NCBI GenBank assembly: GCA_937944885.1
Contig: CALFBB010000035.1
Location: 1-35,493, forward strand
Direction: 5' to 3'
DNA length: 35,493 nt
From: an uncultured cyanobacterium
GTDB lineage: Bacteria > Cyanobacteriota > Cyanobacteriia > Thermostichales > Thermostichaceae
A program made the translations under genes and the position numbers. How positions within the stretch are numbered: position 1 is the stretch's first letter; each line of letters begins with the position of its first letter. Positions 1 to 35,493 of the stretch are shown here, in pieces. The notes beneath the pieces are model-generated. The model saw only the letters and a program-made list of their open reading frames with translations. It was not told the origin of the DNA and ran no database searches.

Positions 1-1164
1 GCCTTAAACTACCTAAGGGAGCAACTGGGTCAACCCCAAACCCTCTCCCCTGATCTACGAGCCTATGTTATCTACAGCCTTGCCCTCTGGGATCCCTCTG
101 GTTCTTCATCGGCAATGCCTGCTTTGGAACAGCTTTCCACCTGGGGTTTGGCTTACCAAGGCTTAGCTGCCCTGCAACGGGGTGAAGCGAACCTGGCCCA
201 AATTGCCTTAGATCAGGCCCTAGAACGGCACCAACTAGACCCGCAAGGGCGCTGGTTTATTCCCCTAAGCTTGGCCGCAGCCTTCAACGAGCGCTCCACC
301 TATGACGAGATGGAAGTGGTGGGGCCCTTGTTACAGTTGGCCACCCGATTGCAGGATGCGCGGGCAGCAGAAATAGCAACAGCTATTCTGCAACAGCGGC
401 AAAACAACCGTTGGAGCACCACCAAAGCCACCGCCGATGCCCTCCTTGGCCTCACCGCCTACTACCAAGCCCAGCTGCAGCAAACCCCTGGCCCCGGGGA
501 AGTCTTGGTTTTTAACGGCACAAGCGGATCCCTGGTGGGCCGCTGGCAAGCCACTGCAGACAATCCTCGCCGGGTCATCGAGCTGGCAGATAGGGATGTG
601 GATGGGCTGAGCAGTCTCCGCCTAGAAACATCCGGTCCTGGCCCCCTTTACTACAGCCTGACGGGAGAAGCCTTTACCCCCACTCCTGAGCAACCCCAAA
701 GTCAGGGGTTTACCGTAGCCCGCAGCTACTTCCGCCTGCAACCGCAGCGCCAAGCCAATGGGCAAATCCTTTATCGCGAACAGCTCCTGCAAGCGGGGGA
801 CTCTGTGCCAGCCGGAGAAATGCTCTTGGCCCGCCTGACGGTGGTGGCCGCCCAAGACAGCCACTATGTGCTGATTGAGGATCCCTTACCCAGTGGAGCG
901 GAGATTACCTCTCAGGATCCGCGACTGCTCACCGGCTCTGAACCCGACTATTGGTGGGACTGGTTCTGGACCCACCAAGAAAATCGGGAGGATCGGGTGG
1001 CCTTCTTCAGCACCTTCCTAGAGAAAGGCAGCCACGAGTTTGTCTATCTTTTCCGCCCCGAAATTCCCGGTCAATTGCAAATCTCACCGGCTTTTGCCGA
1101 AGAGATGTACACCCCCGGTCGCTACGGCCGCAGCAGCAGCCATGTCCTCAGGGTTGTTCCATAA
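1..1164 (+). CDS. Alpha-2-macroglobulin family protein, C-terminal part (5' end outside window)
   Basis: The reading frame is open from base 1 to a TAA at 1162-1164, giving 387 residues with no start in the window. The sequence matches the C-terminal half of bacterial alpha-2-macroglobulins. It begins in the helical thiol-ester/complement-like domain (AYVIYSLAL, with repeated helices to about residue 160). It continues into the receptor-binding-like beta domain with the typical YVLIEDPLPSGAE and PGRYGRSSS motifs near the end. These are large periplasmic protease traps, often lipid-anchored and often linked to class A penicillin-binding proteins. The thiol-ester CxEQ motif, if present, lies upstream and cannot be seen. 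A 14-bp duplication spans the stop codon. Confidence 0.88.
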   Translation, partial: ALNYLREQLGQPQTLSPDLRAYVIYSLALWDPSGSSSAMPALEQLSTWGLAYQGLAALQRGEANLAQIALDQALERHQLDPQGRWFIPLSLAAAFNERSTYDEMEVVGPLLQLATRLQDARAAEIATAILQQRQNNRWSTTKATADALLGLTAYYQAQLQQTPGPGEVLVFNGTSGSLVGRWQATADNPRRVIELADRDVDGLSSLRLETSGPGPLYYSLTGEAFTPTPEQPQSQGFTVARSYFRLQPQRQANGQILYREQLLQAGDSVPAGEMLLARLTVVAAQDSHYVLIEDPLPSGAEITSQDPRLLTGSEPDYWWDWFWTHQENREDRVAFFSTFLEKGSHEFVYLFRPEIPGQLQISPAFAEEMYTPGRYGRSSSHVLRVVP

Positions 1165-1183
1165 AGGATGTTCCACAAAGGAT
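1156..1183. repeat. 14-bp tandem duplication across the stop codon
   Basis: GTTCCATAAAGGAT (1156-1169) is followed directly by GTTCCACAAAGGAT (1170-1183), 13 of 14 identical. The TAA stop of the alpha-2-macroglobulin gene lies in the first copy; the second copy has CAC there. Confidence 0.85.
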
Positions 1184-1506
1184 CCAGCAGCAAAGCCCAA
1201 GGCTGGCCCCTAGCCCTCTGCTCCTAAAGATTTAGCTGTTATTTTTTTACAATTATTACAAGACCTTATTCTTGAGCCGTTTGGGCGGTCCTAGGGAAAT
1301 GAATGCAGCCGTCTTGCCTTCGCGACATGTTTGCTCCCGACTCTAACCGGTGCTACCGACCTCTCCTGAGCCATGAAGAAGCTATTCTTCAGCCCATTTT
1401 TCAATAAAACCGCAACACTTCGTCAAAGTTCGCAAGGCTTCCTAAGAGCTATGGTAGGATGCCTGCTGTGAATCCGACAGATTGCATTTGCATCGAGGAG
1501 AGAGCT
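1184..1506. other. Intergenic region upstream of chlP
   Basis: No gene is seen here. It holds an AT-rich stretch at 1240-1262 with two TTACAA words 9 bp apart and a small terminator-like hairpin at 1374-1391. The chlP promoter probably lies downstream of that hairpin; TATGGT at 1450-1455 is only a weak -10 candidate. Confidence 0.4.
1374..1402 (+). terminator. Possible rho-independent terminator
   Basis: TGAAGAA (1374-1380), loop GCTA and TTCTTCA (1385-1391) form a perfect 7-bp stem, followed after five bases by TTTTT. The stem is AT-rich and the T-run is displaced, so it is a weak terminator at best. It lies between the alpha-2-macroglobulin gene and chlP. Confidence 0.4.
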
Positions 1507-2727
1507 TTGAGCCTGAGAGTTGCTGTCGTGGGAGGTGGGCCAGCCGGATCTTCTGCCGCTGAAGTTCTAGCCCGAGCCGGAATTGAAACCTTCTTATTCG
1601 AGCGCAAATTGGATAATGCGAAGCCTTGCGGAGGTGCTATTCCCCTCTGCATGGTGTCAGAGTTTGATATTCCACCGCAGATCATCGACCGCAAAGTGCG
1701 CAAGATGAAGATGATCTCCCCCTCCAACTACGAGGTGGATATCCAGCTGGATAATGAAAATGAATACATCGGCATGTGCCGCCGCGAGATTTTAGATAGC
1801 TTTTTACGCAACCGCGCCCACGAGAAAGGGGCAGAAGTGATTAACGGGAAAGTAATGCATCTGGAGATCCCCAAAAATGGCCGGGATCCCTATATTTTGC
1901 ACTACAACGATTTTTCCGACGGTTCCAAACAGGGGTTACCTCGCGCTTTGGCTGTGGATCTAGTTATCGGTGCCGATGGTTTTCACTCCAAGGTGGCAGC
2001 GGCAATTGATGCCGGAGACTACAATTATGCCTTAGCCTTTCAAGAGCGGATTCAAATCCCTGATGACAAAATGGCCTACTACGAAGAGCGGGCGGAAATG
2101 TACGTAGGAGATGATGTTTCCCCCGACTTTTATGCTTGGGTCTTTCCCAAATCCAATCATGTGGCTGTGGGTACCGGCACCATGAAGGTCAACCAAGCCA
2201 ATATCCAGAAGTTGCAAGCTGGGATCCGGGCTCGGGCTGCCGAACGAATTCGGGGAGGGCGGGTAATCAAGGTGGAGGCCCACCCTATTCCTGAGCATCC
2301 GCGTCCACGCCGGGTGGTGGGTCGTGCGGCCTTGGTAGGGGATGCAGCAGGCTATGTCACCAAATCCAGTGGGGAGGGGATTTACTTTGCTGCTAAGTCA
2401 GGCCGTATGTGCGCAGAAACCATCGTTGAAGTTTCCAATCATGGAACTCGTATCCCCAGTGAGGAGGACCTGAAGCTGTATCTCAAGCGTTGGGATCGCC
2501 AATACGGTATGACCTACAAAGTGCTTGATATTCTGCAACGGGTGTTCTACCGCTCCAATGCCACCCGCGAAGCCTTTGTGGAAATGTGTGCTGACAAAGA
2601 TGTTCAGAAGATAACTTTTGACAGTTATCTCTACAAAACAGTGGTACCCATGAATCCTTGGGTGCAGTTAAAGATTACGGCCAAAACCCTAGGTAGCCTG
2701 ATTCGGGGTAATGCTCTAGCGCCCTAA
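1507..2727 (+). CDS. chlP: Geranylgeranyl diphosphate/geranylgeranyl-chlorophyll reductase
   Basis: ChlP reduces the geranylgeranyl chain to phytyl for chlorophyll and tocopherol, using NADPH and FAD at the thylakoid membrane. The protein opens with the FAD-binding dinucleotide motif VAVVGGGPAGSSAAE. It then has the ChlP-typical KPCGGAIPLCMV, a DLVIGADG motif near residue 150 and GDAAGYVTKSSGEGIYFA near residue 280. I chose the TTG at 1507 because GAGGAG at 1495-1500 sits six bases upstream. That gives 406 residues beginning SLRVAVVGGGP, close to the family length. The in-frame ATG at 1459 would add 16 residues that look unlike the family and has a poorer ribosome site. It is a single gene, convergent with the tatC operon. 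Confidence 0.95.
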   Translation: MSLRVAVVGGGPAGSSAAEVLARAGIETFLFERKLDNAKPCGGAIPLCMVSEFDIPPQIIDRKVRKMKMISPSNYEVDIQLDNENEYIGMCRREILDSFLRNRAHEKGAEVINGKVMHLEIPKNGRDPYILHYNDFSDGSKQGLPRALAVDLVIGADGFHSKVAAAIDAGDYNYALAFQERIQIPDDKMAYYEERAEMYVGDDVSPDFYAWVFPKSNHVAVGTGTMKVNQANIQKLQAGIRARAAERIRGGRVIKVEAHPIPEHPRPRRVVGRAALVGDAAGYVTKSSGEGIYFAAKSGRMCAETIVEVSNHGTRIPSEEDLKLYLKRWDRQYGMTYKVLDILQRVFYRSNATREAFVEMCADKDVQKITFDSYLYKTVVPMNPWVQLKITAKTLGSLIRGNALAP

Positions 2728-2848
2728 GTTTACTCCCACCTGGGTTCAGCGCACTCGACTCAGCAAGGGCACGGCTGCTTTTCCCTTTACCCATCAAGCT
2801 GTCCTGAAGGAGGGGACTTGTCTGTCATTTTCGCAGCCATGCTTTTGC

Positions 2849-3457
2849 TCAGGCAATCCAGTTCCTTGCGCCAGCAGCAGCCTGCAAGTCAAGGAGGGTG
2901 TTGCACCCTAAAAAAATCTCATTGGTGTACAGCTCAACCTCCAGAACCCGCTTATCCAAGTCTTGTAGCACCTGCTGCAAGCCCAAGGTTTCTTCTTTCA
3001 GGTGCAGCAGTTCCTCCCGCAGCCGACCATCCATGAGGGGGGGATGGCCACGACGACCCCGATGCACCGGTACAGTCACCCAGGAGCGATGGCGCAAATG
3101 GTACTCCAGCAAACTGTGGTAGATCCAAGCAGGACGAGGTTGATCCACTGCGGAAATACCCAAAACCCGAAAATTAGCCGGGATCCCTTCTATCCCAACT
3201 CGAATGGAATGGGCTTCCCCCGCTTCGGGAGCTGGGTTAATCAGCACCTGGGCCCCCTGCAAATGAGGTTTAGCAGTCTCCAACTGATGGGATCCCAGCA
3301 CCACCCAGGGCCGGAACCCCGCCTGTTGCCATTGAGAGACCTGATAAGATAACAGGCTTTGTTCTTCCTTCCAGGGTAGAAAGGCTTTTTGCTCTCCCAT
3401 GTAAGTGGAAGACTCAGCCGCCAAAATCAGTGCGTGCAGCGTATGTTCACTTGCCAA
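2849..3457 (-). CDS. MobA/MocA-like nucleotidyltransferase
   Basis: The 202 residues follow the fold of MobA/MocA-type NTP transferases, which join a nucleotide to molybdopterin or another phosphorylated acceptor. Seen: [21 protein letters not shown] at the N terminus (family form LAAGxSxRMGxxKxLLP), the metal-binding AVDQPR near residue 105, and [11 protein letters not shown] near residue 135, which is typical of the MocA/molybdenum-cofactor branch. The nucleotide-binding loop is altered: the usual glycine is Glu and the usual Arg-Met is Tyr-Met, so activity is uncertain. It probably starts at the TTG at 3457, overlapping the tatC stop by 11 bases, which implies translational coupling. The acceptor substrate cannot be deduced. 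Confidence 0.75.
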
Positions 3458-4229
3458 GTAGCTTCACCAGAAGGATACCCAATAAGTAGAGAAAAGTTAC
3501 TGCTCCTGCCAAGAGACTTTGGGTCAGGGGATCTGTTGAGGGCGTAAGAATGGCCCCGGCTACCACCGAGCCCAAAACAACGTATCGCCAGCCCTTGAAC
3601 ATTTGCTCGGCACTGACCAATCCTAGCCCTCCCAGCAAAGCTTGCAAAACCGGCACCTGGAAAGCCAGGCCGGTGCTAAACAGCAGCAGCAGCACAAACT
3701 CAAAGTAGCGATCGATGGACCAAGCTTGATCCACCACTCCCTCACCATAGCGAATGAAGAAATTCAGCGCTGCCGGTATCAGTAAGTAGTAGGCAAAAAC
3801 CAAACCTGCCACAAACAGGAAGCTAGAGCCAAACACCACCGGCCCTAGTAGCTTCCGCTCTTTCACACTCAGCCCCGGTAAAACAAAACGGGCAATCTGA
3901 TACACCACAAATGGGGTGGCCAGCAGCAGCCCTGAGTAGGCAGCCACCTTCATGGATACAAAGAAGTACTCCCCAGGTGCCAGTTGCAAAAAGGTTACCC
4001 CTTGGGCGGGCACCTCCAGCAGGGCCACAATAGGATTCACCACCAAAAAACAGGCAAGGATGCACACCCCCACCGCAATGACACTGGCAAACAGGCGGCT
4101 GCGCAGCTCCTCTAGATGCTCCATCAAGGTCATCTCGACCTCATAAGGAAACTCCGGATCCACTGCTGTGGTGGGGGTAGCTGTCTTGGAGGCTTGCTCC
4201 AGGGACTCTGTCTCAGAGGCAAGGGGCAT
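3447..4229 (-). CDS. tatC: Sec-independent protein translocase TatC
   Basis: TatC is the multi-spanning receptor of the twin-arginine pathway, which exports folded proteins across cytoplasmic and thylakoid membranes. The 260 residues begin with a hydrophilic extension of about 30. Next come the signature [15 protein letters not shown] and six hydrophobic segments. The conserved [17 protein letters not shown] lies in the second-helix region and [15 protein letters not shown] in the fourth, with TPSTDPLTQ before the last helix. Length and motifs are normal for a cyanobacterial TatC. Its 3' end overlaps the nucleotidyltransferase gene, so both are probably one transcript. It is divergent from the methyltransferase at 4383. 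Confidence 0.95.
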
Positions 4230-4262
4230 AGGCCAAGTGTGAGAACTGTTCTTGGCTATCTT

Positions 4263-4285
4263 AGCGCTACCGGAAAAGCGCTACC
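4263..4285. repeat. Close direct repeat of AGCGCTACC
   Basis: AGCGCTACC occurs at 4263-4271 and 4277-4285, a period of 14 bp in the divergent tatC/methyltransferase spacer. It may be a decayed tandem duplication. Confidence 0.5.
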
Positions 4286-4382
4286 AACTCAGCAACCAGC
4301 GGATCCCGGGCAAGAGCCTAGGTGATCTCCATCAGGGGGATCCGCCCTCTAATATAGTTCTGGAGAGATTTACCACTTATCC

Positions 4383-5294
4383 ATGACTACTGTTGCCGCT
4401 CCTAACCTAACCGGTCGCCTGATCAATGTTCTCCTGTCGATTCGGCCTCTATTTAATTGGGCCAAGGGGCAGGCTCGCCAGATGATGATCCGACGGGCCG
4501 CCGAAATTGGTGTGGACTGGTTGGGTCGGGTTGAAGCACTGATGGCCCAGGATTTGGCAGCAGAATTGCCAACTGTACAAAATCCCAGTCTGGTTTACCC
4601 GGACTATTACCTGCGCCCTTTCCATGCTTATGAGGCTGGTAACTTGAGTTGGGAAGCTGCTACGGAAGTGGAAGTGGCTGCTTATGCTGTTCATGCTCGT
4701 ATCTGGCCGGAGGCCGGTGCCCAAGGGGATGCCCGTCTGCGTCAGAGCTACCATCAGGTGTTGCAGGAGCGGATCCCGGCCTCACCGCAACGCATTTTGG
4801 ACTTGGGCTGTAGCGTTGGCATGAGCACCTTTGCCCTTCAGGATCTCTACCCAGAAGCTGAGGTGGTGGGGTTGGATCTTTCTCCTTACTTTTTGGCGGT
4901 GGGCAATATCCGAGCTAAGGAGCAGCAGCGGCAGGTGCAGTGGATCCATGCTGCAGCAGAATCCAGTGGCTTACCGGCAGCCAGCTTTGATTTGGTTTCC
5001 GCCTGTCTGCTGTTTCACGAGTTACCTCAGTCGGCAGCTCGGGCTGTTTTGGCAGAGGCTCGCCGTTTGCTTAAACCCGGCGGCTACTTTGCCCTTATGG
5101 ATATGAACCCGGCCTCACCAGTGTACGCCCAGATGTCCCCAGCCATTCTCACCCTCCTGAAAAGCACAGAGCCTTACCTGGACCAATACTTCAGCCTGGA
5201 TATGGCTGCAACTTTGGCACAAGAGGGGTTTACAGACATTACCCTTCAGCCCAATACACCTCGCCATCGGGTTCTTCTTGCGCGGGCATGCTGA
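4383..5294 (+). CDS. Class I SAM-dependent methyltransferase
   Basis: The protein has 303 residues. An N-terminal region of about 130 residues has no motif I recognise. It is followed by a Rossmann methyltransferase domain: motif I ILDLGCSVGMSTFAL (near 137), the acidic residue at the end of strand 2 in VVGLDLSPYFL, LVSACLLFHELP (motif IV/V region) and LLKPGGYFALMDMNPAS. The pattern is that of the UbiE/type-11 group acting on small molecules or lipids. The acceptor is unknown. The start is the ATG at 4383, shortly after TAATAT at about 4351, which could be part of a promoter. The gene stands alone; an IS element begins about 80 bp downstream. Confidence 0.82.
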   Translation: MTTVAAPNLTGRLINVLLSIRPLFNWAKGQARQMMIRRAAEIGVDWLGRVEALMAQDLAAELPTVQNPSLVYPDYYLRPFHAYEAGNLSWEAATEVEVAAYAVHARIWPEAGAQGDARLRQSYHQVLQERIPASPQRILDLGCSVGMSTFALQDLYPEAEVVGLDLSPYFLAVGNIRAKEQQRQVQWIHAAAESSGLPAASFDLVSACLLFHELPQSAARAVLAEARRLLKPGGYFALMDMNPASPVYAQMSPAILTLLKSTEPYLDQYFSLDMAATLAQEGFTDITLQPNTPRHRVLLARAC

Positions 5295-5395
5295 TGGATC
5301 GGTACAGGTGGATCTGTTTCTGTTTAGGGAATTTGATTGTCAAGTTGATTGGTCTGCTTGATCTTGGCTCAGTTGACCTAAAAATAATGGGATGC

Positions 5396-5420
5396 AAGCC
5401 CTGCCCTTTTAGGGCGGCTT
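5396..5420 (-). repeat. IS end hairpin on the tnpA side (may also terminate tnpA)
   Basis: AAGCC (5396-5400), a CT bulge, and GCCCT (5403-5407) pair with AGGGC and GGCTT (5411-5420) across a TTT loop. This 10-bp stem with a two-base bulge overlaps the tnpA stop codon. Confidence 0.7.
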
Positions 5421-5804
5421 TTCTTGTTGCTGGATGTATTGCTTCAAGATTTCCAGGGGCGCTCCGCCTACCGATACTGAGAAATGAGCAGGCGCCCATA
5501 GCGATACCTTCCCTTTTGGCTTAGGTAGCCCAGCCTGCCCATACCGCCGACTAGAGACCCCTTTCAGCGCATTCACCATCCGCGAGATGGAAAGTTTAGG
5601 CGGATACTCTACCAGCAGGTGAACATGGTCGTCCTCGCCATTGAACTCAAGAATCTGGAAGCCCATCTTCAGGGACACGTCCCGACAGGCAGCCTCAATG
5701 ACCGCCAACCCATCGGCACTCAGCACCTTCTGTCGGTACTTGGTTACAAAAATGAGGTGTGCTCTCAGGTCTGAAACACTATGATTTTCTCGCCGATATC
5801 GCAT
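5409..5804 (-). CDS. tnpA: IS200/IS605 Y1 transposase TnpA
   Basis: This HUH single-strand transposase excises and inserts the element at its end hairpins. The 131 residues include HLIFVTKYRQ near the N terminus, the metal-binding His-x-His in DDHVHLLVEYPPK (about residues 60-70), RMVNALKGVSSRRYG, and GGAPLEILKQYIQQQ near the C terminus, whose Tyr is the nucleophile. I start it at the ATG at 5804 (MRYRRENHSV); the frame continues upstream for 27 codons unlike the family. Length and catalytic residues look complete. It diverges from tnpB with about 36 bases between the two starts. Confidence 0.9.
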   Translation of the reverse strand: MRYRRENHSVSDLRAHLIFVTKYRQKVLSADGLAVIEAACRDVSLKMGFQILEFNGEDDHVHLLVEYPPKLSISRMVNALKGVSSRRYGQAGLPKPKGKVSLWAPAHFSVSVGGAPLEILKQYIQQQEKPP

Positions 5805-5840
5805 TGCTATTAGCACTACGACCAACCTATAGTAGTGTGC

Positions 5841-7038
5841 ATGAAAGTACGATACCAGTACAGAATCTACCCCACCGACCAACAATGCAGGGACTTGGCC
5901 AAAGTCTTTGGATGTTGCCGTGTCGTGTGGAATGATGCGCTGGCGCTCATCCAGTCCCTGCCCAAGGGCGAGAAGTGGCCGAGCTGCGCTGAACTACAAA
6001 AGCGCTGCATCACCCAAGCAAAAAAGATAGAGGGTCGAAAATGGCTGGCTGAAGTCAGCAACATTCCGCTGCAGCAGTCCATCCGAGACCTCGGAACAGC
6101 GTTTAAGAACTTCTTTGAGTCAAGGAAGGGTAAACGGAAGGGGCGGCGTGTTGGGTTCCCGCAGTTCAAAAAGAAGGCAAATCGGCAATCAGCCCGTTTC
6201 TGCAGGGGGGGATTTTCGATAAAGTCGGCAAAGGTATATCTAGCCAAGATTGGAAATATCAAAACCAAATGGTCTAGACTGTTGCCTGCCGAACCAAGTT
6301 CTGCGACGGTCATCAAAGATTGTGCTGGACGACATTTCATAAGCTTTGCGGTGGAGATTCAGCCCGTCAGCATTGAGCCTAAGAACCAAGGGGTCGGTGT
6401 TGATTTTGGGTTAGAAACCCTTGCCACATTGAGCACTGGCGAAAAGGTGAAAGCACCTGATACCAGTGCGTTATACCAGTGCGTTGGACCGCAAAATCCG
6501 TAAAGGGAAACGCAAACTCTCAAGGGCCATAAAAGGCTCGAAGCGGCGTGAACGGTTACGGAGAGCAATTGCTCGAATTGAAGCCAAGCAACGCGATATT
6601 CGTCGAGACTTCAACCAAAAGCTGGCTGCTCGCCTAGTGCGGGAAAACAGCGTAGTGGTGCTGGAAGACTTGAACGTGTCCGGCATGATGAAGAATCGGA
6701 AACTCGCCAGGGCGATTAGTCGAGCGGGATGGCGGCAAATCAGGGCGATGTGTGAAGCTAAGTCCGGCATGATTGCGGATCGGGAAGTGAGAACCATCAA
6801 CCGATGGGAGCCAACTTCTCAAACGTGTTCGTGTTGCGGTTATCGGTGGGGCAAGTTAGACCTGTCGGTGCGGTCTGTACTGTGTCTCAACTGCGGGGCT
6901 GAACACGACCGAGATGTGAACGCCGGAGCAAACATTTTGGCGGCAGGACTTGCCGACCCGAATGGGCAGGCGTTAAGCAGTGTAAGACCCCAGTCCGGGG
7001 CGGTTGCTTGTCTGTCAACCCATCAGGAGGCTGTGTAA
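5841..7038 (+). pseudogene. tnpB: tnpB (RNA-guided nuclease family), frameshifted by a 13-bp duplication
   Basis: TnpB proteins of IS200/IS605 are RuvC nucleases guided by an RNA from the element's right end. The N-terminal half runs from the ATG at 5841 (MKVRYQYRIYPT) and includes the first RuvC aspartate in VGVDFGLETL. It goes out of frame at 6473 and stops at 6503. The C-terminal half is open from 6484 to 7038 and has the second RuvC acidic residue (VVVLEDLNVSGM), the zinc ribbon (TCSCCGYR and CLNCGAEH) and the third aspartate (DRDVNAGAN). Removing one copy of the 13-bp repeat at 6460-6485 joins them as TSALDRKIRKGKRKLSR, which is the normal family sequence, about 394 residues in all. So every catalytic residue survives and a single event inactivated the gene. 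Confidence 0.92.
6460..6485. repeat. Perfect 13-bp tandem duplication that breaks tnpB
   Basis: ATACCAGTGCGTT occupies 6460-6472 and again 6473-6485. Thirteen is not a multiple of three, so the extra copy shifts the frame. Deleting either copy restores a continuous TnpB. Confidence 0.97.
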
Positions 7039-7056
7039 TGCAGTCAGACTGGAAAT

Positions 7057-7077
7057 CCCCGTCGCTTCAGCGCGGGG
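7057..7077 (+). repeat. IS right-end hairpin
   Basis: CCCCG (7057-7061), a bulged T, CGC, loop TTCA, GCG and CGGGG (7073-7077) form an 8-bp stem with one bulge, directly before GAGGATGTCAA. Bulged hairpins of this kind mark IS200/IS605 right ends. In related elements this region is also the 3' part of the TnpB guide RNA. Confidence 0.8.
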
Positions 7078-7094
7078 AGGATGTCAAAGCAAAG

Positions 7095-7965
7095 TTATCG
7101 TTTGCCCAAACCCAGCGCCTTTTCCACCTGCTTGGCGGCATAGGCCATGGCAAAGCAGCAGATGAAGTAGACCACCCCAATGAAGAACAGCACTTCTTTT
7201 TGGGTGCCCAGCCAGTTGGGATTGGTAAACACCACCCGACCCGCCTGCAACAGATCGATCAGTCAGACCGATGATGAACACCAGCGAAGTGTCTTTGAAC
7301 AGGGTGAGAAACTCATTCACCAATGCCGGAACCGAGGCTCGCAAGGCTTGGGGCAGGATAACCAAGGCTGTGATCTGAAACGGGTTGAGGCCCACAGCCC
7401 GTGCCGCCTCCACCTGACCTCGTGATACCGCCTGCAAACCACCGCGCACATCCTCCGCCACGTACACAGCCGTAAAGAGGATGAAGGCCACCTCAGCACG
7501 GATGATCAGGTTAACCGTGATCCCCCCCAAAAAGAAAGGCACCAACAGCCAGGCAGCGAACAAAATGGTGGTTAAGGGAACACCCCGAATGAGCTCGATC
7601 AATAGAGTACAGAAAATCCTAACCACCGGCAGCGCGTGATTGGCACGTCCCAAAGCCAGCAGTACCCCGATGGGAAAAGCGATGATCAAGGCCGCTGCCG
7701 CCAGCATCAAAGTCAGCAGCAAACCCGACAGCTGCTCTGCCCGCACCCCTGGCAAGTTGGGGGAAAGATTGCCCAACAACAACTCCAAACAAAGAGGCAG
7801 CACCAAAGCCCAGATCCAGATCGAGGCTAGTCGCCAGGATTCCCGTCCGCGACTGATGGCAACAGCTACCAAGGTTACCCCGGCACAGCCTGCCAGCCAC
7901 CCCCGAGATTGCCCCAAAGGCAAGAGAGCTGCCAACCCCATGCAAATTCCTAAACCAAAGCGCCT
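7095..7965 (-). pseudogene. aapM: Amino-acid ABC transporter permease AapM, truncated and frameshifted
   Basis: This was the second inner-membrane permease of a polar amino-acid importer (AapJQMP/N-II type). The remnant starts abruptly in the middle of the N-terminal hydrophobic region (RFGLGICMGLAALL). It keeps the permease core: GVLLALGR, IELIRGVPLTTILF, YVAEDVRGGLQAVSRGQVEAARAVGL and LPQALRASVPALVNEFLTLFKDTSL. Then GATC is duplicated (GATCGATC, about 7256-7263), which shifts the frame. Beyond it, another frame still encodes the expected tail ending EKALGLGKR with TAA at 7095-7097. The first ~95 residues are missing through a deletion that joins it to aapQ. The ATPase gene that usually follows is absent; the IS element begins within about 10 bp. 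Confidence 0.9.
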
Positions 7966-8899
7966 GCGGCACAATCACCAGTTGAAAGGTGGCCAATTCT
8001 GTTAGGCCAATGGCTCGCGAGGCCTCCCATTGTCCCCGCTGCACCGCTAAGAAGGAGCCCCGTACCACTTCGGCAATGTAGCAGCCGGTGTAGGTGACCA
8101 GACCCAGCATCATGGCGGTAAACTCTGCCGAAAGCTGGGTTCCACCCCGAAAGTTAAAGCGATCCAGCACCGGAATATCCACGCGTAACGGCGACTCAGG
8201 GAAAAGAATCCAACAGGCGACCGCCAGCAGCAGCACCCCTAACCCTACCAGGCTGTTTCGCTGGATTGGCCCCACATCCGGGCGGCGAGCCAAGAGCAGT
8301 TTGCGGATCCCCCGAGCGGCTCCGGCCAAGATGATTACTGTCGGGAGCAGCCACCCACTGGGATCCAAACTGGGCAGGTTAATCCCCCGCTGACTGATGA
8401 AGAAAAAGCCCCCAATTGAATAGCTGTTGCGTACCGCGGGCAAAGTCAGGATCACCCCTTGGTACCAGAAGATGACGATCAAGAGCACCGGGATATTACG
8501 AAAGATCTCTGTGATGATTGTGGCCAGTTGACGGGCCAGCCAGTTGCTGGAGAGGCGAGCCACCCCCAAGATCATCCCCATCACCGTCGCCAAGACAATG
8601 CTGATGGAGGAGAGCCAAAGGGTATTCACTACACCGACCACAAAGGCCTTCAAGTAGCTCTCGGAGGGGTCGTAAGGGATCCCTTCGGTGATGCCAAAGT
8701 TGGCGGAATTGCCCAAGAATCGAAACCCAAAGGTTATCCCCAAGCGGCGCAGACTACTGGTCAGGTTCTGGGTAAGGATCCCGAACACTATCAGCACGGC
8801 AATGACAAAAGCCACTTGCAGGACAATTTTGAGGATGCGTTCGTCTCGCCACCAGGGGGGCTGAATATGGGGTTGGCTGGAAAGGGAAGTCATGAGCAT
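7962..8899 (-). pseudogene. aapQ: Amino-acid ABC transporter permease AapQ, C terminus deleted
   Basis: This is the first permease of the same importer. About 310 N-terminal residues are intact from ATG 8899 (alternative ATG 8893). They include WWRDERILKIVLQVAFVIAV (first membrane helix), ITEIFRNIPVLLIVIFWYQG, the inserted region between the first helices typical of AapQ, and AEVVRGSFLAVQRGQWEASR with its EAA-loop glycine. After LATFQLVIVPQAL the family sequence stops and the DNA continues in AapM coding sequence in another frame. The reading frame runs on to 7619 as nonsense. The lost piece is the last cytoplasmic loop and final helices (about 70 residues). Confidence 0.9.
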
Positions 8900-9016
8900 C
8901 TAAGCAGTTCAAACAGAGAAAGCTCTAAATCCAGCCTAGGGATCCCCATCCAGTCAACAACAGACGGGATCCCTGGGGTGGGGGTCAGATCAGCAGCATG
9001 GGATCAGGGTTCGGAA

Positions 9017-9492
9017 TTAGCGGAAGGGGGGCGCGTACTGGATCCCACCCTGGGTATAGGGCTGATTCAAACCACGGGCCACCCCCAACGGAGTTAGATG
9101 GCGGTCGAAGATCTCGCCGTAGTTACCGACTGCCTTGATCACATTCACCGTCCAATCCGGTTCCAATCCCAGCACTTCCCCGAGGTTGCCGTCTTGACCC
9201 AAGAACCGCAGGATATCGGGATCCTCAGAGCTGAGGAACTCCTCGACATTGGCGCTGGTAATTCCCCTTTCTCCTGCGTAGAACAGAGCGAAGACTGTCC
9301 AGTTCATGATGTCGGAGAAGCTCTCATCCCCTTGGGAAACCAAGCGACCTAGCGGTTCTTTAGAAATCACATCCCCCAAGATGACCTGATCCTCAGGGTT
9401 TTGCAGGGTTGCCCGGCGGGAGATCAGAGCACTTTGATCGGAGGTGATAGCATCGCAGCGCCCTTCATCGTAGGCATTGTAGGAGGAATCGT
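9017..9492 (-). pseudogene. aapJ: Amino-acid ABC transporter substrate-binding protein AapJ, 5'-truncated
   Basis: The remnant is the C-terminal part of a periplasmic polar-amino-acid binding protein. It has YNAYDEGRCDAITSDQSAL, EPLGRLVSQGDESFSDIMNW, a linker with DGNLGEVLGLEPDW, and NYGEIFDRHLTPLGVARG, ending at TAA 9017-9019. A complete AapJ is about 340-360 residues; only some 158 remain. The signal peptide and first lobe are gone. The remnant begins at or within a few bases of the stop codon of the upstream methyltransferase gene, so it has no start or promoter of its own. It lies in normal order before aapQ, about 117 bp away. Confidence 0.9.
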
Positions 9493-10248
9493 CTAGAGGG
9501 GCGTCAGCCGCGCCAGAAAGGCTCCCTCGGGATCTTGGTAGATAATTTGCCCTTGCCAACCGGTGGCTTGGGCATGTCGGAGAAGCGTTTCCGGATCCAC
9601 AAACAACCAAGGGAAGGGATCCCCCCGTTGCCCCTGGTACTCTGCTGTAAAGTAAATTACTTGTTCAGGGTCAGCCGCAGGGTCGGTAAACTCCTCTTCT
9701 GCCTGCAGGTCCTCTTTTGGGGGATCCCTGAGGTCGGTGGAGTCCAGGAGCAGTTGCCCGGTCGGTTGAATCCAGTCCTTGGCCAAGGTTAACAATCGAT
9801 CCAGCCCCACCAGGGATCCCACCAAGCCCACCCCATTCATCAACAGCAGCAGCGTGTCGAAGCGAAATTCCGGCCCTGGCCACTGAAAAATATCCGCCTG
9901 AATACGGTTGAGGACGCCTCGCTCTTTCATAATCTGCTGGGCCAAAGGGGAGCGATCCAGGGCCCAAACTGACAGACCCCGTTCCTGCAACAACAAAGCA
10001 TGCCGGCCCGTACCCGCTCCGATATCCAACACCCGCCCGCGACACAGATCCAAGGCCAAGGCTTCCGTTTCTGGCAAGTCCTGAGTGAAAAACACTTCCG
10101 CTGAGATCACCTGAACCGGCTCAACCGGGATCCCCTGTGGGGAGTGGGCATGCATCAAAACTGGCCCCTTGGGCTGCCCCCGATGCCAATCCCATAGCGC
10201 CTGATCCAACGGATCCCAGCCCTGATCTTTTTCGCCAGCCTCTATCAT
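9493..10248 (-). CDS. Class I SAM-dependent methyltransferase
   Basis: The 251 residues show a methyltransferase core: FFTQDLPETEALALDL, then motif I RVLDIGAGTGRHALLLQERG (about residue 73), the acidic end of strand 2 in VWALDRSPLA, and DTLLLLMNGVGLVGSL as the motif IV region. A C-terminal half follows with GQLLLDSTDLRD and WLFVDPETLLRHAQATGW. This arrangement resembles type-11/25 methyltransferases of unknown acceptor. The stop codon (complement of 9493-9495) abuts the truncated aapJ, so the last residues may be native or newly created by the rearrangement; the ending AFLARLTPL looks natural. It is divergent from the small gene at 10276. Confidence 0.8.
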   Translation of the reverse strand: MIEAGEKDQGWDPLDQALWDWHRGQPKGPVLMHAHSPQGIPVEPVQVISAEVFFTQDLPETEALALDLCRGRVLDIGAGTGRHALLLQERGLSVWALDRSPLAQQIMKERGVLNRIQADIFQWPGPEFRFDTLLLLMNGVGLVGSLVGLDRLLTLAKDWIQPTGQLLLDSTDLRDPPKEDLQAEEEFTDPAADPEQVIYFTAEYQGQRGDPFPWLFVDPETLLRHAQATGWQGQIIYQDPEGAFLARLTPL

Positions 10249-10275
10249 GGTGAGGAAAGCTAGAACATTGACCCG

Positions 10276-10509
10276 ATGGCCATCATCGCATTTCTCTACG
10301 CTGCCGCTCTTGTGCTTTTGCTAACCGGGCTGGTCGTTTGGGCTGCCTCCAAGCAGCTTCCCCCGGATGCACCAGACTCTGGGGTGCCCGATGGCGGGCC
10401 GATGGGGGAAAGCTCTGAAGCTCTACCTGCTTCTATTCTGGAACAGTTGGAACGTCAGTACCGCAACAGCCCCTCCTACAACCCAGACCCCACTGATTCC
10501 TCACACTGA
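10276..10509 (+). CDS. Small single-span membrane protein, unknown function
   Basis: The 77 residues begin with a hydrophobic helix (residues 2-24, IIAFLYAAALVLLLTGLVVW). A Pro/Asp/Gly-rich hydrophilic tail follows, with a short amphipathic stretch ASILEQLERQYRNSPS. It is probably membrane-anchored with the tail on one face. I do not recognise the family. The start ATG is 27 bases from the divergent methyltransferase start, so the two share a small promoter region. Codon use resembles the neighbours, and the ORF is not the shadow of another gene. Confidence 0.6.
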   Translation: MAIIAFLYAAALVLLLTGLVVWAASKQLPPDAPDSGVPDGGPMGESSEALPASILEQLERQYRNSPSYNPDPTDSSH

Positions 10510-10604
10510 TTCGTAAAGTTCTTGAGCTTCTGGCCCTAAGCTGAGCTCTCAAGGGTTGTTGACCTGTCCATTGCCGGCAGGTGCTCATGCATCTGTTTAA
10601 TCTG

Positions 10605-10644
10605 ACTTAATTAACACTTAATTACACTTATACACTTAATTAAC
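10605..10644 (+). promoter_or_regulatory. Pho-box-like repeats (CTTAATTA)
   Basis: CTTAATTA occurs at 10606-10613, 10617-10624 and 10635-10642, with a partial CTTATA at 10627-10632. The first two copies are separated by exactly three bases. Each full copy fits the cyanobacterial Pho-box repeat PyTTAAPyPy(T/A), which the SphR/PhoB-type regulator binds as spaced 8-mers. The third copy is not at the canonical spacing. The array lies about 100 bp upstream of the binding-protein gene. Alternatively it is simply an AT-rich slippage repeat. Confidence 0.4.
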
Positions 10645-10686
10645 TTGTAGTTCAACTAAGTTGGTAAAGAGCCACCCCAACTGGGC

Positions 10687-10710
10687 CATTTTATAAGTCA
10701 TTTTATAAGT
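10687..10710. repeat. Perfect 12-bp tandem duplication
   Basis: CATTTTATAAGT occurs at 10687-10698 and 10699-10710, just before the binding-protein gene. Each copy contains TATAAG, so the duplication may also have doubled a -10 element. Confidence 0.95.
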
Positions 10711-10745
10711 AAGTTAGTTTGCTAAGTTTTTACAGGTTCGGCTTC

Positions 10746-12173
10746 ATGACTGCTAAATCCCCGCCACCTATTGTTTACATCACCCTGGGTCTATTGCTGA
10801 TCGGCGGGGGCTGGTATGGTTTACGTTCCGGTTATATTCGCTGGCCTGAGAACCTGCCCCAGCTTCTGCAGCCAAAAGATCCGCAGCCCAAAGCAAGCCC
10901 AGGGGTAGGGGCTAGCCCCGTGGTTCTCAGCCGCGGTGAACGCACCCTCTTTGCCGACAGCAGCCCCATGACAACAGCTGCTGCAGAGTTATTGCGGCAG
11001 GGCAACCTCACCGCTGCCATTCCAGTCTTGGAGACAACTTTACAAAACAACCGCAACGATCCGGAGGCACGCATTTTTTTGAACAATGCCCGTGCCCGGC
11101 AGCAAGGCAATCCCCTCAGCTTGGCGGTAGTGGTGCCCATCTCCAGCAATCCCAACCGGGCCAAGGAGACCCTGCGGGGGGTGGCCCAAGCCCAGGAGGA
11201 GTTTAGACAGCGGGGCGGCCTCTCCGGTCGCCTGCTGGAGGTGGTGATTGTCGATGATGGGGATGATGCTGAGCGGGCTGCTGCTGCGGCCAAAGCCTTG
11301 GTGGAGCAACCTGAGGTTCTCGGAGTGGTGGGGCACAACGCCAGTGATGCCACGATTGCTGCTGCTGCTGTTTATCAGGCTGCCGGGTTAGCGATGATCT
11401 CTTCCACCTCCACCAGCACCCAAATTAGCACCCTGGGCAACGCCATTTTCCGCACAGTACCTTCCGACCAAATTGCCGGTACCCAACTGGCCCGCTATGC
11501 TCTCAACACCCTGCGCCTACAGAGGGCAGCCATTTTTTACAATCCCAACAGTGCCTATAGCTCCAGCTTGCGCAATGCCTTTGCTACCACCCTAGCCAGT
11601 GAAGGTGGGCAGATCACCACTGAGTTTGATCTCTCGGCAGCCGACTTCAACCCCCAGTCCAGCTTCAAGATGGCAATTGGCCAAGGCGCTGAGTTGGCAT
11701 TTTTGGCCCCCACTGCGGCAGTGACCACCCAAGCTTTGGCTGTAGCTCAGGAAAATGCCCGCCATGGAAAACCTCTCACCCTCCTGGGCGGAGATGTGCT
11801 GTTTAGCCTCAATACCCTACAACAGGGAGGAGCTGCGGTGGAGGGTCTGGTGGTGGCGGTGCCCTGGCACCCGGATGTGCCCCGCAACCGTGAGTTTGCC
11901 CAGGCGGCAGCTCAACTGTGGGGGGGACAGGTAAGTTGGCGCACGGCTTTAGCCTACGATGCCACCCGTGCTTTTTTGCAGGCTCTGGAATCGGGAGCCA
12001 CCCGCACAGCGGTCCTGTCTGCTTTGGGTAGTCCCAATTTCTTGCTGAACAACGGAGCTTCGGGGCAGGTGCGCTTCTTGCCCTCCGGCGACCGGGATGC
12101 CCCAAATGTCCTGGTGCGCGTTCAACCGGGAAACCGCTCCGGTACCGGCTACGATTTTGTGCCCCTCCCCTAG
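10746..12173 (+). CDS. Membrane-anchored ABC-type (branched-chain amino-acid type) substrate-binding protein
   Basis: The 475 residues from ATG 10746 (MTAKSPPP) start with an uncleaved-looking hydrophobic segment (about residues 9-25). A Pro-rich linker follows, then a short TPR-like helical stretch (AAELLRQGNLTAAIPVLETTLQNN...EARIFLNNARAR, about 75-120). Next comes a periplasmic binding domain of the Leu/Ile/Val type: LAVVVPIS, VVIVDDGDDAERA, VVGHNASDATIAAAAVYQ, MISSTSTS, IFRTVPSDQIAGTQLARYA and AALAYDATRAFLQAL. Such TPR-plus-LivK proteins are common in cyanobacteria and their ligands are mostly unknown. A TTG at 10719 would add nine residues; ATG is preferred. No permease genes adjoin, so it may be a sensor rather than a transporter part. 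Confidence 0.8.
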   Translation: MTAKSPPPIVYITLGLLLIGGGWYGLRSGYIRWPENLPQLLQPKDPQPKASPGVGASPVVLSRGERTLFADSSPMTTAAAELLRQGNLTAAIPVLETTLQNNRNDPEARIFLNNARARQQGNPLSLAVVVPISSNPNRAKETLRGVAQAQEEFRQRGGLSGRLLEVVIVDDGDDAERAAAAAKALVEQPEVLGVVGHNASDATIAAAAVYQAAGLAMISSTSTSTQISTLGNAIFRTVPSDQIAGTQLARYALNTLRLQRAAIFYNPNSAYSSSLRNAFATTLASEGGQITTEFDLSAADFNPQSSFKMAIGQGAELAFLAPTAAVTTQALAVAQENARHGKPLTLLGGDVLFSLNTLQQGGAAVEGLVVAVPWHPDVPRNREFAQAAAQLWGGQVSWRTALAYDATRAFLQALESGATRTAVLSALGSPNFLLNNGASGQVRFLPSGDRDAPNVLVRVQPGNRSGTGYDFVPLP

Positions 12174-12228
12174 GGATCCCGGCTAACGCTACAGTGGGTG
12201 GTACTCTGGACTCGACGGATGCCTATCT

Positions 12229-13038
12229 ATGCCCAGCCGGATTACTAACCGCTTTCAAGACCTGCACCAGCGAGGGAAAAAAGCCCTTATCCCCTACCTT
12301 ACGGCTGGGGATCCGGATTTATCCACCACCTTCGAGGCTCTGCGGGTTTTGGATCAGAGCGGTGCAGACTTAATCGAGTTGGGGGTGCCCTATTCGGATC
12401 CTCTGGCAGATGGCCCCGTTATTCAAGCGGCAGCCACCCGTGCTCTCAAACGGGGGGTTACCCTACAGGCTATCCTGCAAGGCTTAAGTCAGCTTTCCTT
12501 GCAAGCCCCCCTTATTCTGTTTACTTACTACAACCCCATCTACCAAGTTGGCATCCCGAAATTTATGCAACAACTGCGGCAGGCAGGCTGTGCAGGCTTG
12601 GTTGTCCCGGATTTGCCCCTAGAGGAGGCCGAACCCCTACGACAGGCAGCCCAGGCTGAACACCTCGATCTCATCCTGTTGGTGGCCCCCACCAGCCCTG
12701 TGGAGCGCATGCAACAGATTGCCCGGCATTCCAGCGGTTTTGTTTACTTGGTCAGTACCACCGGTGTTACCGGTCAACGATCCACTCTGGCAGAACGGAT
12801 CCCAACTTTAATACAGCAGCTGCGCCAACAAACCCCCTTGCCGATTGGGGTGGGCTTTGGCATTTCCAGTCCGGAACAAGCCCGTCAAATTGCTCTCTGG
12901 GGAGCCGATGCCGCTATTGTCGGCAGTGCCTTTGTGCAGCGCCTAGCCCAAGCAGCCACCCCGGCCCAAGGGTTAGAACAGATCGGTGAGTTCTGCCGAG
13001 AGCTGAAAGCGGCTCTCCCAGATACTGCAAGGCTTTAG
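12229..13038 (+). CDS. trpA: Tryptophan synthase alpha chain
   Basis: TrpA cleaves indole-3-glycerol phosphate to indole and glyceraldehyde 3-phosphate and channels indole to TrpB. The 269-residue TIM barrel has the catalytic Glu50 and Asp61 in [19 protein letters not shown]. Also present are [11 protein letters not shown] near residue 20, [30 protein letters not shown] and the phosphate-binding GVGFGIS and [11 protein letters not shown]. All key positions are present and the length is typical. As often in cyanobacteria, it is not next to other trp genes. It starts at ATG 12229, with GGATCCC directly after the upstream gene's stop. Confidence 0.96.
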
Positions 13039-13115
13039 TGCAGGGGAGCTGGATACTCAGCCTGACCAGCTCTCAAAACAAATGTTTACAATTTATAAGC
13101 TCAGCCCCCTCAAAA

Positions 13116-13135
13116 TTTCCTGCTTTTTCCTGCCT
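13116..13135. repeat. 10-bp near-perfect tandem duplication
   Basis: TTTCCTGCTT is followed by TTTCCTGCCT, 9 of 10 identical, upstream of the cpc promoter. Confidence 0.75.
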
Positions 13136-13179
13136 AAGGCCCATGAACCTCAAGTGAGCAGGGATTTCGATGGATATTC

Positions 13180-13199
13180 TTTTGTAAATCTTTACAAAA
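13180..13199. promoter_or_regulatory. Perfect inverted repeat upstream of cpcB, candidate operator
   Basis: TTTTGTAAA (13180-13188) and TTTACAAAA (13191-13199) are exact reverse complements separated by TC. The centre is about 28 bp before the putative -10, covering the -35 region. This is a good position for a dimeric regulator. It is not an NtcA site, because GTA and TAC are six rather than eight bases apart. The half-site TTTACA resembles RpaB boxes, but those are direct repeats. Confidence 0.55.
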
Positions 13200-13447
13200 T
13201 ACTCATCCATCCCAGGCTATAAAATTAACCTGGGTGCTCGGCTGTCTGAAAGTCGCAGAAGTTCTTGACCTGTCTAAAAATTTGGGGTTTCGGTGGGGGT
13301 AGAGTTCAGTTGAACCTGCTGCCACAGGATCCCCGGTTTTTGGAGGGCAAAGGGGATCCCTGCACGAGGGTTGGTTTGGGATCCGGCTTCTGGGAAGTTT
13401 AGCCAGTCGCTCATTCGGTTTTTGGAAAGACCAGAAGGAGATCAATC

Positions 13448-13966
13448 ATGCAAGACGCCTTTACCCGGGTGATTGCTCAGGCAGATACACGCGGTGCTTT
13501 TTTAAGTGATCAAGAGTTTGACCGTTTGGCAGCCTTAGTGGCTGAGGGCAACAAGCGCCTCGACGCCGTCAACCGTATTACCAGCAACGCCGCACAAATT
13601 GTGTCCAATGCGGCCCGTTCTTTGTTTGCCCAAGAACCGGATCTGATCGCTCCGGGTGGCAATGCCTACACCAACCGTCGCATGGCTGCCTGCTTGCGCG
13701 ACATGGAAATCATCTTGCGCTACATCAGCTATGCCACTCTGGCCGGTGACAGCTCTGTGTTGGAAGATCGCTGCTTGAACGGTCTACGGGAAACCTACAT
13801 TGCTCTGGGCGTACCTACCACCTCTGTGGCCAACGGCATTGCGGCCATGAAGAAAGAAGCTTTGGCCAAGATCATGGATCCGGCAGGCATTACCCCTGGC
13901 GACTGCTCGGCGTTACAAAGCGAAGTGGCCAGCTACTTCGACAAGGCTGCTGCTGCTATTGTGTGA
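13448..13966 (+). CDS. cpcB: C-phycocyanin beta subunit
   Basis: CpcB binds two phycocyanobilins and with CpcA forms the hexameric discs of phycobilisome rods. The 172 residues are full length. Cys82 ([13 protein letters not shown]) and Cys153 (GDCSALQSE) are the chromophore attachment sites. Asn72 in [10 protein letters not shown] is the residue normally methylated. These motifs favour phycocyanin over phycoerythrocyanin or allophycocyanin. AAGGAG lies seven bases before the ATG. It is the first gene of a plus-strand operon with cpcA, cpcD, cpcE, cpcF and cpcG. Confidence 0.96.
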
Positions 13967-14040
13967 ATTTTGGGTTAGGACCTGTTTGGTCATTCCCGAA
14001 TGCTCTTTGATCCACAGTCTTTATTCTGCTGAGGGTAAGT

Positions 14041-14067
14041 GCTGAGGCGGGATATCGTGCCTCCAGC
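14041..14067 (+). other. Hairpin between cpcB and cpcA
   Basis: GCTGAGGC (14041-14048) pairs with GCCTC-C-AGC (14059-14067), one base bulged, in the 162-bp cpcB-cpcA spacer. There is no T-run, so mRNA processing or stability is more likely than termination. Confidence 0.45.
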
Positions 14068-14128
14068 GGGCTTTTCCCTACAGAGATTCCCTTAACAACA
14101 GAGCTGATTTAACTTAAGGAGTTGCAAG

Positions 14129-14617
14129 GTGAAAACCGTCATCACTGAAGCGATTGCTGCTGCTGACAATCAGGGGCGTTTCCTCAATGCCAGTGAGTTG
14201 CAGTCTGTTTATGGCCGCTACCAGCGTGCTGCTGCCTCCCTGGAAGCTGCCCGCGTCTTGACCAATAACCAACAAACATTGGTGCGGGAAGCGGTGCAGG
14301 AAGTGTTTAGAAAGTATCCTTACTTAACCCAACCTGGGGAAATGGGCCATGGCGATGTGTTCCAGGCCAAGTGTGCCCGGGATATCGGCTACTATCTCCG
14401 CTTCATCACCTACTCTTTGGTTGCCGGTGGTACTGGGCCTCTGGATGACTACTTGGTGGCTGGGTTGCGGGAAGTGAACCGCTCCTTCAACCTCTCCCCT
14501 AGCTGGTACATTGTAGCCCTGCAATACATGAAGGGTCGTGCCCTGGGTATGTTGAGCGGCCAAGCGGCAAACGAAGCCAGCATCTACTTCGATTACGCCA
14601 TTAACGCCCTCAGCTGA
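14129..14617 (+). CDS. cpcA: C-phycocyanin alpha subunit
   Basis: CpcA carries one phycocyanobilin, attached by the CpcE/CpcF lyase. The 162 residues begin [19 protein letters not shown] and contain the bilin site [13 protein letters not shown] (Cys82 here; the family's Cys84). They end with the typical [14 protein letters not shown]. The loop before the cysteine is about two residues shorter than usual and lacks the common MQGPNYA sequence, reading [11 protein letters not shown] instead; this could tune chromophore packing or stability. The start is GTG at 14129 with AAGGAG seven bases upstream. Asp85 and the [14 protein letters not shown] segment are conserved. Confidence 0.94.
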
Positions 14618-14975
14618 AAGATCCCATTGTAGGGATCCCCGCTATTTGAGTGGATGATCTCTTTTTCCTGTCAACGGGATCTAGTCCTTAACAGAGCAGG
14701 CGGCGGCTCGGGGGTTGTTGGTCTACCTGTTTTCGGGTTGCTCTGCTGACTTGACTTCTCAGTCAGCTAGATAGGTTTTTAATATCCTGAGGAATCCGCA
14801 GCTGTAGCCGTCTGTCTGCTCTCTGGTTTCTGTTTTGGGCTGCTACTTGGGGCAAGGGATCCCTGTACTCTGGGGAACTTTCTTGAGTTGGTCTGGAGTT
14901 GGGGTGTCACCCAGAGCAGTCGTTCCTAGCCAGTGGAATCAGTGGAATCAATAGAATCAATTTTTGGGGGAAGCG
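14618..14975 (+). other. 358-bp gene-free spacer between cpcA and cpcD
   Basis: I see no coding sequence here. Where many cyanobacteria have the rod linker gene cpcC, no linker-domain sequence can be read. The spacer contains a long-range inverted repeat CAGAGCA/TGCTCTG (14692-14698 and 14739-14745) with a 40-base loop. It ends in three 9-bp repeats (14931-14957) and the GGGGGAAG ribosome site of cpcD. Confidence 0.6.
14931..14957. repeat. 9-bp repeat, three copies
   Basis: CAGTGGAAT (14931-14939), CAGTGGAAT (14940-14948) and CAATAGAAT (14949-14957) lie in tandem 18 bp before the cpcD start. Confidence 0.9.
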
Positions 14976-15245
14976 ATGTTTGGTCAAAGCACCACCGGTC
15001 CCGAAGCCCTAACGGAAGCCGGCAGCCGGGTTTACAAAATTGAGTACACCGGCCTGCGCAACCCTCCTGAGGCTCTGGCCACCTCTGACAAGGTTCGTCG
15101 CAGTACCGTCAGTACTACCGTTCCCTATGGGCGTTTGTCGGCTGAGATGCAGCGCATCCTGCGCATGGGGGGCAAAGTTGTGCGGGTCGCTGCGGTTTCG
15201 GGGGTGAATGGGGCTCCTACCCAGAGCAACAATGCTGCCGAGTAG
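14976..15245 (+). CDS. cpcD: Small rod-capping linker, CpcD type
   Basis: CpcD caps the outer end of phycocyanin rods and limits their length. The 89 residues start at ATG 14976 (MFGQSTTG), nine bases after the start of a GGGGGAAG ribosome site. They hold one CpcD-like domain: RVYKIEYTGLRN, then VRRSTVSTTVPYGRLSAEMQ and RILRMGGKVVRVAAV. A short Asn/Ala-rich tail follows. The TTG at 14964 is less likely. It lies in the cpc operon, 358 bp behind cpcA and 45 bp before cpcE. Confidence 0.88.
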   Translation: MFGQSTTGPEALTEAGSRVYKIEYTGLRNPPEALATSDKVRRSTVSTTVPYGRLSAEMQRILRMGGKVVRVAAVSGVNGAPTQSNNAAE

Positions 15246-15261
15246 GAAACTTGCTCTATTG

Positions 15262-15292
15262 CAGAGTTTATCCAGAGTTCCTCAGGGTTCAT
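15262..15292. repeat. Degenerate 10-11-bp repeat, three copies, before cpcE
   Basis: CAGAGTTTATC, CAGAGTTCCT and CAGGGTTCAT lie head-to-tail and reach into the cpcE start codon (ATG at 15291). Adjacent copies share 7-9 positions. Confidence 0.5.
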
Positions 15293-16079
15293 GAACGGTT
15301 CTCCAACCCGCATAGCATCCAATACAGCCGTGTTGCCGCAGCAGCTCACCTGGGAGCAGGCGGTGGCGAAGCTGCAGGGTGCTGATTTACAGGATCGTTA
15401 CTATGCCGCTTGGTACCTGGGTACGGTTCGGGATCCGCGCGGGGTAGAACCGCTCCTCTTGGCCTTGCAAGATGAGAGGGATCGCACTGCCTTGGGAGGC
15501 TATCCTTTGCGGCGTAATGCTGCCAAGGCGCTGGGGCAGATTGGGGACGCACGAGCCTTACCCGGCTTGGTTGCAGCCCTCACCTGTACAGATCTGCATG
15601 TACGGGAGGAGGCTGCCTATGCCCTGGCTCAGTTGCAGGATGCACGGGCTGTGGATCCCTTGCTGGCTCTTTTGCGGTCACCGGAGGAGCAGCCTTGGGA
15701 GGCGATTATCGAGGCTTTGGGGCAGCTCAATGCTCGTCAGGCGGAGGAAGCTATTCGCCCCTTTCTCGGCCATGCTTCAAGGCGAGTTCAGTCGGCAGCA
15801 GCTTGGGTTCTCTATCGGTTTACCCAGGCAGAAGAGCTGACGCAGATCCTGACAAGGTTGTTGGCGGATCCCAACTCCAGCCTGCGACAGGCGGCACTCT
15901 TCGATCTGGCCGAGTCCGGTTGGGTCGCAGGGGCGCCGCTATTGGCAACGGCGGATGTGGCTTTGAATCTGCGCATCAACGCTTTGAAGCGGTTGTTTGA
16001 CGTGGCTCTGCAGTTGGGGCAACTGCCTCTTGTGCAAGTGGCGGAGTTGATCATCCCGGAGCTGGATCGGTTGCTCTAG
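15291..16079 (+). CDS. cpcE: Phycocyanobilin lyase subunit CpcE
   Basis: CpcE with CpcF attaches phycocyanobilin to the cysteine of CpcA. The 262 residues are almost wholly HEAT/PBS-lyase repeats: LQGADLQDRYYAAWYLGTVRDPRGVEPLL, YPLRRNAAKALGQIGDARALPGLV, LHVREEAAYALAQLQDARAVDPLL, with more degenerate helices to the end. LTWEQAVAKL and RYYAAWYLG near the N terminus are hallmarks of CpcE. It follows cpcD by 45 bp and precedes cpcF by about 57 bp. Length is normal. Confidence 0.92.
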   Translation: MNGSPTRIASNTAVLPQQLTWEQAVAKLQGADLQDRYYAAWYLGTVRDPRGVEPLLLALQDERDRTALGGYPLRRNAAKALGQIGDARALPGLVAALTCTDLHVREEAAYALAQLQDARAVDPLLALLRSPEEQPWEAIIEALGQLNARQAEEAIRPFLGHASRRVQSAAAWVLYRFTQAEELTQILTRLLADPNSSLRQAALFDLAESGWVAGAPLLATADVALNLRINALKRLFDVALQLGQLPLVQVAELIIPELDRLL

Positions 16080-16097
16080 TGGTCCTGCTTTCACCCC

Positions 16098-16116
16098 TTG
16101 CCGAACGTTGCCGAAC
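16098..16116. repeat. 10-bp tandem duplication before cpcF
   Basis: TTGCCGAACG (16098-16107) is followed by TTGCCGAAC (16108-16116) and then C, 9 of 10 identical, in the cpcE-cpcF spacer. It creates two TTG codons upstream of the likely cpcF ATG. Confidence 0.85.
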
Positions 16117-16136
16117 CGAGTTCTGTGATCTTGCCT

Positions 16137-16778
16137 ATGTCTTCTTTACCTGCTGCTCAAGTGCCTTCTACCACTGTTGCTCAACTGGCGGCAGAGCTGG
16201 AGCAAGCTACTTCTCCAGAGGACTTGCTGCGGCTTGTGAGAGCGCTGGGAGCTTTGGGACAGGTGGAAGGGATCCCGTTGTTGATCCGGGCTTTTGGATT
16301 CAACCGGCCGGCAGTGGGAGAGGCTGCTCTTGAGGAGGTGCTCCGCTTTGGCGAGTTGGCGGTCAAGCCACTCCTAGAGCAAGTGGATAGCTTCGACTAC
16401 GGGGCACGGGCCTACTCTGTGCGGGCCTTGGCTCGCATTGGCCATGGGGATGCCTATGCTTTTCTGGTTGAGGCCATTCGATCCGACTTTGCTCCTAGTG
16501 TGCGGCGGGCGGCAGTGCGCGGTCTAGGGCGGGTGGCAGCCCGACGGCCCCTATCTGATCAAGAGCAGGCTTTGCAGCTGTTGCACCAGTGCTTGAGCGA
16601 CTCGGATTGGGGAGTACGCTACGCTGCGCTGGGAGCCCTGACAGATTTGGCCCGCTCTGGCTTGCCTGAATTACGTGCTCAAGCCGAAGCGGGGATCCAA
16701 ACCGCTTTGGCCGATGCAGAACCTTTGATCTCGCTACGTGCCCAGATGAGCCAGCAGGAGTTAGCTACCGACCTCTAA
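16137..16778 (+). CDS. cpcF: Phycocyanobilin lyase subunit CpcF
   Basis: CpcF is the partner of CpcE in the alpha-phycocyanin lyase. The 213 residues from ATG 16137 (MSSLPAAQ) are HEAT-like repeats: LLRLVRALGALGQVEGIPLLIRAFGF, GARAYSVRALARIGHGDAYAFLVEAI and VRRAAVRGLGRVAARRPL. SDSDWGVRYAALGALTDLA is typical of CpcF. The frame is open back to a TTG at 16098, but those 13 codons come from a tandem duplication, and the ATG gives the usual family length. No clear ribosome site precedes it, so coupling to cpcE is plausible. Confidence 0.9.
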   Translation: MSSLPAAQVPSTTVAQLAAELEQATSPEDLLRLVRALGALGQVEGIPLLIRAFGFNRPAVGEAALEEVLRFGELAVKPLLEQVDSFDYGARAYSVRALARIGHGDAYAFLVEAIRSDFAPSVRRAAVRGLGRVAARRPLSDQEQALQLLHQCLSDSDWGVRYAALGALTDLARSGLPELRAQAEAGIQTALADAEPLISLRAQMSQQELATDL

Positions 16779-16823
16779 CCTCTGCCCCACTCTGTTTTTC
16801 TTGTATCTTCAGGAGCACAACCG

Positions 16824-17549
16824 ATGTCTCTTCCTTTGCTTGCCGATCGTCCAACCACTCAGAACGAGCGGGTACCCCGCTACTTTGTGCCCAGTGACGA
16901 AACCCCACCCGTCTATCGTCCTGATGATCCAACCGGTGTAGACAATGTCATTCGTGCTGCCTACCGCCAGATTTTCAGTGAGCACCTGATGTTGGAGTCC
17001 TTTCGCCAGAAGGCCCTAGAATCGCAGCTACGCAACGGGGCCATCTCGGTGAAAGAGTTTATCCGCGGCTTGGGTAAGTCGGAGGTGTACCGGGATCTGG
17101 TCATGGTTCCCAACGACAACTACCGCTTCATTGAGGTGACTTTCCAGCGCTTTCTAGGTCGGGCCACCTACAATCAGCAGGAGCGCATCAAGTATTCCAT
17201 CATCATTGCCACCAAGGGGCTAGATGGTTTTATTGATGCTGTGGTGGATAGCGAAGAGTACAACGCTGCTTTCGGAGATGATGTGGTGCCCTACCAGCGG
17301 CGTCGCCTTTCCGAAACCCCTGCCAATTTGGTTACTCCTCGCTATGGAGCTCGTTGGCGGGATGTTTCAGGCGTGAAACGGTCGACCCGGGAGGTGGTGC
17401 GCACCTATCGCCTGACCCGCCCCCCCAAGGCCGGCGACCCCGAAAACTTCCTCAACATGGCGCGTATGTTGAATCCTCAGCCTGCGGCCCGTCAAAACAT
17501 CAGTGTGTTCGACCTGAAGATTCCCGATATGACCACCAATCGTCGTTAG
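16824..17549 (+). CDS. cpcG: Phycobilisome rod-core linker
   Basis: CpcG attaches phycocyanin rods to the allophycocyanin core. The 241 residues start with MSLPLLADRPTTQNERVPRY, typical of CpcG. A full linker domain follows: VIRAAYRQIFSEHLMLES, SVKEFIRGLGKSEVYRDLV, NYRFIEVTFQRFLGRATYN, DGFIDAVVDSEEYNAAFGDDVVPYQRR. The tail is basic. There is no C-terminal hydrophobic helix, so it is the cytoplasmic-core (CpcG1-like) rather than the CpcL membrane type. AGGAG lies eight bases before the ATG. It is the last gene of the operon. Confidence 0.93.
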   Translation: MSLPLLADRPTTQNERVPRYFVPSDETPPVYRPDDPTGVDNVIRAAYRQIFSEHLMLESFRQKALESQLRNGAISVKEFIRGLGKSEVYRDLVMVPNDNYRFIEVTFQRFLGRATYNQQERIKYSIIIATKGLDGFIDAVVDSEEYNAAFGDDVVPYQRRRLSETPANLVTPRYGARWRDVSGVKRSTREVVRTYRLTRPPKAGDPENFLNMARMLNPQPAARQNISVFDLKIPDMTTNRR

Positions 17550-17569
17550 ATCTGTGGGGTTAAAGGGAT

Positions 17570-17757
17570 CCTGGCCCAAGACGGCCTACGGCGGGAAACA
17601 GCGGAAGTTACGCCTGCAAAGATACGAGTGGCCGTTGTGCGCTCGGCCCACCGGTCGCAGCAGCAGGCGGAGACTCTAGGCAACTCAGGGGTGAGCGGCT
17701 AGCACGCCTGAGCGCCGTAGGCATCTCCAGCCTTCAGGGCGGGGAGGATATCGATGA
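17570..17757 (+). mobile_element. Probable IS200/IS605 remnant (tnpB 3' end and right end)
   Basis: CCTTCAGGGCGGGGAGGAT at 17729-17747 has the loop and distal arm of IS200/IS605 right-end hairpins and matches the end at 7057-7080 in CGGGGAGGAT. One frame upstream is open from about 17,562 through the hairpin. It reads a hydrophilic Gly/Ser/Cys-rich tail (AGNSGSYACKDTSGRC, then AAAGGDSRQLRG) of the kind seen at TnpB C termini. No catalytic part, tnpA or left end is present. It looks like the scar of an older element just behind cpcG. Confidence 0.45.
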
Positions 17758-17868
17758 AGCAGGTGGTTCGGTATGGACAGATGCGGACCGGTCGATCCGA
17801 AGCTTTTCGGGTAGGTCGGTTTCTTGTCTTTTCGGTTGGCACAGCTCAGTCCTTGCAGTCAGATTCGT

Positions 17869-17874
17869 TATAAT
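17869..17874 (+). promoter_or_regulatory. Consensus -10 element TATAAT
   Basis: A perfect TATAAT lies 31 bases before the ATG at 17906. No good -35 is present at 17 bp. It is the likely promoter of the gene set from 17906 through the phosphatase. Confidence 0.55.
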
Positions 17875-17905
17875 CCTGGTGACGCTTCTTAACGTTTCAG
17901 GTCGC

Positions 17906-18223
17906 ATGAATAATCGGGTGGTTCGGGCTTTTTTTGTCGGTAAAGCCGTGGGAGACATTCTACGGGAGCGTTCGGAGAGAACCCTCACTGATCTTGCCGG
18001 GGAAGTAGGGAAAGCTTGGGCTGAGCTACAGGAGGGTTGGCACACCTTTGCGGAGGATGTTATGGCTCGAGCCGAAGCCGAAGCTTCGCTGACGGCGCGC
18101 CAGCTCACTCCTCCTCCCTTGGGCACCGAAGATCTGCAGGCGACCTTAGACGATTTACGGGCGGAAGTGGCGCAGTTGCGCTCCGAATTACAGAAATATC
18201 GGGGTCAAAAGCTTGAGTGCTAG
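17906..18223 (+). CDS. Small helical protein, conserved cyanobacterial type, function unknown
   Basis: The 105 residues start at ATG 17906 (MNNRVVRAFFVGKAVGDILRER). The N-terminal segment is helical and basic. LAGEVGKAWAELQEGWHTFAEDVMARAEAE follows, and the C terminus is a clear coiled coil (DLQATLDDLRAEVAQLRSELQ). This resembles the short proteins of cyanobacteria and plastids grouped as a domain of unknown function (I believe DUF6825). The frame is open back to a GTG at 17879, inside the presumed promoter/leader, so ATG is chosen. Its last 11 bases overlap the UbiB-family gene, suggesting joint expression. Confidence 0.7.
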   Translation: MNNRVVRAFFVGKAVGDILRERSERTLTDLAGEVGKAWAELQEGWHTFAEDVMARAEAEASLTARQLTPPPLGTEDLQATLDDLRAEVAQLRSELQKYRGQKLEC

Positions 18224-19943
18224 CACCCTTACTTCCCGGAGGGGAGGAGGACCTGTTAAGTCTTATACAGCCTACCGTTGGGCGCGGGAAGACTACACTC
18301 GCCGGGGTCGGCTGCTGGACATTTGGCGCTTTGTCCTCACCTGGCTCTTTTATCTGTGGCTAGATCAGCAGGCTTGGAGTTACGGCGGGCAACCTACACC
18401 GGAGCAGAAGGCCAAACGTCGACGGGCCAGGGCCATCTGGATCCGGGAAACGATGCTCAATTTGGGTCCAACCTTCATTAAGGTGGGACAATTTTTCTCC
18501 ACCCGCGCCGATCTATTTCCGGCTGAGTTTGTGGAGGAGTTATCTAAGCTACAGGATCGGGTACCCTCTTTCGGCTATGAGCAAGTGGCTGCCATTGTGC
18601 AGCAGGAGCTGGGCAAACCCATTAGCGAGATTTACGCCTACTTTGACCCGACTCCCTTGGCTGCCGCCAGTTTGGGGCAGGTACACCGGGCCAAGCTGAA
18701 AACCGGCGAAGAGGTGGTGGTCAAGGTACAGCGACCGGGACTGACCCGTCTGTTCAGCATTGATTTACAGATCTGTCGGGGTATTGCCGAGTTTTTTCAG
18801 TACCGCACCCGCTGGGGGGGAGCCGGTCGCGATTGGATCGGCATTTATGAAGAGTGTCGGCGTACCCTTTGGGAGGAGGTGGACTACTTGAATGAAGGGC
18901 GCAATGCCGATGCCTTCCGCCGTAATTTTCGTGATATGCCGCAAATTGCGGTGCCCAGAGTCTATTGGCGCTACACTTCTCATCGTTTGCTGACGCTGGA
19001 ATATTTGCCCGGCATTAAAATTAGCGACTATGAAGCCTTAAGCGCGGCGGGGTTAAATCGCAAAGCCTTGGCCCGTTTGGGGGCGGAATCTTACCTGCGG
19101 CAACTGCTCAAGGACGGGTTTTTTCACGCCGATCCTCACCCCGGTAATATCGCCGTTAAGCCGGACGGCACTTTGATCTTCTACGACTTTGGCATGATGG
19201 GCCGGATTCGCCCTGGCATTAAAGAAAAGCTGATGGGCACTCTGGCGGGCGTGGTTTCCAAAAATGCTGACCTGGTGGTGGAATCCCTGGTGGAACTGGG
19301 GGTACTGGTGCCTACTGCCGATATGGTGCCTGTGCGCCGCTCGGTGCAGTATATGCTGGATCACTTTATGGATAAGCCCTTTTCCAGCAACCCAGGACAG
19401 CTCTCGGTGGCAGCGATCAGCGAAGATCTCTACGAACTGGTTTACGATCAACCCTTTCGTTTTCCGGCTACCTTTACCTTTGTCATGCGGGCACTCACCA
19501 CCCTAGAGGGGTTGGGCAAGGGGTTGGATCCCGAGTTTGACTTTATGGAAGTGGCCAAGCCCTTTCTGGAGGAGTTCATGAGTTTGAACAGAGCAGAAAC
19601 CGAAACCCTGCTTGCCCAAGTCAGTCGCCAGGCGGCAGAATTTACCAGCACCAGCCTCAGCTTGCCCCGCCGCATTGAGTCTACCCTGAGCAAGTTGGAA
19701 CAGGGAGAGCTGCGCCTAAGGGTGCGCTCCAGTGAAGCAGAGCGCTTGATTCGTCAGTTAAACCACATAAGCCTAGGAACCATTTATGCGCTTTTGTTCG
19801 CAACTTTTTTTCTCAGTGCCACTCAGCTGTTTTTAGCCGGACATGCTACTTTAACGGTTATCATCTTGGTTTTGGCTGCCCTCGCTGCTCTTGCTTTAAC
19901 TAGGGTACTCTTGAAGTTGAATCGTTCAGAGCGATTGATGTGA
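18213..19943 (+). CDS. ABC1/UbiB/ADCK-family protein kinase-like
   Basis: UbiB-family proteins are atypical kinases or ATPases; plastid and cyanobacterial members act in prenylquinone metabolism and photosynthetic stress. The 576 residues include the family marker KxGQ (GPTFIKVGQFFSTRADLFP), the Ala-rich nucleotide loop AAASLGQVH replacing the Gly-rich loop, and the catalytic Lys in EVVVKVQRPG. EVDYLNEGRNADAFRRNF, GFFHADPHPGNIAV (catalytic loop) and FYDFGMMGRI (DFG) follow. Two hydrophobic helices lie at the C terminus. The start is TTG at 18213, inside the previous gene's end; no other in-frame start precedes the conserved region. The phosphatase gene overlaps its stop by one base. Confidence 0.9.
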   Translation: MSASTLTSRRGGGPVKSYTAYRWAREDYTRRGRLLDIWRFVLTWLFYLWLDQQAWSYGGQPTPEQKAKRRRARAIWIRETMLNLGPTFIKVGQFFSTRADLFPAEFVEELSKLQDRVPSFGYEQVAAIVQQELGKPISEIYAYFDPTPLAAASLGQVHRAKLKTGEEVVVKVQRPGLTRLFSIDLQICRGIAEFFQYRTRWGGAGRDWIGIYEECRRTLWEEVDYLNEGRNADAFRRNFRDMPQIAVPRVYWRYTSHRLLTLEYLPGIKISDYEALSAAGLNRKALARLGAESYLRQLLKDGFFHADPHPGNIAVKPDGTLIFYDFGMMGRIRPGIKEKLMGTLAGVVSKNADLVVESLVELGVLVPTADMVPVRRSVQYMLDHFMDKPFSSNPGQLSVAAISEDLYELVYDQPFRFPATFTFVMRALTTLEGLGKGLDPEFDFMEVAKPFLEEFMSLNRAETETLLAQVSRQAAEFTSTSLSLPRRIESTLSKLEQGELRLRVRSSEAERLIRQLNHISLGTIYALLFATFFLSATQLFLAGHATLTVIILVLAALAALALTRVLLKLNRSERLM

Positions 19944-20662
19944 TGCGACGATATGCCAGTGCTACGGATCCCGGCAAGATTCGCAGCAGTAATCAGGACG
20001 CCTATTATTGCGATCCTGAGGGACGCTACTTTATTGTTGCTGACGGTATGGGAGGCCACGCTGCTGGTGCCACTGCCAGCCTGTTGGCAGTTGAGGCCAT
20101 TCGAGAGTGCATAGATCGCGGCTGGAAGACGGTGCCGGCGCCTAAGTTGCTGAGCGAGGCTGTGGAAGCTGCCAACGACGCTATTCTCAGGGATCAGCGG
20201 GAGAATCCGGAGCGGGCGGACATGGGTACCACCGTGGTGATGGTGATGGTGGATCCCAAGGACAACTGCTGGAGCGCCCACATTGGCGATTCTCGCCTCT
20301 ATCGCATACGGGGATCCGAGATGCAACAAATGACGGAGGATCACACCTTGGTGGCCCGCTCCATTCGACAGGGGGAGCTAACCTACGAGCAGGCACGTAT
20401 CCATCCTTGGCGACATATCCTGGAGCGCTGTTTGGGTCGGCCGGATACAGGAGCTCCCTCGGTGCAGCCGATTACGGTGCGCCCAGGGGATCGCCTGCTG
20501 TTGTGTAGTGATGGGCTGACAGAAGAGCTAGAGGACGAATTGATTGCCGAGTATTGTCTGAAGATCACAGAGCTGGAGGAGCTCCCCAAGCAATTGATTG
20601 CGGCTGCCAAAGAACGGGGTGGACGAGACAACATCACGGTGGTGGTTGCCGAGTACGAGTAG
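19943..20662 (+). CDS. pphA: PP2C-type Ser/Thr protein phosphatase, PphA-like
   Basis: It is a metal-dependent phosphatase; PphA of other cyanobacteria dephosphorylates the nitrogen regulator PII. The 239 residues show all PP2C metal ligands: SNQDAYYCDP, FIVADGMGGHAAGATAS, ADMGTTVVMVMV, HIGDSRLYRIR, a DHTLVARSIRQGELT flap-type region, GDRLLLCSDGLTEEL and GGRDNITVVV. Length and flap sequence agree with PphA, and the substrate assignment rests on this similarity only. I use ATG 19943, which overlaps the UbiB stop as TGATG; GTG at 19940 would add one residue. Pairing with a kinase-like gene hints at a shared regulatory role. Confidence 0.88.
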   Translation: MRRYASATDPGKIRSSNQDAYYCDPEGRYFIVADGMGGHAAGATASLLAVEAIRECIDRGWKTVPAPKLLSEAVEAANDAILRDQRENPERADMGTTVVMVMVDPKDNCWSAHIGDSRLYRIRGSEMQQMTEDHTLVARSIRQGELTYEQARIHPWRHILERCLGRPDTGAPSVQPITVRPGDRLLLCSDGLTEELEDELIAEYCLKITELEELPKQLIAAAKERGGRDNITVVVAEYE

Positions 20663-20686
20663 GGGCGCAAACTGTTCCTGTTGTTC

Positions 20687-21604
20687 CTACAGACGGTACT
20701 GGCGATACACTTCGCTGGCCGCGCGGTGCAACAGAGAGTGACGGTAGACAAGGCTACTCAGATCTTGGCTGTAGCCACCCCCGATGACACAGGCCACGGG
20801 ATATCCCCGTTTGAGGCAGGTATCCAGCACCTGCATGTCCCGCCGAAACAGCCCCTGATCGCTGAGGGCCAATTTTCCCAACAAATCCTCTCGATGGGGA
20901 TCCACGCCGGCATCGTAAAGCACCAGATCCGGGCGCACTTGCGTCAACAGATCCGGCAGGTAGTCTGCCAAGGTTTGCAAATAAGCTTCATCCTCCATGC
21001 CGATGGGTAGGGGCACATCCAAATCGCTGACCTGCTTGATGGCCGGGAAGTTGGCCTCACAGTGCATAGAAAAGGTGAACACCCGTGCTTCTGAGCGGAA
21101 GATCCAGGCGGTGCCATCCCCTTGATGGACATCCAAATCTACAATCAGCAGCCGTTGTACCCATCCCTGCTGCAACAAGACTTGAGCTGCAATCGCCAGA
21201 TCGTTAAAGATGCAAAACCCGGAGCCGTAGCTGGGAAAAGCATGGTGAGTGCCGCCGGCAGTGTTACAGGCTAGGCCATGGCGCAGAGCCAGTTGGGCCG
21301 TCAACACAGTCCCCCCCACTGCCCGACAGGTGCGCCGTACCAATTCTGGACTCCAGGGTAAGCCGATGCGCCGTTGCAGCTTGGCCTCCAGGGATCCCTC
21401 ACAGTAGGCCTGCACGTATTCAGGGGTATGGACGGCTTCGATCCAGGCCATGGGGGGCAGTTCCGGCTGGTATAGGTGTTCTGGGCGAATTACCTGATCC
21501 CGCAGCAGTTGCTCCTGCAGCAGGCAGAACTTTTGCATCGGAAAGCGATGACCTACCGGCAGGGGTGCACTGTAGTCAGGGTGGTAAACAACGGGCAAAG
21601 ACAT
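20687..21604 (-). CDS. Histone deacetylase/AcuC-family amidohydrolase
   Basis: This zinc-dependent deacetylase family acts in bacteria on acetyl-lysine, acetylpolyamines or acetoin-related targets; the substrate here is unknown. The 305 residues contain the His dyad in AGGTHHAFPSYGSGFCIFNDLA, the zinc ligands Asp and His in LLIVDLDVHQGDGTA, and the third ligand Asp in LYDAGVDPHREDLLGKL. GGGYSQDLSSL, with the transition-state Tyr, lies near the C terminus. Every catalytic residue is in place. Its start codon lies inside a 10-bp tandem duplication, so a second out-of-frame ATG occurs ten bases upstream. It converges with the phosphatase gene 24 bp away. Confidence 0.9.
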   Translation of the reverse strand: MSLPVVYHPDYSAPLPVGHRFPMQKFCLLQEQLLRDQVIRPEHLYQPELPPMAWIEAVHTPEYVQAYCEGSLEAKLQRRIGLPWSPELVRRTCRAVGGTVLTAQLALRHGLACNTAGGTHHAFPSYGSGFCIFNDLAIAAQVLLQQGWVQRLLIVDLDVHQGDGTAWIFRSEARVFTFSMHCEANFPAIKQVSDLDVPLPIGMEDEAYLQTLADYLPDLLTQVRPDLVLYDAGVDPHREDLLGKLALSDQGLFRRDMQVLDTCLKRGYPVACVIGGGYSQDLSSLVYRHSLLHRAASEVYRQYRL

Positions 21605-21615
21605 CCAAAGACATC
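21596..21615. repeat. Perfect 10-bp tandem duplication over a start codon
   Basis: CAAAGACATC occurs at 21596-21605 and 21606-21615. On the minus strand each copy contains ATGTCTTTG, so the deacetylase start codon is duplicated; only the inner copy is in frame. Confidence 0.95.
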
Positions 21616-21831
21616 AAAGTACAGCTTTTTTGGGCAGTATCTGGCTTGCCCAGATGAGTGTAATCCTTACCAAGGAGCTTGCCCAGGGTGCGTGCCGTCG
21701 GAAAAAACTGTAGCCGGATTGACGGGGATGAGCATGGTCTATTACCGCTCCAGTGCTTATGTTAGAGTAGCCTGCTTTTGTTGGATCCACTTGTGATCCC
21801 TTGCTTGTGTTCTGTACTGCCGCGCTCCCCT

Positions 21832-23697
21832 ATGTTTACATCATCGGATCCCTTTTTGGATCGTCTCCTAGCTCAGCGCTACCGGCTCACACATCTGCTC
21901 GGACAAGGGGGGATGGGGCGGGTCTATTTGGCCCAAGATTTGCTCTTTGGTGGGATGGAGGTGGCCGTGAAGCTGCTCTCCCATCCGCTGGTGGATGAAG
22001 GTGCCCGTTTGCGCTTTGAACGAGAAGCAAAATCCTGTGCTGCTTTGGGTCAAAAAAGCCTGCACATCGTTAAGGTGAATGACTATGGCATTACCCCTGA
22101 TGAGGTGCCCTTTTATGTGATGGAGTATCTCAACGGGCAGACCTTGAAGGAGATATTGGCGGCGGGTGCCCTGCCGTTGCAGCGCTTCTTTCGGTTGGCG
22201 CGTCAGATTGGCTTGGGTCTGAAAGCCGCCCACGAAGGGATCCTGATGGAGGGGCAATTGGTGCAGGTGATCCACCGCGATCTAAAACCGGCCAACGTCA
22301 TTGTGGTGGCCAACGACAGCCTTGGAGAACTGGCCAAGTTGGTGGATTTTGGCATTGCCAAACTGCTCAACAACAGCAGTTCTCTGAGTGTGACCCACGC
22401 TTATTTGGGCACACTGGCTTACTCTTCGCCGGAGCAACTGGAGGGATCCCCTTTGGATGCCCGCTCCGATATCTACAGCTTCGGGATCATGCTCTACGAG
22501 ATGGTGTCAGGGGAAATGCCCCTCAAACCCACGACCGATTCTTTTCCCGGCTGGTACCAAGCTCACCACAAGCGCCGTCCCATTCCTTTGGAAGATCTGG
22601 AGGCAAACCTAGACTTACCTGCCGGTCTGTCGGAGTTGATCCTCAGCTGTCTGGCTAAGGATCCGGCTCATCGACCGCAATCGGTAAGCCAGGTGTTGGC
22701 AGAACTGGAGCGGATTCAAGCCAAAGCAGAACGACCGGGAGGTGCTGGGGTAGGGACTAGCCCAACCCTTTTCCCGGCCACTGCTTCGATCCCAGTTTGC
22801 GGGCAACCTTTTTCCACAGTTGGTACTCTACGATTAAGTCCCTCTTCTGCAACGGTTGCAGGGAGGGGATCCCCACTTTGGCTGCGCCTGGTTCTCTTGC
22901 TGGTAGGAGGGTTGTTGGGGTTGGTACTGATGAGCTGGGTGTTGCGGCCCTTTCGCCAGCGCCCTGCGGCCCCGATCTTTTCTGGTGCGCCTACCGAGGT
23001 GGAGGAGCTGCCTACCGCTGGCTCTGATCACTCCAATACGGCTCCGGCTATCGGTTCTGCCGATGCCGACCCGGAGTCTGAGACGGGGATCTTGGGTCAG
23101 AAGCGGGATCCGGCACCGGAATTAGAACCCTACACAGACAGTACCCCTGAGCCAGCATTCCGCACCTTTCCCCTCAACACCTTGCGGGAGAGGGTACGGG
23201 CCAGTTTGGGATCCCCGACTGCCCAGGGTCAGGGCTACTGGCCCAATACGGTGTATGACCTGTATCGCCTGGGCCAGGTTGATCTGGGTCTGATCTACGA
23301 CGCGTCCAGCTTGCTGCTGCGCCAGACAGAGGCTACGGTTGATGACAGCCTGCCTGATCCTCAAGTGGAAGGGTTACTGGAGGATATGTTGCAAGCTCCC
23401 CTACCTGCGGAACTGCAACAGGAGCTGCAAGCAGTGCGGCAAGGACGCTCACAAGGGGTGGAATTTCGCGTTGGCCCCTTGGTTGGCCTGATTGAACGCC
23501 GTGCCCAAGGGCGCGTCTACATAGCCCTCTGGGATCCCGCTCTCCACCGTGGGGTCCCACCTGCCCCCCTTACTCCTCCGGCCCTGGCCCCGCAACCCGC
23601 CCCTCCTGCCCAAAACGCCAACCCTGCCGGCAATCCTCGCCCTGGCCAAGCCCTGAGGGAGCAGCTGCGCCGCGCACGCGAATTGCGGGGGAACTAG
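21832..23697 (+). CDS. Eukaryotic-type Ser/Thr protein kinase with transmembrane helix
   Basis: The 621 residues start at ATG 21832 (MFTSSDPFLD). The kinase domain covers about residues 16-295: GQGGMGRVY (P-loop), Lys47 in VAVKLL, Glu65 in FEREAK, HRDLKPAN with Asp150, DFG at 172-174, GTLAYSSPEQL and DARSDIYSFG. A membrane helix lies at about 350-372. The remaining 250 residues, presumably outside, contain a repeat-like segment (TLRERVRASLGSPTAQGQGYW) and a Pro/Ala-rich tail. All catalytic residues are present, so it should be active. Three bases separate it from an FHA-containing penicillin-binding protein, its likely partner. An upstream in-frame TTG at 21778 is less likely. Confidence 0.92.
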   Translation: MFTSSDPFLDRLLAQRYRLTHLLGQGGMGRVYLAQDLLFGGMEVAVKLLSHPLVDEGARLRFEREAKSCAALGQKSLHIVKVNDYGITPDEVPFYVMEYLNGQTLKEILAAGALPLQRFFRLARQIGLGLKAAHEGILMEGQLVQVIHRDLKPANVIVVANDSLGELAKLVDFGIAKLLNNSSSLSVTHAYLGTLAYSSPEQLEGSPLDARSDIYSFGIMLYEMVSGEMPLKPTTDSFPGWYQAHHKRRPIPLEDLEANLDLPAGLSELILSCLAKDPAHRPQSVSQVLAELERIQAKAERPGGAGVGTSPTLFPATASIPVCGQPFSTVGTLRLSPSSATVAGRGSPLWLRLVLLLVGGLLGLVLMSWVLRPFRQRPAAPIFSGAPTEVEELPTAGSDHSNTAPAIGSADADPESETGILGQKRDPAPELEPYTDSTPEPAFRTFPLNTLRERVRASLGSPTAQGQGYWPNTVYDLYRLGQVDLGLIYDASSLLLRQTEATVDDSLPDPQVEGLLEDMLQAPLPAELQQELQAVRQGRSQGVEFRVGPLVGLIERRAQGRVYIALWDPALHRGVPPAPLTPPALAPQPAPPAQNANPAGNPRPGQALREQLRRARELRGN

Positions 23698-23700
23698 GCC

Positions 23701-26040
23701 ATGTCTGCCGCAAAGGACAAAAAGTCTCTTTTGGGTACCATCACCCGCTTCTTCAAAACCTTATCCGTCTGGCGATCTTCCCCCGCCGGAGCTACCGCCC
23801 TGCTGAAACCCGCCGAACCGGCAGCTTCCAAGCGGCCAGTACGCCTGCGCATCACCTGTCCGGGCGAAGTTCCCCAAGTGTTTGTCCTCAAAGGGGGGGA
23901 GATTCTGGGTCGCAGTCGAACGGTAGCGACGATCCGCATTCCTGCTGCTTCGGTTAGCCATTTACACGCCCGTATTCGCCCCCGTCTGGATTGGTGTATT
24001 CCCAAGCTAGGTTGGCGGATCCCCTTGCCGGCCCTACTCTACTGGTTGGGCTGGAATGCCGGGCGTTACCAACTGGAGGATCAAGATTCCACCAACGGGG
24101 TTTTTCGCCGCAAGTGGTTTGGCGGCTCAGAACGGGTGCAGCGGGTGATTTTGCGCCATGGGCAGCAACTGAGCTTTGGGCCACCTGAGGATCCCGGCAG
24201 TGTGTTCATTCAGGTGCTGGATCCGCCGCCACCGCAGGTGCATGGGGTGCGCGGCTGTCTGGCGCTGGTGGTGGCTTTAACCGTGGGGTTGCGCATCTGG
24301 ATAGGCCATGAGTGGAGCAAATTCTCGGTGGAGCCACCCCTTGCGGTGGAGCGCAGCCCCTTGGTGGTGCTGGCGGGCGATCAACAAACCGAGCTGCGGC
24401 GCACCCAGGCCGATTCCTACCGCGTTTTGAATCGCTTGGAAGATTTTGGCCCGATCCTACCCAAGGTGGTGGTAGCAGCAGAAGATCACCGGTTCTATTC
24501 CCACTTTGGAGTGGATGTGCTGGGCATTGTACGGGCCTTTTGGGTGAACCTGCGCTCAGGGGAAGTGCAGCAGGGGGGTAGCTCTATCAGCCAACAGCTG
24601 GCTCGTACCGTTTTGCGCGACTACACCGGCTCGGGCAACACCTTTGGCCGCAAGTTGCGGGAGGCGGTGGCTGCCCTAAAACTGGAAAGACACTACAGCA
24701 AAAAGCAAATCCTTACCCTTTACTTGAACAATGTCTACCTGGGCAATGGCATCTACGGCTTTGAAACCGCTGCCCAGTTTTACTTTGGCATCCCCAGCCA
24801 GCAACTGAGCCTTGCGGAAGCAGCAACCTTAGCAGGAATTTTGCCGGCCCCCAATGCTTTTAACCCAGTTACCAACTATGATGCGGCGGTGCGGGCTCGG
24901 GATCGGGTGTTGGATCGCCTCAGTGAGCTGAGGGTCTTTTCAGAAGAGGAAATTCGTCGTGCCCGTCGCAGCCGCCTCACCCTCAACCCCAATTTGCGTT
25001 CCCAGATATCCACGGTGGCTCCCTATTTTTACAGCACCGTTTTTGAGGAAATGCGGCAGCTTCTGGGTGAGGATCTCTCGGCGGAGGGCAATTTTATTCT
25101 TGAGACCACGCTGCACTTGCCCTACCAACAGGTTGCTGAGCAAGTCCTAGCCCAAACCGTCCGCGAGGCAGGATCCACCTTTGGGTTTCGCCAGGGATCC
25201 CTAGTTAGCCTCGATAGCCGCAATGGGGAGGTACTGGCCTTAGTGGGAGGGAGCGACTATGGCTCCAGTCAGTTTAACCGAGCCACCCAAGCCCGGCGGC
25301 AACCGGGTTCCACCTTTAAGGTGTTTACCTATGCGGCGGCCTTGAGTCAGGGCATTTCCCCTAACCTGGTCCTCTCCTGTGAGCCACTCACCTGGGGTAA
25401 CCTCACCTTCAACGGCTGCCGTTCCGGTTCTGCCCCGATGGATCTGGCCCGCGGCTTCATCCTTTCCGAAAACGTGATTGCTCTGCGCTTGGCACAACAG
25501 GTGGGGTTGGAGCGGGTGGTGAGCATGGCCCGCCAAATGGGGATCCAAGCGCCATTGCAACCTTACCCCTCAATGGTGATCGGCACGATGGAGGTGAATC
25601 TGCTGGAGCTGACGGCGGCTTTTGCTCCCTTTGCCAATCAGGGGATTTGGTCCAAGCCTCACACAATTCGCCGCATTTTGGATAGCAGCGATTGTGCTGA
25701 CCGCAGCGATTTTCGCACCTGCCGCGAGATCTACCCGGGTCGAGAGGATCCCCGTGCCCAGCGACGGGTGCTGCCGGCATCGGTAGCCCAACAGATGACA
25801 GGGCTCCTGCAGGGGGTCATCAGTTCCGGTACCGGCAGGGCAGCTCGTTTGGGGATTGGGGAAGCAGGCAAAACCGGTACCACCACTGCCAACCGGGACT
25901 TGCTCTTTGTGGGCTACACCCCCAATCCTCCCTTGGTGACTGGCATCTGGCTGGGCAACGACGATGCCAGCCCTAGCCGCGGCCACAGTGGCCTTGCTGC
26001 TCAGGCTTGGGGAAACTACATGCGCCAGCTGATCCGCTGA
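23701..26040 (+). CDS. Class A penicillin-binding protein (PBP1A type) with N-terminal FHA domain
   Basis: The enzyme polymerises and crosslinks peptidoglycan. Domain order in the 779 residues: cytoplasmic FHA domain (about 58-172: ILGRSRTVATIRI, SVSHLHARI, DQDSTNGVF), with an unusual hydrophobic insert of about 30 residues between the SxxH and STNG motifs. Then come a membrane helix (about 183-201) and a GT51 glycosyltransferase (catalytic Glu261 in AAEDHRFYSHFG; QGGSSISQQLARTV; RKLREAVAALKLE). Last is the transpeptidase with Ser537 in GSTFK, SEN at 589-591 and KTG at 724-726. All catalytic motifs are intact. FHA domains bind phosphothreonine, so the kinase encoded three bases upstream probably controls it. 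Confidence 0.93.
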   Translation: MSAAKDKKSLLGTITRFFKTLSVWRSSPAGATALLKPAEPAASKRPVRLRITCPGEVPQVFVLKGGEILGRSRTVATIRIPAASVSHLHARIRPRLDWCIPKLGWRIPLPALLYWLGWNAGRYQLEDQDSTNGVFRRKWFGGSERVQRVILRHGQQLSFGPPEDPGSVFIQVLDPPPPQVHGVRGCLALVVALTVGLRIWIGHEWSKFSVEPPLAVERSPLVVLAGDQQTELRRTQADSYRVLNRLEDFGPILPKVVVAAEDHRFYSHFGVDVLGIVRAFWVNLRSGEVQQGGSSISQQLARTVLRDYTGSGNTFGRKLREAVAALKLERHYSKKQILTLYLNNVYLGNGIYGFETAAQFYFGIPSQQLSLAEAATLAGILPAPNAFNPVTNYDAAVRARDRVLDRLSELRVFSEEEIRRARRSRLTLNPNLRSQISTVAPYFYSTVFEEMRQLLGEDLSAEGNFILETTLHLPYQQVAEQVLAQTVREAGSTFGFRQGSLVSLDSRNGEVLALVGGSDYGSSQFNRATQARRQPGSTFKVFTYAAALSQGISPNLVLSCEPLTWGNLTFNGCRSGSAPMDLARGFILSENVIALRLAQQVGLERVVSMARQMGIQAPLQPYPSMVIGTMEVNLLELTAAFAPFANQGIWSKPHTIRRILDSSDCADRSDFRTCREIYPGREDPRAQRRVLPASVAQQMTGLLQGVISSGTGRAARLGIGEAGKTGTTTANRDLLFVGYTPNPPLVTGIWLGNDDASPSRGHSGLAAQAWGNYMRQLIR

Positions 26041-26109
26041 CGTTACTCCCAACAGCTTTGGCTGAGCCTGCCCTTGCTAGCATAGGAGGTGGACTACTCT
26101 GGTACGCTT

Positions 26110-26131
26110 TTCTAGTACGCTTCTAGTACGC
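26110..26131. repeat. Perfect 11-bp tandem duplication
   Basis: TTCTAGTACGC occurs at 26110-26120 and 26121-26131. A diverged third copy, TCTGGTACGC, lies just before at about 26098-26107. The array is in the convergent spacer between the penicillin-binding protein gene and miaB. Confidence 0.95.
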
Positions 26132-26141
26132 TTTACGGACT

Positions 26142-27476
26142 TTACGTTTTACCCTCAACCGGGATCCTTGCCTTACCGCTCAAAGAGAAAGCCCGGGTAG
26201 CAGTAATCTCTACCGGTACCAGGGATCCCTTGAGTTGGGTGGGATCCCCCTCGAAAAAGACCAAGCGATTGCCCCGGGTACGCCCCATCACCTGGCCCGG
26301 CTGTTTGGGGTTGGGTCCTTCTACCAATACTTCTTGCACTTGGCCCAAGAGACGGGCGCTGCGAGCTGCTGCTACTTCTGTGACCAGGCGGTTTAACCGT
26401 TGCAGGCGATCACTTTTTTCTTCTTCCGGCACTTGATCTGGCCAATCGGCAGCCGGGGTACCGGGGCGGGGGGAGTAGGCAGCTGTGTTTAGCAGGTCAA
26501 AGCCAATGTCTTGCACCAGTTGCAGAGTGTCTTGAAACTGGGCTTCCGTCTCTCCTGGAAAGCCCACGATGGCATCGGCACTGAGGGTTGCTTCCGGCAT
26601 GTATTGACGGATCAAATCGATGATCTGGCGATACCGCTCGTGGGTGTAGCCGCGCCGCATCCGTTTGAGCACCTCATTGTTACCAGACTGAAAAGGAATG
26701 TGGAAGTGCTCGCAAACCTTGGGTAGCTCGGCACAGGTGGCGATCAGCTCCTCCGTAAAGTAGCGGGGATGACTGGTAGCAAAGCGGATCCGTTCAATCC
26801 CTTCCACCCCATGGATGAAGCGCAACAGGCTGGCCAAGTTGGTTTTGGCATCCAGGTCACGCCCGTAGGCATCAATGTTTTGCCCCAATAAAGTCACTTC
26901 CCGATATCCAGCCTGGGCTAGCTCCTCAATCTCAGCACGGATGGCCTCTGGCCGGCGGGATTGCTCCAGACCGCGCACCTTGGGAACAATGCAGTAGGTA
27001 CACCGCTCATTGCAGCCGTAGATAACATTGACCCAGGCGGTCACTTGGCTCTCACGCCGAGGTTTGGTCATATCTTCCGGGATCTCGATGGGATCGGTGG
27101 CCACCACCTGATTGCCCGCCTCCACCTGGGCCAGCAAATCCCCCAGACGATTCACATACTGCGGCCCCATGACCAGATCCAGCTCCGGTACCCGCCGCAA
27201 CAGCTTTTCCCCTTCCTGTTGAGCCACACAGCCCGCCACAATGAGCTTCAGGGCCGGATTTTGCCGTTTACGCTGTGCTTGAATGCCTAGGTAAGAATAG
27301 ACCTTTTGCTCAGCATTGTCGCGAATGCTGCAGGTGTTGTAGAGCACCAAGTCCGCTTGCAGTGGGTCGTCAGTGGCCACATAGCCCAGAGATTCCAGGA
27401 TCCCGGCCATCCGTTCGCTATCGGCTCGGTTCATTTGACAGCCGAAGGTAATGGTGTGGTAAGTAGGAGCAGACAT
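26142..27476 (-). CDS. miaB: tRNA-2-methylthio-N6-dimethylallyladenosine synthase
   Basis: MiaB is a radical-SAM enzyme that methylthiolates i6A37 of tRNAs reading UNN codons. The 444 residues contain the N-terminal iron-sulfur cysteines ([41 protein letters not shown]), the radical-SAM triad in [27 protein letters not shown]-type sequence ([14 protein letters not shown]) and [34 protein letters not shown] follows, and a C-terminal TRAM domain ([21 protein letters not shown]). The three-cysteine spacing and length fit MiaB rather than MtaB or RimO. It converges with the penicillin-binding protein gene. Confidence 0.95.
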
Positions 27477-27582
27477 CGGGGAAGACAGGAATCGGTATCC
27501 TTGAGCTTAACTTATCCTCTATCTTCTCAGGGATGCAAAGTGAACAGGCTATCTTAAAAGGGATCCCTCTTGGTCAAGGTGA

Positions 27583-28017
27583 ATGTTGCCGAAGCACCGA
27601 CCCAAGCAACTGTCGCTGGGTCCTTTGGAATCAGAAATTCTCAATATCCTCTGGGATTTGGGCAGTGCCAGCACCCGCCAGATCCACGAGCGGATCTTAG
27701 CCGATCCGGATCGAGAGCTGGCCTATGCCTCTGTGACCACCGTGCTGCAGCGCCTCAGCCAAAAGGGGTGGGTTAGCTGTGAGCGCCGCACTGGTGCCGA
27801 TGGCCGGCCTCTGCCAATGGTGTGGCGGCCCCGTCTTTCTCGGCAGGAGGCCACCAGCCTGAGGGCCTTTACCCAGTTGCAACAGTTTTTGGCTGTCGGG
27901 GATCCAGACACCGTAGCTGCCTTTGCCGATAGCTTGGATCAGGCCAGTGTATCTCAGTTGCAGGCTATTGCCGAACGCTTACAAGCGGCCCGCCGCGCCA
28001 GGAGGGATCCCCAATGA
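27583..28017 (+). CDS. BlaI/MecI/CopY-family winged-helix repressor
   Basis: BlaI-type repressors are dimeric winged-helix proteins, usually removed by proteolysis triggered by a membrane metalloprotease. The 144 residues open with LSLGPLESEILNILWDLGSASTRQIHERIL. The recognition helix and wing follow, AYASVTTVLQRLSQKGWVSCERRTGADGRP, and then a C-terminal helical part for dimerisation. The start is ATG 27583 with AAGGTGA just upstream. Its stop overlaps the next gene's start as ATGA, so repressor and M56 protease are translationally coupled. The target promoter probably includes its own. Confidence 0.88.
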   Translation: MLPKHRPKQLSLGPLESEILNILWDLGSASTRQIHERILADPDRELAYASVTTVLQRLSQKGWVSCERRTGADGRPLPMVWRPRLSRQEATSLRAFTQLQQFLAVGDPDTVAAFADSLDQASVSQLQAIAERLQAARRARRDPQ

Positions 28018-28883
28018 CTCACTTGGGCATATTGTTGCTGGGGTTCGGCTTGAGCTGGCTGTGGCGAGCCCAGGTGCGTATTGATGCTCGAGGCACTTGG
28101 TCAGAGCGCTGGCAATGGGCTTGGATCCACTTTCTGGTACCGCCTCTGTTTTTGGGTATGACGGCTCTGGCCCTGGCCTGGATGGGGCCGAAGGGGCAAA
28201 TGGCAGGGACAGGAGGTTGGTTTTGCTATGGCTGTGCCTTAGCGTTGCTGGTGTTGGCGGTGGGCGTCGCTCTGCAGTGGGCTTGGGAGTACGGTCGCTC
28301 CTGTCGGCGGACCCGTCAGCAAGCCCTGGCGCAGGTGGAGGTGCAGGGATCCCCTGCCTATGTCTTGGATCTGGAGGCCCCTTTCGCTGCGCAGGTGGGG
28401 GTATGGGATCCGCAGCTGGTGGTGAGTCGTGGCTTGTTGCAGCAATTGGATCAGGACCATCTGCAGGCGGTGCTGGCCCATGAGGAAGCCCATTGCTACT
28501 ACCGCGATACCCTGTGGATGTTTGGCGTCGGTTGGCTGCGACGTCTCACCGGCTGGTTACCGCAAACAGAGGCCCTCTGGCAGGAATTACTTATCTTGCG
28601 GGAGTTGCGGGCGGATCGCTGGGCAGCGCAACGGGTGGATCCCTTGCTGTTGGGGGAGGCCCTGCTACAAGTGGTAGGCTATGGCGTGGTTCCACCTTCA
28701 ACAGTACGGTGGGTGGGTTTTGCCCTGGAAATGCAACCTGACATCGGACAACGGCTGCAGGAGCGCATCGAGGCTCTGTTGCAGGAACCCCTGGCAGAAC
28801 CCTTACCTGCTTTTTCAATGGGGGGATGGGCTTGGTTAAGCTTGGCGTTGCTACCCCTGCTGGTCATCCCGTTTCATGCTTAG
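28014..28883 (+). CDS. M56-family membrane metallopeptidase (BlaR1/MecR1-like, no sensor domain)
   Basis: The 289 residues contain hydrophobic segments at about 2-15, 40-60 and 68-92 and one at the C terminus. Between them lies a cytoplasmic zinc protease domain: VWDPQLVVSRGLLQQLD, the zinc motif HEEAH in VLAHEEAHCYYRDTL (about residues 159-163) and the third-ligand helix ILRELRADRWAAQRV. That is the BlaR1 protease module. The extracellular penicillin-binding sensor of BlaR1/MecR1 is missing, so any signal must be different. Coupling to the BlaI-type repressor gene suggests it cleaves that repressor. Confidence 0.86.
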   Translation: MTHLGILLLGFGLSWLWRAQVRIDARGTWSERWQWAWIHFLVPPLFLGMTALALAWMGPKGQMAGTGGWFCYGCALALLVLAVGVALQWAWEYGRSCRRTRQQALAQVEVQGSPAYVLDLEAPFAAQVGVWDPQLVVSRGLLQQLDQDHLQAVLAHEEAHCYYRDTLWMFGVGWLRRLTGWLPQTEALWQELLILRELRADRWAAQRVDPLLLGEALLQVVGYGVVPPSTVRWVGFALEMQPDIGQRLQERIEALLQEPLAEPLPAFSMGGWAWLSLALLPLLVIPFHA

Positions 28884-28909
28884 AGATCCTGTTTATGGAG
28901 CCATACTGC

Positions 28910-29143
28910 TCAGGCCAGCTGACTTTGGGCTAACAGCACCCCCAGCAGCCAGTTGGCAGCCGTGGCCCGGCGAGTCCTCTGGGGCGTGAGCTCATGAATC
29001 AATCCTGTAGCAAAACCCAACACCTGCTTCGGTGACTGCTTGTTTTCTGGAGCAATGGAACAGCTCGGTTTCACCGTTTCATCAGGCAGCTCGCCCCTGA
29101 GAATGGCCTGAATCGTCTCTAGGTTGAGAGGGGGAAGATGCAT
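28910..29143 (-). CDS. Small protein of unknown function downstream of pgl
   Basis: The 77 residues from ATG 29143 start MHLPPLNLETIQAILRGELPDETV. I recall similar openings in short cyanobacterial proteins but cannot name a family. The middle (KPSCSIAPENKQSPKQ) is low in predicted structure. The end, RRATAANWLLGVLLAQSQLA, is helical and hydrophobic. The frame extends upstream to 29278 but would overlap pgl, and that part looks non-coding. It lies 77 bp behind pgl on the same strand, so it may be cotranscribed. The abrupt change after DETV could mean an old frameshift. Confidence 0.45.
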   Translation of the reverse strand: MHLPPLNLETIQAILRGELPDETVKPSCSIAPENKQSPKQVLGFATGLIHELTPQRTRRATAANWLLGVLLAQSQLA

Positions 29144-29220
29144 AGGTTCCGGGTCCGCCGAAAAAGCAGGTATCTCCAGCAGGTGGAGGTGGGATAAATA
29201 AACAGGGGAGCTATCGGCCC

Positions 29221-29946
29221 CTAGCCTAAACCAGTTCGCAGGGGCAGTAGCGCTGCCGCCGCTCCATCCAACAACCACAGCAAGCGCCCCTTAGGGTTGA
29301 CCCGCTGGCAAGGCAAATGAGCCTCGCCGGTCAGCGCCTCCTTCAAAATTGAGGCCTTGTTGGCTCCAGTTACCAAAAACATCACCTGCACCGCTTGGTT
29401 AAGAACAGGGTAGGTTAAGGTCAGGCGAGGCTCCCCCTCTTTTTGCCCCACTGTGACCCAGCGATCTTGCACCTGCAGAGCGGCTGTACCGGGAAATAAC
29501 GAGGCCGTATGACCATCCTCCCCAACTCCCAGCAGCACGAGATCCAGTTGCGGCCATTCTCCAGCCAGTACCTGCCTCAGTTGGGCCTCATACCGGTTGG
29601 CATCCTGGGCCGGATCCCCAGCTTGGGTAGGCATCGGTAAGACCTGCCCTACCGGCATGGGCAGCCGCTCAAGCAGCGCCTCCCGCACCATCCGGTAATT
29701 GCTATCCGGGTGGTCAGGGGGGACATAGCGCTCATCCCCCCAAATCAACAGGGTCTGCGGCCAGGGGATCCCTTCTGCTGCCGCCAAGGCAGCATACAAC
29801 CTCTTGGGGGTACTGCCTCCCGCCAAGGCCACCGTGAAGCGCCCCTGCTCCTGAACCGCTGCCGCTGCCCGTTGTTGCCAGATTTGTACAGCTCGCTCGA
29901 TCAGGGCCGTTGTCTCTAGGAAAATCTCCAACTGGAAACCCTGCAT
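29221..29946 (-). CDS. pgl: 6-phosphogluconolactonase
   Basis: Pgl hydrolyses 6-phosphogluconolactone, the second step of the oxidative pentose phosphate pathway, the main source of NADPH in the dark. The 241 residues (from MQGFQLEIFLE) show the family motifs FTVALAGGSTPKRLYAAL, LIWGDERYVPPDHPDSNYRMVREALL, LDLVLLGVGEDGHTASLFPGT and RLTLTYPVLNQA. I start at ATG 29946 because AGGAG lies five bases before it; the frame also has a TTG at 29964. Order prk-pgl on the minus strand places two sugar-phosphate enzymes side by side, 145 bp apart. Confidence 0.93.
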   Translation of the reverse strand: MQGFQLEIFLETTALIERAVQIWQQRAAAAVQEQGRFTVALAGGSTPKRLYAALAAAEGIPWPQTLLIWGDERYVPPDHPDSNYRMVREALLERLPMPVGQVLPMPTQAGDPAQDANRYEAQLRQVLAGEWPQLDLVLLGVGEDGHTASLFPGTAALQVQDRWVTVGQKEGEPRLTLTYPVLNQAVQVMFLVTGANKASILKEALTGEAHLPCQRVNPKGRLLWLLDGAAAALLPLRTGLG

Positions 29947-30091
29947 ACCCACTCCTGCTGACAAGCCCCATCGCCGGCAATCAGTTTACCTGCATCAATT
30001 CAGCCGAGAAAGGGATCCCGGCAGCAGAGAAGAAACAAGGTTGCCCGTGACCCAGGGAAGCCCTAGTTGGCTACCCAACAGGATTCGAGAG

Positions 30092-31099
30092 TTAAGAAGT
30101 CACCGCCAGCTCTTTGGCTTCCGCCCGAATCTGCTCGTAGAGAGCACGCAGCTTCAGACCCACCAACACCTGAATCAAGCCAGAACCATTCCGGGATCCC
30201 GGGTATTCCGGATGCTTGCGTAGCAGCTCCGTCAGCTCACCGTAGTAATGGGTGGAAAGGTTGCTCAGGTGATTCTCGATGTAGACCACTTCTTCCAGTT
30301 TGTCGAAGCTGCCGTCGATTTCCAAGATCGAGACAGGATGACCAAAGTAGGTGGAAGGGCCGTAGTGCAGCCGAATACCCGGATAGGAGCAGGTGAGTTT
30401 TTTGCCACAAGGGATCCAGTCGATGGTGGAACCTTCATCGAACAAGTAAACGTGATCAAAGTATTTCACCCCCTCCCGCTGCACAAGCCGTACTCGCAAC
30501 ACCTTGTGCTCCGGATCCAACTCTGATAGCAGCTGGGTGGGCAAAACCTCAATCACCGCATCGGCATACTGCTTCTGCACATCAATATAGGCTTCAAAAT
30601 CAGGGCGACGCGCCTCAATCGAGCGCAACACATCCTCATAAGTGTGGCCTCGCTCGGCCATATCTCGCTGGACTTTCCAGGCGACTTTGATCTCGGGGGC
30701 CAGATCCAGATACACCTTGAAATCGAGCAGCTCCCGCACCCGCTCGTCGTACAGAGGATGCAAACCCTCCAGAACAATAATCCGATTCGGCTCTACCAAC
30801 TCAGGCGGGTCGATCAGGCCAGTCTCGTGGTTATATATAGGCTTCATGACACTTTGGCCGTTTTTCAGGGCCTTGGCCTGCTCATACATGAGGTCAAAGT
30901 TGTTAGCCCGCGGATCCAACGCCGTAATGCCCTTCTCTTTGCGCTGATAGCGATCCAAGGAGTGATAATCGTCTAGGCAAATGGTTGTGATCAGATCTCG
31001 ACCAAACAAATCCCCCAGCCTACGCAAGAATGTGGACTTACCGCAGCCAGAATCTCCGGCGACACCAATCATTACAACTCGATCAGGACTGTTTGCCAT
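30092..31099 (-). CDS. prk: Phosphoribulokinase
   Basis: Prk makes ribulose 1,5-bisphosphate from ribulose 5-phosphate and ATP for Rubisco. The 335 residues carry the Walker A motif GVAGDSGCGKSTF. Cys19 and Cys41 (TICLDDYHSLDRY) are the thioredoxin/CP12-regulated pair. NFDLMYEQ, the Walker B-like IIVLEGLHPLYDERV, and a C-terminal cysteine pair in WIPCGKKLTCSYPG follow. So redox control should be intact. The start is ATG 31099 with AAGGAG six bases upstream. It diverges from petH over 365 bp. Confidence 0.96.
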   Translation of the reverse strand: MANSPDRVVMIGVAGDSGCGKSTFLRRLGDLFGRDLITTICLDDYHSLDRYQRKEKGITALDPRANNFDLMYEQAKALKNGQSVMKPIYNHETGLIDPPELVEPNRIIVLEGLHPLYDERVRELLDFKVYLDLAPEIKVAWKVQRDMAERGHTYEDVLRSIEARRPDFEAYIDVQKQYADAVIEVLPTQLLSELDPEHKVLRVRLVQREGVKYFDHVYLFDEGSTIDWIPCGKKLTCSYPGIRLHYGPSTYFGHPVSILEIDGSFDKLEEVVYIENHLSNLSTHYYGELTELLRKHPEYPGSRNGSGLIQVLVGLKLRALYEQIRAEAKELAVTS

Positions 31100-31464
31100 G
31101 AGAACTCCTTGGGGACGGGCAGGGCGAAAATGAAAAGGGGCACCCAAAAAAGTTACACTCCGTTATGGTTTCGTATACTATCAAACGGAGCGGTTACCCT
31201 ACAACCCACTGAGGGGTAGCAGAGGGAAGTAACCCCAAGGACAATTTAACAAAAAATGCATATTTTCTGCTGCTGGATTAGGTTGGGAGGTTTCCTGGGG
31301 GGATCTGCTTCTCAGGAGCGGTCAGGAATTGCCTGCTAGGGGCTGTTGCCCCTGCCTCTGTGACGGCATCAGGCTGCTACGCATTAGGAGCCGTTACGGC
31401 GAAGAGACTGCTAAGGTGTTACCTATGGAAAATTTGCTCCCAATGCCAGGAGAAGATCGCAGTT
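31100..31464. promoter_or_regulatory. Divergent prk/petH control region
   Basis: No gene is seen. Towards prk, the minus strand reads TATACG near 31,176 as a possible -10. Towards petH there is an AT-rich stretch (31,243-31,268), then a strong hairpin AGGGGC-TGTT-GCCCCT (31338-31353) about 110 bases before the petH ATG. AGGAGA at 31448-31453 is the likely petH ribosome site, 11 bases from the ATG. The frame upstream of ATG 31465 is open to 31360 but encodes nothing recognisable. Confidence 0.45.
31338..31353 (+). other. Hairpin in the petH leader
   Basis: AGGGGC and GCCCCT are exact complements around a TGTT loop, 111 bp before the petH start and without a T-run. A role in leader structure or mRNA stability is possible. 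Confidence 0.5.
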
Positions 31465-32355
31465 ATGGTTGCTAGCGCAGAAAAGCGAGAGGTTGTTGTC
31501 AATCTGTATCGGCCCAACGCGCCCATGATTGGCCGATGTGTAGAGACCTACTCAATTGTGGGCGAAGGGGCCCCCGGCTTGACCAAACACATCGTGCTGA
31601 GCCTGCCGGATCCGGAGTACAAGTATCTGGAAGGTCAAAGCGTTGGCATTATTCCCCCTGGCGAAGATGCCAAAGGTAAACCCCACAAACCCCGTCTCTA
31701 CTCGATTGCTTCCACTCGATTTGGAGATGATGGCCAAGGGCGAACTGTTTCTTTGAGTGTAAAACGGGCCGAGCATGTAGATAAAGATACGGGCCAACCT
31801 GGGGTTGGCGTTTGCTCTGGCTTTCTTACCGATCTGAAAGCGGGCGATGAGGTGATGATCACCGGCCCTTCTGGCAAAACCTTCCTGCTACCTGAGGATG
31901 AGAATGCCAACTTGATCCTGATTGCTACAGGAACCGGCATTGCCCCTTTTCGTGCCTTTATCAAGCACCTGTTTGAGGAGGATCCCAACTTTAAGGGCAG
32001 CATTTGGCTGTTCTTCGGTGTGCCCACTACCTCCACGCTGCTTTACCACGGGGATCTAGAAGCCTGGAAAGCTCAGTACAGAGATCGCTTCCGGGTAGAT
32101 TACGCCATTAGCCGTGAACAACAAACGGCTGATGGCAAGAAAATGTATGTGCAGAATCGCATGGCGGAATACGGCGCCGAGCTGTGGGACATGCTGCAGA
32201 AGCCCAATACTTACACCTACATCTGCGGCCTCAAGGGAATGGAAGATGGCATCAACGCCTTCATGGGTCCTTTGGCAGAACAAGCGGGTCAGGACTGGAG
32301 TAAGTTCCAAAAGGAACTTAAGAAAGCCGACAAATGGCACGAGGAGACCTACTGA
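31465..32355 (+). CDS. petH: Ferredoxin-NADP+ reductase, short form without CpcD domain
   Basis: FNR passes electrons from ferredoxin to NADP+ at the end of linear photosynthetic electron transport. The 296 residues carry the FAD motif KPRLYSIASTR, the NADP-site GVCSGFLTDLKAGDEV, GTGIAPFRAF, the ICGLKGMEDGI nucleotide motif and the C-terminal WHEETY with the stacking tyrosine. Most phycobilisome-containing cyanobacteria make a longer FNR with an N-terminal CpcD-like domain that binds the antenna. Here VVNLYRPNAP begins about 13 residues in, and no CpcD-like sequence precedes it. So this FNR should not dock to the phycobilisome in the usual way. Confidence 0.94.
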   Translation: MVASAEKREVVVNLYRPNAPMIGRCVETYSIVGEGAPGLTKHIVLSLPDPEYKYLEGQSVGIIPPGEDAKGKPHKPRLYSIASTRFGDDGQGRTVSLSVKRAEHVDKDTGQPGVGVCSGFLTDLKAGDEVMITGPSGKTFLLPEDENANLILIATGTGIAPFRAFIKHLFEEDPNFKGSIWLFFGVPTTSTLLYHGDLEAWKAQYRDRFRVDYAISREQQTADGKKMYVQNRMAEYGAELWDMLQKPNTYTYICGLKGMEDGINAFMGPLAEQAGQDWSKFQKELKKADKWHEETY

Positions 32356-32358
32356 TTG

Positions 32359-32380
32359 GCATTGCTGCGGCATTGCTGCT
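32359..32380. repeat. 11-bp near-perfect tandem duplication after petH
   Basis: GCATTGCTGCG is followed by GCATTGCTGCT, 10 of 11 identical, three bases behind the petH stop codon. Confidence 0.85.
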
Positions 32381-32417
32381 TCGGGTTTTGGCTTTGATGG
32401 TTGCTAGTGGGTATCTT

Positions 32418-32444
32418 AGCTCCCTCGGTCTGGGGGAGCTTTTT
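32418..32444 (+). terminator. Rho-independent terminator of petH
   Basis: AGCTCCC (32418-32424) and GGGAGCT (32434-32440) form a 7-bp GC-rich stem with a nine-base loop, followed at once by TTTT. It lies 63 bp after the petH stop. Confidence 0.75.
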
Positions 32445-32518
32445 AGCCGTAACCGTTACAATGCTTTTATTCCCCGCAACAGGGATCCCAAGAGCCTTTC
32501 TCTCCAGGAGCGTTGAAC

Positions 32519-35113
32519 GTGGACGCGCGGTACAATCCCCAAGCCATCGAGGCCAAGTGGCAGGTGCATTGGCGTGAAACTGGCTTAGATCGCACCCCTG
32601 AGCTGAGGGAGGGAATCCCCAAGTTTTATGCCCTGTCCATGTTTCCCTACCCCAGTGGCAGGCTGCACATGGGGCATGTGCGCAACTACACCATCACTGA
32701 CGTCATTGCCCGCCACAAACGGATGCAGGGGTACGCAGTGTTGCACCCGATGGGGTGGGATGCCTTTGGTCTGCCTGCTGAAAATGCTGCCATCGACCGC
32801 GGGATCCCACCTGCCAAGTGGACATACGAGAATATTGCCCAGATGCGGGATCAGCTGCAGCGCTTGGGTTTTTCCTACGACTGGGAGCGGGAGATCACCA
32901 CTTGTTCGCCGGACTATTACAAGTGGACGCAGTGGATTTTTTTGCAGTTTTTGGCGGCGGGGCTGGCCTACCAAAAGGAGGCGGCGGTGAACTGGGATCC
33001 GGTGGATCAAACGGTGCTGGCGAATGAGCAGGTGGATGCCGAGGGTCGTTCTTGGCGATCCGGGGCGTTGGTGGAAAAGCGCATGCTGAAGCAGTGGTTT
33101 TTCAAAATCACCGCCTACGCCGATCAGCTGTTGGCGGATCTGGAGAAGCTCTCCGGCTGGCCGGAGCGGGTGCGCACCATGCAAGAGAACTGGATCGGTC
33201 AATCCGTCGGGGCCAAGGTGATCTTCACAACCGAAGCGGGGGATGAGCTGCCGGTGTTTACCACCCGACCGGATACCCTCTGGGGAGCCACCTTCATGGT
33301 GCTGGCGCCGGAGCATCCTTTGGTGGAGAAGCTAACCACTCCCACCCAATCGCAGGCGGTTCAAGCTTACCAAAAACAAGCGGCTGCCCAAACGGAGATT
33401 GACCGCACCGCTGAAGACCGGGAGAAAACAGGAGTTTGGACGGGATCCTACGCCATCAATCCGGTGAACCAAGAGCGCATCCCCATCTGGATTGCCGACT
33501 ACGTGTTGATGGGCTACGGTACCGGGGCAATCATGGCCGTTCCTGCCCATGACCAACGGGATTTCGAGTTTGCCCGCAAGTTTGCTCTGCCCATCAAGCA
33601 GGTGGTGCAACCTCCCTCCCTTGCTTCCGTTGAGGAGCTGGGGGCTGCCTGGCCGGGGGAAGGGGTGATGATCAACTCCGGCCCCCTAGATGGGATCCCT
33701 GCCGGCAAGGGCCCCGGCCAAAGTGTGGAAAAAGCCATTGCTTGGTTGGAAGAACAAGGTTTGGGGGAAAAGCAAATCAACTACCGCCTGCGGGACTGGT
33801 TGATCTCGCGGCAGCGCTACTGGGGCTGCCCGATTCCTGTAATTCATTGCCCCCACTGCGGCATTGTGCCGGTACCAGAGGCGGATCTGCCGGTGCTGCT
33901 GCCGGAGGATGTGCAGCTGAGTGGTCGGGGGGGATCCCCCTTGGCCCAGATGGAAGAGTGGGTTAAGGTGAAGTGCCCTACCTGTGGCACAGAAGCCCGT
34001 CGGGAAACCGACACAATGGATACCTTCATCTGCTCCTCCTGGTACTTTTTGCGCTTCAGCGATCCCCGGAATGAACGGGAGATTTTCCGCAAAGACCAGG
34101 TGAACGGTTGGCTACCGGTGGATCAATACGTGGGCGGCATTGAACACGCCATTTTGCACCTGCTCTATTCTCGTTTCTTTACCAAGGTGTTGCGGGATCG
34201 GGGCCTGCTGGATTTTGACGAGCCCTTTTCCCGCCTCTTGACCCAGGGGATGGTCCAGGGGTTAACCTACTTTAACCCTAGCAAATCCGGCAAAGATAGG
34301 TGGATCCCTGCGGCTCTGGTTGAGGATCCCCATGATCCCAGGGATCCGGAAACCGGGGAACCTTTGCAGGTTATCTACGCTGCCATGTCCAAGTCCAAGG
34401 GCAACGGCGTGGATCCCGAGGATGTCTTGGCCCACTACGGTGCCGACACCGCCCGTATGTTCATCCTGTTCAAGGCCCCACCGGAGAAGGATTTGGAATG
34501 GGATGATGCCGATGTGGAGGGGCAGTTCCGCTTTCTCAATCGCGTCTGGCGGCAGGTCTACGAGTTTGTGCAGCAGCCCAACTGTCAAGATCTGCTCCAG
34601 GAGGAGATTAGGCCTGCCACCCTAACCAAACCAGAAAGGGATTTGCGCCGTGCGGTACACACTGCCATCAAGGAAATTAGCGAGGATATCGAAGAGGGCT
34701 ATCAGTTTAATACCGCCATTTCTGAGCTGATGAAGCTGAGCAATGCTCTCGGCGAGTCGGCCCTTCTCAGTTCTCCGGTCTATGCCGATGGGATCCGCAC
34801 TTTGGTGTTGCTCATGGCTCCTTTTGCTCCTCACATTGCCGAGGAATTGTGGCAGGAGCTAGGTGGCACAGATTCAGTACACAAACAAAGCTGGCCCGGT
34901 TATGATTCGGCAGCTTTGGTGGCGGACACCGTGACCATTGTGGTTCAGGTGAATGGCAAGCTGCGTGGTTCCTTTGAAGCTCCTGCAGAGGTAACCCAAG
35001 AGGAGCAGGAGAAGCTGGCTCTGGCCTCAGAGGTAGCCCAGAAATATCTAGAGGGAGCCACACCCAAAAAGGTAATCGTGGTGCCTAAAAAATTGGTCAA
35101 TTTTGTGGTTTAG
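32519..35113 (+). CDS. leuS: Leucyl-tRNA synthetase
   Basis: LeuRS charges tRNA-Leu. The 864 residues contain the class I signature in [18 protein letters not shown], an editing domain ([21 protein letters not shown] and [16 protein letters not shown]), and zinc-binding CPHCG and CPTCG pairs. [13 protein letters not shown] with MSKSK and the anticodon-binding C terminus follow. All functional motifs are present. I choose GTG 32519 ([15 protein letters not shown]) because AGGAG at 32506-32510 lies eight bases before it. The TTG at 32513 is only two bases from that site. A possible -10 TACAAT lies at 32457-32462, after the petH terminator, so leuS probably has its own promoter. Confidence 0.96.
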
Positions 35114-35135
35114 CAGCCGATACTCAGCCGATACT
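35114..35135. repeat. Perfect 11-bp tandem duplication directly after leuS
   Basis: CAGCCGATACT occupies 35114-35124 and 35125-35135, beginning at the first base after the leuS TAG stop codon. Confidence 0.96.
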
Positions 35136-35314
35136 TATCTGATCAACTTCTTCTATCTCAAAGAGCCGAATGCCCTGTTGCTGAGCAAGTTACCGAAAGA
35201 TTGGGTCTAAAGCCCCATCCCACCGCTAGCGCGGAAGCAAGCTAATAGAACGGCTTTTATTATTCATTAATTATTATTCCATAGTTTTATCCGTAGTTTT
35301 GTGCGATAAAATAA
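35136..35314. other. AT-rich spacer before tnpB, probable IS left end
   Basis: No gene is seen. CGCTAGCG (35225-35232) is a perfect palindrome within CCGCTAGCGCGG and could be part of a left-end hairpin of the IS whose tnpB starts at 35333. It is followed by a very AT-rich stretch (35,256-35,315) containing a 12-bp near-duplication (CCATAGTTTTAT / CCGTAGTTTTGT, 35279-35302, 10 of 12 identical). Confidence 0.4.
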
Positions 35315-35341
35315 ACCCATGTTAGTTGACCCATGTTAGTT
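35315..35341. repeat. 14-bp tandem duplication over the tnpB start codon
   Basis: ACCCATGTTAGTTG (35315-35328) is followed by ACCCATGTTAGTT (35329-35341). The first copy's ATG (35319) reads only six codons to a TAG; the second copy's ATG (35333) opens tnpB. Confidence 0.92.
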
Positions 35342-35493
35342 AGAGAAGCCAAGCCACTAAATGGCTCTAAGGAGCAGTACCAAGCTCTTGACCAAGCCAT
35401 TCGTACCGCACAGTTTATCAGGAACAAGTGCGTGCCCTACTGGATGGACAATCAAGGGGTAGGGAAAGCTGGTTTGTGTTCCCTGTGCAAAGA
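35333..35493 (+). CDS. tnpB: TnpB-family (IS200/IS605, IS1341-type) protein, 5' part only
   Basis: The first 53 codons run off the window. The sequence MLVREAKPLNGSKEQYQALD, then AIRTAQFIRNKCVPYWMDNQ, is the typical N terminus of a cyanobacterial TnpB subfamily distinct from the tnpB at 5841. No tnpA is seen beside it on the left, so it may be a tnpB-only element. Whether the gene is intact cannot be judged. Confidence 0.85.
   Translation, partial: MLVREAKPLNGSKEQYQALDQAIRTAQFIRNKCVPYWMDNQGVGKAGLCSLCK

Follow-up and report, generated by a model that had tools for sequence, protein, structure and literature searches.

A probable, recently inactivated Aap/Nat-II type polar amino-acid importer in a hot-spring cyanobacterium of the Thermostichus (Synechococcus A/B) group

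The window, i.e. the whole analyzed stretch of 35,493 nucleotides, originates from a species of hot-spring cyanobacteria within the Thermostichus (Synechococcus A/B) group and very probably (we put this at about 0.92) harbors a polar amino-acid ABC importer of the Aap/Nat-II type that was inactivated recently. A previous sequence-only reading had proposed the relic of an aapJQMP importer, and this assignment is supported by five intact congeneric loci, by codons without relaxed selection and by the lack of a second copy in the assembly. The window corresponds to the entire contig C35 of a draft assembly (2.82 Mb, 62 contigs, 95% complete). It was compared with five genomes of the same genus (G001–G005), the species of the window being represented by one genome only (G000).

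In all five congeners aapM, aapQ and aapJ are intact and located on one strand, with aapP divergent beside aapJ. In the orientation of the window this gives the order aapM, aapQ and aapJ (minus strand), aapP (plus strand) and a second methyltransferase gene (methyltransferase 2, minus strand), and in G005 and G002 another methyltransferase gene (methyltransferase 1) is found to the left of aapM. The gene products of G005 comprise 401 (AapM), 389 (AapQ), 345 (AapJ) and 262 (AapP) residues. These congeneric clusters occupy the same genomic place as that of the window, and aap homologues are found also in related genera. Both adjacent permease genes of each congener, as well as both permease remnants of the window, match the HEQRo-type permease model TIGR01726 above its cut-off. 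The SBP_bac_3 binding protein beside them is intact in all five congeners and reduced to a C-terminal remnant in the window; the GlnQ-type ATPase AapP is encoded at full length and divergently in every congener and is missing from the window and from its genome. Judged by these families the ancestral locus is assigned to the Aap/Nat-II type of polar amino-acid ABC importers, and acidic as well as neutral polar amino acids would be its substrates by class. Gene names, subunit set and sizes are those of the Rhizobium AapJQMP general L-amino-acid permease; in contrast with it, the window copy is a relic. Among cyanobacteria the characterized systems of this class are Nat-II (natF-natG-natH-bgtA) and Bgt from Anabaena, both powered by BgtA (PMC4500139). 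Nat-II of Anabaena PCC 7120 (TCDB 3.A.1.3) has the same subunits in one cluster, namely one binding protein, two permeases and one ATPase, and mediates the uptake of acidic and neutral polar amino acids, its likeness to the Thermostichus aap genes being one of description (PMC4500139). It differs in so far as the Thermostichus ATPase gene is divergent from aapJ and the window cluster is broken.

Lesions were mapped by tblastn and by alignment against the G005 and G002 loci. The window copy contains none of the four importer subunits at full length, and its features are as follows:

7095-7958, minus strand: 3' remnant of aapM (natH-like permease), frameshifted and without about 115 of 401 N-terminal codons
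7259-7266, minus strand: 4-nt tandem duplication, TCAG TCAG on the plus strand (TCAGTCAG), causing a frameshift near the aapM end
7958/7959, no strand: junction of a deletion of about 583 bp, out-of-frame fusion of aapQ and aapM (alignment with G005/G002)
7959-8893, minus strand: 5' remnant of aapQ (natG-like permease), about 312 of 389 codons, with 96% identity to intact relatives
9017-9494, minus strand: 3' remnant of aapJ (natF-like periplasmic binding protein), 158 of 345 codons, without start and promoter
9494/9495, no strand: junction of a deletion of about 1.5 kb, which eliminated the 5' part of aapJ, aapP and the intergenic region between them

The smaller deletion extends from inside aapM (position 6441 of the G005 locus) to inside aapQ (7025), and as a single event of about 583 bp it cut off the end of aapQ as well as the beginning of aapM. 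AapQ has thus lost its last ~77 of 389 residues, and its frame, which is open over 424 codons, runs wrongly into aapM up to a stop at 7619. The larger deletion (about 1510 bp) begins inside aapJ (8591 of the G005 locus) and ends where the stop codons of aapP and methyltransferase 2 overlap (10101-10104). It took the first 187 of 345 aapJ codons together with the divergent promoter region and with aapP as far as its stop but spared the stop codon of methyltransferase 2, which is now found at 9493-10248 on the far side of the aapJ remnant, where the congeners have aapP in between. Repeats at the breakpoints were sought, and the deletion junctions share no more than one or two bases of possible homology. 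Together with an in-frame loss of 3 bp in aapM near 7911, the damage, as read from the alignments, consists of two large deletions and one 4-nt duplication. The sequence-only reading had correctly recognized the lost first half of aapJ, the missing end of aapQ (estimated there at ~70 residues), the missing start of aapM (~95 residues) and the frameshift of the latter. Its count of four independent lesions is wrong, as a single deletion took the end of aapQ along with the start of aapM, and the other took the aapJ start along with aapP. At the level of the sequence a functional transporter cannot be produced from this locus, because the ATPase, the promoter region, the first half of the binding protein and the integrity of both permeases are gone.

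Next to the aapM remnant an insertion of the IS200/IS605 type is found:

5295-7094, no strand: IS200/IS605-type insertion, filling the interval between the convergent stop codons of methyltransferase 1 and aapM
5409-5885, minus strand: tnpA, apparently complete (NF033573, 116 bits, 126 of 126 positions)
5835-7038, plus strand: tnpB in two pieces, both matched by TnpB models

The element thus has the Y1 transposase TnpA plus TnpB that characterize this family. A 13-nt tandem duplication at 6460-6485 (ATACCAGTGCGTT twice) interrupts its tnpB. The gap it occupies measures 3 bp in G005 and 78 bp in G002, and it is the only copy of its kind in the genome, apart from a match of 92 bases at 72% identity. 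An IS-mediated deletion was considered and rejected: the element sits between intact gene ends, beyond the aapM stop and on the side opposite to aapP, and no gene is gone there. By its position the insertion accounts for none of the aap lesions. The ATPase gene had been described as missing beside this element; it is indeed absent, but its position in all five congeners is on the other side of aapJ.

Two other explanations of the locus have to be weighed. The broken genes could be an artefact, the locus having been collapsed or chimerized during draft or metagenome assembly of an organism with intact genes, and with 62 contigs and 95% completeness the draft leaves some room for this. The remnants are, however, uniquely placed on a 35-kb contig with synteny on either side, several lesions of different kinds coincide at this locus, and on a different contig a further importer of this class is damaged too. 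Moreover, no other part of the assembly contains the missing segments. When copies were sought in the genome, the best match to AapP was 44% identical and AapJ retrieved only its own remnant and a relative of 24% identity. The deleted G005 DNA gave at most an ATPase-like match of 98 bases, in a search that had no positive control of its own but was of the type that recovered the homologous congeneric loci. Both checks proposed with the sequence-only reading thus came out in its favor: the search for an intact aapJQMP set yielded no second copy in the assembly, and comparison with relatives revealed five intact congeneric loci beside a broken one in the window. We therefore regard an assembly artefact as highly improbable. 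Even less credible is that the remnants still yield a useful product, e.g. a membrane protein derived from aapQ. The open frame of the latter and its seemingly preserved codons would fit such a role, but there is no ATPase, no aapJ signal peptide and no promoter region, both permeases are cut, the tail of the fusion lies in the wrong frame, and the preservation of codons is accounted for by recent inactivation. Recent inactivation of the importer thus is the preferred reading. An ancestral aapJ-aapQ-aapM cluster with divergent aapP suffered the two deletions and the 4-nt duplication; presumably the importer had lost its value and the deletions were fixed afterwards. The decay of aap may well belong to a broader disappearance of importers for polar amino acids from this lineage.

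The two aap remnants are the only matches to TIGR01726 in the window genome, and each congener has at least one HEQRo permease besides AapQ and AapM. A two-gene system of binding protein and permease present in G001–G005 has no counterpart in the window genome according to profile search. In G005 this pair (binding protein plus HEQ permease, positions 4828-6578 of the extracted locus L041) has no adjacent ATPase gene, and related pairs occur in G001–G004. A third system with binding protein, permease and ATPase is intact on contig C3 of G002; in the window genome a binding-protein fragment of it is found (contig C7, 62.3-62.9 kb; identity 82-86%), which carries a TAG codon and a tandem duplication that is out of frame, permease and ATPase being missing. 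The G005 binding protein of this third system is likewise shortened (positions 5046-5579 of the extracted locus L052), which suggests repeated loss within the genus. Two further binding-protein genes, on C42 and C17, are left without HEQRo permeases. Candidates for a Nat-I-like system are kept, namely LivH/LivM-like permeases on C9 and LivG/LivF-like ATPases on C15 (judged by eye from the sequence), besides a LivK-like binding protein inside the window (10746-12173). A urea importer is encoded on C3, with UrtA and UrtB exceeding curated cut-offs. As these neutral (Nat-I/Liv-like) components are retained, the loss appears restricted to polar amino-acid (HEQ-type) ABC import and would not concern amino-acid uptake in general. 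The sequence-only reading, which spoke of loss of amino-acid uptake, was right for the polar class, of which no intact HEQRo permease is left, but too broad otherwise. A contig missing from the 62-contig, 95% complete draft could in principle carry another importer. Rather speculatively, the two-gene system, which lacks a neighboring ATPase gene in G005, may have depended on AapP as well, in the manner of BgtA, which serves both Nat-II and Bgt in Anabaena. A single deletion would then have put two importers out of action and left each of them free to decay; if true, the whole class of polar amino-acid (HEQ) ABC import was lost in a linked manner.

For Synechococcus A/B it was already described that an annotated polar amino-acid transporter is lost as thermotolerance rises and genomes become smaller, and drift was proposed as the cause (PMC11456837). 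Genus group and class of the lost transporter are the same as here. In contrast with that loss in more thermotolerant clades, the window presents a partly decayed intermediate with its breakpoints, apparently in another lineage that is closest to the larger-genome pair G002/G005. The window genome is smaller, too, when compared with G002 and G005. A literature search for pseudogenized amino-acid transporters in hot-spring Synechococcus found nothing. The relic is best seen as another instance of this already reported loss, i.e. ordinary gene loss with no new mechanism. It captures the loss of an organic-nitrogen importer in heat-adapted Synechococcus A/B at breakpoint resolution, before sequence erosion, and would allow timing this loss and asking whether it recurs independently.

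The codons of the remnants show no sign of relaxed selection, and because of this the decay appears to be recent, as had been proposed. Changes unique to the window amount to 22 nonsynonymous and 100 synonymous ones in aap codons, compared with 29 and 162 in the two sisters (Fisher p=0.53). By a simple mixture estimate the neutral share of the branch is ~1.5% (upper limit ~5.6%), presuming a single history of the aap tract, which mosaic divergence may violate. The tract from 7095 to 9250 is much nearer to G005 and G002 than its flanks are. Identity to G005 amounts to 92-94% in aapQ and in the aapM part encoding the C-terminal half, compared with 80-84% in the flanking genes, and dS to G005 is 0.25 in aapQ versus 0.7-0.8 in the flanks. 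Within the tract lies a diverged stretch (7601-7956, 83% identity to G005), so that the whole is a mosaic. The divergence values between G005 and G002 show no such difference between aap and flanks. This pattern likely stems from homologous exchange with a G002/G005-like relative that took place before the decay.
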